Positions 1 through 64,000 of a stretch of 64,000 nt of DNA are shown one piece after another; within the stretch, counting starts at the first letter, position 1; every line of letters begins with the position of its first letter. The translations under genes were made by a program, and so were the position numbers. The stretch comes from Amblyomma americanum (Eukaryota; Arthropoda; Arachnida; Ixodida; Ixodidae): NCBI RefSeq assembly GCF_052857255.1, contig NC_135498.1, positions 86,376,639 to 86,440,638 of the forward strand, written 5' to 3'. Below the pieces are notes generated by a model, which saw only the letters and a list, made by a program, of their open reading frames with translations, ran no database searches and was not told the origin of the DNA.

Positions 1-1298
1 ACAACAACCCGACAACACAAGCGGTAATCGCCGGTCAACACTGTCCTGAACCAGCCACGCCCCTCTTATTCGCTGAAACTTCCTAATTTCGCGCCCAAAC
101 CTGTTAATAACCTTGCCTGTCACACATCAAAATTTTTAAGAACCTGCTCGTGAATTACCTGAAATGGTCACGCTCTATTTCCTAGACACTAATTGAGGTA
201 AGACCCCTCTCGTTTTCACCAGATATAGCCTAATTTCCACAATCTCTGCTTATGCCTCGCCGGCGTATTTGCTGAAAAATCAAAATAATGTATTGGTTGT
301 TTTTCAGCTCTAAAAACTGTTTAATTTAGCATCCTCATACGTATATAGATGCCGCCCACAATGCGGTTGTAAGCTTCTGTCCACGAAACTGCTTCCGAAA
401 GCTCAGCAAGCTTCTTTGCTTAGTGGTTGGATACATGATTAGGGTACCTGGTGTGCTGCCGCAGTCGCAGAAGCTTGCGTAGGCAGTAGCCTCAGCTTCT
501 CCGAGAATGGCTGCGGTGATTCCACTCCGAAGGCGGGTGCTATTGGTGTCGTGATCCGGCCACGCTCTCCGCCTGCTGTGCACTTGGCCGCAGCAAAAGA
601 CGCCGGCGCATCGCCACCACCTGCGTTTTCCATAGCAGAAACGTTTGGGTATCGATGCCAGAAGAGACGATTCGAAAAACCTCGTGCTATAGAAGCTTCG
701 TTTTCTTCCCCTCTTCTATGCAACTTCTTCTTCAATCATAACATTGCTAGTCACATTGGTTGTGGCAATTTATTTTTTGTGCCTTCAAGGCCAATTCAAC
801 ATCAAAATAAGCTCTGGTTTAACTACTGCTCTACCAGAATAGAGGGCGAAAGCTCTGATGCATCGGACGAATAGACGCGGCTTGGCGTCAGCAACGTTCA
901 GTACTTTCCGAACAACTGCCAAAATCAGCTCTTCGAAGTGACTCCGTCTTCATTCCCGTCCATATTGAGGCCATCTTTGGCGACAGCAGCCTCGGTAGAT
1001 GCCTTTTCGAGGTGTCGGTTGATTTCATGCTAAGTCACGTGACTTACAATGCGTTATACTGTATATGACACCATCCGTTCACCTGTTGTTACTCTTACAT
1101 TTTCCTAAATAATTTTTCAGGGTCAAGCTTAAGATTACGTCCTGTGTTTAGCAATTGTAGTTATCCGTTGCAGCGAACATATCTACTGATTATTTACAGT
1201 AATTATTCTGTCTAATTAGTATCACTGAATTAGTCTAAACTTCCCCTTTCTAATGAGGTATTTCATGTGCATATTTCTTTTTTACAACTACTTATGCT
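1..1298. other. No gene recognised
   Basis: AT-moderate sequence with only short open frames on both strands (the longest about 107 codons at 551-874). None shows a recognisable domain, a splice-site pair around a conserved block, or similarity to the repeats seen elsewhere in the window. Confidence 0.5.
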
Positions 1299-1625
1299 CA
1301 TCACCATATCAGCCTGAGTACGTCCACACAAGGGCAAAGGCCTCTCCAACATCTCTCCATTAAACCCTCTCTTTTGCAAGCTGCGGCCATTGTATCCCCG
1401 CAAGGTTCTCAACATCATCAGCCCATCTAACTTTGTGCCGCGCCCTGCTACGCTTGCCTTATCTTGAAATCCACTCTGTTACCCTTAAAGACCAGCGGTT
1501 ATTTTGCTTTCGTATTACATGCCCTGCCCAGCCCATTTCACCCTCTTGATTTCGACAAAGATATCAATGACCCTAGTTTGTTCTCTCACCCACTCAGCAC
1601 CCTTCTCGTCTCTTAACGTAGGTGG
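1299..1625 (-). repeat. RTE-type LINE, 3' end fragment
   Basis: On the minus strand this matches the C-terminal and 3' UTR part of the RTE element seen in fuller form at 37,520-43,800: the stretch encoding the W..R/Q..V..I motifs, the GH..RR segment, and the terminal motif around the word CCACTGCAGG are recognisable. It is decayed, with several indels, and carries no open frame of note. It is a 5'-truncated copy. Confidence 0.75.
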
Positions 1626-1860
1626 GCACCCTCACGAGGACGAGCCCTGATGAGGGCGTCCTCACCCTCACCTCAGAACGATTTTACTCAGTGAGGTGAG
1701 AGTGAGAGAGGATGGGCGCAAGAAAATTCGTTAGGCCGGGAGCGAGAGAAGAAATACATGAGGAGGTGAGGGCGAAGAAGGAATGATTTGATGAGGTGAG
1801 GTTGAGGGAGGACAAGATGCACTGTTTGAGGGCAAAAGTGCTGGCCCGAACCGCCTCCGG
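1626..1860. repeat. GAGGTGAG-rich low-complexity repeat
   Basis: Irregular repetition of GAGGTGAG/GTGAGGG words, with a CTCACCTCA word at about 1,665 facing a TGAGGTGAG word at about 1,695, so part can fold back on itself. No coding frame. It looks like a degenerate dispersed tick repeat, not a clean microsatellite. Confidence 0.5.
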
Positions 1861-1861
1861 G

Positions 1862-2208
1862 CTACCGTTTTAAGGCGAAAGCTTTACTGGCCGCGAACTT
1901 GCGATTTCGCCGTGGTGGTGCTCCGAGGAGGCACATGACGTCTGGTTGCGGATCCGAACCGGTCTGGCTGGGCCGGCTGGCGCACTCGGTACGAAATAGA
2001 GACGTGCTCCAAGTCTCCGCCAGTGCGGTCAGAGTGCGCAGAAGCCGCCGAACACGTCTCCGGTCAAGAGCTGTTGAAGTATAGAGGGTCTCGCTTTGGC
2101 CGACGTAACACCCACTGAATAAAAAAAGAAACATGCGCCGAGGCTCGGAATCGAACCAGGGACTTTGGCGCTTGAGGCGGAGACGCTACCACTCCGCCAC
2201 GACGGCTC
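1862..2208 (-). repeat. tRNA-headed SINE-like repeat
   Basis: The minus strand opens with a tRNA-like sequence at about 2,139-2,206: D-arm word GTGGCGGAGTGGTAGCG, an anticodon loop CTCAAGC (CAA, Leu-like) and a T-loop GGTTCGATTC. The anticodon stem and acceptor stem have mismatches, so it is not a working tRNA gene. A body of about 280 bp follows with a coincidental open frame of 90 codons (1,862-2,134). The head is the insertion target of the LINE at 2,209-3,618. Confidence 0.6.
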
Positions 2209-2355
2209 TTTTTTTTCTTTATTGCATGGAAATAGTGCCGAAAAGAAAAGTTTAAGCACACTTACGCCACAAAAAACCAGGCCACCTTACCTCTACTCTG
2301 CATGACCACTCCTTCCAAAACATCAAAAGTCTGGGAGGCACACACATCCATCCAG

Positions 2356-3060
2356 TTAGGGGAGCCAGCTACGCGGCTCTTGATAGGCAGCATATACTCC
2401 CCGCACTAAAGCGCATTGTTCACGAAACAACGATTTCGACGACCGTGGTGACTCGGCGTGGCGGTCCATCATGCGGCTCTTCCAGAGAATAAATAGTCCC
2501 AGCAACATAAATAGATCATATGGCACAACACTGGTTTTCTCCACAGGCAAAAAACGGATACTGTAGGGTGTGATGTCAATGTCCTTCTTAATTGTTCGTT
2601 GTAAAATGACCCAGAACAATATAGCATCAATGCACAGATTAAAGCAATGGTCAATTGCCTCTGGTGTATTGCAAAGGCGGCAATTCACCGTCCATGGCGC
2701 AAGCATCTCCTTAGCATGAAGCCATGCCTTCAAAGGCAGATTGACGTGTGACGCTTAAAAAAGATTGTTTTCGCGGCAGAAGACATGGACATTCACCTAA
2801 CATGTTTTAAAACACTGGCGTCAAGGAACCCCATAGAAGATTTTCGATACAACGGTGCAGGCAACAAATACTCTGTAAGTGCCTGAGTCATCTGCCTTCT
2901 GGAGAGGCTATACAGGTAGTCTAAAGAAAAGGCCACAGTGATGAAATTGAAGGTGTCAGCAACTTCCTCAAGGGAATCCCCATAAAGGCCCCCCCGAGTG
3001 TGTCCCGTCGGTGCGAGAAGGAAAGACAAATGAGCACTGAGACGCCTAATAAGCACAACT
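2356..3060 (-). pseudogene. LINE ORF2 C-terminal region (zf-RVT-like), broken
   Basis: The minus-strand translation carries a C-terminal zinc-ribbon-like motif (CRLCNTPEAIDHC...C) with the downstream block DAILFW..LQRT and the end YAAYQEPRSWLP, typical of the region after reverse transcriptase in many non-LTR elements (zf-RVT family). The upstream part (2,793-3,060) continues the same protein in another frame. An in-frame stop near 2,793 and a frameshift near 2,735-2,750 break it, and upstream residues resume at about 3,395-3,560 beyond the SINE. No reverse transcriptase catalytic motif remains. Clade assignment (L1/Tx1-like or other) is not certain. Confidence 0.65.
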
Positions 3061-3114
3061 ACTAAAAAAGGTGTTTTGACGATTTGAAAGAGAAAAAACG
3101 CAAGACAAGCTGAT

Positions 3115-3382
3115 CCGGCTACTGATCCGGAGTTCCCGGGTTCGAACACGACCGCGGCGACTGCATTTTTATGGCGGCAAAACGCCAAGGCGCTCGTGTG
3201 CTGCGCGAAGTCAGTGCACGGTAAAGATCCCCAGGTGGTAGAAATTATTCCGGAGCCCTCCCTTACGGCTCCTCTTTCTCTCTTTCTTCTTTCACCCCTC
3301 TTTTGTTCCTTCCCTGAGACAGATATGAGACAGATACTGCGCCATTTCCTTTCCCCAAAACAAAATTATAATTATTATTATT
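3115..3382 (+). repeat. Ruka-like SINE, 5' truncated
   Basis: The copy begins inside the tRNA-related head (at the word ccggctactgatccggag), keeps the B-box region GGGTTCGAA, the CAGTGCACG..AAAGATCCCCAGGTGGT block, the pyrimidine-rich body and the CGCCATTTCCTTTCCCC 3' block, and ends in an (ATT)n tail. It is flanked by an exact 12-bp target duplication agacaagctgat at 3,103-3,114 and 3,383-3,394. The insertion lies in the LINE fragment 2,209-3,618. Confidence 0.8.
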
Positions 3383-3636
3383 AGACAAGCTGATGCACGA
3401 ATAAGTGAACAAGGCCGATTCCACCAGACTCTAGAGAAAAAAAATAGGTTATCGCGACGCATGGGTTCCCTTTAGGAACCCGGCCCATACGAGTGTAGCA
3501 AATATTCTGTGCATCACCTGCACTTTCTTCCTCGCACCGTGGAGAAACTGCAACACATATTTAAGTTTTGCAAATAAAAAATGTTGAAGACTTGAGCCTG
3601 AGCAAACACTGATAGTTTACTCCGCCACGACGGCTC

Positions 3637-4084
3637 AAGGGTTAACTATGAATAAAGGCGCATCTAGTGAATGCACTCTTCCGATGCAGAAGTCTCCGTG
3701 CTTTCGCTGCGTATTTCTTGGTCTAGCAGAGATAGGCCTTCAGCAATTTTATTTTCTGTGCAGCCCTTTATGAATTCCGGTTTAAAGCTCTAGTTCTTAG
3801 GGTGAAGGTTCCGGGGAAGACGTAGTTTCGCCGTCTGGAGGTACAGGATTCAAACACGAAATGCGGGGAGCCGCACGCTTTCTCTGCCCCGCGATGTACC
3901 AGACCGCTGACAATGCTGTGCGGAAAAAACGTACTCGTCTAGGTCAATAAGCCTATATTTAAAAATTATTTAAAATTTAAGGTGAAACACCCTGTATAAT
4001 GCGCTAACAGTAGGGCAGTGGCCGTGCCGGGGGGGGGGGGGGGCGAGGCTGTGGCTCCAACGGCAACCGTGGTACCGCTGTCAA
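3637..4084. other. No gene; contains a 15-base G run
   Basis: No open frame or known repeat recognised. A run of 15 consecutive G at 4,029-4,043 is the only marked feature. Confidence 0.5.
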
Positions 4085-4403
4085 CATTTTAACGCGACAG
4101 CGTTAAGGAGCTCGTGTCACAAAAAAGCCCGTTTCGTAGGCGGCGTTGGCCGTGAGGGAAAAATGGCGCATCTTGGCTGACAGCTGAACCGCGCCGTAAG
4201 GTAAGGGATTTCCCTTCCCTTACGGTGCGGTACGGGTGTCCAGCGAGAATTCATATCTTGGTGGGCACCCGAACCGCGCCGTAAAAGAAGGGATAAAGGA
4301 GGGAGAAACAGAAGAAATAGAAAACTGAAAATTGAAGTTGCATTTTGAGGAAAGGCGCGGCGCTGCGCAGCCGCGGAAAACCAGTGGCTCGGTGCTACTA
4401 GTG

Positions 4404-4413
4404 GCGCATGCGC
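4404..4413. promoter_or_regulatory. NRF1/Ewg-type palindrome, copy 1
   Basis: The perfect palindrome GCGCATGCGC matches the core of the binding site of the NRF1 / erect-wing family. A second identical site lies 65 bp downstream. Occupancy is unknown. Confidence 0.45.
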
Positions 4414-4468
4414 AGTTGTGACTAGGAAGCGAGAGAGAGAAATGCGTCGTGTGTCGTCACTGCTCCTG

Positions 4469-4478
4469 GCGCATGCGC
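4469..4478. promoter_or_regulatory. NRF1/Ewg-type palindrome, copy 2
   Basis: Second GCGCATGCGC, with the same flanking letters (tg before, ag after) as the copy at 4,404-4,413, so the pair is a short repeat within the dispersed element. Confidence 0.45.
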
Positions 4479-4566
4479 AGCACGGCTCTCCTGTAATCAC
4501 GCGAAACTGCTCAACCTGCGGTCAGTAAAGCATTCGCTTTATAAATGCTTCTACGAAATTGCACTG

Positions 4567-4868
4567 ACCCGCCGCGGTGGCTGTGGTTAAGAAGCTCGTC
4601 TACTCAGCCGGAGTACCCGTGTTCGAACCAGATCGCGGAGGCCGCGTTTCGGCGGAGGTGAAACGCAAAAGGCGCCCGTGTGCTGTACGATACCAGTGCA
4701 CGTTAAAGATTCCCAGGAAGTTAAAATTATGCCAGAGACCTCCACTACGGCACCTCTTTCTTCCTTTCTTATTTTGCTCCGTTCCGTTACGGCGCAGCTC
4801 GGGTGTCCAACGAGATATGTGAGACAGTTACTGCGCCATTTCCTTTCCTCAAAAACCAATTTTCATTT
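4567..4868 (+). repeat. Ruka-like SINE, near full length, divergent
   Basis: Starts with the tRNA-like head (CCGCCGCGGTGGCTGTGG, then GTTCGAACC), continues through CAGTGCACGTTAAAGAT and the pyrimidine-rich body, and ends at CGCCATTTCCTTTCCTCAAAAACC. The middle differs more from the other copies, so it may be an older subtype. It lies tail to tail with the copy interrupted by the LINE (4,911-5,037 plus 10,775-10,979), forming an imperfect inverted pair. Confidence 0.8.
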
Positions 4869-4910
4869 TTTTTCAATTCCACTGCGAAATCAAAGCCTGT
4901 TGGCGGCGTT

Positions 4911-5037
4911 AATAATAATAATAATAATAATTGGTTTTGGGGGGAAAGGAAATGGCGCAGTATCTGTCTCATATATCGTTGGACACCTGAACCGCGCCGT
5001 AAGGGAAGGGTAAAGGAGGGAGTGAAAGAAGAAAGGA
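4911..5037 (-). repeat. Ruka-like SINE, 3' half (split copy)
   Basis: Minus-strand SINE 3' half ending in (ATT)n at 4,911-4,932, with the CGCCATTTCC and GGCGCGGTTC blocks. Its missing 5' half is at 10,775-10,979 in the same orientation. The two halves are separated by the LINE 5,038-10,774 and share the 11-bp word agaagaaagga (5,027-5,037 and 10,775-10,785) as the target duplication. Confidence 0.85.
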
Positions 5038-5054
5038 GAGAGAGAGAGAAAACT

Positions 5055-5060
5055 TTTATT
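5055..5060 (-). terminator. Polyadenylation signal of the LINE
   Basis: AATAAA on the minus strand about 90 bp past the ORF2 stop and about 17 bp before the element end, where a (CT)n stretch meets the target duplication. Confidence 0.6.
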
Positions 5061-5147
5061 TCTTTCCAAGAGGTTCGCGGGGATGAAGACTTCCTGGTCG
5101 TCTTGCTTGGGTGCTGGCGACTTGAGTCTTCAAGCAAGAGTGGGCCC

Positions 5148-8100
5148 TCAGTCCAGGGCTCCACTGAGTTGTGCCGCTTCAGTTGCGTGCTTTACCAAGG
5201 CCCTCTGGACCTCAAGCTCGCTGCTGAAGAGACAGCTCTCCCATTGCTCCGCACTCGGTGTTTGTTGATTGTGGAATGCTATGTTTCTCTTGCATTCCCA
5301 GGTGATGTGATAGAGTGTGGGCGTACTGCCGCACCAGGGGCAGTCTGGTCTGAATTGCGTTGGTGATATCTTGTTGTATGTGTGTAGGTTAGGGAAGGTG
5401 TTCGTCTGTAGCCTACGCCATCCTACAGCCTCTTCCCTATTTAGTGCTTTGTGTGGTGATGGATATCTCTTTCTGATTCCCCTATATAGTTGTAGGGTCT
5501 CTGTGTAGCCCCCCTCGCATATGAGTAGCCGTGACTCCGAGACGATCGATAAGCCTGCTCGGTAAGTGAGCCCTCGAGCTAGACTGTCCGCCCTTTCGTT
5601 TCCTGCTACGCCTGCGTGGGCTGGCACCCAGATTATATGTTGTATGGGTATTCTTTCAGCTGAGGCTGCCGCCTCGCTGATTATTCTGAGGGCAGTGCCG
5701 CTGATATTGCCCTTCGTATAGTTTCTGCATGTTTCTTTCGAGTCCGTTAGGATATTTAGGGAGCGACCTTTTCTGTAGCCTTCGGCTATCGCTAGCGCGA
5801 CGGCAATTTCTTCGGCCTCTGCTATCCCTGACACCCCTACTGAAGCGCAGGTGATAGTTTCCCCTGTACCGTTGACCACCGCTACCGCGGCTGTGCGTTT
5901 CTCTGCTCTTGCGTACATAGAAGCGTCTGTGTATAGTGTGCTTTCGGATTGGCCTAGCCTTCTGTTTATCTGTTCGGCCCTGGCTCTCCGCCTTTCTTCG
6001 TGTAGGTTGGGATCCATATTTTTAGGTAAGGGTCCCACGTTGAAAGTTCTTCTGAGGTCGTCTGGAACTTCTGTGTATCTGTCAGCCAGACCACTTGCGT
6101 TCCGACCTAGCCTTTTTAGGAGCGCCCTTCCTGTGGGGGAGCCCCTGAGCCTCGTCAATTGCGCACCCATTTGAGCCTCTGCTAGCTCGTCAAAGGTGTT
6201 GCTGACTCCGAGCTGGAGTAATTTTTCATTTGACGTGTTCCTGGGTAGGTGCAGAGCGATCTTGTAGGCCTTCCTTAGTATACAGTCGGCTTGCTCTCTT
6301 TCCGCTTTTGTTGTTGCGTGGTAGGGCAGCGAGTATGTGACCCTGCTGACGATTAGGCTGTTTACGAGTCTTAGGGTGTCGTCTTCCTTCATTCCGTATC
6401 TTCTTTGGGATACTCGGCTGATCATTCTTCCTACTTGTTCCGTGGCTTTCCTGAGCAGGGTGATGGTGTGGCTGCATTTGCGGCTACTCTGTAGCCACAT
6501 GCCCAGAATGCGGATTATGTTTTTCTCCGGGATCGGTTGTCCCTCGAGGACGACGTCCAGTGGGGCTTGGGTAGGGTGTCTCCCTATTCTGATGAGCTCC
6601 GATTTTTCGGTCGAGCATTTCAGGCCCCTCTCCTTCACGTAGTCTTCTACGCAGGTGGCGGCTTCCTGTAGTCGGTCTTGTTTTTCTCCTAGCGATCCTT
6701 GGGTGATCCACACGGTTATGTCGTCGGCGTACATGGCGTGTTTGATACCCGGGATCTCTTTGAGCTTTCTTGCCAGTCTTAGCATTGACATGTTGAAGAG
6801 CACCGGCGATATGACTGAGCCTTGGGGTGTTCCTTTGCAGGGTGTGGCGAAGACGTCACTTCGCAGCTCGGCTAGCCCTACGGTCGCTGTTCGGTTGCTT
6901 AGGAAGGCCCTGATGTAGTTATGGGCTCTCCTTCCGCAGTTCGTGTCGTTTATGCCTTCCATGATGGCGGCGTGGCTTACGTTGTCGAAGGCTCCTTTGA
7001 TGTCGAGGGCCATGACAACGTTTTCTCCGCTTCTCGGCATTTTTTCAAGTACTTCCTCCTTTAGCTGGAGGAGTACGTCTTGCGTGGACAGGTGGGCTCG
7101 AAACCCGTACATGCTATCAGGGTAGAGTTGGTTTCTCTCCAGGTGTGACTGAATTCTCTTCGTTATTATTCGTTCGTACATCTTGCCTAGGCACGATGTG
7201 AGGGATATCGGCCTGAGGTTTTCCACTTGTAGTTTTTTACCGGGCTTCGGAATCATCACCACGACCGCGTGTTTCCATTCGGCGGGTACTGTTCCTTCCT
7301 GCCATAGTTTATTGAGGTACGCGGTGAGCTGGTCAATAGCTCCGTCGCTTAAGTTTCTGATCAGTGAATTGCGGATTCTGTCTGCTCCTGCTGCCGTGTT
7401 TCTTGTTGCCGACCTGATCGCATCGACCACCTCTTCCCTGGTTATGGGCCTGTCCATGACGGGGTTCTCTTCGCCTTGATATTCCTCTTTGTAACACTCA
7501 ACCTGGTCGTTGCCGTAGCATTTGACCCGGACCTCCTCCAGTAGTTGTTTATCTGTACCGGTGTATTGGTGCACCAGCCTTCGTATTGCTTTGCCGCTCT
7601 CCGACTTGTTTTTGCTTGGGTCCATGAGGGACTTGAGGATCTGCCACGTTCTGGCCGTGCTCAGGGTGCCGTTCAGCGCGTTGCTAAACTGCTGCCATCC
7701 TTGTCTGGCCAGCTGCGTCGCGTACTCCTCCGCCTGCTTGGTGATTTCAGCTATCTTGGTCTTGAGCTTCCTGTTCAGCTTTTGTCTTTTCCACCGTGCG
7801 GTGAGTCCGCGTCTCGCCTCCCATAGCTTGAGGAGTCGCTTATCCACCTCCGGGGCGTGTTCGGTTCGGTCCACTTCTTTGGTGTAGAGTTCCTGGACCT
7901 CCTTGAGCTGTTGGCTCCACTCCCCCACAGATACAATGTCGCCTCCTTGCATCTGTCTACAGTGGGCCCTGAAGGCGTCCCAGTCGACGAGACGGGTCTT
8001 GCCTATTTTTCGTTTTGTGTCTTCGGCTGTGATGCTGGTTTTCAGTATATAGTGGTCGCTTCCTAGGTTTTCGAGTAGGTTTTCCCACTCGACCTGTCTG

Positions 8101-8687
8101 GCGCCCCTCACAAAAGTCAGGTCGGGGCAAGTGTCTGGGCTGACGCTGTTACCCTGTCTGGTTGGTTGGGTTTCGTCAGTTAGGAGATCGCAATCCGTTT
8201 GCTCTGCAGCGTCGCTGATTGTTCTTCCTTTTTTATCGTCTTTGCTGTAACCCCATTTTGGGTGCTTGGCGTTGAAATCGCCTGCTATTATTAGGGTGTT
8301 GTTGCCCGCTAGTTTTCTAGCCTCTGTAAAAAGCCTGCTAAAGTCCCCATCCTTCTGCTTAGGTGGGCTGTATAGGTTGATAATAAAGGTGCTCTTGGAT
8401 TGTGCTTTCTTTTTAGGTATAATCTCTGTGATCGTGTGGTCGATCCGAGTGTCCGTTATTTCGTCGTGTGCTGTGGCTACCAATTTCTTGCTTACGAGGG
8501 TCGCCGTACGGCGAGCTTCCTGACACGTATAGCCCCTCAGCGAAGGTGTGCAGTTGGTTTCCTGTAATATAATTACGTCTGGCGGGGTTCCTTTGGCATA
8601 AATGTACTGCTGCAGGAGGCCTTGTTTTTGCCTGTACCCCCTGCAGTTCCATTGCCATATCTCTAATTGTTGGAGGCGTTCTGCCAT
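5148..8687 (-). CDS. LINE ORF2: AP endonuclease, reverse transcriptase, RNase H
   Basis: 1,179 codons, uninterrupted, beginning MAERLQQLEIWQWNCRG. An apurinic/apyrimidinic-type endonuclease fills about residues 1-225 (motifs QETNC, GDFNAKHPKWG, LGSDHY). Reverse transcriptase fills about 420-720 (NLRPISLTSC, ALDIKGAFDNVSH, GTPQGSVISP and the catalytic YADD). RNase H follows at about 905-1,045 (LYTDAS, AEAEEIAVAL, LTDSKE, WVPAHAGVAGNERAD), so the D-E-D-D residues are present. A CPWCG...H....C zinc-like motif lies near the C terminus. The protein nicks DNA and copies its own RNA by target-primed reverse transcription. The ATG overlaps the end of ORF1 by 25 nt in another frame. All key catalytic residues I can identify are present. 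Confidence 0.93.
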   Translation of the reverse strand: MAERLQQLEIWQWNCRGYRQKQGLLQQYIYAKGTPPDVIILQETNCTPSLRGYTCQEARRTATLVSKKLVATAHDEITDTRIDHTITEIIPKKKAQSKSTFIINLYSPPKQKDGDFSRLFTEARKLAGNNTLIIAGDFNAKHPKWGYSKDDKKGRTISDAAEQTDCDLLTDETQPTRQGNSVSPDTCPDLTFVRGARQVEWENLLENLGSDHYILKTSITAEDTKRKIGKTRLVDWDAFRAHCRQMQGGDIVSVGEWSQQLKEVQELYTKEVDRTEHAPEVDKRLLKLWEARRGLTARWKRQKLNRKLKTKIAEITKQAEEYATQLARQGWQQFSNALNGTLSTARTWQILKSLMDPSKNKSESGKAIRRLVHQYTGTDKQLLEEVRVKCYGNDQVECYKEEYQGEENPVMDRPITREEVVDAIRSATRNTAAGADRIRNSLIRNLSDGAIDQLTAYLNKLWQEGTVPAEWKHAVVVMIPKPGKKLQVENLRPISLTSCLGKMYERIITKRIQSHLERNQLYPDSMYGFRAHLSTQDVLLQLKEEVLEKMPRSGENVVMALDIKGAFDNVSHAAIMEGINDTNCGRRAHNYIRAFLSNRTATVGLAELRSDVFATPCKGTPQGSVISPVLFNMSMLRLARKLKEIPGIKHAMYADDITVWITQGSLGEKQDRLQEAATCVEDYVKERGLKCSTEKSELIRIGRHPTQAPLDVVLEGQPIPEKNIIRILGMWLQSSRKCSHTITLLRKATEQVGRMISRVSQRRYGMKEDDTLRLVNSLIVSRVTYSLPYHATTKAEREQADCILRKAYKIALHLPRNTSNEKLLQLGVSNTFDELAEAQMGAQLTRLRGSPTGRALLKRLGRNASGLADRYTEVPDDLRRTFNVGPLPKNMDPNLHEERRRARAEQINRRLGQSESTLYTDASMYARAEKRTAAVAVVNGTGETITCASVGVSGIAEAEEIAVALAIAEGYRKGRSLNILTDSKETCRNYTKGNISGTALRIISEAAASAERIPIQHIIWVPAHAGVAGNERADSLARGLTYRAGLSIVSESRLLICEGGYTETLQLYRGIRKRYPSPHKALNREEAVGWRRLQTNTFPNLHTYNKISPTQFRPDCPWCGSTPTLYHITWECKRNIAFHNQQTPSAEQWESCLFSSELEVQRALVKHATEAAQLSGALD

Positions 8688-10477
8688 GATGGTGTACTAG
8701 GGTTGGAGTTGAGGGTTTCTGCGCCGAACCTGCGTTCGTTATATAGGCGTTCTCTAGCGTCGTTAGTCGTTCTCTGCGCGTTCTGATTCTTAATGTGTGT
8801 TCTAACGTTTTGCTCTAGAAGGGCAAATTTCTGCTGCATAAATTGCATCTGCTCTTGCGTCTGTTTCTGCATGTTCATTATGAGAGCCTCGAGCTGCCCA
8901 TCTTGTGGCTGTGTTGCTTCCACCATTGGGGGTGGTGGGGTCTGAGTTTTGGGCTGTGTCTGCCCTGTCCTGATTTCGCGGAGTTCTTTAAGGACCTCGC
9001 TCAGCTGCTTTCTGAGTTGGCCTAGTTCCTGTCTGAGGGCTTTGTTCTCTTCCATTAACTGTTTCTCGCGAGTGGATTGTGTGTTTGTGTTTGAGTGCGG
9101 AGCAAAGAGCGTTTTGGGAGGGCCGTCTCCCCAGCTCACCTTGACACCGCCGGTCTTCTTTTTCTTCTGTTGCTCTTGTCCTTGCTTCTGCTCCTGTTGC
9201 TGTTGTCCCAGGGGCGGGAAGGACTCGTCCCGCTCGGATCCTCGACTCCGGCTCCGGTTGCGGCTGCGTCCGCGGCTGCCGCTGCGCCCGGATTCCTGGC
9301 TCTCGTCTCGGAACCACCGCGGCCTTCTTCTGCGGCTGCGGTCCCGGCTCTTGCGTTGCTGCTGCAGGGGGCCCCACCGCAGCTCGCACGCTGATTTGAG
9401 TCGTTGTTTGCAGTCCCTCGTGCCCGTGATGTGGTCGCCGTCACACACTAGGCACTTGGGTGTACACTGGTGGTCCGTCGTTGGGTTCTGAAGTCCGCAT
9501 TGTCTGCAGACCTTGGCGTTCGGGTTTGGGCAGACGTCCATGCGATGCCCCTGTTGGCCGCAGGTGTAGCATACCTGCCTTGTTGGCCTGTACGGGTGGC
9601 ACCGGTATTCGCTGCTGTGGTAGATGACAAACTTCGGAAGAGTAGGGCCGTCGAAAGTGATGAGGGCCGTGCTTGAATTTCCAAGCATTCTTGCCGTTAT
9701 GACTCTGACGCCCTGGGTGCGAAGTCGTATGTGGGCCTTGAGTTCCTCGGATGTGGTTTTCGGTGCTGGGCCGTGAATAACTCCCCGTAGCGTTCCCTCC
9801 GGGGCCGCCGCGTGTGTGTTCACTGCAAAGCTTTTGCCTCCAAAGTTGATCTGCCTGATGTGCAGAACCTTCTTGGCTGCGTCTTCGTTAGCTGTGCTCA
9901 CGATTATGATGTTCGAGCCGTGGCGAAGTCGGACGAGAAGATCTTCTTCCTTGCATCCTCTTCCGGTGGCCGCAACCACCGCTTCCACCACTTTGTATTG
10001 CGGTAGATCCTTGACTGCGAGTCCCCTCGGCCGGAGGACTATCTTGATGTCGTCTTTCGGGAGAGGAGGCAGTCGCAGCCTCGGCCCTCCCTCCCATTGT
10101 TTCTTCTCCGGTGCGCCAGCTGCGCTTCTTCCCGCTTCGTCGGAAGATGGCGACCTTCCTGCGCCGTTTCCCGCCAAAATTTGCGGTTTGTCGCCGCCAG
10201 TTTGGCGTCTCTTCGATTTCTTTGACTGGACGACCGCCCAGCCTTCTGCTTTGTCTGCGTCCATGCCGTTAACTTGTGGTCGTTGTAGAGTCGATGGGGT
10301 GCTGCATCCCGGGGCTTGAGTCCCTGTAGCGACGAGGCCGTCGTGGCCTCGCGGTACGTGGGTCACGTCGATGTTGTCGTGGAAGTCTTCTTCCATGTTT
10401 TCGGGCGGTTCCGTAAAAAATCCTGGTTGTCTTGTGATTGTGGGTTGTTCCTGACTCGAAGTTTTCGTTCGGGACAT
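8663..10477 (-). CDS. LINE ORF1: gag-like nucleic-acid-binding protein
   Basis: 604 codons, uninterrupted, starting MSRTKTSSQ. A structured central region (about residues 140-295) precedes three cysteine knuckles at about 302-355 (CYTCGQQGHRMDVC, CRQCGLQNPTTDHQC, CLVCDGDH...C). An arginine/serine-rich basic stretch (RSRRRRP, GRSRNRSRSRG) follows at about 375-415, then a polyglutamine-rich patch and a leucine-heptad coiled coil at about 470-500 (ENKALRQELGQLRKQLSEVLKEL). Known ORF1 proteins of this type package element RNA. The ORF1 stop lies inside the start of ORF2, so the two are probably translated from one RNA by frameshifting or reinitiation. The RS-like stretch beside knuckles is unusual. 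Confidence 0.9.
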   Translation of the reverse strand: MSRTKTSSQEQPTITRQPGFFTEPPENMEEDFHDNIDVTHVPRGHDGLVATGTQAPGCSTPSTLQRPQVNGMDADKAEGWAVVQSKKSKRRQTGGDKPQILAGNGAGRSPSSDEAGRSAAGAPEKKQWEGGPRLRLPPLPKDDIKIVLRPRGLAVKDLPQYKVVEAVVAATGRGCKEEDLLVRLRHGSNIIIVSTANEDAAKKVLHIRQINFGGKSFAVNTHAAAPEGTLRGVIHGPAPKTTSEELKAHIRLRTQGVRVITARMLGNSSTALITFDGPTLPKFVIYHSSEYRCHPYRPTRQVCYTCGQQGHRMDVCPNPNAKVCRQCGLQNPTTDHQCTPKCLVCDGDHITGTRDCKQRLKSACELRWGPLQQQRKSRDRSRRRRPRWFRDESQESGRSGSRGRSRNRSRSRGSERDESFPPLGQQQQEQKQGQEQQKKKKTGGVKVSWGDGPPKTLFAPHSNTNTQSTREKQLMEENKALRQELGQLRKQLSEVLKELREIRTGQTQPKTQTPPPPMVEATQPQDGQLEALIMNMQKQTQEQMQFMQQKFALLEQNVRTHIKNQNAQRTTNDARERLYNERRFGAETLNSNPSTPSWQNASNN

Positions 10478-10774
10478 CGCTCCGATGCGTCTTCACCGCG
10501 GGCCGAGGCCGGGAAGGCCGTGGAGCCCCGAGCTCGTGCTAAGCCTCGTTAGGCTTAACGCCTGGCCGACCACGTGGGAACTTCAAAGTCCGATAAAATC
10601 CTAAAAAATGGACCCACCGGCTTGGAAGTGGTATCCTCGTGGTCCGCTTCACTTTCGGCGTCGGTTCCAGCAAGAATTTTGGAGATCCGTAGGGATTAAC
10701 CGGGTCAGAGGACCCAAAAATCGCGGAGCGCATGTGAGGCACGTCCGTGCTCTTCGACGATCGCAGCGCCAACC
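10478..10774 (-). other. 5' leader of the LINE, presumed internal promoter region
   Basis: 297 bp between the target duplication and the ORF1 ATG. The first transcribed bases would be GGTTGGCGCTGCGATCG. LINEs of this kind carry promoters inside the leader, but no specific core promoter motif is clear here. Contains an inverted pair AGCCTAACG / AGGCTTA near 10,545-10,560. Confidence 0.5.
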
Positions 10775-10979
10775 AGAAGAAAGGAAGAGAGAGGTGCCGT
10801 AGTGGAGGGCTCCGGAATAATTTCGACCACCTGGGGATCTTTAACGTGCATTGATATCGCACAGCACACGGGCGCCTTGGCGTTTTTCCTCCATAAAAAC
10901 GCAGCCGCCGCGGTCGGGTTCGAACCCGGGAACTCCGGATCAGTAGTCGAGCGCCCTAACCACTGAGCCACCGCGGCGG
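10775..10979 (-). repeat. Ruka-like SINE, 5' half (split copy)
   Basis: The minus strand reads from the head (GCCGCGGTGGCTCAGTGGTTAG, with A-box, and GGGTTCGAACC B-box) through CACGTTAAAGATCCCCAGGTGG to the pyrimidine tract, where the LINE begins. Head and tail halves together rebuild one complete SINE. Confidence 0.88.
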
Positions 10980-13172
10980 GGCTTGGCGGCGTTGGTGTGG
11001 AATTTTTCTATTTACAGTGTGAAGAGTTCAGTACAGCCGTATCTTCTTTCTATTTTCTACTTTCGCTGACACTGCGATATAGGAAACCGGTGCCGCAATG
11101 TGGTGGGCAAAGCCAACCATTGGGGTCTTACCATGAAAATAAAGCAGCAGGTTAACCACGTTGGTCTGGAGAGGTGCAGCTCTTAAACTACGCGGCACTG
11201 TCCTGTTATGGCAGGTGCTGCCTTCGGTGGGGCTTGTGAGACCCACGTTGTTCCTGAGGAATCTCTCACGTCTGATCATTCATGGAATTGCTATGATGGG
11301 CTGTTTGCACACAATCCAGTGGTCAGTTTGTGATGCCGGCCGTCACAACGTGACTTTATTACGAAAATAGGCGTCGCAAATGCAGGGCCGGCTGCTGTTA
11401 TGAACACATGCCGAAAAGATGAGGAAACTGCAGCGGAAGTGCCTCACACTCAGGATTTCTCTTCGCCCAATGGAAAGCTTCAGATAAGTGGAAGAAGCTG
11501 TGCGGCACAAAAAAAAAAAACATTCTGTTCTCGCCGTGACCACTTTAGAGACTTTTACGTCGATTTCCTGCCATACAGGGGTGGTTTTGCGCAGGAGCGT
11601 TTCGCACCCCGCGATGTGCTTCGATCTGCCCCAATTCCATAGCCAGAATCGCGAGCTACGCCAGCACGAGTCATTGTTTTTCGAATGCCGCATATCCAGC
11701 TAAACATTTTTTTTTGTTCTTTAACGAAGTGTTCTGCTCGGTGAAAGCGCGAATGGATTGCCGTATTGCTCTATAAACAATTGAGGGTTGTACGATGTCG
11801 AGCTCTTCCAACTTTCTAGGGTAAAGTGAACTTCAGAAGTGTGCACCTAGGGAGACGTTACGGTGGGCGTATCTTTTTGAAGCGAGATCGAGGTCTTCGA
11901 TGCTGGAAATGCGAGGGAAAAATTTCAGCAAAGATGTTCACAGGCGAAAAAAAATGTCACCTTCGACGGAGCGAAAACAACCAAGACAGTAGCTCTCTTT
12001 CTTCGTTTGGTCACCAATTATATCATAAGTGGCACTCGGTGACAAAAAGCTCTCCCCAAAAACCAATCAGAAACACCTGAACATCCTTCTAAACAGTTAT
12101 TAGCCGCCACCCTAAATAGGCTTCGCACGACAGAGCTGGTGCTTCTACCCTAATTTGTCATTACTGATTGAAGCACTGGCGCATTCACAGTATGCTTATC
12201 GTAATTATATACAATATTCATCCATTCAACGAATTTTGCAAACTCAAGAAATGAATTTTGCGTCCACATCTTCGCCTGTCCGAGCCCACAAGGTTTATCC
12301 TTCGGTAAGCCTTTCTTCATGACTACAAATCTGCTAAAATCTAAAACGTACTAGAATTCTTAAAGCTCAGCGAGATGCAAGCAAAGGCCCTATTGGGCGC
12401 ATCCGGAGAGATTGTTTCCTTGCAATTTTAATCAACTTCACTACCGCCCGCAGCACAGATGTCACTGTTTCAAGTAGGTGTTACTTAATAGTCAGCTCAT
12501 CTGGCCGGTTACTCTATGCTGTGACAAGGTTGACGTAGAAAAGCTGCCAAGTGGTGATTTTGGGATTGGAACCCCATGTGCTCACAATGGAAGCAGTATA
12601 GCATGCATATGCTCATGACAGGCTTTTCATGCATACGAAATACTTTTGTCTAGAAACCACCATGAATTAAATTGTTCAGTAATTTGTTTTCATAAACAAT
12701 AGAGTTCGCTCAACAAGAAGTATTCAGATTCTTTTATGTGATAGCTTTTGGGCCATTATACTATTTAAATAAAGAGCATTTAGCAGATGTGGGTGTTATG
12801 TTTATAAGTGCTTGACAGCCGTATGCCTAACAATATATCTTAATACGCCACTGATTGACGTATCATGCGCGGTAGCCTTTGTTTCTTTTTTTATGTTTGC
12901 CAGTTCGTAAAGAAATTGCATATTATGGGCAGTGGCATGTTTTCCAGCCCTACAGAAGCGAAAATTGCGCATTTCCGTGATCAGAAGTGTTATAAATTAT
13001 GTAAAAAAAGCTTGAGTGTGGTAGGTTCAAGAAAAATTTTTGGTTCAACATGCAGCTTTTTCATGTTTTGTTTCTTTGTTTACCTCAGTTGCATTATAGC
13101 CAATGAGGCGACAACTTAACCGCGAGTGATATACTAACAGCATCATTTTGCGCGGCAACAAGTGACAATATC
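10980..13172. other. No gene recognised
   Basis: About 2.2 kb of unique-looking sequence with short frames only (up to 116 codons at 11,343-11,693, minus). No domain, splice pair or known repeat could be supported. An A run occurs at about 11,509-11,520. Confidence 0.45.
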
Positions 13173-13277
13173 GCCACAGTGTTAGCCATTTACTGATGCC
13201 GCCATGCGGTGGGACAGCAGCCACTGGTCTTCTTTGTCTTCCCCGGCTCGTGCTTTCGTTCGCTGAGTGTGTCTGCC
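13173..13277 (+). repeat. Inverted repeat, left arm, flanking Gypsy remnant
   Basis: About 105 bp beginning GCCACAGTGTTAGCC and ending CGTTCGCTGAG; its reverse complement, with scattered mismatches, is at 14,190-14,294. The arms enclose a collapsed gag/pol remnant. Confidence 0.7.
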
Positions 13278-14111
13278 AGGCCTTAGAGGTGGTCGAAAAG
13301 CAGTCATGAAAAGAGTCAAGGACGGTTTGCAAGCGGCGATGCTGATCAGTGTTCAAAGTAGGGATCACGTCAGCCTTAACTGTTCGCCTAGGTCCTACTG
13401 AAGGGGTGTCCCTGGACGTTGACAACGCGCAGTGCATGGCGTGCTCCATGCTCCTCGCCTCCCGAGCAACGTCAACCTATGTGCTAGGAGGGTCGCGCAC
13501 AAGTCTTACGAAAAGCTGCTCTTTCACTCCTCGCATAAGATGACGCACCTTCTTCGTTTCCGACATGGTAGGATCTGCGTGGTTGAAGAGCCGCGTCATG
13601 TCTTCTACGAACATGGCGACGCTCTCCTTTGGCCGCTGCGCTCCGGACTGCAGGGGGACTTCGACTCGCTTCTACCGTTCGTTGCTGCCGAAGATATCGA
13701 GCAACTGTCGCCGGAAGTCTGGCCAGGAGGGGATAGCGGATTCGTGGTTTTCAAACCACGTCTTGACGGAGTCATCCAGGGCAAAATAGACATTGCGTAG
13801 CTTGCGGTCCTCGCCCACAGGTTAAACGCAGCGACTCGGTCGTAGCTGGCCAACCAGTCTTCCACGTCTTCGAACTTGTCGCCATGAAACGACGCGGGAG
13901 TGCGAGGCGCATAAAGAAACAGCGGTGGGGAACAGACGGCATTCTGGATGTTCTGACTTTTCGCAGTGGACACCATTGCGCGGGGTCGTGCCGTCAGTGG
14001 TCGGAACTCAGTATTTAAGCCTCGCAAGCGGCGACTTGCCTTGTGGACAGGTGTCATGTCCACGGGGTGTAGTTGGGCGTCGTCGGAGGCTCCCGGGAAC
14101 TCTTCGTGCAT
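13278..14111 (-). pseudogene. Ty3/Gypsy gag and pol remnant, internally deleted
   Basis: The minus-strand protein from about 14,111 downward has a retrotransposon gag signature (PASFHGDKFEDVEDWLASY, then DRVAAFNLW). After frameshifts and a deletion it reaches a segment near 13,290-13,380 (RRLQTVLDSFHDCFSTTSK) that matches the stretch just before reverse transcriptase in Gypsy pol proteins. Protease, reverse transcriptase core, RNase H and integrase are missing. No ability to transpose on its own remains. Confidence 0.7.
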
Positions 14112-14189
14112 TGGGAAAAACCCCGAACCTCCACCAAAACGTCACCCAAAGCCGGCAGGAAGGGCAGAAGGGCACACCAGGACTAGCCG

Positions 14190-14294
14190 GGCCGATACAC
14201 TCAGCGAACGAACGCACGGGCCGGGGAAGACAAAGAAGACCTGCGGGTGCGGTCCCACCGCATGGCGGCGCCAGTAAGCGGCTAACACTGTGGC
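14190..14294 (-). repeat. Inverted repeat, right arm, flanking Gypsy remnant
   Basis: Reverse-complement partner of 13,173-13,277, sharing the words CCGCCATGCGGTGGGAC and GGTCTTCTTTGTCTTCCCCGG on the minus strand. Canonical LTRs would be direct repeats, so this is a rearranged LTR piece or a different repeat. Confidence 0.7.
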
Positions 14295-17084
14295 AATACC
14301 TACAGAGTAAATCTAAGAATTTCAGAATAGTTTGCTCATAAGAAATAGGCAAGACGTGCCAGCCCTCTTTTTCAGTAAATAAGACGTCCAGTGTCTTATA
14401 CGTAAATTTTATATCTGTTGGGGGAAATGCCTTTTGCGCCTCATTTTTTTCTTAAAAAGTAAGTACTGTTATTCACGAGACGTCAATGTCTAAAACTTCT
14501 TATGACTATTTGTGTAGATGTGGGGCGCAGAATCAACTGAATATGCTGCTTGACTTAGGCCAGTTCCTTAAAAAATACTATTATTGTCCGCATAGGTAAT
14601 AAATTTTGCTCGCCTAAGTACACGCCTAACAATGTAGATAAATACAACAAAAACATCCTGCCCGTACTTTGAGCAGCACACCAGTAAGCCGGTTCGGCTT
14701 GTGATCCACACCCTCTTGTACTTACTCCTTATCGATGATTTTTAAATAATACTGTGCGACCGGCCTTTTTTGGCACCGAAAACGGTAACAATCAAAATTT
14801 CCAAATGGTCTCTCATGATTTAGCAAATTCAGTTTTCGTAAATTTTATAGAGACTCTGATTGTTCTTCTTAATCAATAAGAAGTTTTATTGAAATTTCTT
14901 TCTGATATATAAGCGTATCTAACCACAGTTCCCGACGGCTACTACTGCACTGTTTACTATTGGAATCCCTTAAACAAGACTAAGCTGGTAGAATACTGAA
15001 CATCACTAAGAGAGATTTCCTTAACGTACCTAGTCACGCACAAATCCTCAATATCTTATAAGGATATGTGAGAGCCGAGTAGTATTCGGCGACTAAGATT
15101 GTGAAGAATATACGCTGAATTTGTAGCACGTTTCGTTTTAAATTCATATGATTGTTACGCAAATTTTACGGCGATAAAAAAAGAGCAAAAGTCCATTATA
15201 GCTCGCTTACTTAAAAAGAATAAAATTCGAAACCGCATTCTCGTCAAAAGAAGGCGTTGATTGTGGCGAAAAGGGCGAAGCGGTAATACACGAGAAATCT
15301 TCTATCGAGTATTTCTATTTATGTCAGCTTTTTCCCACGCATAATAAGTGAATGCCATAACCAACCAAACACAACATTTGTATTAAACGAGAGTGACTTT
15401 TCTGCAGGTGTTAAGGTTAATCTTGTACATGTGCTAATGTGGTTCTCCCGTCAGGACCCTCTAGACCATGGAAGTACGCTAACCCCGCCGGTTACCGGGT
15501 TTTCACTACAACAGAACCTCTACCTCTATTGCAATAGAATTCTACACCACCTTGCTTCCTGAAATAACTTGCCGGTTGCTACCGCCCTCGCGGTGTCCGT
15601 CTGTTTCATTGAGGTGCGCTATGTGTTCTTCGAATTATATTTCGAGTGCAATGCTGTTATTCCCGAGGGCTTCAATCTGGTCCCCATTACAAAACACGGC
15701 CACTGTGCAGCTGCCTCTTATTGCATGGGAAGCACTGAAGCACGACATTTCCGCCCCTTTTTAAACACACACGCGTAGATCCTGTGCCCGAACTAAGGAC
15801 ACAAAAACGGATGCCGTCGCGGTTAATGGCCCGCAATCTTCCACTGAAGACAAAGAAAAGCGGGCACGTTTGTTCAGGTGCACAACACGGATGTTACGTG
15901 GCAGGTCATTGCCTTCTGCTAGTGTTCTCAGCTGCGGTGTAATAAAGAGATTACGTCGCTCGGAATACGATTAACAAAGGATTTACTCGCGTGCATTTAC
16001 GTCCCTGCATCCAGAAATGCACGCCTTTTTTCGAATTCAACAAAGCGAGAAGCTATTCTTTATGCTCTTGAGAGATTGGACACCTTTAAATTTTCACTCA
16101 GCCTCACTGCTGTTGAATGCCATTGCTGTGCCGGCTCCAAGCGGCTCGCGGAGATGGCCTGGCACGACGTATAGACGAACACAGACTAGCAGATCATTGA
16201 ACGAAGTTTATGCTAGGCCAATGCGCAAGCACTGAACAGAGAGAGTATAGAAAGTTGTGGATACAAGCCATCACACGCCGTGATACGACTCCGGCCCACG
16301 GGCACTTCTCATGGTCGTCCGTGTCAGACGGGCGCCTGAACATAAACACATCACAGGCTCACATGTCGGATTAGCGCGCATAACAGTCGTGCACTATATA
16401 CGTCGCAGGCGGCGTGGTCCGTTCATCTCCCAGCATAATTGCCTCCTTAGGGTGGATACCCTGCAGCGGTTTCTCGGCATATATCGACCGCCGAAGTTCC
16501 GGAATGCTGTTAGCAACCTAACATGCCTCAATCAGACATGACACAGATACCGAATTTCATAACTGCAATACTGAGCAGAGACGACATACAAGATTCGACA
16601 AAATCGTAGAGGCATTTGGTTTTGAAAACTTTTCAGTCCACCGGAAAAAAATTTTGGTAGGGCTTCATCTAATGTAAAAACTTCTAACATAACTTCTGCT
16701 TTCTATTACTTTCAATATTCTATACGGGAACCAGTTGCAGATTGTAAAAATGGTGTCAGGCTTTGAAAGAACGAATTGCATTGTTAATACAAATTTAATG
16801 ATTAGAGGAACAAATGCGAGAGGTGCTAGAATCGCCAAGAAGGACACCCAGCAGATGTAACAAGGAGTGTAATATGGGTTGTCTCTCTAATCAAGAAACG
16901 TCGAAACAACAGACTTAGCGTTCGTTCTGAGGCACATGTGCTCACCCCGAGGTCGTCACAGCCTTCAAAACTAAGAGAGTGCGCTGGCTTCTCTACAATG
17001 TAGTAGTACATATATTTGTAATTGTTCAAATAACGTAACTTCATGTGCCCCTAAAGGAAGGAAAAAACGCTGTTAGTTACGCAG
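14295..17084. other. No gene recognised; upstream of the symporter exon
   Basis: AT-rich sequence. Since the next feature is an internal exon, at least part of this is probably intron of the same gene, but I could not find the preceding exon (expected to encode the first transmembrane helix). The 70-codon frame at 15,552-15,778 shows no family. Confidence 0.4.
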
Positions 17085-17345
17085 GTGGCGTCTGAATCAA
17101 GCGATAGAGAAACCGCAGAAATGATTGCGTTCCTGGGTGGCCGCAGCCTTCCTCCAATGGCCCTGGCCGTCTCCGTAGTTGCGTCCGCTGTCAATGGGAT
17201 GCACATAGTGCCCACAGTGGGTGACTGCTACGCCTACGGATTTCCTATCTTCTTTATGAACGCATGGAATGTAGGGGTGGCAGTATTTTCTACATTCACG
17301 CAGGTCCTTCTTTTCTACCGCCTGTGCATTTCGACTGTATTCCAG
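17085..17345 (+). CDS. SLC5-type sodium/solute symporter, internal exon
   Basis: An 87-codon block, open in phase 0, bounded by an acceptor (...TTACGCAG at 17,077-17,084) and a strong donor (GTATAAGT from 17,346). The translation contains LGGRSLPPMALAVSVVAS and the YAYGF motif followed by a hydrophobic helix ending in FYRLCISTVFQ. This pattern matches the second and third helices of the sodium:solute symporter family (SLC5, such as the SMCT/SMVT group). Such proteins sit in the plasma membrane and couple sodium entry to uptake of monocarboxylates, vitamins or similar solutes. The next exon at 19,990 continues the family alignment. The substrate cannot be told. No stop or frameshift is seen. 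Confidence 0.78.
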
Positions 17346-18164
17346 GTATAAGTACCGAAGATACGAGCGCATTTACAGAAGCTGATCTTTGAGACACATC
17401 TCTAGAGTATTTATTCCTGTTGATATGGGGCGTAAATATTTTCTGCATATGAAAAGCTACTACCAGAGCTGAACACTTTAGAAACAAATGTGCACAGTGA
17501 TCTTAGGGTTACCTCTGCTGAGTGAGACCTTCAGCGTAGAGAATATCTGTTCAGATGATGAGCAAGTCAACTATATTTTTTTCAGAGCAATTCGTTCTAC
17601 AGCTTAGATGCTGTCATGTCGCGTGCAAAAAAAAAAAAGTGGAAGGGGGACCTGAAAATAATGGCTTGATGAAATTATGATACTAAAGAAAGATGCCTTG
17701 CTGTCATCACCCTTCCATAATCAGTAAGAATGCTTAGTAATTGGGGAATAGATCTAAATTTTCTTCACAGACAGTACACACATATCTGAAGCATATACAG
17801 GTGGCCCACATTTCAAAAGGCTCTTTTCGGGACCAGATCTCAGACATTTGTAGCAGGAGCTAACGTATCCCGCTGAAGTACGTATCTGGAGTGTAAATAA
17901 ATAATATGCTCGGCTGAAATCAGGACCTGCACAAACTGCCATCTGGGGAGACTGTAATGTAAAGAACGTGCTTGTACCACGGGGTATATGTGAGGGCAGG
18001 TCGTACTTTCTTTACATAACTCTTCACTCCCATTAAGTTTTAACCTTTCGACTCAAAATTACGGAAGGAACTTAAGATTACGTACATACTTTGAATGCGA
18101 AAGCATTGTATCATCGTGCGTTCTGTTTCGAGGTTCATTACAGATTTGTTCTTTTCTAATGATG
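17346..18164 (+). other. Symporter intron, first part
   Basis: Intron sequence between the two recognised exons, with a short A run at about 17,627-17,639 and no further exon that I can support. Confidence 0.55.
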
Positions 18165-18456
18165 ATTATAGATTTTTATGGCGCAACGGCATCTGTGGCC
18201 AAAAAGCTCCATGCCACAAGGTAATTTCGACTTCTCAAGTTGGGTCAAAGACCCATTTTCCAAACATTTCACCCTAAATGAGCCGAACACGAGACCAAGG
18301 GAAAGCTTGCACCCACTGTATCACCGATGGACCAAGGGAAAGCTTGCACCCACTGTATCACCGATGGATACCCGGCGGCGCTGGAGATCAAACCCCGCAC
18401 CTGCCGCATGCGAGGCGGATGCTCAACCACTTGGCCACTGCTGCGCTCAACCTTTC
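18165..18456 (-). repeat. tRNA-Ala-headed SINE with internal duplication
   Basis: The minus strand begins with a tRNA-like head at about 18,372-18,453 (GTGGCCAAGTGGTTGAGCA D-arm; anticodon stem CCGC/GCGG with loop CTCGCAT, anticodon CGC; T-loop GGTTTGATC). A body follows and ends near 18,165. It lies in the symporter intron. A related head occurs at about 44,010-44,083. Confidence 0.7.
18294..18367. repeat. 37-bp tandem duplication inside the SINE body
   Basis: Two adjacent identical 37-bp copies (18,294-18,330 and 18,331-18,367), each beginning accaagggaaagcttgc and ending tatcaccgatgg. Confidence 0.95.
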
Positions 18457-19989
18457 TAATGACAAGCCTACTCTGTAGCATACAGTTGTAACGCAACACA
18501 AAGAACAGGTTAACTTTTATTGGCCAAGAAGCAGTGCTGTTTTGTGGCATATGAGTTCGCCCTCGCCTCGCAATCTGAAGATCCTTCGTTCAATGTCCTG
18601 TAGCTTCGGAAGAAATTCATTTTCATCTTCATTAGAAGTCACAATCGTGTGGTATACTGCTGAATAAATGCGAGAGGACGTTGTCGTCACTGAGGGCTTT
18701 TCAGAACACTTCTGTAGGTAAACACCACCACATTTCATTGCCGATGAGCCATGCAATGTATTCGCATTGATATTAAGTTAGGATCTAGAGTGAAAACATT
18801 GATATGGGTGATAGTTGAGCAGTGCGGAGTGGCTCCCTGTCTCAGAGAACAGCACGTACCGCAGCATGAAGAAGGTCTTTAATTTAGTACGGTTCTATGT
18901 AGAGACTAAATCTTGCTATTTTAGTAGCATGCGTGCCGGCAAAATAACTCTAAGTACACAGTACCAACGCAAATAGTACCAGTTCACAGCAAGGTTAGAA
19001 GATTCTATTTTGGAGAGGTGTAGGCGTGTAGTATGAGGCGAAAAATAAAACAGCTTTTGCATGTCGTGCAGATAGTTTCCTCTATTCCGATTCGTGCGGC
19101 GCATCTTCGTGATCAGTCTATAGGCCAGATTATTTTCACTGCCCTGTCTCTGAAAACCAGGGCACTTACACCAAGCCTTGCTAAAACCAAGACATTTCTA
19201 GCGGCCTAGAGCCAAAAAGAAACATTTTGCAGCATCACTCGTTATTTAAGTGTTCCATAGGTGCCGTGGAATTCTCTTTATGGTTTAATTATCAGAATAG
19301 AGAGCACTAGTGGTATGCTTGAGAACCGCTCTCTCGTAACCAAAAAGCTCCCGAGTATGATTTCAGCATTTTTCAGCGGAACGAATTCGATGAGTACGTC
19401 ATATAGCGATCGCCTGGAAACACGCGCTTCCAGGAAAACTACTTTGTGCTCCTTAAATAAAATGGCGATATCGCACGAAAATGTCAGAAGACAGCTCCCA
19501 TTTTCCCTTTTTTTCCATTGCGGGAGCACCGATGTACCAATCCCCGCTGAGTTCTTTGGTCGTGGTCCGTTACCAACGTTCTTCTTTTCATGTAGGAAAG
19601 TTTCAATAGTTTTGTTCACCGCTCCCGCACCTAAGCTGTGGACACCCACCTCTCTGAGGAGCTTTCATTCGAATTGCAGAAAAATATGCGCTTCGGAAGC
19701 CTCTTAAGGATCTGTGCATTACACCAATGTGAACCAAAATTCCCGGTTCATAAATTTGGGCGAATTTGTTGCACTCTACAACAGCGGCCAGGTTATCCAG
19801 CATGTGTTACAGCACAGTGCACCTTTTATTCCTGCCTTTTTTTGTTGCGTGCCGGGGCGTGAAATGTGTCCTTCCTTGAGTCCTGCAGCGTGACTTTTTG
19901 TCAATTCGGGAAACGAGGTTGTACTCAGCAATACAGCGCAATAAAGCACACAGCTTGTGACTCCGCACCTGTCTTTCTCTAATTTGCAG
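18457..19989 (+). other. Symporter intron, second part
   Basis: Remaining intron sequence up to the acceptor CTCTAATTTGCAG at 19,977-19,989. Frames of 123 codons (19,278-19,649, minus) and 148 codons (19,261-19,707, plus) overlap on opposite strands; neither resembles a known family and they are probably chance frames. Confidence 0.45.
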
Positions 19990-20055
19990 TATCTCCACCT
20001 CCGTTTTGACACCAAGGTCGGCGTTACAGCTTGCGTCATTTACTTTATCTTCGTG
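19990..20055 (+). CDS. SLC5-type sodium/solute symporter, next exon
   Basis: A 22-codon exon in phase 0 between a good polypyrimidine-CAG acceptor and the donor GTAAGT at 20,056-20,061. Translation begins YLHLRFDTKVGVTACVIY, which continues directly from ...STVFQ of the exon at 17,085-17,345 and matches the YLELRF segment that follows the third helix in SLC5 proteins. Phase, order and family position all agree, so the two exons belong to one gene with an intron of 2,644 bp. The following exon (with the GG.....W.D motif) was not found in the window. Confidence 0.75.
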
Positions 20056-20293
20056 GTAAGTCTTCTCAACTTTGAGGGACTAGCGTAATTTCATCATGCT
20101 CACACACAACCTTCTCTCGAGCTATGATTGCATAGAACTTAGTTTAATGCGATCTATTCCGTCGCTTTCGTTTACGCTTTAGAAGACTATGATCACCAGC
20201 TCGGTGACGCCTGCGCACTTTCCAAGAGCGCTGAAGAGATTAAAAGCCATCAGCTGCTGCGTTAAATAAGTACGATGAGCTCTCCTTCCCTGT

Positions 20294-20527
20294 GCTGCCG
20301 CGTTGGCTCAGTGTTTATGGCGCTCGGCTGCTGACCCGAAAGACGCGGGTTCGATCACGGCCGCGGAGGTCGAATTTCGATGCCGCGAAATTTTAGAGGC
20401 CCTTCTACTGTGCGATGTCAGTGCACGTTAGAGAACCTCAGGTGGTCGAAATTTCCGGAGCCCTTCACTACGCCGTCACTCATAGCCTGAGTCGCTTTGG
20501 GACGTTAAACCCAATTAGCTAACCAAA
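20294..20527 (+). repeat. Second-family tRNA-derived SINE (SINE-B), full length
   Basis: tRNA-like head (GCCGCGTTGGCTCAGTG, CTGCTGACCCGAAAGACGCG, GGTTCGATCACGGC), then the shared body words CAGTGCACGTTA.AGAAC, GGTCGAAATTTCCGGAGCCC and GAGTCGCTTTGGGACGTTAAACCC, ending near AACCAAACC. Eight copies of this family occur in the window. Confidence 0.8.
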
Positions 20528-20565
20528 CCATTCTTCTCTGATATGGTGACTCGAGCAGAGGCAAT

Positions 20566-21217
20566 TGTTTTTCATTATTGCGAAAGGATTACTAGCCCTA
20601 TTAGGCGACGTTCCGCCGGCAATCGGCCTTGTTTTTGTTGACTCCGAGATGGTTCCAAAAATGATTTCGTTATCACGCTGTGTCCGAGCAAGACGCACGC
20701 GTCACGCCAATAGATGGAGTGTGCGTATCGGATGACGTCAAGGCATCGGCTCGGCGCGCGGACGATCTCACTGCGGCTCCGGCTCATGGGGAGGCCAGCA
20801 GGTGAGGACGAAAAGCAGCGCGCGCGCAGTGGCGTCATCTGACGGATCCCCTTCAGTCGGAGCTGAGATGGGATCGCCCGCGTGCAGGACACTCTCTCGC
20901 CGCGTCCTCTGATCATTGCAGCGCATTTGGCCTAGGAAGGTCGTAGCTGAGGTTCTCTGCAGATGCGAAGCCATCTTCTCCTCCTGTTGCGCGCTTGGCC
21001 TTGCCTGTATCGCATCTTGTGCAGCGCGGGCCTCGTATCTACGACCCATGTGACGTACGCGACATCAGTCTTTTTCTTGTAACATGTTGGTGAGAAAACA
21101 CACCCTCTTCTCCCGCTTTGGTGTATACATACATGGCTGTTCAATAAAGGGGCGGCTCTTTTACTCCCCTTGCTCGAAGTCTCTGGTTGTGTCTCGTCTG
21201 CAGCGCTCAACGATACA
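20566..21217 (+). repeat. LTR of a Gypsy-type element (left end uncertain)
   Basis: Sequence ending in ...GATACA at 21,217, directly before a primer-binding-site-like TGGTGTCAGAAGTG (21,218-21,231, Leu-tRNA type) and a gag frame. An AATAAA at 21,143-21,148 fits an R-region polyadenylation signal. No second LTR copy is seen, so the left end is a guess. The 113- and 93-codon minus-strand frames inside are not supported as genes. Confidence 0.5.
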
Positions 21218-21284
21218 TGGTGTCAGAAGTGACCATCGACGCCCAACCTTGGCGAACCGAAGATCACGCTACAAGACCAACCTA

Positions 21285-21880
21285 ATGGAATTCCTGAAGC
21301 CACCAGACCAGCTGAGCTCGGCTGGACAAATTACCAAGAACTGGCAGACATTCAAGCAAAGGTTAGAATGTTTTCTCGCCGCATCAGAACCAACCTACAA
21401 GCCTCAAACAGAGTCGCGCAAGACGGCACTCCTCCTGAGCGTAGCTGGCGAGGAAGCCCTCGAGATCTACAACACGTTCAGCTTCGACAAAGACGAAAAC
21501 AAGAATAAATACGCCACTGTCGCGAAGAAATTTGATGAATACTGTGCCGCACAGAAGAATAAAGTACATGAGCGCTACGTCTTCTGCACTAGAGTCCAGG
21601 CCCCGGACTGAGCCCTTCGAATCTTTTCTACGAGACTTAAAAGACCAAGCACAAGCATGCACCTTCGGTTCTCAAATGGATGCAATGATCAGAGACCAGA
21701 CTGTTTACGGAACTAACGATGTGGACATTGTGTGCAGCCCGAAGTTGCGAAATTGTGCCGGTCTTCTTGCGCAACAAACCACGCGGACGTACCATCTCGT
21801 AGCAAGAACTTTAATGAAAGAAACTCGTCCGTGCAAAAACTGTTTGCGCCATCCAACACGTAAGCTGTGTTGTGCCCCTC
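21285..21880 (+). pseudogene. Gypsy-type gag remnant
   Basis: From ATG at 21,285 the frame reads MEFLKPPDQLSSAG, then NWQTFKQRLECFLAASE, KTALLLSVAGEEALEIYNTF, typical of gag in Mag-like Gypsy elements. A frameshift near 21,595 moves the continuation (TEPFESFLRDLKDQAQAC, MIRDQTVYGTND) to another frame. The element is cut off after about 21,770; no zinc knuckle, protease or pol follows. Non-functional. Confidence 0.75.
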
Positions 21881-21929
21881 CGCATTTTTTTTTAATCCTC
21901 AACATACTTCGTAATCCTTGACATCTAGA

Positions 21930-22330
21930 GAGGATGGCGGTTCCAACTTGCACCTGCTCGATGCCCTCACCCCCGCCCCCTCCGCCTTGTAAAGGATCCC
22001 TTTCTGCGTCCAGTATCGACGTCAGCGCTTCGAATGTGTTCAATTGGCTTGCGATTCCCTATAGCCGGAAACAACTCAACAACGAAGCGCCAGGTGCCCC
22101 TGAAAGTAGCCCCTCCAGCCAATGTAGTCGGGTAACTTTTATCAGGCCGCAGTTAATTCGATTAAGCCTTGGCATTTCTCCATTCATCTGCCACCCCCTG
22201 CGATTTATCTCCATTGGCTGGAGGGGCTGCTTGTGTCAGACTAGAATAACAGCCGGCATACTTTCCGAAATCTTGCGAGTGGGCTGCAGCCCACAATGCC
22301 TGTTGTCAGGAGATGGTTGCAGGTCTAGAG
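21930..22330. repeat. Dispersed repeat with perfect 17-bp inverted pair
   Basis: Contains agcccctccagccaatg at 22,108-22,124 and its exact reverse complement at 22,212-22,228, 87 nt apart. No coding content. The arms are internal, not terminal, so a transposon type cannot be assigned. Confidence 0.45.
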
Positions 22331-22812
22331 GCGTCCGTACTGGGCTCATGCGATATGTGAAAAGGATGGCGTAAATAAAAAAAATTGATATTTTCTCAGG
22401 CCGCAGGATCTCCCTCTCGGTATGAATACGAACCAAAGAGCCGCGTTGCGTTGTTTCCCGATTCCGCAGAGCTCGGCGCCTCGCGCGGGCACTGGGGCTA
22501 GATGAACTTAGCGTGGGTTTAGCGGAGCTCAACTTTGGCTGGAATAGGTGGAAAGCGTCTGCATAATAGTCAGAAACGTGGGCCAGTAAGCCCTAAAAGT
22601 TGAGAAGTATAATGAAATGTATACAGACCCAGGGCTGGTAAGCCCGCCGAAAATATCACGTACATCGTACCTTCGGCAGCAAAAGTTACTTGATCACTTA
22701 GTCACGTACCACCCTAGGTAACCAGTTTTTCATCATTTCTTCAATACAACAGTTCCTATAGCTAAGGACCTCCCACACCTCAGTATATAAAAGAGAGAAG
22801 TGAGGAGCTGGG

Positions 22813-23534
22813 GTCATGTCATGGCCTGGGGTTCTGTGGCCGTCGGGGTGCCAAGTGCCTGTTCACTTCTTCCCGTACCACATCCACGATATTCGCTGCT
22901 TGCGGATGTGGGGAGGATGGCAGTAATCGGCGTAGCTCCTCGCGAACGATTTTGCAGATAAGTTCCCTCAAGTTGTCGCTGGTGGTGGTCGTCGTGTCCG
23001 GACGGACAGCACAAACAAAGGAAGGGCGGTTGTACTGCCGAGCTCGGTCTTCGGGGGATTTCTCAGTCGTGCAGGCTTCTTGCATGAATTTTTTTACTGT
23101 TTTTGGCGGCTGGCGGACGAGGCTGCCGAAGAGTCGTTCTTTTCAGCTTTCTTCTCCTCGGTCATCTCAGGGTCTGCGCGGCGAAATAGGCGCTTCATCT
23201 CCTCGACGTAACCGCGGACGGGCTCGCTCGGATGCTGGATCATGGACTCGAGGAGTCGTTCGGCTCTTTCTTTCCTCACAACATTGGTGAATACCTAAAA
23301 AGATTCCTTCTTGAATAGCTCCCATATCGTTAAGGGTGACTCGCGTCTTTCGAACCACGTACGCGCTGAGTCCTCCAATGAGAAAAACACGTGTCCAATT
23401 TTTGCCGCATCATCCCACTTGTTGAATGACGCCACGTTCTCAAATTGGTCCAACCATTCTTCGGGGTCTTCGCCTAGGGATCCTTTCAAAGTTGGCGGCT
23501 CCCGCAGTTGTTACAGTTTGATCGGTGTCGACAT
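22813..23534 (-). pseudogene. LTR-retrotransposon gag remnant (family X)
   Basis: Starts at ATG 23,534 (MSTPIKL), shifts frame at once, then reads KGSLGEDPEEWLDQFENV, FFSLEDSARTWFERRE, a TAG stop at 23,295-23,297, and continues in frame with ERLLESMIQHPSEPVRGYVE and RLFRRADPEMTEEKK. Later parts shift frame again (LRELICKIVREELRRLL). This is a retrotransposon-gag domain. It is read on the minus strand from the LTR at 23,741-24,315 through the leader. Stop and frameshifts make it non-functional. Confidence 0.8.
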
Positions 23535-23629
23535 CTTTGGCGAGGTTGTGGTGCTCGCAGCAGCGTCTTTTCCTTGTCGGGTGCGGTCCGACAAGGTCCC
23601 AAATTCGGGCAGCTCTCCCTAGAGACGTC

Positions 23630-24315
23630 AGCTTGTTGGTGAACTGGGGGCTCGTCCCCCGGTGCGAAGCGAAGGGCGCTGGCGTCGCGACTTGAAGGGG
23701 GCGTCCGGAACATGGAAGGCTTCCCAGCACATCCACCAGATGTCACGAAGTGTTGACTGTGATCCAGGGAGCAGAACGACAGCCAAAATCGCGTCTAAAC
23801 AAAACTCTTAATTTGGACTGACTTGCGCCCTCAATGCACATAATCACTCGGTGGTGGCGTAGCAAGAAGCCTGCTAGGCGGTCGTCGAACAGAATGCCCG
23901 CCGCTCTCTTCCGTGCTAAATATAAAGCTGGCACTGAACTTTCGAGATACGGCGTGCAAAACTACTACAACATTCAGAAACAACCTAAAATCGGCTCCGC
24001 CCGTGTGGAAACTTTGAGACAAATCAGCTCGCGTCTTGAATCGCAAACAAAGCGATAAAGAGCCGCGCTGGCACCTTTGGAGAATGAACAAACGCTATAG
24101 AGACACGGCAATATATGTGGAATCAGTCATTCTATACCTTACCCAGGTTGCTGCTTCTGAGGTGCGAATCATCAATTTCTCAGCCATCTGTAACGGTGGA
24201 CGCGTTGTGATAATGTCAAAAGGCCACATATGCGCCATTTGCTTTCTCGTAATCACAGCGGCCCAATTTTCTGCAGAGCGGGAACGTTACCACGCTAAAA
24301 TGCGAGCGTTGCGAC
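23630..24315 (-). repeat. LTR 1 plus leader of family X
   Basis: On the minus strand the LTR runs from about 24,315 to 23,741, ending ...CGTGACA, followed by a leader (23,630-23,740) that leads into gag. The same LTR-plus-leader occurs at 35,530-36,215 and 52,765-53,015. The minus-strand 5' limit is approximate because a SINE abuts it in units 1 and 2. Confidence 0.7.
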
Positions 24316-24326
24316 TGAGGTGATGC

Positions 24327-24553
24327 AGCCGCCGCGGTCAGTGGTTATCGCGCTCGACTGCTGTCCCGAAAGACGAGTGCTCTACCCCGGCCGCTACTGC
24401 CGAATATCCATGGAGGCGAAATTCTCGAGACCCGTGTACTTTGCGATGTCAATACACGTCAAAGAACCCCAAGTGGTCGAAATTTCCAGAACCCTTCACA
24501 ACGACGTCCCTAATATTCTGAGTTACTATGGGACTTTAAACCTCAATAAGTCA
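24327..24553 (+). repeat. SINE-B copy abutting LTR 1
   Basis: Head CCGCCGCGGTCAGTGGTTATCGC, body words CAATACACGTCAAAGAACCCC and GTGGTCGAAATTTCCAGA, end GGACTTTAAACCTCAATAAG. Present at the matching place in unit 2 (36,228-36,460), so the insertion predates the duplication. Confidence 0.75.
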
Positions 24554-25503
24554 TAAGCGATGACGCTGCTGCTATAAACTATATGCCATAAATGCACTTA
24601 TCTACGGAACTATTATCCCCTTGAAATAAGTGCATTGCTGATTAGAAAGATGTCAGCGTGGACATGATTTCTATATTTTTGATAATTTTATAGCCAGTCA
24701 ATAAGAATTTTATCAAAATTCAACATGAAATGAAATGGTCATACAATATATTGAAACATGTATTTCATATTCAAAGCATCATGCAAAGAAAACATCGTAA
24801 TGTGAGGAGTGTTAATCGGTGCTACTATTGAAGGATGCAACTCAAGAACAAAGCAGTCATATCCCTCAAAAGGACGTGTTACAGGAAAAGGCAGCCGCCC
24901 AATCTCGAGTCATTGTGGTCGAACCCCTAGACCTGCAAGTGTTACTTTAAAACGGGTTCATGATAAAACAGCATAATAGAACGGAGACAGAGACAGGAAA
25001 CACGTACACACATGTGTGTACGTGTTACCGGTCTCTGTCCCCGTTCTTTCGCGCAGTATAATTATCAACGAGAAGCACCAACTAGGCCGCCAGAAAACTC
25101 TTCTTGAATTTACAACAGGTATCAGACGAAAATTGATGAAGTACAGCTTAATCGGACTAACTGGTAGATGCCATGAAAATCGGTTGACGCCAACAGCCAG
25201 AGGGCCTCCGATGAGGAGCATCTCCTGTTTAATATTTGAGTTGTATTCAAGTACAAACAAGTGGCATTTGCAAAATGTCGCCACAAGGAAAACAATACGA
25301 GACGGTTTGGAATGGCTTAGTGAGGAGTATTTTGCCAGTAGCACTAGCCACTGTGGACACTTAGCTCCTTACGTGCATAAGACATTTGACCTAAATGCAT
25401 TTGTGGTTAGCGCCTTTCGCAAAAAGTCATTTATCCCAGTGGCCTTTGAATTAAAGGGCTTCTCGTATATGAAGTTGGGCCAGGTGCCCACAACGAGGTG
25501 GGC
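24554..25503. repeat. Unit 1 spacer
   Basis: Non-coding spacer that aligns with 36,461-37,332 in unit 2 (shared words such as CCCCTTGAAATAAG.GCATTGCTGA and AGCATCATGCAAAGAAAA). The 165-codon plus-strand frame at 25,016-25,513 is not preserved in unit 2. Confidence 0.65.
24979..25046. repeat. 68-bp near-perfect palindrome
   Basis: Reads from gaacggagacagagac to gtctctgtccccgttc around a centre ACACATGTGT; arms of about 32 bp with few mismatches. It is absent from the matching spacer of unit 2. Confidence 0.85.
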
Positions 25504-25712
25504 CACCTGCTGACTCAAAAGACGCGAGTTCGACCCCGGCCACAGTGGCTGGAATTTGATGCTGGCGAACATCTAGAGGCCCTTGTACTCTTCGATGTCA
25601 ATGCGCGTTAAAGAACCACAGGTGGTCGAAATTTCCGGAGTTTCCTGTATGACGTCCCTTATTGCCTGATTCGCTTTCGGAGGTTAAACTCCCATAAACC
25701 AAACAACCAAAC
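25504..25712 (+). repeat. SINE-B copy
   Basis: Starts within the head (CTGCTGACTCAAAAGACGCG, GTTCGACCCCGGCC), then CAATGCGCGTTAAAGAACCACAGGTGGTCGAAATTTCCGG, ending CCCATAAACCAAAC. The unit 2 partner is 37,333-37,519. Confidence 0.75.
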
Positions 25713-25894
25713 ATATACGCCCAAAATCAAAAAAGGCCCTAGCAGTACTTCTCAGCGGAAACCTAAACAGCCAGTAAACTTGTCAAGGCATGTCCTTTTC
25801 GACAATTGTCAGAGAAAACGGGCTTACTTGGAAAGCATCAGGTACGGCTGTGCGTGGAAATGGAGACGAAGTTTGCAATACTGCTGCTCCGTTT

Positions 25895-26308
25895 TCACTC
25901 ATCCAGGAAGAAGCGGTCAGAGTCGGGAATTGGTGCGAGCAGCGCCGAAATGTAGTCTTCGTGGGAATCTGTGGGCTCGGCGTTTTCTTCGGTAGAAAGC
26001 TGGTCCTCATCATTTTCACTCGACAGGCCACCTTTCTCCAGCGTCGGTCGGAGACGTTTGCGATCGGGAGAACAGGTACCATCTCCCGACGGTCCACCAT
26101 CCTCGCTGTCGAGCTGCCTGCGGTTTCGCTTGCAGGCCCGGTGATGGTGCTTCGTGGATTTGTCATCGCTTCAGCGAGGCCGGGACCATTCTCGAATCAG
26201 CAGCCGTAACATGAGCCACTTACGGATGCCAAGGTCTCGGCGGCTCTCCTGCATCTCTTCCAACTTCTCCTTTGCTAAATCCAGAAGGCTGCGCACGCTC
26301 ATCGCCAT
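25895..26308 (-). pseudogene. IER-like ORF, unit 1 copy, one stop codon
   Basis: Exactly 414 bp from ATG (26,308) to the natural stop, the same length as the unit 2 copy at 48,766-49,179. A TGA stop replaces a tyrosine codon after ...LLIREWSRPR. Past that stop the frame stays open and keeps the C-terminal DYISALLAPIPDSDRFFLDE. Many codons differ from unit 2, yet there is no indel, while the flanking spacers have many. If translated, it would give only a 45-residue N-terminal piece containing the IER-like segment. See the unit 2 entry for the family argument. Confidence 0.65.
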
Positions 26309-28441
26309 GACAAAAAAAAACAATACACTCCTGAACACCAGAGAGAAACACAGCGTGCAGAAAGTGAGACCAAGCTCGGACAGCTTCAGCAGCTTATGTG
26401 ACAGGTTCAAGTATTGCATGCCTCCGCGTATCTGGGAAAGGGTTGGTGGTGACGAGAGTGTATCGGTGCTCCCCCAATAGGCTTCAATCTTAGCACAAAA
26501 AGTGACCCTGATGGCGGTCGAAGGTTGCAGAGATAAGAAGACAGCTGTGTGCTTGATTCCTAAGAAAGATTGAAACGAGAAACCAGAGGTATTAAGGAGT
26601 GCCGAACCCCTCCCTATCTCTAAGAATGGCTAAGGGCGTTGTCCTCGTTTTGAGACTCCCATTTTGTCATCAGATAACTCTCTCAGTCCTCTGACAATAA
26701 AACAGGGTCCAGAAATTAGGCATTACCATGGAAGCAAGTAGCTGATCAAATCTGGGGATTCAGGAATCATAGTTTGAGCATTCTTGTGTTGCTACACCGG
26801 CTGCATGAGGAAAACTAAATGTGTCATATTTCTTGCCCGATGCCCACCTTTCCAGAATATTTTCTTTTTAGGAATGGCGAAAAATTTATATCTCTGTTGT
26901 ATCCCAGCTTTCTTACACTTATTAGCTGTTAATAGAAGAATACTCTTGCATCACCAACACTTGCACAAAATAAAAAGACATGCCGATTGCCAATATCCGA
27001 ACGCGGCGTTAAACACAACCAGAACTTGTTTCTCAGTAACCTAAACAAAAATGATGCGGCCGCCTTCGCGAATGTACCTCCACGTGTGAATGTCAGAAGC
27101 CATCACTGCTCCAAAGGCCACTGTTGGCCACCCGGTTTTGACAGACATTCGTTTTTATGGTGTTTTCGACTGAATAGATTTTGAACAACCACAGTGCAGC
27201 TTTATGCAAATATCTCTTCCGACGGCGCTAACGTATCGTTTGATGCTAGATTTCGGTGAATTTTCCCCGATCATTTGTCAAATAGCTGCCCGTGCGCAAT
27301 TTCGTCGGAGCGTCCTTTACTAAGGCTACGTTAGGAAAGTACACAGGATATCAAGAAACAATAATTATAAATGCTAAACCTTTTCTTGGCATTGTAGGCA
27401 TTTTCATGCCCCAACAAAGAGTCTGAAGCCCTTGCGTCCTTAGAGGAAGAGTTGGGAGCAAAAAAATAGTTATATAAAATAGAAGTTTACAAAATGTCGC
27501 TGTCCATCAAATTTGGTTTCTGTGGCGTAATTATTTAAATTGATTAGAAGCGATATAAAGTCACTTAAACGTCGAAATATTCCCGGATGTCCATATAGTG
27601 GGTTGATGCCAAAAAAGCCGTCCACGTCAATATAGTGAGAAAATACGCAGCAAAGCAGAATTAACTTTTAAATTAAATTGAAAAGTGATTAATGAGAGTT
27701 ATTAGACAAATAAATATTTTTGGATAATGTGAAGTAATTAGAGGAGGAAAACTGTGGACGTCGATGTGGTGTGAGGACACATGAACAGCTTCGGTAGTCG
27801 GAAGACTCTAAACGAAAAAAAAAGGAAAGAAAGAGTAAAATGTGTCTAAACAGGCAAAAAAGAGTTACTTGATGCCAATATGAAATCGAAAATGGTTAGT
27901 AATGGAAGAATACTTGGACGTCAAAATATGTGAGGATATCTGTTTAACGTGAAGACGGTAAAGGATTACGGAAAAAAACAAGAAACGTCAAAATGTAGGT
28001 AAAACACAATGAAAAGTGTCAATTATCATAAATAATATTATTACAAACCGTTTATCTAAATAGTGTACCGAAAGAAAGTTATAAAATGACTGTAAACGAG
28101 GTGACCGCGAACGAATGCAGCTGCCATGGTAACACATGTTTTCACATTCCTGGCACTAAGCAGACATAAGCGCCCTCAGAATTTTTTTGTTATCTGATTT
28201 GGTAACAAATTTTATATTTTTTCTAAACATGGTAGTTCCGAATGTGAGAAAAAGAGCTTTTGGAATCCAAACGAATAACTCACCACGATAGATGTTCAGA
28301 CATGTGGGCTATGCGACAAGCAGAAAATTCTCATTGTCATCCTTTTAATATTCTAAATCAAGTAAATATTTGTACCATGCCTTTTCTATAATTGTAGTGA
28401 AAGCTGAATCGTTAGTTTTCACGGAAAGCAAGCCACAACGC
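26309..28441. repeat. Unit 1 spacer upstream of the IER-like ORF
   Basis: Non-coding in both units (partner 49,180-51,372). Includes the probable 5' flank of the minus-strand ORF. The first 800 bp are clearly more alike between units than the AT-rich part at 27,250-28,300. No TATA box at a convincing distance was found. Confidence 0.6.
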
Positions 28442-28587
28442 CAGCTCAGTGATTATGCCGTTCGGCTGCTGACGCTAAAGACGCGGTTTCAGTCCCGGCC
28501 ACGGGGATCGGATTTCGATACGGGAAAAATGCTAGCGCCCCATGCACTGTGCGATGTCAGTGCACGTTAAAGAACCCGTGCGTTCGA
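28442..28587 (+). repeat. Partial SINE-B copy
   Basis: Head CAGCTCAGTGATTATGCCGTTCGGCTGCTGACGC through GTGCGATGTCAGTGCACGTTAAAGAACCC; the 3' body is missing. Same truncation in unit 2 at 51,373-51,510. Confidence 0.7.
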
Positions 28588-28594
28588 CCTTAAC

Positions 28595-29019
28595 CGTCAT
28601 ACTCATCATCCTCAGCCTGACTACACCCACTGCAGGCCAAAGGCCTTTCCATGTCTCTCCATTTAACCCTGTCCTTTGCTAGTTACGCCCACCCTTTGCG
28701 TGCAAAACTTCCTAGGCTCATCCGCCCAGCAAAACTTTTGCCGCTCCCTGCTACGCTTGTATTCACTTGGAATTCACTCCGTAACCTTTAAGTACCAGCG
28801 ACGATCTTGCCTTCGATTTGCGTGCCCTGTCCAAGCCCATTTCTTCCTCTTGATTTCGACTAGGATGTCATTAACCCGCGTTTGTTTCCTCGCCCACTCT
28901 GCCCGCTTCCGGTCTCGTAACGTTATTCCTATCATTTTTCTTTCCATGGCTCGCTGCGTTGTCTTTAACATCTGCTGAACCCTATTCGTTAGCTACCACG
29001 TTTCTGCTCCATAGGTTAG
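28595..29019 (-). repeat. RTE LINE remnant, 3' part (split by Gypsy element)
   Basis: Minus-strand RTE C terminus and 3' end (TLRDRKRAEWARKQTRV, DILVEIKRKKWAWTGH are readable on the minus strand). It ends at the 5-bp target duplication GTTAG (29,015-29,019) of the Gypsy insertion and resumes at 34,548. Confidence 0.8.
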
Positions 29020-29242
29020 TGCCCCGGCGCCTTTCCGGCGACGGGCTGCGGAACCTCACACCGGAGCCACTCCTCGACCCTCGGCCGCACAGCTCCATAC
29101 TCATCAGTGACTGCTCTCCTATATTAAGTAAACCATTTTTGTTACATCTACGGACGTGCACGGTCTTGGACGACTTTTCTGGATCCTCCGGGGCCCCACC
29201 TCGGAGGACGCTCGAACCTGCTGGGGGCCTTTTCCCCTCACA
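29020..29242 (+). repeat. 5' LTR, truncated
   Basis: TG followed by the last 222 bp of the LTR (GCCCCGGCGCCTTTCCGGCG ... TTTTCCCCTCACA). Compared with the right LTR about 470 bp are missing just inside the 5' terminal TG. Confidence 0.8.
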
Positions 29243-29246
29243 AATT

Positions 29247-29264
29247 TGGCGTCCGCTACGACAG
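29247..29264 (+). other. Primer binding site
   Basis: TGGCGTCCGCTACGACAG starts a few bases after the LTR end; TGG pairs with the CCA end of a tRNA primer. Confidence 0.6.
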
Positions 29265-29311
29265 GACCAGGCCGAGCAGCGTTTACCAGTTAACAGAGTT
29301 CATAAGACAGA

Positions 29312-32074
29312 ATGAGTGCTGCAGATTTTCTCGCGGTAGGAGAGCGCCTGGGTTTGCAGGGACGCGAGTTGCGCGAGTGGGTAGAGGAGGAATTGAGCAA
29401 GGCACGAGAGGAGAGAGCTGCGGATCGGGAAGCCACAAAGCGTCGTTTGGAGGTCGAAGCACAGAACTTAGAGCTAGAAGCGCAGAATTTACAGCTTCGA
29501 GTTAAACTATCAGAAAGAGAAAACCCTCCTCCTAATCCAAACGCTGAAAGTGCGGAGCGTAGTGCTTCAACCGTTTTTCCCATTAGCCCACATGGCCTGA
29601 TACCAACGTTTAATGAGGCACGAGATGATTTGGACGCGTATTTGAAGCGTTTTGAACAAGTCGCCACAGGGCAAGGGTGGCCGAAGGAGAAGTGGGCCAC
29701 GGCTTTGAGCCTCTGTCTCGGCGGGGAAGCTCTTAGAGTCTTTGGTCGGCTATCTCCAGAGGACTCCATGGATTATGAGAAAGCGAAACTTGCCCTGCTA
29801 CGAAGATTTCGTTTTACCGCTGAAGGCTATAGGGAGAGATTTCGGCAGAGCAAGCCTCACGATGACGAGACAGCCTCCCAGTACGCCACGAGGCTTTTCA
29901 GTTTCTTTGACCGCTGGGTAGAAATGCGGGGAGAAGGCCGCACCTTTGAGGTGGTGCGCGATATGATTGTTGCTGAGCAGTTTATAAGCAACTGCCACAA
30001 TCGTTTAGTATTGTTTCTACGAGAAAGGGATTGTAAAAAGGTTGAAAAGATTGTTGAGGCCACCGACCATTTCCTGGAGGCTCAGAGGCAGAATAACCTT
30101 GCAACTTTCAAAGACCGGAGTGAGCAGAGTTCAGTGAAGCCTACAATCACGGTTCCTAATCCCAAGTCACAAATTCGATGTTTCATCTGCGAGAAGGTCG
30201 GACACAGGTCTTCCGATTGCCGTTCGAAGCCGAAGGCCCCATATTGCACATTCTGCCGCAAGTCTGGACACGACTTACAATCATGCCGGCGCTGCAGTTC
30301 AAGTGACCGGGAGACATCCGCATGTTTCATGTCACCCCAAGGTTCTTGCCCTGATTCACAGCCGGGAAGAGAGCGTTTAGATGTCCAAGCGGCAGATCCT
30401 GTTCACAGACCCTCTCCACCGATTGCCAGCATGCCGGTGGTGCACGGGGAAGTGTTTGGACAAAGAGTGTCAGTGCTACGGGACACTGGAAGTAACAGCA
30501 TCGTCGTACGCCAGGCCCTCGTGCCCGAGGCAGCTTATACTGGGAAAAGAGCGACATTGCTTTTGGCGGATGGTTCCACCATAGAAGCTCCTGAGGCGGA
30601 GGTGATCGTCACCTCACCGTACTTTACGGGCAAGGCTATTGCAAGGTGCTTACCGACGCCTTTGTACGACGTGTTAATTCGCAATGTCCCGGGTGCACGT
30701 GTTCCTTTCTTGGAGAACTCAAATAATTGTTCATCAGTCTCGGCGGACCAGGGGACCAATTCTGCACCGGCTACGCAGGCCAACGCTCCTTGCACAGCTG
30801 TGGCGGCGAAAGCTTCGGAGACTATCTTGGATCTCTCTCAGAGCGCGGTCCACGTGTCTCGCCTGGCGTTCCGCCAGAAACAAGAAGAGGACACTAGCTT
30901 AGACCTGTGTCGGAAGAAACTGGGGACAACCTTTCCCGGCAAAGCCGAGTCCTCCCACACCTTCCATCTGGTTGACGGCGTATTGTTCCGGACGTATCAA
31001 GTGTGCCCTGGCAAAACGATTGAACAGGCGGTGGTTCCGAAGAGCTTGCGCCATCAGGTCCTTGTGCAGGCGCATGAGAGTGCTCTTGCCGGTCATCAGG
31101 GTGTAAAGAAGACTACGGCGAGAGTACTGGGTGACTTCTACTGGCCAGGGGTACAAGCCGACATCAAAAGGTTTGTGAAGTCATGCGACGCCTGTCAGCG
31201 GACTGTGCCGAAAGGAAAGCTGGGCAACGCTCCATTAGGACGTATGCCTATTATTTCCACACCTTTTGAGCGGGTGGCGGTGGACATCATTGGACCTTTG
31301 ACTCCAACCTCATCTAGAGGGAACCGATACATCCTCACGTTGGTGGATTTTGCCACCAGGTATCCCGATGCGGTAGCCCTTCCTGCCATCGATTCAGCCA
31401 CTGTGGCGGAAGGCCTTCTCGAGAGGTTCTCCCGTATTGGGTTCCCACTGGAGGTCCTTTGTGATCGGGCTTCGTGTTTCACATCTGCACTTATGCGAGA
31501 AGTGAACGATTTGCTAGCTATAAAACATTTAAGTTCGACACCATACCATCCTATGTGCAACGGGCTTGTGGAGCGGTTTAATGGGACCTTGAAGAGCATG
31601 CTACAGAAGTTGTGCCAAGAATACCCCAAGGCATGGGACCGTTATCTTGCTCCACTGCTCTTCGCCTACAGAGAAGCACCGCAAGCTAGCCTGGGGTTTT
31701 CCCCATTTGAGCTCATCTACGGTCGCCAAGTCCGAGGGCCAGTTACCATTCTAAAAGAGCTCTGGACCGCCGGAAACCTGTCTGACACTGTCAGGACAAC
31801 GTATGGTTATGTGCTAGATCTGAGGGAGCGTCTAGAAGGCACGCTGCGGCTCGCACACCAAAATTTAATGAGGGCGCAGAGGTCACAGAAGATGTACCAC
31901 GATAGGCGCGCCTCTAATAGGAAACTGAAGGTTGGTGATCGAGCGCTAATCCTTCTACCCGCTTCTCATAACAAGCTCATCATGCATTGGATGGCCCTTT
32001 TGCGGTCACCGGCAAAAAGAACGAAGTCGATTACTGGCTTGACGTGGGCCCCAGCAAAAAGTTGTTTCACATAA
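29312..32074 (+). CDS. Gypsy gag-protease-integrase polyprotein
   Basis: 920 codons from ATG 29,312. Gag fills about residues 1-280 (KRFEQVATGQGWPKEKWATA, then ALSLCLGGEALRVFG; coiled coil at about 25-75). A zinc knuckle CFICEKVGHRSSDC and a second CTFCRKSGHDLQSC lie at about 290-325. Protease follows at about 385 (VLRDTGSNSIVV). Integrase covers about 585-830: HHCC zinc domain (HQGVKKT ... CDACQRT), catalytic core (AVDIIGPL, LCDRASCF, NGLVERFNG). There is no reverse transcriptase between protease and integrase. The frame breaks near 31,990 inside the integrase C-terminal GPY/F-like region (HW.GPF...), whose continuation is in another frame. Confidence 0.85.
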   Translation: MSAADFLAVGERLGLQGRELREWVEEELSKAREERAADREATKRRLEVEAQNLELEAQNLQLRVKLSERENPPPNPNAESAERSASTVFPISPHGLIPTFNEARDDLDAYLKRFEQVATGQGWPKEKWATALSLCLGGEALRVFGRLSPEDSMDYEKAKLALLRRFRFTAEGYRERFRQSKPHDDETASQYATRLFSFFDRWVEMRGEGRTFEVVRDMIVAEQFISNCHNRLVLFLRERDCKKVEKIVEATDHFLEAQRQNNLATFKDRSEQSSVKPTITVPNPKSQIRCFICEKVGHRSSDCRSKPKAPYCTFCRKSGHDLQSCRRCSSSDRETSACFMSPQGSCPDSQPGRERLDVQAADPVHRPSPPIASMPVVHGEVFGQRVSVLRDTGSNSIVVRQALVPEAAYTGKRATLLLADGSTIEAPEAEVIVTSPYFTGKAIARCLPTPLYDVLIRNVPGARVPFLENSNNCSSVSADQGTNSAPATQANAPCTAVAAKASETILDLSQSAVHVSRLAFRQKQEEDTSLDLCRKKLGTTFPGKAESSHTFHLVDGVLFRTYQVCPGKTIEQAVVPKSLRHQVLVQAHESALAGHQGVKKTTARVLGDFYWPGVQADIKRFVKSCDACQRTVPKGKLGNAPLGRMPIISTPFERVAVDIIGPLTPTSSRGNRYILTLVDFATRYPDAVALPAIDSATVAEGLLERFSRIGFPLEVLCDRASCFTSALMREVNDLLAIKHLSSTPYHPMCNGLVERFNGTLKSMLQKLCQEYPKAWDRYLAPLLFAYREAPQASLGFSPFELIYGRQVRGPVTILKELWTAGNLSDTVRTTYGYVLDLRERLEGTLRLAHQNLMRAQRSQKMYHDRRASNRKLKVGDRALILLPASHNKLIMHWMALLRSPAKRTKSITGLTWAPAKSCFT

Positions 32075-33600
32075 ACATGTTGAAACGCTATGAAGAACGC
32101 CAGCCAGTGAATGCCCTCCAAGCGTCATCGTTCGTGGTCGTTGGGGAAGTGGAGGCAGAAACTCCAGTGCCAACCTTCAGTGCGAATCCTGGTCCTGGGA
32201 TTGGAGCTATCAAGCGAGCTCAAACTTTGAATGAGACGCAGTTAGCCGCACTAGATAGATTGCTGGAGGCTCACCGCGACCTTTTTTTTCAGAGGTTCCG
32301 GGCCATACTAATTTATTTGAGAGCCACTTGGAATTAACGACGAGTGCGCCTGTCAACACCCCGCAGTATCCATTACCATTTGCTTTGCGTGAGGTTGTCG
32401 AGAAGGAGGTAGCAGACATGTTGAGGCTTGGGGTTGTAGAACGCTCCCATTCCCCTTACAACTCTCCACTTGTCTTAGTTAAGAAACCTGACAAAACGTA
32501 TCGTGCGTGCATTGACTTTCGTCGGATTAATAGCATATTGGTGGACGATGGCGAGCCCATTCCAAGGACTGCTGTTATGTTTGCTGAGGTCGGCACCAAG
32601 ACGTTTTTTTTCAAAACTAGATCTCACCAAAGGTTATTGGCAAGTGCCACTCAGTACTGCGTCCAGGCCAGTTACAGCATTTTCCACCCAATCAGGCCAC
32701 TATCAGTTCGCCTTCATGCCCTTTGGAATTAAGACCGCGTCCGCAATTTTTACCCGCCTTATGAGAAGCCTTCTGGCAGGTCTACCTAATGTGGTCCATT
32801 ACATAGATGACGTCTTGGTGGCTACCTCGACGTGGGAGGAGCACTTGAATACTCTCCGAGAATTGTTCAGGCGTATCAGACAGGCAGGCCTCACAGTAAA
32901 ACCTCAAAAATGCGAGCTTGGTATGAGCCGCGTGGTCTTCTTGGGACATTTGTTGGGTGAGGGAGTGATTCGCCCAGTAGAGTCAATTGTCACCAAATTG
33001 GAACAGGCACCTAAACCGGAAACTAAGAAGCAGGTTCGGTCTTTTCTAGGTTTGGCTGGATACTACCGGGGCTTAATACCTCACTACGCTGCCAAGGCCC
33101 AGCCTTTGGTTGAAATTACACGGAAAGCAGAGAGTAATCATATGCATTGGACTCCCGAGCGCGAAAAGGCATTCGAAACCTTGAAACAAGCTCTTGCCTC
33201 CCGACCAGTTGTGCGGGCGCCTGATCTCGCAAAGGAGTTCATTCTCCGTACCGACGCCTCTGGGAAGGGTCTAGGTGCAGTTCTTTTGCAAGAACACAAC
33301 GGTACGCTTCATCCTGTGGCGTATGCCAGCAGGCAGCTGCTTCAGCGCGAAACGCACTATTCCGCCATCGAACGAGAATGCTTAGCACTAATCTGGGCGG
33401 TCGGCAAATTTCATATTTTCTTGTATGGTCGCACTTTTACTATCCAGACAGACCATCAGCCCCTTCAATTCTTGACGCAGGCGAAGCATTTAAATAGCCG
33501 TGTGCTACGATGGAGTCTGGTGCTACAGGAATATACTTTCCGGGTTGAACATATTAAAGGCTCTGATAACGTTGGTGCAGATTATTTAAGCCGGTCATGA
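31987..33600 (+). pseudogene. Gypsy integrase tail, reverse transcriptase and RNase H, frameshifted
   Basis: Three overlapping frames together encode the rest of pol. 31,987-32,290 holds the integrase tail (DYWLDVGPSKKLFHINMLKRY). 32,300-32,610 holds the RT start (LREVVEKEVADMLRLGVVERS, SPLVLVKKPDKTYRACIDFR). 32,605-33,600 holds the RT core (KLDLTKGYWQVPL, FMPFGIKTASAIF, YIDDVLVAT) and RNase H (LRTDASGKGLGAVL, ERECLALIWAVGKF, TDHQPL, DYLSRS). Two of the breaks are at T homopolymers near 32,287 and 32,607. Catalytic residues are present, so decay is slight. Confidence 0.82.
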
Positions 33601-33804
33601 CCCTGTGAGAACTCTATCGCGGTGACGTTCTATTGACTGGTCGGGTAACCAATCTTTTTGTGTGAACTTCCTTTGGTGGTGCCTGTGTAGTTACATTTTT
33701 GTTGTGTGTTTTGTGTGTGTGCAACATGACAGCCAGTGAACGGTGGTGCGCGTGGGAAAGTGTTCAGTGTGGTGTGGTGCAGTCCGCCGACCAGTGCTTG
33801 GTGC

Positions 33805-33833
33805 AAGTTTTTTTTTTCGGAAAAAAAAAACTT
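33805..33833. repeat. Perfect A/T hairpin before the polypurine tract
   Basis: aag plus T10, loop CGG, A10 plus ctt: 13-bp arms, 3-nt loop, a few bases upstream of the polypurine tract in the Gypsy 3' UTR. Confidence 0.9.
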
Positions 33834-33836
33834 CTC

Positions 33837-33852
33837 AAAGGGGGGGCATATT
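33837..33852 (+). other. Polypurine tract
   Basis: AAAGGGGGGGCATATT immediately before the right LTR start (TGTGATGCG at 33,853). It primes plus-strand DNA synthesis in LTR elements and marks the true LTR start. Confidence 0.7.
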
Positions 33853-34547
33853 TGTGATGCGCCACCAGCGCCCTCAGCTCTAGCGGCGGCCTGACGCTCG
33901 CTCAGGCGGGAGAAGCAAGGTGAAGAAAAGGAAGTGAGACGCGGGGCGCGGCGCGAACGGCACGAGGAGACGAGCTCGAGCAACGGAGCAGGCGAGGTCA
34001 CGGCTGAACGGCTTCCTGAACCCGGGTGACCAGGCCTGGGGAAGCCGTCCTCGCCCAGTTCTGCTCAACCAGGAGCCTGCTGTCTCGTGTCTCCTGCCTG
34101 TCGCTCGCTGCCTCGGAGTGCGGGCGCCGTGCCGGGAACAGGCAGGTGCTGCCTGCCCGGAGATCCTGCCGGCCTTGCTGTGGGATCGTGCCTGCCGTCC
34201 CGTGGCTGGGACCCCCTGCCGTGAAAGGGTGCCGTCACCTTTCTGGTGCGTCGTCAGCGCCACCGGTGCTGGTGCTCCGCGCCCGGCTTCCGGCCGCAGG
34301 AAGAACAACCCTGCGGAGGTACCTGGCCCCGGCGCCTTTCCGGCGACGGGCCGCGGAACCTCACACCGGAGCCACTCCTCGACCCTCGGCCGCACAGCTC
34401 CATACTCATCAGTGACTGCTCTCCTATATTAAGTAAACCATTTTTGTTACATCTACGGACGTGCACGGTCTGGGACGACTTTTCTGGATCCTCCGGGGCC
34501 CCACCTCGGAGGACGCTCGAACCTGCTGGGGGCCTTTTCCCCTCAGA
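33853..34547 (+). repeat. 3' LTR, full length
   Basis: 695 bp, TGTGATGCG to CCCCTCAGA, adjacent to the polypurine tract at its start and the GTTAG duplication at its end. The last 222 bp match the truncated left LTR. Frames across it (104-171 codons) are not supported as genes. Confidence 0.8.
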
Positions 34548-35345
34548 GTTAGTACCAGCAAGATACAGCTGATGTACTTTCTTTTCTTGAAGGATATTGG
34601 TAACCGGCTATTCATGATCTGAGAGAACCTGCCATATGTGTTCCACCCCATTCTCTTCCTTCTAGTTATTTCCCCCTCATGATCCGGATCAGCTGTCACT
34701 ACCTGACAAAATTCGACGTATTCCTTCACCATATCCAGCACATCGCTGCCAATTGTGAACTGCTGTTCCATTGCTACACTCTTGAGCAATACATTGTTTT
34801 TCGTTTTTTTTTCCCACGGCGATCGAATTTCGATGGAGGTGAAATTCTAGAGGCCCGTGTACTGTGCGATGTCAGTGCACGTTAAAGAACCGCACGTGGT
34901 CGAAATTTCCGGAGCCCTCCACTATGCCGTCCCTGATAGCCTGAGTCGCTTTGGGACGTTAAGCACCCATTATCCATAAACAATACGTTGGTTTTCTGCG
35001 TGTTGACATTTACAACCACCTATCTGCTCTGTCTACATAACTCATTGATAATGATTTCTGTTCATCTGCTGAGTGCCACAGCAAGGCAATGTCATCAGCG
35101 AATCGCAGATTATTGATGTATTCTCCATTAACTGTTATTCTCAATTGTTCTCAATTCAGGCCTCGGAATACATCCTGTAAACAGGCGGTGATTAGCATTG
35201 GCGGGATCATGTCTCCTTATGTGACGCCCTTTCTTGTTGCAATTTTATTGCTGACATAATGGAGGCCAATGGTCGCTATGCAGTTCCTATATATATCTTC
35301 TAGTATTTTGAAATAAGGCTCTAGTGCAGAGGGCGAAGAAACGGC
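34548..35345 (-). repeat. RTE LINE remnant, RT part (split by Gypsy element)
   Basis: Continues the RTE fragment 28,595-29,019 on the far side of the Gypsy insertion; minus-strand words such as TADPDHE and FADD-region sequence are recognisable but frames are broken. It contains a SINE-B copy at 34,813-34,981. Confidence 0.75.
34813..34981 (+). repeat. SINE-B copy, 5' truncated, with target duplication
   Basis: Begins in the body (CGGCGATCGAATTTCGATGGAGG) and ends CACCCATTATCCATAAA. Flanks repeat the word caatacattg / caatacgttg (about 34,788 and 34,981), a target duplication in the RTE remnant. Absent from unit 2. Confidence 0.75.
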
Positions 35346-35529
35346 TGAACACTTGATACCTTTCTCTAAAGGGCCTCACCCCGCAGTGGAAAGCAGCGGC
35401 GGTGATTAGTTCAAATGATTGGAGTTTAACAACAGTGAAGGAAAATAGATTTTATGCGGGTAGAAGAAACCAAGTGAAGGTTATCTGTTTGGCGGCTAAT
35501 ATTCTATCCGTCCATTCATCAATCCGAAA

Positions 35530-36215
35530 GGGGAGCCCGGAACTGGGGGCAGTTCCTCCGATGCGAAGCGCAGGGCGCTGGCGTCAAGACTTGAAGGGGG
35601 CGTCCGGAACATGGAAGGCTTCTGAACACATCCACCAGATGTCACGAAATGCTGAATGCAATCCGAAGAACATAACGACAGCGAAAATGGCGTCTTAACA
35701 AAACTGTATATTTGGGCTGACATACGCCCTCAATGGACTGAATGACTCGGCGGAGGCGTAGCAAGAAGCCTGCTCGTCGGTCGTCGAACAGAATGCCCAC
35801 CCCTCTGGGCGTTGCATAATTTAAAGCTGGCAGCGAACTTTCAAGTTACGGCGTGCAAAGCTACAACATTCTGGAACAACCTACAATCGGCTCCGCCTGG
35901 GCGCGAAATATCGAGATAAATCTTTTCACGTGTTTCATCGGAAACAAAGGGATAAAGAGAGACGCAGGCAGCATTGAAGAATAAAAAAAACACTACAAAG
36001 AATCTCGGCCATACATGTGGAATAAGGCATTATCTACCTTACACAGGTTGCCGCTTCTGAGCAACGAATCTTTAATTTCGCTGTCATCTGTAACGGTGGA
36101 CGCGTTGTAAAAAATGTCAAAAGGTCAGATACGGGCCATTTGCTTTCGCGGAAAACAAGACCGCCCAATTTTCTGCAGAACGACAACGCTACCGCGCTTA
36201 AATGGAAGCAGTGCA
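35530..36215 (-). repeat. LTR 2 plus leader of family X
   Basis: Minus-strand LTR from about 36,215 to 35,640 (ending GTGACA) followed by about 105 bp of the family X leader (words CGCGCTTCGCATC, CCCCCAGTTCC), then cut off. No gag follows. It marks the junction of units 1 and 2. Confidence 0.7.
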
Positions 36216-36227
36216 ACCAAAGCTGGT

Positions 36228-36460
36228 GCAGTCACCGCGGTGAGTCAGTGGTTATCGCGCTAAGTTGCTGACCCAAAAGACGATGGCTGTATCCCGGCCG
36301 CGGCTGACGAATATCGATAGAGACGAAATTCTCGAGCCCCGTGTACTTTGCGCTGGCAGTGCACGTCTAGGAGCCCCAGGTGGTGTAAATTTATGGAGCC
36401 CATCACAACGACGTCCCTCATATCCTGAGTCACTTTGGGACGTTAAACCTCAATAAACCA
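36228..36460 (+). repeat. SINE-B copy abutting LTR 2
   Basis: Head CACCGCGGTGAGTCAGTGGTTATCG, end GGGACGTTAAACCTCAATAAACC. Orthologous by position to 24,327-24,553. Confidence 0.75.
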
Positions 36461-37332
36461 TAAGCGATGAAGCTGCTGCTATAAAATAAATACATTGCAA
36501 GCAGTTACCTACTGTACTATTGTCCCCTTGAAATAAGCGCATTGCTGACTTCATAGGTGAAGCAAGGACTTGGTTTCTATATTTTTGCTAAATTTATAAC
36601 CAGCCAACAAGAATAATATGGAAATTGGGTATAAAGCGAAAGGGCCGTAGAATACGTTGACACGTGTAGTACATACTCAGAGCATCATGCAAAGAAAATC
36701 TCGCAACATGAGGAGTGTTATTCAGCGCTACTATAATCGCATACAGCTCAAGAACAAAGTAGCAAATATCTCCCAAAAGACGCTTTCCAGGCAAAGGCAG
36801 CGTCCGATAGTGAAGTCCTTGTGGTTGAACTCCGAGACCTGCTAGCGTGACATTACAAAGGGTGTCACATAAAAAAGAATATAGTAAACATTTATCAGAA
36901 TAATTGGTAGCTGCGATGAAAATTGGTAGAATCCACAAGCCAGAGGGCCACCGATGAGGGGCATCAGCTTTTTTTATTCTTGAGTTGTATTCGAATACAA
37001 TTCTTGAGTTGTATTCGAATACAAACAAGTGGCACTTCAAAAATGTCGCCACAAGGAAAAAAAAATGCCAGACGCTTTGACATGGCTTAGCGAGGAATAT
37101 TTTGCCAGTAGCACTAGTCACTGGGGACACTTAGCTCCTTAAGTGCATAAGACGTTTGACATAAGGGCATTTGTGGTTAGCGCCTTTCGCCAGAGGTCAT
37201 TTACTCGACACGCCTTTGCACTAAGGGACTTCTCGTATTTGAAGTTGGGCCAGGTGCCCACAACGCGGTGGGCCACCTGCCACAAAGAATAGTATAGACG
37301 TCCACGTACATACATACGTCGCAAATTAGCCG
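36461..37332. repeat. Unit 2 spacer
   Basis: Non-coding partner of 24,554-25,503. Contains a local direct duplication of TTCTTGAGTTGTATTCGAA at about 36,977 and 37,003. The 178-codon minus frame (36,594-37,130) is not shared with unit 1. Confidence 0.6.
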
Positions 37333-37519
37333 CCGCTTTGACTCAGTGGTTATGGCGCTCGGCTGCTGACTCAAAAGGCGCAAGTTCGACCGCGGCCACA
37401 GTGGTAGAAATTTGATTGTGGCGAAAATCTAGAGGCCCGTGTACTCTGCGATGTCAATGCGCGTTAAAGAACCACGGGTGGTCGAAACTTCCGGAGCCCC
37501 CCTTTATGGTGTCCCTCAT
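37333..37519 (+). repeat. SINE-B copy, 3' end cut
   Basis: Head GCCGCTTTGACTCAGTGGTTATGGCGC to GGTCGAAACTTCCGGAGCCCCCC; the last part is separated by the 11-kb insertion and reappears at 48,571. Confidence 0.75.
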
Positions 37520-39045
37520 CGTCAGCCTTACTACACGCACTGCATTGCAAAGGCTTCTCCCATGTCTCTCCAATTGACCCTGTCCTTTGCTAGCTGCATC
37601 CACCCTTTGCCTGCAAACTTCTTAATCTCATCCGGCCACCTAACCTTCTGCCTCCCCCTGCTACGCTTACTTTCTGTTGGAATCCACTTCGTCACCCTTA
37701 ATGACCAGCGGTTATCTTGCCTTCCCATTACATGCCCCATCCAAGCCCATTTCTTCCTCTTGATTTCGACTAGGATGTCATTAACCCGCGTTTGTTTCCT
37801 CGCCCACTCTGCCCGCTTCCGGTCTCTTAACGTTACACCTATCATTTTTCTTTCCATGACTCGCTGCGTTGTCCTTAACTTAAGCTGAACTATTTTCGTT
37901 AGCCTCCACGTTTCTGCCCCGTAGGTGAGTGCCGGTGAGATAAAGCTGTTGTAAACTTTTCTCTTGAGGGAAATTGGTGAAACGTCACTCATGATCTGCG
38001 AGAACCCGCCATATGCGCTCCACCCCATTCTTATCCTTCTACTTATCTTCCTCTCATGATCCGGATCAGCTGTCACTACCTGCCCTATGTATATGTATTC
38101 CTTCACAACTTCCAGGCTCTCGTTGCCAATTGTACACTGCTGTTCGCTTGCTAGACTGCTGAACATTACTTCGGTTTTCTGCATGTTAAATTTTAGACCC
38201 ATCGTTCTGCTCTGCCTGTCTAACTCATTGATCCTGATTTGCAGTTCACCTCCTGAGTGACTCAGCAAAAGAACGTCATCAGCGAATCGCAGAATTTTAG
38301 GTATTCTCAATTTACTCTTACTCCCAACTGTTCTCAATTCAGGCCTCAGATTACCTCCTGTAAAAAGGCGGTGAATAGCATTGGCGATATCGTGTCTCCT
38401 TGCCTAACGCCTTCCTTATTGAAATTTTACTGCTCACTTTATGGAGGACTATAGTATCTGTGCAGTTGCTATGTATATCTTCCAGTATTTTGACATCAGG
38501 CTTTTCTAACCTCTTATTACGCAATGCCTGTATGACTGCTGAGGTTTGCACTGAGTCGAATGCATTCTCGTAATCAATGAAAGCTATATATACAGGTTGG
38601 TTATATTCTGCGCATTTCTCTATCACCTGATTGATGGTGTGGATATGATCTATAGTGGAATATCCTTCACGAAAGCCTGCCTGATCATTTGTTTGATTAA
38701 AGTCTTAAGGTTTTCCTGACTCTATTAGCGATTACATTAGCAAATACTTTTTATGAAACCGATAGTAAGCTTATCGGCCTGTAATTTTTCAAGTCCTTGG
38801 CGTCTCCCTTCTTATGAATTAAGATAATATTTGCATTCTTCCAAGCTTCTGGTACAGTCGAGGTCATAAGGCATTGCGTATACAGGATGGGTAGTTTTTC
38901 TTCTAGCGCGATGTCCCCTCCATCCTTCAACAGATCTGGTGTTACCTGATCCTGGCCAGCAGCTTTTCTCCTTTTCATTGCTCCTAAAGCTTTCTTTACT
39001 TCATCTTTCGTTACTGGCTGGATGACACATTCCTGTGCAAGACCA

Positions 39046-39559
39046 ATCAACCCGTGTAGAAAACCTGGAAAGAACAGTCACCTTCCTACGCGAAAAAATT
39101 ATTGACTTGGAGGACAGAAGTAGGCGTTCCAACTTAGTTGTGTTTGGGGTAGATGAAGCCAGCGATGAAACAGAATCTGTCCTTAGGGAGAAAGTTATTT
39201 CTGAGGTTTTTCAAGAGAAGCTTGGTGTGACATGCAACTCAGTCGCCAGAATCCACCGTATTGGCAAAGCTGGAAAAGAGCGACCCGTCATATTGTTCTT
39301 GCTGGACTTTAATGAAAAACAAGAAGTAATGCGGAATGTATGCAAGCTCAAAGGAACCAAATATTCGGTACAAAATGACTATTCGCGTGACACGCTCAGA
39401 ATAAGGAAACTCTTATGGGACAGTACAAAAATCGATAGGGATCAAGGCAAGAAGCCTATTCTGGTGCATGATAAACTAAAAATGGACGGGCAGATTTTTG
39501 CGTGGGATGAGGCCAACAATTGCAGAATCAAGATACGAAATGAGCAGAGTAAAGAGTGA
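39046..39559 (+). pseudogene. CR1-like ORF1 (copy a), N-terminally truncated
   Basis: About 170 codons: coiled-coil segment ([20 protein letters not shown]), then an RRM-like/L1-ORF1-like domain (NLVVFGVDEASDE, VARIHRIGKAGKERPVI, RDTLRIRKLLWDS, PILVHDKLKMDGQIFAWDE). Nucleic-acid-binding chaperone role is inferred from related LINEs. The copy-d protein at 61,347-61,997 has the same layout and motifs. It ends at TGA 39,557-39,559 followed by CTC, with ORF2 continuing in the same frame. Confidence 0.78.
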
Positions 39560-42306
39560 CTCGCATCACCGCTTATCAAGGAACTCAGGCTTCTAAACAT
39601 AAATGCGCGCAGCGTGGTAAATAAAAGCGATCATCTTGAATCCATAATTCTTGGGTATCAGCCACACATTGTTGTAATCACAGAGACTTGGCTGCACGAA
39701 GGAATTGATGATGAAGATGTTTTCCCTCCCCTTTACCGGGTGTTCCGTCGGGACAGATCTACCAGAGGAGGCAGTGTTGCCGTACTCGTAAAACATGGCA
39801 TCGACGCTTCTTTCCTAACTCAAATTGAAAGGCATGAAAGCCTCGCGTTAAAACTTTCTTGTTTTGGGCGGTCCTTTCTAGTAATTGCAGTTTAGAGAGC
39901 TCCCAATTCCCCTCCGCAGTTTCTACGTGAACTGTCTGACTTCATGAATGATTTTCATCATGACAGAATCTTATTGATTGGTGATTTAAACCTTCCATCA
40001 ATTAACTGGGACAAGCCCTTTCTCAATCCCGATCATGCTGCTCATGAAGAGCACATATTTAATATTATGTTGAGACATGACTTGCAGCAAGTAGTGAGGC
40101 AGCCAACACGTGTACATGGTTGTACTTCTTCTCTACTTGACCTTATCTTTGTAAGCCGATCTATTAGTGACTACCATGTTTCAATTGAGCAAGGAATTTC
40201 CGATCATGATTTGGTATATTGTTCCTTCCCTGTCCATATTGTTTGCAAAAAGCCTGTGGCCAAAGTGTGCTCTGTAAAGGACTTCTCGCGTGCGAAAGAT
40301 GAGAGCGTGTTGGATTATTTAGATTTTTGCCTCAGCAGTTTCCGAGGCAGCAATGCTGATGAGCTATGGAATAAATTTAATACACTGTGCACTCACTGCC
40401 TTGAGAACTTCGTCCCTAATAAAATAATAAAGTCTCGCAAAGCTTCTCCCTGGATCACACGTGAAGTCCTGCAATTGAAAAGAAAAGTGAAACGTTTGAA
40501 GCGTGGAGGCGCCAGTCGTTTCATTATTCAGTCTTTTCAAATATCCCTTAATGCAGCTGTGAGGTCCGCTAAACGACATTCCTTTGAATACAGACTGCCT
40601 AATTTCATTCGAACTTCACCTGAAAAATTTTGGAACCACTTATGTCAAAAGAAAAAAACCTATTGACCGAATAATGCACGACGGCAAGCCTCTCACAGAT
40701 AAAAATGATATTGCTACGCAATTTAACCGCTACTTCCACAGTGTCTTTGCTAATGCAAGTGGTGAACATTATTCTTTTGAAACGCCCTCCACTATGCCTT
40801 CTATTACGATATCAAGACCTGGCATTGTTGAATTGCTGCTAAACCTGAAAACTAAAGCATCGCCAGGCCCTGGTAAAATTCCAAACGCTTTCTTGCGCCG
40901 GTATGCCGAAAAGCTTTCCGAGTTTCTGGTTGTTATTTTTTGCGCATCTCTTTCATCAGCTGTGATTCCTTCAGAGTGGAAAACTGCACGTGTTGTTCCT
41001 GTTCTAAAGAAAGGGGACGCATCACTGATATCAAATTATCGTCCCATCTCTCTCACTTCAACCTGTTGCAAATTACTAGAACACATAATCGCCAAGTACA
41101 CCATCGGTTTTCTTGACGATAACAATATCCTTTCTAACGTTCAACACGGGTTTAGGAAGGGCTTTTCTACTGTAACTCAACTAACATCGGTTGTTCATAG
41201 TTTTGCATCTGTACTTGATAAATCCGGTCAGGCTGATATTATTTTTATGGATTTTAGTAAAGCATTTGACCTCGTCTCCCATTCTAAATTAATTGACAAG
41301 CTTAAACAAGTTGGTCTTCCTAACTTTATAGTTAACTGGGTTTCAGCTTACTTATCTAACCGACAGCAGTTTGTTAGTATTGACGACCATTATTCAAACA
41401 GCCTGCCTGTCTCTTCTGGTGTTCCCCAAGGAAGTGTCCTCGGTCCCCTGTTATTTTTAATATATGTGAATGACATTGTAAAAGTAGTTACTCATCCCGT
41501 TCAAATCCGGCTATTTGCAGATGACTGTGTTTTGTTTAATGTAATTACTTGTCGCGAAGACCAACTATTACTCAATTTAAACCTAAAGAATATTCTGGAT
41601 TGGTGCAACCAGTGGGACATGAAACTTAACGCTCAGAAAACCGTATTTATGAGATTAACAAAAAAAAAACAGCCTTTTATACCCTTACGCTCTTCCACCA
41701 TTTCCACTTTCGGAGGTAACTGAATATAAATATCTTGGCGTGACGATAACTAATAATCTAAGCTGGAACAAACATATAGGTAACGTATGTGCATCAGGTT
41801 TTCGTAAACTTTGTGTCCTCAAGCACAAATTGAAGCATGCTCCTGCAGACTTGAGATTTTTAGCCTATTCATCATTAATCAGACCCAAGTTAGAATACGC
41901 TTGCTTTGTCTGGGACCCATTTACTAAAACTAACATTCAAGCGCTTGAAATGATCCAGCGCAAGGCCATTCGATTCATCTTTTCAAAATACCGTTCAACC
42001 GATTCACCTACTGCCATAATGCGAGCACACCGAATTCAAACATTGCAGGTACGACGTAAAATTCTCAGATTAAAATTTCTTTTCCTTCTCAAACATAACA
42101 AGTTGTCAATGTGCCCGGATCCCTACGTCAAGCCATTTTCCGCTCCACGACCAACAAGACATCGCCACTCTGATTCACTAACTCCATTCACCGCCAGAAC
42201 TAACCTATTTAAATACTCCTTCTTCCCTCGCACCGTAACTGAATGGAATACTTTACCTTTAACAGCACTATGTGACATAGATTCCATTGAAAAAATAGAA
42301 GATTGA
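39560..42306 (+). pseudogene. CR1-like ORF2 (copy a): endonuclease and RT, broken
   Basis: Follows ORF1 in frame with no early ATG. The endonuclease (LLNINARSVVNK, TETWL, GDLNLPSINW, QGISDHDL) has one TAG stop at 39,893-39,895 replacing a tyrosine in VIAVYRAP. A frameshift near 40,655 (A run) leads to RT (KTARVVPVLKKGDAS, SNYRPISLTS, IFMDFSKAFDLVSH, GVPQGSVLGPLLF, RLFADDCVLF). A second shift near 41,665 (A9 run) leads to the C-terminal part (YLGVTITNNLSWNKHI ... VTEWNTLP). No RNase H. Both shifts are at homopolymers. Confidence 0.8.
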
Positions 42307-42417
42307 CGCCATCAAACTTATTTTGCTTTGTGTTTTAAATTTTCTTTCAGTGTTTTTTGTATATTCATGTTGCACTGTATTGCCCCTCCTGCTAGGGCCC
42401 AGAAGGGCCTGCAGTAT

Positions 42418-42441
42418 TCTGTAAATAAATAAATAAATAAC
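42418..42441 (+). repeat. Terminal (AATA)n tail of CR1-like copy a
   Basis: GTAAATAAATAAATAAATAA at the LINE 3' end, followed at once by RTE sequence. Confidence 0.85.
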
Positions 42442-43802
42442 GCTCTGTTTGCATTGGCTACTGCACATGTTTGTGTAGGACTCTCCGGCTACGTTAACTA
42501 TCTTATCCATATTGCTAATGAAATTGCCCTCCTTGTCTCTTAATGCGTGCCTCTGGTTTTTACTATCCCTAGATTCCTCTTCACTGCTTTTAACCTACCT
42601 CCGTTCTTTAGAGCATGCTCGATTCTCTCCATATTAAACTTCCCTATGTCGGCTACCTTGCGCTTATTTATTAACTTTGATAGCTCTGTTCTATTCCGTT
42701 AGTAGGGTAAGACGCCCTTATGCCTTGGCGCTTCTTAATCAGATCTTTCGTCACCTGAGATAGCTTTCCGGTGTCCTGTCGAACTGTCCTACCGCCTACT
42801 TCTACTGCGGACTCCGTAATGAATGATGTCAGATTGTCGTTCATTGTATGAACATCAAGATCGTATTCCTCAGTTAAAGCCGAATATTTGGTTTGCCGCG
42901 CTATCCTTAAATCCTGTACTTTCCCTCTTACGGCTAACTCGTTAATGGTCTTCCTCTGCACTAGTTCTTCCGTTTCCTCTTCAAGTCTAAGCTAATTCCA
43001 GACCTTGCCATTCTGTGGTCGCTACAACACTCCTTTTCGAGGACGGCCACATCCTGAATGATGCCAGGTTTAGCGCATAGCATGAAGTCGATTTTTTTTA
43101 GTCTCACCATTGGGGCTCTTCCAGGTCCGCTTCCTGTTCTCTCGTTTTCAGAAGAAGGCATTCATGATTCGTAAATTATTTCTATTGGCGAATTCGACTC
43201 ATAACTCTACCCTGATATTTCTAGAAACTATCCCATAGTCATCTACCGCGTGGACGTCAGCCTGCTTCTTGCCAACCTTCGCATTGAAGTCGCCCATCAG
43301 TACAGTGCACTGTGATTTTTCTTTATTCATTGCCGATTCTACGCCCTCATAGAATCTATCAACGGTCTGGCTGTCATGGCTGGATGTGCGCGCGTAGGCC
43401 TGCTCCACTTTCAGCTTGTACCTCCTATTCAGCCTAATTACTATAGCTGCTATCCTCTCGTTAATACTCTAGAACTCCTCTACGTTACCACCTATATCCT
43501 TATTAATGAGAAATCCCACACCTAGTTCTAGTCTATCCCCTAAGCCGCGATAGCACAGTATGTGTCCGTCCTTTAGTACTGTATACACCTCACCTGTCCT
43601 CCTAAGTTCGCTAAGCCCTATCACATGCCATTTAATTCCCGCTAGATCCTCAAACACCACTGCTAGGCTCGCTTCACTAGATAAAGTTCTAGCGTTAAAC
43701 GTTGCCAGGTTCAAATTCCAATGGCGGCCTGTCCGGAGCCAGAGAGTCTTAGCGTGCACCCTCCACTGCGTCACAGGTCTGACCGCCGCAGTGGTCAGTT
43801 GC

Positions 43803-44086
43803 TCCGCAGCCGCTGGGGACTGAGGGCCGAGGGTTGACTGGATTGATCATAGAAGGTTGTGGCCAAGTACTACGCCAGGGTGGCCAAAACCTTCTCTGGT
43901 GAGAGAGTGCTTTGTCGGTTCTGGTCACCGAGTTCCAGCCGCACTCCAGGCCTGGTTCTGCAATTACATCGACACGCGGGTTTCTTTTTTAAACCCGGTG
44001 GAGAATTGCGCGGCACCAGCCTTGGAACCCCGGTCCTCTTGCACGCGAGGCGGATGCTCTACCTCTAGGCCATCGCTGCCATTAAG
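43803..44086 (-). repeat. tRNA-headed repeat next to the RTE 5' end
   Basis: Minus strand starts with a tRNA-like head at about 44,010-44,083 (GGCAGCGATGGCCTAGAGG, anticodon loop CTCGCGT, GGGGTTCCAAGG) and continues to about 43,803. It may be a SINE or part of the RTE 5' leader; the single copy does not decide. Confidence 0.5.
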
Positions 44087-44094
44087 GAGCTTTT

Positions 44095-46961
44095 AGTGAA
44101 CCCATAATTTGCGGACACGAACCTTGCGGCACGTTTCTGAATTCATTCAAGCTTTTAATAAGTTTTTTGTGTCAGGATCCCAAGTCGCGCAACCATATTA
44201 TAAGATGGGAGGCACATTTCTCGAATACACCGCTTCCTTCAATTTATCCGGCGCCTGCATGAGATGGAGTTCTAAATATTTAACACGCAGCTATGTTTAG
44301 CAGCGATTTGGTTAATACGGTCGCTCCAAGAAAGGTTGTTAGTAAAGATTACACCTAAATACTAGTGATTCATAACAAATTGTATATTTCTGTCACCTAG
44401 AAAGTATTCGTAGTTCATGGTCGCCTTTTGTTTGTAAATTAGATATCATTGCAATAGCAAAAAAACGAAGACACGTGCTACGCACATCATCATGTGAAGA
44501 CCGAGTTTACGCCAGTTATAACTTGATAGGGGTCGCTTACTTAAGTGGCGTCTTGGTAAATGCAAGTCATCACCGTACAATCTCACTCGACTAGAAACCT
44601 ATTCCGCTTTATCAGTGATAAAAATTAAGAAAAGAAAAGGGCCTCAAGCTAACCATTCTTGAGGGATACCCATTGAACTGCAATAACTGATGAATTCACC
44701 CCTTCAAATACAACACGTTACTGTCTACCGACAAGAGACGCTCTGGGTCATGTTATCAGGGCAAGTGGAATTTTGAGGGCAGACTTTACCTTCAATAAAT
44801 TGTGTGAGATCTAATCAAGACTTTTTTAAAATCCAAAGCTATACGGTGAAACTGGTTCTCATTGATAATAGAGAGAGCAACTTCGTGAGCAAATTCTGTA
44901 ATTAACGCAAGAAAAAACCATTTTGAAGCAATGTTGCGTTTGGCTGAAAAAGTTTTCTTGCTGATGGGTTATTAAGATAGTGTAAATGATGTGTTCTTAC
45001 GATTTGAATATGACTCTTGAAGAGGAGGTAGGACTGTAGTTGATAATTTTTTTTTGCCAGTTTTATATACAGGGCTTCCGTTGGCGCTTTTCCAATGTGT
45101 TAAGGCGCCGATATCAATTGATTTCCGGAAGAGCGATAAGAGAAAAAGGGCGACAGAAGCTGTGCAGTTCTTCAGAATGCTAATTCCTAACATGATCTGG
45201 GTCGAGTGTCGGGTTCAATTTGTGCTTCTGTAATAGATGTAAGATTATTCCTTATTCTGAAAATTGTATGTCCCGGGGCCCATTTCCCTGAACTAATTTC
45301 TAATTCACAAGCCGTTAGGAGGGCAAGGCGGCAAAAAGAAAATTGACTGAAAATAAAGCACAAATTGTTCAGCTTTGCCTTCCAGATCTGAGCTGCAGCT
45401 GACGTCGTCAATAATATCAGGAATGGTGTAATTTACGCGCTACTTAGTTTTTATACTCTTCCATATTATGTTATTTTTATTTTCTTCGCCATGAACTAAT
45501 TTTTAATTTATATGCCGTTAGGAGGGCAAAGCGGCAAATAGAATATTGCCTGAAAATAATGCTTAAATTGTTCAGCTTTGCGTTCCAGATCAGAGCTGCA
45601 GCAGACGTCGTCAATAATATCAGGAATTGTGTCATTTACGCGCTACTGACTTTTTATACACTTCTATAATTTTATGTTATTTTTATTTTGTTCGCCATGA
45701 ATGGCCAGATGCTCACTTTTGCCTTGCGCATTTCTCGCGTTATAGCTCGTTCAGATGTTTTAGTTTACAGTACAAGCAAGGTCCTGGTGACTGATAGTGC
45801 CTACGATTTAAGCGGTGTATTTTGTTTATGAAAGTTCAAGTGGCTGCGTTCTTCCGAGGCTTGTCTCTTCGACGCTTCCACGATATGATACGCGATGAGA
45901 CATGCAGGTGAAGTAAACGGAGCGCGCTATTCTGTCAATCACGCCTTCTCTACCAGATACGAAGAAATGTTATTTGTCCTCGAGAAAGCGCACTAGCGTC
46001 CACTACCAGCCTGCTCATAGCACGGCTGCCACTTTCAATCAGGCAATGCGAGAAAAATATTAGAAGGCAATAGCATGCTCCATCTACTTTTTTCCGCGGG
46101 TTTAAGTCTGTACTGAAGAAAGGAATTTTGTCCTTAGCAGGAGCCACGTGGAATGCGCATTAAGATTATAAGAGTGATATGTTAAGTCGGGGAGAAACAT
46201 ATCGTGTTCACGGGACATCGAGAAATGGTCTCCTTTGTACTAATAAAACACCGTACGTGGTGCCGAATTTCAGTGATATTCGGTAGGGCAGCTACGGTAA
46301 AGGAAAGACGGCGCTGCCATTGTTGCAGAAAATTAAATCAAGTAAAGTTACGCTATTGAAGCCTACCACAGTCTGGAATTTAAAAAAAAATGAAATATAA
46401 TATGGGTGTTAAATAAGTGTAACGAAGAGACCTAGTCTTTATTTCCGGCTTAAGGAAGTTCCATTGCACGTGATGTAAATTAAAATCACCAAGAATAATG
46501 TAAGTTACATCCAGTGTTAGTAAGATGTAGCTCAAACAGAGGTCACAGATTTTAAGTGCTGGAGATTCGTAAAATCACCGAATAGCCATAGAGAGAGCAT
46601 TAGCCAACATGACTTAGCACTGGATCGTTTAGCATGTCTCGCTAAGAGATACGCTGCTATCCAGTTGCTCATAATGATAGACACCACCGCTATGCACATT
46701 ACGGTCCTTCCTGTATGCCTTGTAGTCAGGTGGAAGCATTTCTAGCCATGACCAAGTGCTAATCCCCATTTGGTGGTTAACAAATTTCAAGCATGAAGCA
46801 AACTCCTCTTTTCTTTTTTTTTTTGTGAGGCTGCCGTAGTTGACAGCAATACTTATCAAGTCGTCATTACGGTCTGTTCCTTTCTTTCCTTTCTGCGATG
46901 CAACATGTCTTGATGGCTCTTGATTTACGCTTCTGAAAGCACCCGTAGCGCTGTCGCTCAA
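44095..46961 (-). pseudogene. Old CR1/Jockey-like LINE (copy b), heavily decayed
   Basis: Minus strand: endonuclease piece at 46,629-46,961 (LTKKKRKEEFASCLKFVN, LPPDYKAYRKDRNVHSGG), then RT traces between 45,000 and 44,090: ENQFHRIALDFKK (motif A region), GIPQEWLA.GPFLFLIF (motif B, with substitutions), LSWSDRINQIAAK, YNMVARLGILTQ. The catalytic aspartates of motif C are not clear. Stops and shifts are frequent. A 203-bp tandem duplication lies at 45,290-45,702. Confidence 0.6.
45290..45702. repeat. 203-bp tandem duplication
   Basis: Copy 1 45,290-45,492, copy 2 45,493-45,702, both starting gaactaattt and containing GCCGTTAGGAGGGCAA and GACGTCGTCAATAATATCAGG. They differ at scattered positions, so the duplication is not recent. 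Confidence 0.92.
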
Positions 46962-48565
46962 GTAAGTACACTGGTTACGCTATCTCGATGGAATTATTCC
47001 TGAGAACGAAAATGAGTGACACGCAGTTGTAAGAGAAGATGATATGTAAGAACGACATGTAATATTGTTGAAGTTGTTTTCTTCTGCACACTATGTTTCC
47101 ACCTGGATCGTGGAATATTTTATGCCATATTTGATTTGATTCACGGAAACTACCTTAAAGTTCCCTTTGCTACGGTACGTACTGCGCGTACGTTGGAAAC
47201 GTAGCAGACGCCTCTCTCGCAAGAGAACAAATTCATCTTGGCAGGAGGCAGCATGCAAGCTTTGTTTCCTTATCTTTATTCCTTAACTTCAGATTACTAC
47301 CGACGAGGAAGAGGGCCCAGAATTCGACGCAAGCAAGATCACCAAAACCTGGCTTCTTTCAAAGATTATCTCGGAGAGCAGAAGCAAATGGAGGCCGTAA
47401 AACCGTGGTTAACACAGTGCGCCAGAGTCTCACAAAGCGCAGTTACGCAATGCCCTCGCCTCCGAGCTCACATGCGAGCCACACAAAAGCAAAGCGGGTT
47501 AGGGATGAGTTTTTCTTCTTTCGTAGAGCGACTTGCAGCGGATGCCATATCTTGCGATTGAACGAGGGAGGCCACGCATTCAGAAAAACTTCATTCTATT
47601 CTAAATTTTCTGCTCTTTGCATCACGAGAGATTCTCATTGCTCGCTCATGTTGGAAAGCACGCCAGATCAAAATAGAAAAAAGCGAGATAAAAAAAAAAC
47701 GCACCAATAATTCAGTCGTTGTTCCCAAGAAGTTTACCGCTAAGTTGACTCATGTCTGCCAAGCGGAACAACACAGCAAAGAGGACAAATGGAGTTGACA
47801 ACTCACTCGAGCGTTGGCTAAGCAACGAAAGAAGTTTATTTTGGTGGTGAGTGTGACGTTAAGAACGCCCTCAAAAAAACAAAATAACGCTTAAAAAGCG
47901 GGATTTCAGTGAAAAAGCAAAGCGTGGCTACAATTTTCCGCGAAAAACGAGACCAACCAACCAAAGAGAAGTGTGTGGCTTTGAATGTGAGATGCAGTTT
48001 GTCCGCTATTCTCGAGCAAGCCTCCAGCAGCGCGCAACGCTAGATGAAGCAAAAGCAATTCATGCAGACACGCTTGACGGAAAAGTTGAAGAAAACACTA
48101 CTAGATGCTCAACACGCAATATACAAAAATATGAAATAACGCGTCTTCCTAAGTGCCCTGTAGCGGCGGACAAATCACACAAACAGCGCAGACCCGGACA
48201 AAAATATTAAAAAGAAGCTGGCTCTGGGCCAAGCCAAGACGGGCCAAGGCTCGGCATCGCCAACGATAACGCGTTACTCGTTGTAGCAATTCGTTTGTCT
48301 TCGGAGCCCAACTTAAAAAGAGTCGCAAAACTTACGTGCCGACGTCTGGGTGGCTCAGTGACGTCATAAGTCGCACACGGTACAAGTCGCTGTATGGTCG
48401 CAAATCTGCTATTGCTGGCAACAATGACTGACAAACAGTGGACAAACAAATGGGACAAACAGTGATCTGTCACGTTGGACGTTGATAGACTGCCGTTTCT
48501 TTCGATATTACTAATGGTTACAGGATAGCCCATCACTTATTTCAATTTAGCCTTGTGTTTTTGTC
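46962..48565. other. No gene recognised; right end of the 11-kb interruption
   Basis: Short frames only (107 and 101 codons near 47,238-47,710, overlapping each other). No domain or known repeat. Ends where unit 2 resumes at about 48,566. Confidence 0.45.
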
Positions 48566-48765
48566 ACTCACATAAACCAACAATATACGCCTCAAATCCG
48601 AAAAGGCCCTGAGCAATCCTTCCCCGCGGAAACCTAAACAGCCAGTAAACATATCAAGGCATGTCCTTTTGGACAATTGTCAGAGAAAATGGGCTTACTT
48701 GGAAAACATCAGGTACGGGTGTTCGTTGAAAGGGAAACGAAGATTGCAATTCAGCTGCTCCGTTT

Positions 48766-49179
48766 TCACTCATCCAGGAAGAAGCGGTCAGAGTCGGGAA
48801 TTGGTGCGAGCAGCGCCGCAATGTAGTCTTCGTCGGAATCGGTGGGCTCGGCGTTTTCTACGGTAGCAAGCTGGTCCTCCTCATTTCCATTCGACAGGCC
48901 ACCTTTCTCCAGCGTCGGTCGGAGACGTTTGCGATCGGGAGAACAGGTGCCCTCGCCCGACGGTCCGGCCTCTTCGCTTTCGGGCTGCCTGCGGTTACGC
49001 TTGCAGGCACGGTGATGGCGCTTCGCTAATTTGTCATCACTGTAGCGGGGCCGGCTCCATTTTTGAATCAGCAGTCGTAACATGAGCCGTTTCCGAATGC
49101 CAAGGTCTCGGCGGCTCTCCTGCATCTTTTCTAACTTCTTCTTGGCTAAACCCAGAAGGCTGCGCACGTTCATCGCCAT
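48766..49179 (-). CDS. IER2/IER5-like small protein, unit 2 copy, open
   Basis: 137 codons starting MAMNVRSLL (context catcATGGCG) and ending DSDRFFLDE. The N-terminal 45 residues (RSLLGLAKKKLEKM, ESRRDLGIRKRLMLRLLIQKW) resemble the conserved N-terminal region of immediate-early-response proteins IER2/IER5 (L.LA..K...SR...G.....L....L). A basic patch follows (AKRHHRACKRNRR), then an acidic, proline-containing C terminus, as in small nuclear transcription-related factors. IER genes have one exon, which fits this uninterrupted frame. The unit 1 copy has identical length but a stop. No domain search was possible; the assignment is an inference and the frame could be a gene or a transposon-carried ORF. 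An upstream extension to 49,233 has no ATG. Confidence 0.55.
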   Translation of the reverse strand: MAMNVRSLLGLAKKKLEKMQESRRDLGIRKRLMLRLLIQKWSRPRYSDDKLAKRHHRACKRNRRQPESEEAGPSGEGTCSPDRKRLRPTLEKGGLSNGNEEDQLATVENAEPTDSDEDYIAALLAPIPDSDRFFLDE

Positions 49180-51372
49180 GATGAAAACAACAATACACTC
49201 CTGAATACCAGAGAGAAACACAGCGTGCAACAAGTGAGACCAAGCTCGGTCGGCTTAAGCAGCTTATGTGAAAGGTTGAAGTGTTTCAATCCTTGACGTA
49301 TCCGGGGAAGGGTTGCTGGGGACGAGAGTGTGTCGAAGCTCCACCAATAGGCTTAACTCTAAGCACAAAACGTGACCGTGGTGGCGTTGGAAGGCCCCAG
49401 AGATAAGGAGACAGCAGTGTGGTTGTTTCCTAAGAAAGATTAAAACGGGAAACCAGAGGTATTAAGGAGTGCCGAACCCCTCGCTATCTCTAAGAATGGC
49501 GAAGAGCGTTGTCCTCGTTTTGAGACTCCCCTTTTGTCATCGGATAACTCTCTCAGTCCTCTGACAATAGAACAGGTTCCTGGGTACTGAAAGAAGGTGA
49601 TGGGGAGACGCTAGCTGCCCTCGAGGTGGGATAAGAAATGAGGCATTACCATGGCAGCAAGTAGCTGATCAAATCTGGTGATTCAGGAATCATAGCTTGA
49701 GCATTCTTGTGTTGCTACACCGGCTGCATGAGGAAAACTAAATGTGTCATATTTCTTGTCCGATGCCCACCTTTCCAGAATATTTTCTTTTTAAGAATGG
49801 CGAAAAATTTATATCTCTGTTGTATCCCAGCTTTCTTACGCTTATTAGCTGTTAATAAAAGAAGACTCTTGCATCACCAACACTTGCACATAATAAAAAG
49901 ATATGCCGATGGCCAATATCCGAACGCGGCGTTAAACACAACCAGAACTTGTTTCTGAGTAACCTAAACAAAAATGATGCGGCCGCCTTCGCGAATGTAA
50001 CTCCACGTGTGAACGTCAGAAACCATCACTGCTCCAAAGGCCACTGTTGGCCACCTGGTTTTAACTGGCATTCGTTTTTATGCTGTTTTCGATTGATCGG
50101 AGTTGGAACAACCACAGTGCAGCTTTATGCAAAATATCTCTTCCGACGGCGCTAACGCATCGTTTGATGCTAGAACTCGTGAATTTTTCCCGATAATTTG
50201 CGAAATAGCTGCCCGTGCGCAATTCTTTCGGAGCGTCCTTTTCTAATGCTACGTTAGGACAATGCAAATGATATTAAAAAAAACAAATATTAATGCTAAA
50301 GCTTTTCTTGGCAAGGTCGGCGTTTTCGTGTCCCAACAACGTGTCCGCAGCCCTTGCGTCGTCCGAGAATGAGTTAGCAGCAAAATAATAATTAAATAAA
50401 ATGGAGGTTCACAACACGTCGTTGTGCATCAAATTTGGTTTCTGTGGCGAAATTAGTTCAATAATTAGAAGCGATAAAGTCAATTAAACGTAGAAATATT
50501 CACGGAAGTTCATATAGTGGCCGGACGTAAAAACAGCTGTTCACGAATAAATATTGAGAAATTACGCAGCAAACCAGGATCAACTTTCCTATTAGATTAA
50601 AAAGTGATCAATAAGGGTACTTAAGCAACTGAATAGTTTTGGGTAATGTGGAGTAATTAGAGGAGTAAAACTGCGCACGTCGATACAGTGTGAGGACACC
50701 TAAACAGCTTCGGTAGCCGGAAGAGTATAAACAAAAAAAAAACAAAAAAGAAAGAGTGAAATGTGTTTAAACAGGGAAAAAAGAGTTAATTGGTGCCAAT
50801 TTAAAAACGAGAATGGTTAGTAATGAAAAAATACTTGGACGTCACAATATGCATGGATGTCGATTTAAAGAGAAGACGGTAAAGGAGTAGAGAAAAGAGA
50901 AGAAACGTCATAAAATGGTTAAAACAGAATGAAAAATGTCAGTTGGCATAAAGAAATTGATTACAGACCGTAAAAATAATTATTTTACCGAAAAAAGTGA
51001 TACAATGACTGTAAATGAGGTGGCGGCGAACCAATGCGGCTTCAATGGTAACACGTTTTCGCATTGCTCCCTGTAAGCAGACATAAGCGCCCCAAGAATT
51101 TTTGTATCTAATTTGGTGGAAAAGTTCATTCTATCCTAACCATAATAGTTCCTAATATGAGAAAAAGGATTTTTGAAATCCAAACGAATATCTGACACAC
51201 GACTGATGTTCAAACATATCGGCTATGCGACAAGGGGAACTTGAGAAGCAGATAATTCACATCGTCAGCTTTTTAATTGTCTAAAACAAGTAAATATTTG
51301 TACCATGCCTTTTCTACAATTGTAGTGAAAGCTGAGAAGGTAGTTTTACCTGAAAGTAAGCCACAACGTTAG
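49180..51372. repeat. Unit 2 spacer upstream of the IER-like ORF
   Basis: Partner of 26,309-28,441. Contains a 47-bp segment near 49,580-49,630 that unit 1 lacks. No gene. The short frames at 49,707-50,155 exist in both units but with different ends, so I do not call them. Confidence 0.6.
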
Positions 51373-51510
51373 CTCTGTGATTATGCCGTTCGGCTGCTGA
51401 CCCTAAAGACGCGGTTTCGGCCCCACCGCGGGGATTGGATTTCGATACAGGAAGAATGCTAGCGGCCCATGCACTGTGCGATGTCAGTGCACGTTAAAGA
51501 ACCCGTGAGT
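51373..51510 (+). repeat. Partial SINE-B copy
   Basis: Same truncation as 28,442-28,587: head GTGATTATGCCGTTCGGCTGCTGACCC to CACGTTAAAGAACCC. Confidence 0.7.
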
Positions 51511-51529
51511 TCAAAATTAATCATCATAC

Positions 51530-52520
51530 TCATAATCTTCAGCCTGACTACACCCACTGCAGGCGAAAGGCCTTTCCATGTCTCTCCAATTAACCCTGTC
51601 CTTTGCCTGTTACGCCCACCCTATGCGTGCAAACTTCCTAATCTGATCCGCCCAGCAAATCTTTTGCCGCTCCCTGCTACGCTTGCCTTCACTTGGAATC
51701 CACTCCGTAAGCTTTAAGAACCAGCGATAATCTTGCCTTCGCATTACGTGCCCTGTCCAAGCGCATTTGTTCATCTTCATTTCGGCTTGGATGCCATTAA
51801 CAAGAGTTTGTTCCCTCATTCACTCTGCCGCTTCCGGTCTGTTAACGTTATTCATATTTTTTCATTCCATGGCTCTATGCGTTGTCCTTAACATCTGCAT
51901 AACCCTTTTCGTTAGCAACCACGTTTCTGCTCCATAGGCGAGTATCGGCAAGATACATCTGATGTACTTTCTTTTCTTGAAGTATATTGGTAACCGGCTC
52001 TTCATGTTGTCAGCGAAGCTGCCATATGTGCTTCACCCCATTCTTATCCTTCTCGTTAATTCCCTGTCCTGATATGGATCAGCGGTCACTACCTGCCTAA
52101 AGTAGGCGTATTCCTTTAGAACTTCCAGCACATCGCTTGCAATTGTGAACTGCTGTTCCCTTGCTAGACTCCTCAACATTTCTTGGTTTTCTGCAAGGAA
52201 AATTTTAGACCCACCGATGTGCTCTGTGTTTCTAACTCAGTGATATTGATTTGTAGTTTATCTTCTTAGTGACTTAGCAAGGCAATGTCATCAGCGAATT
52301 GCACATTTTTTAGCTATTCTTCATTATTTATTACCCCCTACTGCTGTCAATTCAAGCCTCGGAATACCCCAAGTAAACAGGCGGTGAATAGCACTGGCGA
52401 GATCAAGTCTCCTTATCTGACGCCGTTACATATTGGAATCTTATTGCTGACTTTATGGAGTATTATGGTCGCTGCTGCTGTTCCTACATATTTCTTACGC
52501 TATTTTAAAATAAGGCTCTT
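51530..52520 (-). repeat. RTE LINE remnant, uninterrupted (empty site)
   Basis: Partner of 28,595-29,019 plus 34,548-35,345. Reads straight across the place where unit 1 has the Gypsy element (CTCCATAGGCGAGTATCGGCAAG at about 51,928-51,950) and the place of the SINE at 34,813. Frames are broken. Confidence 0.8.
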
Positions 52521-52696
52521 GTGGAAAGGAGGAAGAAACGGCTGAGCACTTCACACCTTTCTCGAAAGAGCCTCATCCCACAGTGGAATGCAGCGAGTCT
52601 GATTAAATCAAATGATATGGGTTTAAGTATGGTGAAGTAAAAGTAGATTTTAAGCGGGTAGAAGTAACCAAGGGAAGGTTATCTGATTGGTGGCTA

Positions 52697-52757
52697 AAAG
52701 TCTATCCATCCATTCATTCATCCGTCCGTCCATCCATCTATACACCAATCCACCCAT
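52697..52757. repeat. (CATC)n microsatellite
   Basis: Imperfect CATC/CATT/CGTC tetranucleotide run between the RTE remnant and the LTR 3 leader. Confidence 0.85.
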
Positions 52758-52764
52758 CAATGCG

Positions 52765-53015
52765 AAGGGAGTTGGCGGAACTGGGGGCTCGTCCTCCGTT
52801 TCGAAGCGCAAGGCGCTGGCGTCGCGACTTGAAGGGGGCCCCCGGAACATGGAAGGCTTCTTAGCACATCCACCACATGTCGCGAAGTGGTGACTACAAT
52901 CCGGAGAAACGAACGACAGCGAAAATGGCGTCTAAACAAAACTCTATTTTTGGGCTGACTTTCGTGCTCAAAGGACGGAATCACTCGGTGGCGGCGTAGC
53001 AACAAGCCTGCTCGT
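52765..53015 (-). repeat. LTR 3 plus leader of family X, truncated
   Basis: Leader words CGAGCCCCCAGTTCC and the LTR end CGCGACA on the minus strand, then about 135 bp of LTR before the Penelope-like element cuts in at about 53,016. Confidence 0.7.
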
Positions 53016-54584
53016 ACAACATGAACTGGTGGGCGAGTTCGTCAGGCATAGTTCTTGTAAACCAGCGCAACGGCCCGAAGCCAAAGAGAAAGGGACAAAA
53101 CACAGCGCTGAACTAACAACAGAATAGATTTATTCAGGGCAACATGCAGTGGTTAAATACACGCTGGTATCACAAAATAACGGAAAAACAGAAAAAAACA
53201 AGACAAAATAAGAAAAAATATATATCGTTTCACAGCCTATCATTGTGATTGTGCGAAAGCTTTGCCGAAACACGTAATCTATGACAATAGGTATCCGTGT
53301 TCTTTTTCCGAGATAGCAACAGAAGGGGTGCTTATGCATTTCGTACCTATCGTCATGATTTCTGATGCCTCAATAATCTCCCTGGTGAGCTGGTCTTTGC
53401 TTTTTGCTATAATTTTACTGCTCTTGAACATTGGGCGGCATGAGCAATCGCGACAGTGAATCCCGACATGGCGGACGGCATTCTTCACATTATTGTGGTG
53501 TTCCTTAATTCTTTCATTTAAACACTGACCTGTTTGGCCAACGTACGACCGACCACAAGACAGAGGAATTGAATATACCAAGTTGTCTTGGCACTGAACA
53601 AATTTCTTCTCATGCTTCGTCGTGCACACAGGAGCATCGCGACGTGTTTTGTTTGGCCGATTTACACGCGCACGTAAGTTCCGCAGTTTTACAGGGGCTG
53701 AAAACACATCTACTCCAGCTCGTTTTCCTATTCTTTTCAAATTGTGCGATAAAAAATGGATGTAAGGAATTACGGATACATTTTTTCCTCGGCTAACTTC
53801 GTTGGCAGTAGCTCCAAGTTTCAACTTCTTGAGCATTCCCTCCGCTACCGAAGTTAACAAGTGAAGCGGGTATCCTGCAGCAACAAGCCTTTCAACCTGG
53901 CATGAAAAACTGTGCGTGTCCTTATGCCTACAAGATTTTTTTCATGGCATTGCCGATACAAGATGCGGCAATGCTTCGTTTCACTAGCTTAGATTGCGAA
54001 GAGCAGTATGGAAGTAGAGGCTTCCTGCTTCTAGGTTCAAAGGCCCAGCATACATGAACATCATTAAAAAACAGAGTAAGGTCTAAACATTTTATGGAGT
54101 CATTAACTGGCACTTCATGAGTTATTTCCAGAAGCGACTTAACGTCTGCAAAGACAGAACAAAGTTAAGTCACCGCTGCAGGAAGATTTTCAGGTTCACA
54201 TTCAAGTAATATAAGGTAATCATCTACGAAGCGGAACACTTTTTAACATTTGATCCCTTGAGGCGAATATCGAGTGCTCTGTTATTCATAGCTAAATACA
54301 AATCGGTGAGCGATGGCGCTATACACGCTCCTATGCATATTCCTTCCTTTTGAATGAAAACGCGCCCATCCCATTCTGCATAGGTAGACTCTAGGTAGGT
54401 TTGTGTCAGTTCTAAAAAGTTTCCTACGGGAAATGCCAGAAGCATTCTGAAACGCAATGGCACCATAATCGTCTATGACTTCACTAATGCACGGTAACAT
54501 TTTGTCATGAGGAATGGAGTAATACAGGTCTTTGATATCAATTGAAAAAGCGCGCACCTGCTTGCAGCTATGGTTGGTAGGTAG
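53016..54584 (-). mobile_element. Penelope-like element, 5' part missing
   Basis: Minus strand with the C-terminal half of a Penelope reverse transcriptase followed by a GIY-YIG endonuclease and a 3' UTR. Its 5' end is cut by the I-like LINE at 54,585. Penelope elements are a class distinct from LTR and ordinary non-LTR elements. Confidence 0.82.
53279..54584 (-). pseudogene. Penelope reverse transcriptase / GIY-YIG endonuclease, broken
   Basis: RT motifs are readable across frames: AFSIDIKDLYYSIPHDKML (motif A), EGICIGACIAPSLTDLYLA (motif B), FRFVDDYL near 54,230 (motif C, FVDD). After a stretch with stops, 53,279-53,860 is open: a linker (LKKLKLGATANE, PYIHFLSHNLKRIGKRAG) and the GIY-YIG nuclease (YSIPLSCGRSYVGQTGQC, LNERIKEH) with the HCRDCSC zinc-like motif and a final SEKEHGYLL. 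The GIY-YIG core is replaced by VYSIP..YVGQ as usual for the family. Several frameshifts and stops between 53,860 and 54,230 make it inactive. Confidence 0.82.
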
Positions 54585-57101
54585 GAAAAACTTTATTGAA
54601 AATGCCGGCAACCGACGGTTTGACGCGTCGTGACGTTGGCCAAGCGTCGACCCGGTGTTATGCCCTCCTCTGCACTACCCCCGTTCGGCCCGTTTGTGGT
54701 GGGTCGTGAGGCTTGTGCTTTTCGAGCGCACCCCGGGCCTGATGGACGGCCCATAGTTGAATGTCCTTGTCTGCAGACTGCACTGCACTTTGAAGTTCGG
54801 GCGGGTATATCCTTGTGGTAGCCTCGGTCGGGAACCTGGCACAGTCCCACATGATGTGCCATTGGTCCGCCGGACCAGCTGCACAAACATTGCACACATC
54901 GCTCGGATAGAGTTCTGGGTGAAGTACGTGTAGCACTGCCGGGGCGAGGAGTGACCCGGTCTGTATCTGTCTTAGGATGACGGCCTCCTCCCGACTGAGT
55001 GCCGGGTGGGGAGGCGGCATTGTCCGTCGAGCTAGGCGGTAACACATGGTAACTTCGCCATAACTGGTTACGCGGTCCTTGGTTTCGAACCACCACACGG
55101 AACGGTCACTCTCGGGGGCGCGGAGGGTAAGCGCTCGCGCCGCCGAATGGGCCGTCTCGTTGTGGCTCGGCGAGGATGCACACTCGCCCGCGTGCGCCGG
55201 GAACCACTTGATACGGATGGTGCTGCGGCGGTCTTGGGGCTGGAGCTTGCCGATGATGGCGGCCGCCGGCGCGCTCACTCGCCCCTTGGCAAAGTTGCGC
55301 ACGGCGTTCCTCGAGTCACTGAGCACGGTGTGACACTCGGCCTCGGAGATCGCCAGAGCGATGGCAACCTCCTCGGCGTCTGTGGCGTCCGTGCACCGCA
55401 CGCTCGCTGCCGTTGTCGTGGTGCCGGTAGCCGCCGCAACGACCACTGCCGCGAAGCCTTCTCGTTTGTATTCCGCTGCGTCCACGTACCGGGCGTGCGG
55501 GTCTTGGGCGTGTTTCTCGATGAGGGCCTGGGCCCGTGCCTGCCGCCGTTCTTGGTTGTATTCGGGGTGCACGTTCTTCGGGATGGGGTCCACATGGATG
55601 TGAGCCCGCGCCTCCTCGCTGATCTCGCATGGTTGCCGGCTGGGGGTTCGGGGGTTGTAACCCAGGGATGTCAGTATACTGCGCCCCGTCTTGGTGGTAG
55701 AGAGGCGCTCCATTTGCGCGGTGAGCTGCACCTCGGCTATTTCTTCTAGGGTGTTATGGACGCCGAGCTGCAGGAGCCGAGCCGTACTCGTGGTCTCCGT
55801 TAAGCCCAGCGCCGTCTTGTAAGCCCGTCTGATCAGCGTGTTGATCTTGTTCCTGTCAGTGACCTGCCAGTTGAGGTAGGCCGCAACGTAGGCGATGTGA
55901 CTGATCACGAACGACTGGACGAGGCGCACGAGACTGTCTTCACGCATGCCCGCCCGTCGTGTCGAGACTCGGTGTATGAGCCGGATGGCGTCCATTGCCT
56001 TGGTGGTAAGTTTGTTGATGGTCTCGTCGTTGCGGCCGCTCTTGTTTAGCAGCAGGCCCAGGACTCTGATCTTGGGAACTTCGGGGATGCGTTGCCCCGA
56101 TGCGGTCATGATCTTGATGTGATCGCACTCCCGAGGGGGAGCGCGTTTCCGTCCCGGTCGTAATGGTGTGAGGACGAACAGCTCGGATTTGGCGGGCGAG
56201 CACACTATGCCGGTGCCGTCAAGGTGCTGCCCGATGGCGGTAACCGCGGCTTGTAGCTGTTGCTCGATGTTGGCGTCGGTGCCGCCAGCCGCCCACAGGG
56301 TAATGTCGTCGGCGTAGATCGTATGCCGGACGCCGGTCCCCGCTACTGCCCTCGCTACCCCGATCATAACGAGGTTGAAGAGCAACGGCGAGATGACCGA
56401 ACCCTGCGGGGTACCCGTGCTACCGAGCTTGCGTTCGGGGAGTCTGAGGTCTCCGGCGTGCAGTTCCACCGTGCGGTTGGTCAAGAAGTCTTGGATGTAA
56501 TTGTAGCTCGTTACCCCCATGTTGAGTCGTGATACTTGTGCTAATATGGCTGAGTGTTTGACTTTGTCGAATGCGCTTTGTAGATCGAGCCCCAGAATTA
56601 CTTTGCTGTCTTGTGTCTTGTTGTCGACGATTTCTTGTTTTAGTTGTAGCATGGCGTCTTGTGTGCTGAGTCTGTGTCGGAAGCCGATCATCGTGTCCGG
56701 ATAGAGGCCTTCCTTCTCCAGGTATTCCTGCCACCGGTTGGCCACCACGTGCTCCAGCACCTTGCCCACGCAGGATGTAAGCGAGAAGGGACGCAGGTTG
56801 CCGATGTCCGGTGGTTTGCCCGGTTTCGGGATCAGGATTGTTCTTGCCGTTTTCCACTCTCCGGGGAGCTTGCCCGAACGCCAGCATTCGTTGAAGTAAC
56901 GGGTTAGTGCCTCGATCGATGCATTGTCGAGGTTTCGTAGCATCTTGTTGGTAACGAGATCGGGGCCGGCTGCTGAGCGGGTGTTGAGCTCGTGCAGCGC
57001 TACTCGTACCTCTGACACGGTAATGTCTCGGTTGAGCCACGCGTTGGGCAGCCCCCCGTACGGCGGGTGGATTTCCGTTGGCGTGTCCGGCAGATACTTC
57101 A
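54585..57101 (-). mobile_element. I-like LINE, 5' truncated
   Basis: Minus-strand element keeping RT, RNase H and 3' UTR (AATAAAG near 54,590, then TTTTTCCTACCTACC). Inserted into the Penelope-like element. The endonuclease and ORF1 are absent. The 5' edge coincides with the 3' tail of the CR1-like copy c. Confidence 0.78.
54658..57101 (-). CDS. LINE ORF2 fragment: reverse transcriptase and RNase H, open
   Basis: An open frame of 814 codons without an own start (the first element codons follow the tail of the neighbouring LINE). RT at about residues 25-330: KTARTILIPKPGKPPDIGNL, LGLDLQSAFDKVKH, GTPQGSVISPLLFN, YADDITLW. RNase H at about 555-690: ARYVDAAE, DAEEVAIALAISEAE, VLSDSRNAV, IKWFPAHAGE...HNETAHSAA. 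A CNVCAAGPADQWHIMWDC zinc-like motif follows near 740. Same architecture as the LINE at 5,038-10,774 but a clearly different family. Lacking endonuclease and start, it is not expected to move alone. Confidence 0.8.
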
Positions 57102-57123
57102 ATCAATCAATCAATCAATCAAT
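57099..57123 (-). repeat. (ATTG)n tail of CR1-like copy c
   Basis: Six to seven ATCA/ATTG units directly after AATAAAG of the LINE on the minus strand; a simple-repeat 3' tail as in CR1-like elements. Confidence 0.85.
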
Positions 57124-57322
57124 ACTTTATTCAACATCATCAGGATGTTGGGTGCGCCGGAAAAAAGCCAGTGATGAGGCTTGACGAGGCCGACGCACCC
57201 TACAGAGGCAGTTTGGTAGTGACACACATAAACAACAAAAGAAAGAAAGAAACTAAGTTGATACAGAGAAGATCATGGATTAACATTCGAACATTTAGGG
57301 CATGAGGTAGTACAGTTATCAA

Positions 57323-60148
57323 TCAGTTGTTCGTCAACTCTGATTCATCATTTAATTTATGTGGGAGAGTGAAGCGCAACATTTGACAGCCATAATTTGT
57401 GCGCGTCCTAGGTAACAACCATTTCAAAATTGTTCTAGTTGAATACATAGAATGTTTACACTGTAATCTTGACAGCTGAAACATAAAACAGTTGTTTTTA
57501 ATGACGCTTGCCCTGTATCGTTTGCGAAGTAATGTTTTGTATAACTGAGGAAGTGGGATGATGCCTAGTTCTTCACAAATTGGTGCAGAATGTTCGAGTC
57601 GAGGAGCGTTCACAATATTTCTAACAGCTTTCTTTTGTAAACGATGCAAGCGGTTGATGTTAGTGAAAGATGTGGTACCCCAGACCAGTAAACAGTAATC
57701 AACAACAGAAGAAAAAAGTGCGTTATACAGCAATTGCTTTATATGCTTTGGCATAAAATATCGCAGTCGACATAAAATGCCAACGGCCTTAGACAGTTTG
57801 TTAGCCACAATATCAACGTGATCGTTCCAAGTCAAATTTTCATTAAAAAGAACACCAAGACTTTTGACAGTTGGAACTAACTGAATGGATGATGATCCCA
57901 TCCTAAGAAAAAGTGGTGGCAATAAAGTCAGTTTATTGCGAGGTCTAAAAAGCACTGCTTTTGTTTTTTCAGTGTTTATGTTTAAGGAGTTAATTTTGGA
58001 CCATTCATGTAGAGAGTGTAAGCAATCTGCTGCTTGTTGCTCAAGATCTACCAAGTTTGCGGCTCTGAAAAATAAGGAAGTGTCGTCTGCGTAAATGACA
58101 TAACTTGGATGATTGCTTATGCAGACGATGTCATTGATGTAAAGGAGGAAAAGCAGGGGCCCCAGTATACTACCTTGTGGAACGCCTGAAAAGATATGCA
58201 AGGCGTCTGATAAACAGTTGTTTATTATCACCTGTTGCACACGAAAGCCTAGATAAGATTGAATTATTTGAAGAAACTTGCCGCGGAAACCATAGTGCTC
58301 GAGCTTAGCTAACATTATTTTATGATTGATGCGATCGAAAGCTTTAGAAAAATCGACGAAAATTCCTAGCGTAAGTAGTTTCAGCTCAAATGATTCTAAA
58401 ATAAGTTCTTTTTGGGTTAAGAGCGCGGTTTCAGTAGAAAAATGTTTTCGAAAGCCATGCTGGCTGGGATTAATAATGTTATGTTTGCTGCAAAAACCGT
58501 TTATTCGTTTAAACAGTATCTTTTCTAAACACTTTGAGAAAACAGGTAGAATAGAAATAGGTCGATAGTTTGACAGATGATGTTTGTCTCCACCTTTATG
58601 AATAACCGCAACTTTCGCAATCTGCATTCTTTTGGGGAACACTGCTTGCTCTATTCAGCAGTTAAAAATATATTCCAGGACTGGACTAACGATATCGGCT
58701 ACATGTTTGACTGGTAACATTTTCAGGCCGTCAATATCCTGTGCCTTACTGTTGGGCAAGGCCAGGAGATCATTTCTGATTTCATTCGCGTCAGTAGGTG
58801 ACAGGAATGCACTAGAAACAACCCTATCGTCCAGGCATTGCACACTCATTAAATTCCCATTTTGAGCTGCTTGAGACACAAAGTAATTGTTGAAAGTGTC
58901 TGCTAACTCCTTTCCGTTCACAGGTTTGTTGTCGACCAAAATTTCGGACACGCCAGTAGGAGTTGTACCTCGATTTAAAATTTGATTAATGTTGCGCCAC
59001 ACAAGATCAGCCTTTTTAAGCAAGTCACCGTTGAACAGTTTTTCGATGTACTCTTTTTTCGCACGACGAAGGAAGGACGTAACTTGGTTCCGATATGTTT
59101 TAAATTGTTGAAGGTCATCCATTGACCTAGTTTGGACAAAGCGGTTGTACATGTCTGTTTTCCTTTTTATCATCTTTAGGCATTCTGTGGTTATCCACGG
59201 TTTTCGTGCTTTCCGGGGTTTTTGGAAGGTTTCGTAAGGAAAGTTTTCTTCATATTTAGACTTAAATATTGTAATGAACGCATTATAGGCATCGTTAGGA
59301 TCGGTTTCATTGACAACGACACTCCAGTCAATATTCCTTAGTGCAACACGAAAGTGTTTTAATGTGGTAGGATTAATGCGCCGGTATTTTATTACAGTTG
59401 AACTACATTGTTTTTTAGACGTTAAAGAATCGACTATCAGGTATATGGGCAGGTGGTCGCTGATATGAGCAGTAATAACCCCTGATTTCAAACAATCAGC
59501 TGGAAGATTGGTGAAAAAGACGTCGATTGCCGTCGCTGCCTGCAACCGAGTGGGCTCTTTTATAACAGAAATAAAACTATTGCACTGCAATATGGACTCA
59601 ATTTCTAGTTTGTTGGTAGAATATGAGAGCAAATCTACATTGATATCCCCGCCTAGAACAAGATTAAGATTATTTTCTGTTACCCATTCGAGGAATTCGT
59701 CAAGAAAGCTGCTAAAATTGGAGAAGTTGCCTTTAGGCGGCCGGTAGATAACTGTGAAGATATTTCTGCCGTTGCGCACGGAGAGGATTTCATAGTCATC
59801 ATGAACGTAAGTAAACTCGGTGACAAGGCTGTAGCTCAGATCCTTTTCTATCGCTATCATAACACCGCCGCCGCGCTTGTCAGAGCGATTCACTACGTAC
59901 GTGTTGTAGTTTGGCAAGTCCAGTGCTTCACATGTGTTTTGATACCAAGTTTCAGTGATCATTAGTATATTGGAACGAAAGTTAAGCGTGGAAAGAAACG
60001 CTTCAAACTCATCAGCTTTGTTGCGCAACGATTGAGCGTTGATGTGAATGAACGACATTTTCTTGCTCACAGTAGGCGCTATGGATGTGCTAGATGGTCG
60101 TAAGGACGGATACGTTGTCTGGCCCGAGAGAGAACAAAGTGGCTCCAT
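57323..60148 (-). pseudogene. CR1-like ORF2 (copy c): endonuclease and RT, one stop
   Basis: One frame of about 940 codons from ATG 60,148 with a single TGA at 58,655-58,657 (after LEYIFNC). Endonuclease: FIHINAQSLRNK, ITETWY, YRPPKGNF, GGDINVDLL, HISDHLPIY. RT: KRMQIAKVAVIHKGGDKH, LSNYRPISILPVF, IFVDFSKAFDRINH, GVPQGSILGPLLF, YVIYADDTSLFF, SLGVLFNENLTWNDH. No RNase H. All catalytic motifs I can identify are present, so only the stop prevents full translation. Confidence 0.85.
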
Positions 60149-60193
60149 TGTGGGTGCGGAAAAGCAGTATGCCTAAGAGTCGGAGCCAAACCC

Positions 60194-61092
60194 CTATGAA
60201 AGCCGATCGAGGTCACATGCTTTGGACACCACTATCGCCGATGTGCCGTCAGATTTCTGGACCAGTATCTTGCCGTTACTGTGCCAGGCGTATTTGTAGT
60301 CGTGTTGTTTTGTCCATTCTTGTGTTTTTTGCAACAGCTCCCGATTTCGTTTGGTTAGGTTCTCAAGAATATGCACGTTGTCATTTCCATTCCCGATCTT
60401 TTTCCTGCTTTCCCACCATAGGTCACGAGTTTTTTGTTTAGAGAAGCGGCAGATAATAGCAGGGACCTTACCCCGCCTTGACGGCAGCCGGTGTATTGCA
60501 TCCAGGTCGTCATCAGAAAGTTGCGGAAGCTCAATCCTTGCAGCGATAATGTTGATTTTTGCCAAGAGGTCTTCTTTATCTGTTTGAGGTATGCCGTGGA
60601 ACTGTAAGTTGGCTCGCCTATTTCGCCATTCTAATTCGTCTAGCTGGGCTATTAGCGGTTCAGTGTGTTCGTTTTCTTCTAGTTTTTTGACTCGGCTCCT
60701 GATGTCCTTTATCGCGTGCTCGTTTTTATCAACACGGTCCAGTAAGTTAGTCAGTTGATCGGACATGAATTGAACAGACTGCTCTAACCCTTCAACTGTC
60801 TGTTTCAATGGCATCAGTGTTTCCAGTTTGCGATTGATGGCTAGCAACATTTGCCACATGTTCTGCATGCTTGGCTCCATGTCTGCTTTTTCAAACTGTT
60901 GGTTTTCACTGTCTGGTTTTCTACATTTGGGGCATCTCCATGTTTGTCGGTAGTTCTTTTTTTTTTCAGTGTAGTTTTTGACACGCCAGCACACTCGCCT
61001 ACATGGTACACAGCTTTGCATTCACTGCAAGAGAGGCCATCTTCGTCCTCCACCACTAATTGACACGTGGGACATTCGTTATCGTTACACAT
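60194..61092 (-). pseudogene. CR1-like ORF1 (copy c): PHD finger, coiled coil, RNA-binding domain; one frameshift
   Basis: Starts at ATG 61,092. A PHD-type C4HC3 finger spans the first 65 residues (CPTC, CSEC, YHVGEC, WRCPKC). A shift in the A run at about 60,955-60,966 separates its first and last cysteine pairs. A coiled coil follows (LKQTVEGLEQSVQFM, LLDRVDKNEHAIKDI), then an L1-ORF1-like domain (RRANLQFHGIPQTDKEDL, DAIHRLPSRRGKVPAI). PHD fingers usually read histone tails; in ORF1 they may steer RNA or chromatin contacts. Two stops and 45 nt separate it from ORF2 in the same frame. Confidence 0.8.
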
Positions 61093-61187
61093 TGTACACC
61101 TGGCAGCAGCAGCAGCAGTGAGACAATTGACTAGGCTTATTTCTACTGTGAAACAGATACCTGAATTTTTTGGTTGACTCTTGGTCT

Positions 61188-61997
61188 ATGGTGTTGACAC
61201 TGTTGGTTTCAGGAGATGTTGAAGAAAATCCTGGGCCCAAAACCGCAGAAATGTTGCAATTAATCATTGATAATCAGGCTTCATCAGATGCTAAAATGGA
61301 TGCATTAAGAGCTGAAATGACCGAAATGAAAGAAAAATGCGAATAAATGACCACTACACTTACCGTGATTGCAGAATTGAACAAGCGAGTACAAAGCCTA
61401 GAATCCCTTGTTCGTCATCAGGCGGATAAGTTGGTAGAATATGAAAATAGAAGCCGATCCAATAACCTCTTGGTTTTTGGTATCGATGAGGACAAGGGTG
61501 AATCAGACAGCGACCTGAAGCAAGCTGTTATTGAGAATGTATTCAAAGGAACCTTGGGAGTACAAGTGAACTCGATCGACAAAATTCATCGTATTGGCAA
61601 GAAAAAAGACGGTAGTAATCGGCCGGTAATCATGCATTTTTATGATTCGCGGGAAAAACAGTCTGTGATGCAAAACTGTGGCAAGCTGAAAGGCAGCTCG
61701 ATAAGCATAAGTCAAGACTACGCTAAGGAAACTGCAGAAGTACGAAAAAAACTATGGCAAAGCAGTGAAAAGGAACGAGCAAGCGGCAACAAGGTAAAAC
61801 TGGTACATGACAAGCTTAAGATCAACAATCATATCTACGTCTGGGATCGTGAAAGAAATGAACGGTGCCTGTTCCGTACGGAGCAAGATAAGGTTCTTCG
61901 ATTCAAAAAGAGGGGAAAAACTGCTAGCCAGGCATTGATTCAGTTGAAAACTTCAGAGAAGGCTTCTGACACGGATAGCGATTCTTCTCGGTCATAG
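61188..61997 (+). pseudogene. CR1-like ORF1 (copy d) with N-terminal 2A, one internal TAA
   Basis: From ATG 61,188 the frame reads MVLTLLVSGDVEENPGP, a 2A motif, then a 35-residue helical segment (MLQLIIDNQASSDAKMD) to a TAA at 61,344-61,346 that is directly followed by ATG 61,347 in the same frame. From there 216 codons are open: coiled coil (ELNKRVQSLESLVRHQAD), L1-ORF1-like domain (NNLLVFGIDEDKGESD, DKIHRIGKKKDGSNRPVI, KLVHDKLKINNHIYVWDRE) and a serine-rich tail. The TAA may be a mutation, or the first frame may be a separate short ORF with reinitiation (TAAATG). ORF1 ends at TAG 61,995-61,997, with ORF2 continuing in frame. Confidence 0.75.
61200..61238 (+). other. 2A ribosome-skipping motif
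   Basis: Codons for LLVSGDVEENPGP. GDVEENPGP fits the D-(V/I)-E-x-N-P-G-P consensus exactly, with hydrophobic leucines upstream as in active 2A sequences. It would release a short N-terminal peptide between G and P. 2A-like sequences are known in some non-LTR retrotransposons, including L1Tc of trypanosomes. Confidence 0.85.
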
Positions 61998-64000
61998 CTC
62001 AGAATTCTACTTGTAAACGCCCGCAGTATCGCAAATAAAGTAAGTGATTTAGAGTATCTTCTAATTTCTCAAACCCCTGATGTATTGATGTTGACTGAGA
62101 CATGGTTACATAGTGCAATTAGTGACAGTAGTATTTTTCCTCCTGACTTCAAGGTGTTTAGATGCGACAGGGATTCTAGAGGTGGTGGCGTGGCTATAGT
62201 TGTGAAAAGCACTATAAACGCAGTCGCTCTTGATTGCAGTCTCCCTGAAACGGTTTGGTGCAAGATCAGCTGTGCAGACATGTGGTATATATTAGGGACT
62301 GTGTATAGACCACCAGCCACTCCGCCAGAATTTTTGGATAGCTTGAATGAATTCCTTAGCTCCCATGTAAATGGAAACACAAGACTAATAATGGCTGGTG
62401 ACTTTAATTTGCCGCATATTGATTGGGAAAGTCTATCAGCGGGTAATGCAGAAATAAGGAGCGCCAATAAAATGATGCAGATTATGTTTTCATATAACCT
62501 TAAGCAAATAGTTAAAGACTTCACAAGAGTTACACCAAAGTCCCAGTCATTGTTGGACTTGGTTTTCATATCCGGTAGAATACCTGACTATATTGTATCA
62601 GTTGAAAATGGTTTATCGGATCATAAGATGGTTTGCTTGAATGTACCACTGCACACAAGAATCTGTAAGCAAGCATATGTCGTGAAGCATGTTAAGGATT
62701 ATGGCCGTGCGAATGACACGTCTATCCTAGATGTTTTGGAAGAACAGTTTAATGAATTTGAAATAGCATCCAACTGCGAAAGTGTAGAAGAACTATGGAA
62801 CCGTCTTAAAGGGATAATCAAATACTGCATAGATCATTTTGTACCCACGCGTATAAAGAAATCAAAGCAAAGAAATCCATGGATAACTAGGCACATCATA
62901 CACCTTAAGCGTAAGATAAAAAGACTAAGGAAGAAAAAAAAGCAGGGCAATAGAACTTTCAATAACCAAACAAATGTTAAAACCTGCTTTGCTGGAGTCG
63001 AAGAAAACGTTCTTTAATAAAACGCTTACAAACTTCCTCAAATGCTCGCCACAAAAGTTTTGGCGATACTTCACAGATAGAAAGAATGCAATAGAACAGA
63101 TAGTGGATGGCGACGTAGTCGCGACAGAAAAAAAAGCTATTGCAAACGTACTTAATCATTTCTTCCAATCAGTTTTTACCAAGGATAGATGTGATGCAGA
63201 CGATGATCCTTTACACTGCGCAATACAATACCCAATGGAAGACCTAGGCATTAAAAGGGAGGGCGTGTTCCAGCATTTGCTTACGTTGGACGCAAAAAAA
63301 TCGTGTGGCCCAGATGAAATACCGTCGGCATTTCTTCAACGGTACGCTGAATGGATGTCGTATTATTTGCAGCTTTTATTTGAAAAATCTTTGCGAGATC
63401 ATTCAGTACCTCAGGACTGGCGCGCTGCCACCGTCATTCCGATATTTAAAGGTGGCAATAGGCTATGCGCAAACAATTATAGACCAGTCTCGCTGACTTC
63501 TGTGTGCTGTAAAGTCCTAGAGCATGCAATAGCAAAACATTCTGTATTTTTTAGACAAAAACGATTTATTATGCCCAGTTCAGCACGGTTTCCGATCTGG
63601 CCTTTCGACTGTGACACAGTTAATCGAAACTGTACATGACCTTTGTAAAGCTATAGATGAATGCCAACAGATAGATATTGTGTGTATAGACTTTGCGAAG
63701 GCATTTGATAAAGTTGTACATCATAAATTACTTTCCAAATTGAGAAGCCTAGGAATTAGTGAAACTATAGTATTATGGATTCAGGCATATTTAATGAATC
63801 GTTACCAAAAGGTTAGAATCGGTAACAGTGATTCGGGGAAGTGTGCAGTTGTGTCAGGAGTGCCGCAGGGGTCTGTTTTAGGCCCGCTATTGTTTTTATT
63901 GTATATTAATGATATTCCTTCTAACGTTGTTCCGCCCGTAAAAATTAAACTGTTTGCCGATGACTGCTTAATTTACTCGCGTGTAGCCTGCGCTGAAGAT
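61998..64000 (+). pseudogene. CR1-like ORF2 (copy d): endonuclease and RT, two frameshifts, cut by window end
   Basis: Continues in frame after the ORF1 TAG (first codons CTC AGA ATT, L-R-I-L-L-V-N-A-R-S); the first in-frame ATG is only at 62,088, inside the endonuclease. Endonuclease: LTETWLH, YRPPATPPEF, MAGDFNLPHIDWE, GLSDHKM. A frameshift near 62,980 leads to RT (CGPDEIPSAFLQRY, ATVIPIFKGGNRLC, NYRPVSLTSVC); a second near 63,550 (T run) leads to DLLCPVQHGFRSGLSTV, IDFAKAFDKVVH, GVPQGSVLGPLLF and LFADDC at about 63,950. The C-terminal part is beyond the window. Confidence 0.78.

What the first reader, a model, noticed from the sequence alone, without database searches (positions are those of the whole stretch)
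61188..61346. 2A ribosome-skipping motif at the start of a tick CR1-like ORF1
LLVSGDVEENPGP is an exact 2A consensus, best known from viruses and found in a few non-LTR retrotransposons. It sits 8-17 codons after an ATG and in frame with ORF1, so the ribosome would release a small leader peptide and continue. Preserved consensus in a partly decayed copy suggests that it was functional in the master element.
Basis: partly seen in the sequence, partly recalled or inferred. Interest (0 to 1): 0.8.

Follow-up and report, generated by a model that had tools for sequence, protein, structure and literature searches.

The report
Ribosome-skipping peptide in tick jumping gene
A family of tick jumping genes carries, just before its first protein, a short peptide signal of the kind that makes ribosomes skip one bond; it appears to cut off a variable-length protein made from the element's own repeated promoter, an arrangement that could be tested directly.

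Summary
The motif is real: LLVSGDVEENPGP (window + 61200-61238) is an exact 2A/StopGo consensus, in frame with ORF1 of an EN+RT non-LTR element and 99.2% identical to an intact copy in the same genome (lone star tick, inferred). 56 of 62 related ORF1 proteins have it (50 of the 62 named as tick, five genera), as do the six element families read as DNA. The window copy is 5'-truncated near 61154, so the ATG at 61188 is not the native start. Full-length copies begin with tandem 234-306-nt monomers of promoter layout (CRE-like site at -53, initiator at +1, AUG at +31) that are open and in frame with ORF1: the 2A separates a translated leader of about 60 aa plus 78-102 aa per monomer from ORF1p. 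ORF2 follows in the same frame after a conserved UAG-C without a usable AUG. The element is thus one reading frame with a skip site and a putative leaky stop. 2As in CR1-clade LINEs are known (recalled); an in-frame promoter array trimmed by a 2A was not found in the listings searched. Skipping and readthrough are inferred, not shown.

The parts
61154..61214 (+). Remnant of the translated leader (...YLNFLVDSWSMVLTLLVSG), truncated at about 61154; includes the LLLLSG-like hexapeptide TLLVSG before the core
   Evidence: Homology to intact copy L019 begins at 61154; leader conserved in relatives
61188..61190 (+).
   Evidence: Val, Leu, Ile or Thr at this place in several relatives; full-length copies read on through it from upstream
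61215..61238 (+). 2A/StopGo octapeptide DVEENPG|P; predicted skip between 61235 and 61236
   Evidence: present in 56 of 62 related proteins
61236..61997 (+). ORF1 (coiled coil plus LINE-1 ORF1p-like domain), TAG at 61995-61997; interrupted in this copy by a private TAA at 61344-61346
   Evidence: profile of relatives hits LINE-1 ORF1p 2ykp, E 3.4e-6
61995..62000 (+). TAG-CTC junction: ORF1 stop directly followed in the same frame by ORF2
   Evidence: 22 of 22 fetched loci whose frame runs unbroken from the 2A to the ORF1 end have TAG-CT[CA]
61998..64000 (+). ORF2: endonuclease (61998-63017) then reverse transcriptase in pieces (62929-63639, 63533-64000), frame-broken in this copy and cut by the window end
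   Evidence: Pfam PF14529, PF03372 and PF00078; the middle piece 62929-63636 alone gave no Pfam match

Best explanation
This is the 5'-truncated remnant of a tick APE-type LINE whose whole coding capacity lies in one reading frame. The full-length element starts with n tandem promoter monomers. RNA polymerase II starts at an initiator inside a monomer (TTC|AGAGGGCACGG) under a CRE-like box at -53; the RNA has a 30-nt 5' UTR and an AUG at +31. Because each monomer is a whole number of codons without stops, ribosomes translate all remaining monomers and a unique leader (MxK..LLLLQV...RSDNRFLLVLPCP...DCWSxLLLLxSG), reach D(V/I)ExNPG|P, skip the Gly-Pro bond, release the leader and go on to make ORF1p with a constant N-terminal Pro. 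So ORF1p is the same whatever monomer transcription began in. ORF2 follows in frame after UAG-C and is probably made by leaky readthrough. Shown by sequence: array, frame, copy 5' ends, motif conservation, junction. Inferred: transcription start, translation of the array, skipping, readthrough.
For: Motif in 56 of 62 related proteins, 2 more with a one-residue variant, 1 starting inside it, 3 without that region. In 34 of 34 fetched loci with an intact octapeptide at least one full monomer is open and in frame before it; arrays hold 1.2 to 14.3 units (40 loci). 51 of 54 adjacent monomer spacings are multiples of 3, over periods 234, 240, 243, 246, 297 and 306. No stop in the ORF1 frame of any of 6 monomers, 1-4 stops in each other frame. 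31 of 40 copies begin within -1..+8 nt of the initiator A, 16 exactly on it, with differing flanks. CRE-like box at -53 and ATG[TG]CT at +31 in 6 of 6 families. Unique leader shows excess synonymous change in 5 of the 5 family pairs tested, of 15 possible (p 7.5e-6 to 0.02). Two database proteins from transcript-derived entries (origin recalled) carry repeat plus leader plus 2A (P0029, P0039). The upstream residues match by eye the LLLLSG-like class reported for viral 2As (PMC12846837).
Against: No RNA or protein data: transcription start is inferred from copy 5' ends and no skipping was measured. Monomer codons are only weakly constrained (3 of 5 pairs at p<0.02) and the monomer is also promoter DNA, so openness rather than amino-acid content may be what is kept. 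The fetched copies were chosen largely for long open frames. The family D monomer used also has an out-of-frame ATG at +8. UAG readthrough lacks a structured downstream element (z -0.40 to +2.36 in 5 families). Degenerate 2As exist: L021, L022, L033, L035, L047 (point changes), L023 (frame broken), L053, L057, L058, L060. 3 of 54 spacings are not multiples of 3.
Confidence: 0.78

Rival explanations
1. The 2A is real and active, but only the last AUG (in the terminal partial monomer) is used; the array is ordinary untranslated promoter and its open frame is incidental.
For: Each monomer carries conserved DNA boxes and its codons are only weakly constrained. An AUG in a like context stands in the terminal partial monomer.
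Against: 51 of 54 spacings are multiples of 3 across six period lengths and all six monomers read are open in the ORF1 frame. 31 of 40 copies begin at the first monomer's initiator, 30 nt before its AUG. None of 40 copies consists of the terminal partial monomer alone. 25 of 34 leaders of 75 aa or more in the protein set have in-frame repeats.
Confidence: 0.15
2. The leader is a targeting device, as in sea urchin NLR proteins: a signal-like hydrophobic start plus a leaky 2A sends unskipped ORF1p to the secretory route and skipped ORF1p to the cytosol.
For: Each monomer start is hydrophobic (maximum 11-residue Kyte-Doolittle mean 2.0 to 2.3 in 6 families). The sea urchin case is measured: PMC4981915, abstract and recoding section read.
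Against: No signal-peptide predictor was run. A targeting role does not by itself need a variable number of in-frame repeats. Compatible with the best explanation rather than exclusive of it.
Confidence: 0.2
3. The conserved Gln-Val before the unique leader is a splice donor (CAG|GT) and the apparent fusion of monomer and leader is removed by splicing.
For: The Val is near-invariant and Gln is the consensus before it in 15 aligned relatives; read CAG GTT at the last monomer end in families A to E.
Against: Family F reads CAG GCA, and family E has Gln-Ala inside the array, so the GT is not always kept; the bases that follow in family A (GTTTTG, GTTCGT) are poor donors by the recalled consensus. 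Two proteins of transcript-derived entries (origin recalled) keep a monomer before the leader.
Confidence: 0.03
4. The motif is a chance match or relic without function.
For: The window copy itself is dead (truncated, in-frame stop, broken ORF2).
Against: Chance expectation 7.6e-5 per window; present in 56 of 62 relatives, down to 29% overall identity to P0002 among 20 aligned.
Confidence: 0.02

Closest known systems
2A-bearing APE-type LINEs of the Rex1, Crack, L2, L2A, CR1 and Ingi clades (Odon et al. 2013, Mol Biol Evol; paper not held, clade list recalled; title seen in reference lists)
   Same: EN+RT non-LTR element with a 2A-like sequence in the reading frame
   Different: Here there are two ORFs, the 2A precedes ORF1, and what it removes is a variable leader translated from the promoter array; no such array is recalled there
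SpNLR N-terminal 2A signal sequences of sea urchin (Roulston et al. 2016, PMC4981915; outline with abstract, passages and one section read)
   Same: Hydrophobic N-terminal leader ending in a D(V/I)ExNPGP 2A; recoding measured there (about 80% in vitro)
   Different: Host immune-receptor genes; no tandem units described in what I read
Mouse L1 monomer promoters (PMC10620060; search listing and passages read)
   Same: Variable number of tandem ~200-bp promoter monomers; loss of 5' sequence in daughter elements may reflect starts in internal monomers
   Different: Described there as a 5' untranslated region; in the tick element the monomers are open and in frame with ORF1
Viral StopGo with LLLLSG-like upstream hexapeptide (PMC12846837; passages and section 14 read)
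   Same: Same octapeptide and, by eye, the same upstream class
   Different: Viral polyproteins, used between proteins rather than after a promoter-encoded leader
SART1 UAAUG termination-reinitiation, and mammalian L1 ORF2 (review PMC5972666; passages read)
   Same: Two-ORF LINE needing an unusual way to make ORF2
   Different: Here ORF2 is in the same frame right after UAG-C without AUG; a measured precedent for UAG-C readthrough in an arthropod is Drosophila dfr (PMC8417969; passages read)

Membership tests
2A / StopGo sequences | Core octapeptide D(V/I)ExNPGP | tested here: met
   DVEENPGP at 61215-61238; kept in relatives
2A / StopGo sequences | Suitable upstream residues (e.g. LLLLSG-like) and about 25-30 aa or more of nascent chain | tested here: met
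   TLLVSG here, LLLLSG, LLLTSG etc. in relatives, compared by eye with the classes in PMC12846837. 60-64 aa from the last AUG to the Gly in 6 families; but only 16 aa from the window copy's own ATG
2A / StopGo sequences | Measured separation without a protease | not testable with these tools
   Needs in vitro translation
APE-type non-LTR retrotransposon (LINE) | AP-like endonuclease followed by reverse transcriptase | tested here: met
   PF14529/PF03372 and PF00078
APE-type non-LTR retrotransposon (LINE) | Short-repeat 3' tail and 5'-truncated copies | tested here: met
   AAATA/ATAAA-type tails in the 4 loci read, L019, L020, L024, L027; window copy truncated
CR1 clade | RT/EN phylogeny inside CR1 | not tested
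   No reference RT set at hand; type II ORF1 occurs in L1, CR1, L2 and R1 clades (PMC4120745)
Monomer-type LINE promoter (as mouse L1) | Variable number of tandem monomers at the 5' end, with starts inside monomers | tested here: met
   1.2 to 14.3 monomers per copy; 31 of 40 copies start at the initiator; RNA starts themselves not seen
Monomer-type LINE promoter (as mouse L1) | Monomers lie in the untranslated region | tested here: not met
   Monomers open and in frame with ORF1 through the 2A; translation itself not seen
Stop-codon readthrough gene | Conserved leaky-type stop with an in-frame coding extension and no other start | tested here: met
   TAG-CT[CA] in 22 of 22 loci with an unbroken ORF1. 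First in-frame AUG at ORF2 codon 31 (A), 53 (C, D, E) or 114 (B); TETW at codon 33. Its catalytic role is recalled; a non-AUG start is not excluded
Stop-codon readthrough gene | Downstream RNA structure (common, not universal) | tested here: not met
   Energy z-scores -0.40 to +2.36 in 5 families

The most novel reading that the evidence does not exclude
A LINE expressed from a single reading frame, in which the tandem promoter monomers double as coding sequence (each a whole number of codons, open, with its own AUG at +31), a 2A skip strips this variable-length leader so that every transcript yields the same ORF1p, and a UAG-C readthrough adds ORF2. 2A would thus serve as the device that lets an element keep a repeated internal promoter downstream of its own start site without blocking translation.
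Probability: 0.6. Interest if true: 0.85.

Novelty: new variant of a known kind. Interest (0 to 1): 0.76.

Why it matters
An internal promoter must be inside the transcript it makes; repeated promoter monomers therefore put several AUGs and hundreds of bases ahead of ORF1. These tick elements seem to solve this by translating the promoter and cutting it off with a 2A. That gives 2A a role different from polyprotein processing or targeting, and offers a natural series (1 to 14 monomers) for testing how leader length affects skipping. It would also make ORF1:ORF2 dosage in a LINE testable as a stop-codon readthrough. The repeats plus 2A occur in proteins of five tick genera including Ixodes, which suggests that the design is old.

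Tried and rejected
Splice-donor reading of the conserved Gln-Val: rejected (family F and part of family E lack GT). Chance motif: rejected. TAA at 61344 as a conserved short-ORF stop: rejected, P0001 and L019 have a sense codon. RNA structure after the UAG: none. Rfam: nothing at 58000-64000 at gathering scores. Initiator block of the family A monomer in the window, up to 3 mismatches: none, so no array is left here. Viral and GTDB contig collections: no relatives confirmed. Pfam gave nothing for the window ORF1 and only single-member matches to unrelated family names for 15 relatives; the solved-structure profile search did find LINE-1 ORF1p. The alignment statistic (7 of 13 invariant columns in G-D-x-E-x-N-P-G-P among 20 proteins) is not used as evidence, because I had picked those 20 from motif-bearing proteins. 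Odon 2013, Luke 2014 and Rao 2025 are not held, so I cannot say whether tick sequences are listed there. By title and abstract start, the rows listed (25 of 232; 25 of 787; 1 of 1; 15 of 194; 10 of 14; 2 of 2; 10 of 46) showed no paper on a 2A in a tick LINE, and those (15 of 17; 5 of 5; 12 of 353) none on an in-frame promoter array or UAG readthrough between LINE ORFs; only the open-licence library was searched and most rows were not opened.

Full report
What is there. At window + 61188-61238 the frame reads MVLTLLVSGDVEENPGP, open into ORF1. It is the only D[VI]ExNPGP in the six frames of the 64 kb; base composition predicts 7.6e-5. The element has an AP-like endonuclease and a reverse transcriptase, so it is an APE-type LINE. 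The profile of 15 ORF1 relatives matches LINE-1 ORF1p (2ykp, E 3.4e-6): type II ORF1, which occurs in L1, CR1, L2 and R1 clades (PMC4120745, passages). The clade itself was not tested.

Host. The window lies in a 2.56-Gb genome. One contig of it, 227,218,120 bases long, has the length of the longest contig listed for proteins P0044 and P0053, named Amblyomma americanum. I take the genome to be that tick.

Is the motif conserved? A search with ORF1 lacking the motif found 4 tick proteins; 3 carry it and the fourth has an unrelated N-terminus. A profile search found 61 proteins; with P0004 that makes 62, of which 50 are named as tick and 12 come from unnamed contigs. Of the 62, 56 have [DGCN][VI]ExNPGP (47 of the 50 named, 9 of the 12 unnamed), P0050 and P0061 have one-residue variants, P0056 starts inside it, and P0004, P0017 and P0054 lack that region. 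The profile contained the motif, which favours finding it. Named genera: Haemaphysalis, Ixodes, Rhipicephalus, Dermacentor, Amblyomma. In the genome, a query without the motif listed 150 copies (155 matches reported; 150 of 11,408 candidates scored). 138 of the 150 reach the N-terminal end, and 115 of those have a match to the 2A region next to them (a match is not proof of an intact octapeptide). Of the other 23, 14 were fetched: 6 intact (one with a stop just before), 4 degenerate, 4 without the region; one more lies in L026, which is intact and had missed my distance rule; 8 were not examined. Among 40 longer loci picked from the 150 hits of the motif query, largely for long frames, 34 have an intact octapeptide; L021, L022, L023, L033, L035 and L047 do not.

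The native leader. The window copy aligns from 61154 with intact copy L019 at 99.2% and is truncated there. Intact copies read upstream through a conserved block (MxK..LLLLQV, then RSDNRFLLVLPCP...DCWSxLLLLxSG) and then through tandem monomers in the same frame; 34 of 34 loci with an intact octapeptide have at least one full monomer open in frame before it. L011 has 8.2 monomers, L028 14.3 with an open frame of 1535 aa. Periods are 240/243, 243, 246, 306, 297 and 234 nt in families A to F, and 51 of 54 neighbouring spacings are multiples of 3. In the one monomer read per family, the ORF1 frame has no stop while each other frame has 1 to 4. Dinucleotide shuffles leave that frame open in 3-11% of cases per family; the families are related, so the product of these values is not a probability. 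In the protein set 25 of 34 leaders of 75 aa or more contain an in-frame repeat (8 or more identical residues), in all five genera, among them two proteins of entries that I recall to be transcript-derived (P0029 Ixodes ricinus, P0039 Rhipicephalus pulchellus).

Where does the RNA start? In 31 of 40 copies, with differing flanks, the element begins within -1 to +8 nt of the A in TTC|AGAGGGCACGG, 16 exactly on it. A spread over the monomer would put about 1.5 of 40 there (my arithmetic). The nine others include two sets that share a flank (L009, L012, L014; L016, L017) and are probably duplicates. In all six families a CRE-like T[GT]ACGTCA lies exactly 53 nt upstream of this A, and ATG[TG]CT begins 30 nt after it, although monomer length varies by 72 nt; the family D monomer used has a further, out-of-frame ATG at +8. 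This is the layout of a promoter, its start and its first codon. None of the 40 copies consists only of the terminal partial monomer.

Selection. For 5 of the 15 family pairs I compared substitution classes: the unique leader shows an excess of synonymous change in 5 of 5 (p 7.5e-6 to 0.02), the monomer in 3 of 5 at p<0.02 (pairs are not independent). dN/dS over all pairs was 0.14-0.54 for the leader (12 of 15 pairs computable), 0.47-0.87 for the monomer (15 of 15), and 0.12-0.14 for ORF1 in the two pairs not saturated. The monomer seems kept open rather than kept as a particular protein.

How it works, most likely. RNA starts in a monomer; the next AUG is used; ribosomes pass the remaining monomers and the leader; the L-rich stretch plus D(V/I)ExNPGP makes them skip the Gly-Pro bond; ORF1p is made with the same N-terminus whatever the monomer number. 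Full 2A activity needs roughly 25 to over 30 aa of nascent chain (PMC11512398 and PMC12846837, passages and a section). The native leader gives at least 60; the stub from the window's ATG gives 16. The upstream hexapeptide belongs by eye to the LLLLSG-like class; in that study changing characteristic upstream residues nearly abolished activity in almost all cases (PMC12846837). A related N-terminal hydrophobic 2A in sea urchin was about 80% active in vitro (PMC4981915). Skipping was not measured here.

ORF2. In 22 of 22 loci whose frame runs unbroken from the 2A to the ORF1 end (families A to E), ORF1 ends with TAG-CT[CA] and ORF2 continues in the same frame. The second family copy in the window ends with TGA-CTC. 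The first in-frame AUG of ORF2 is at codon 31, 53 or 114, in 4 of 5 families beyond TETW at codon 33. Among 150 listed ORF2 matches (of 16,683 candidates) no open frame exceeds 967 aa, so none is long enough to hold ORF1 and ORF2 together; one locus, L025, has a 1021-aa frame from the 2A into ORF2, through loss of the ORF1 end, and the gene-model protein P0036 aligns across the junction without a stop. UAG-C is a leaky context with a measured arthropod precedent, Drosophila dfr (PMC8417969, passages). No downstream structure was found. Readthrough is the simplest reading; reinitiation at a non-AUG codon is not excluded.

Novelty. 2As in LINEs, including the CR1 clade, are known (Odon 2013, recalled; not held). 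In the rows listed by the searches named under Tried and rejected I saw no paper describing a 2A in a tick LINE, a translated promoter array cut off by a 2A, or UAG readthrough between LINE ORFs; the library is open-licence only, and Rao 2025 on cellular 2As was not readable. I rate it a new variant of a known kind.

Noticed in passing
window 61995-61997 and 39557-39559 (+): In both family copies ORF1 ends with a stop plus C (TAG-CTC, TGA-CTC) and ORF2 runs on in the same frame without an AUG; likely readthrough
   Followed up: yes
window 39035-40400 (+): Second, more diverged copy of the same superfamily, 5'-truncated inside ORF1, so its 2A site cannot be judged
   Followed up: partly
window 58655-61185 (-): A different LINE lies head to head with the 2A element: ORF1 with a cysteine-rich PHD-like start (by eye) and a Baculo_FP_2nd domain, then an endonuclease frame
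   Followed up: no
L009-L048: None of 40 copies has only the terminal partial monomer, though that initiator also has a CRE-like box upstream; perhaps a whole monomer is needed for the promoter or for translation
   Followed up: no
L040, frame 1462-3817: A family D element sits in frame behind another LINE's ORF1-like sequence (by eye), giving a 784-aa open frame
   Followed up: no
protein P0139 (jgi): A LINE-type protein from an unnamed source has CGDIHPNPGP directly before its endonuclease, a variant 2A in the one-ORF position
   Followed up: no
L019, L020, L024, L027 3' ends: Short hairpin-like CCCTCATG..GGG followed by an AAATA/ATAAA repeat tail at the element end
   Followed up: no
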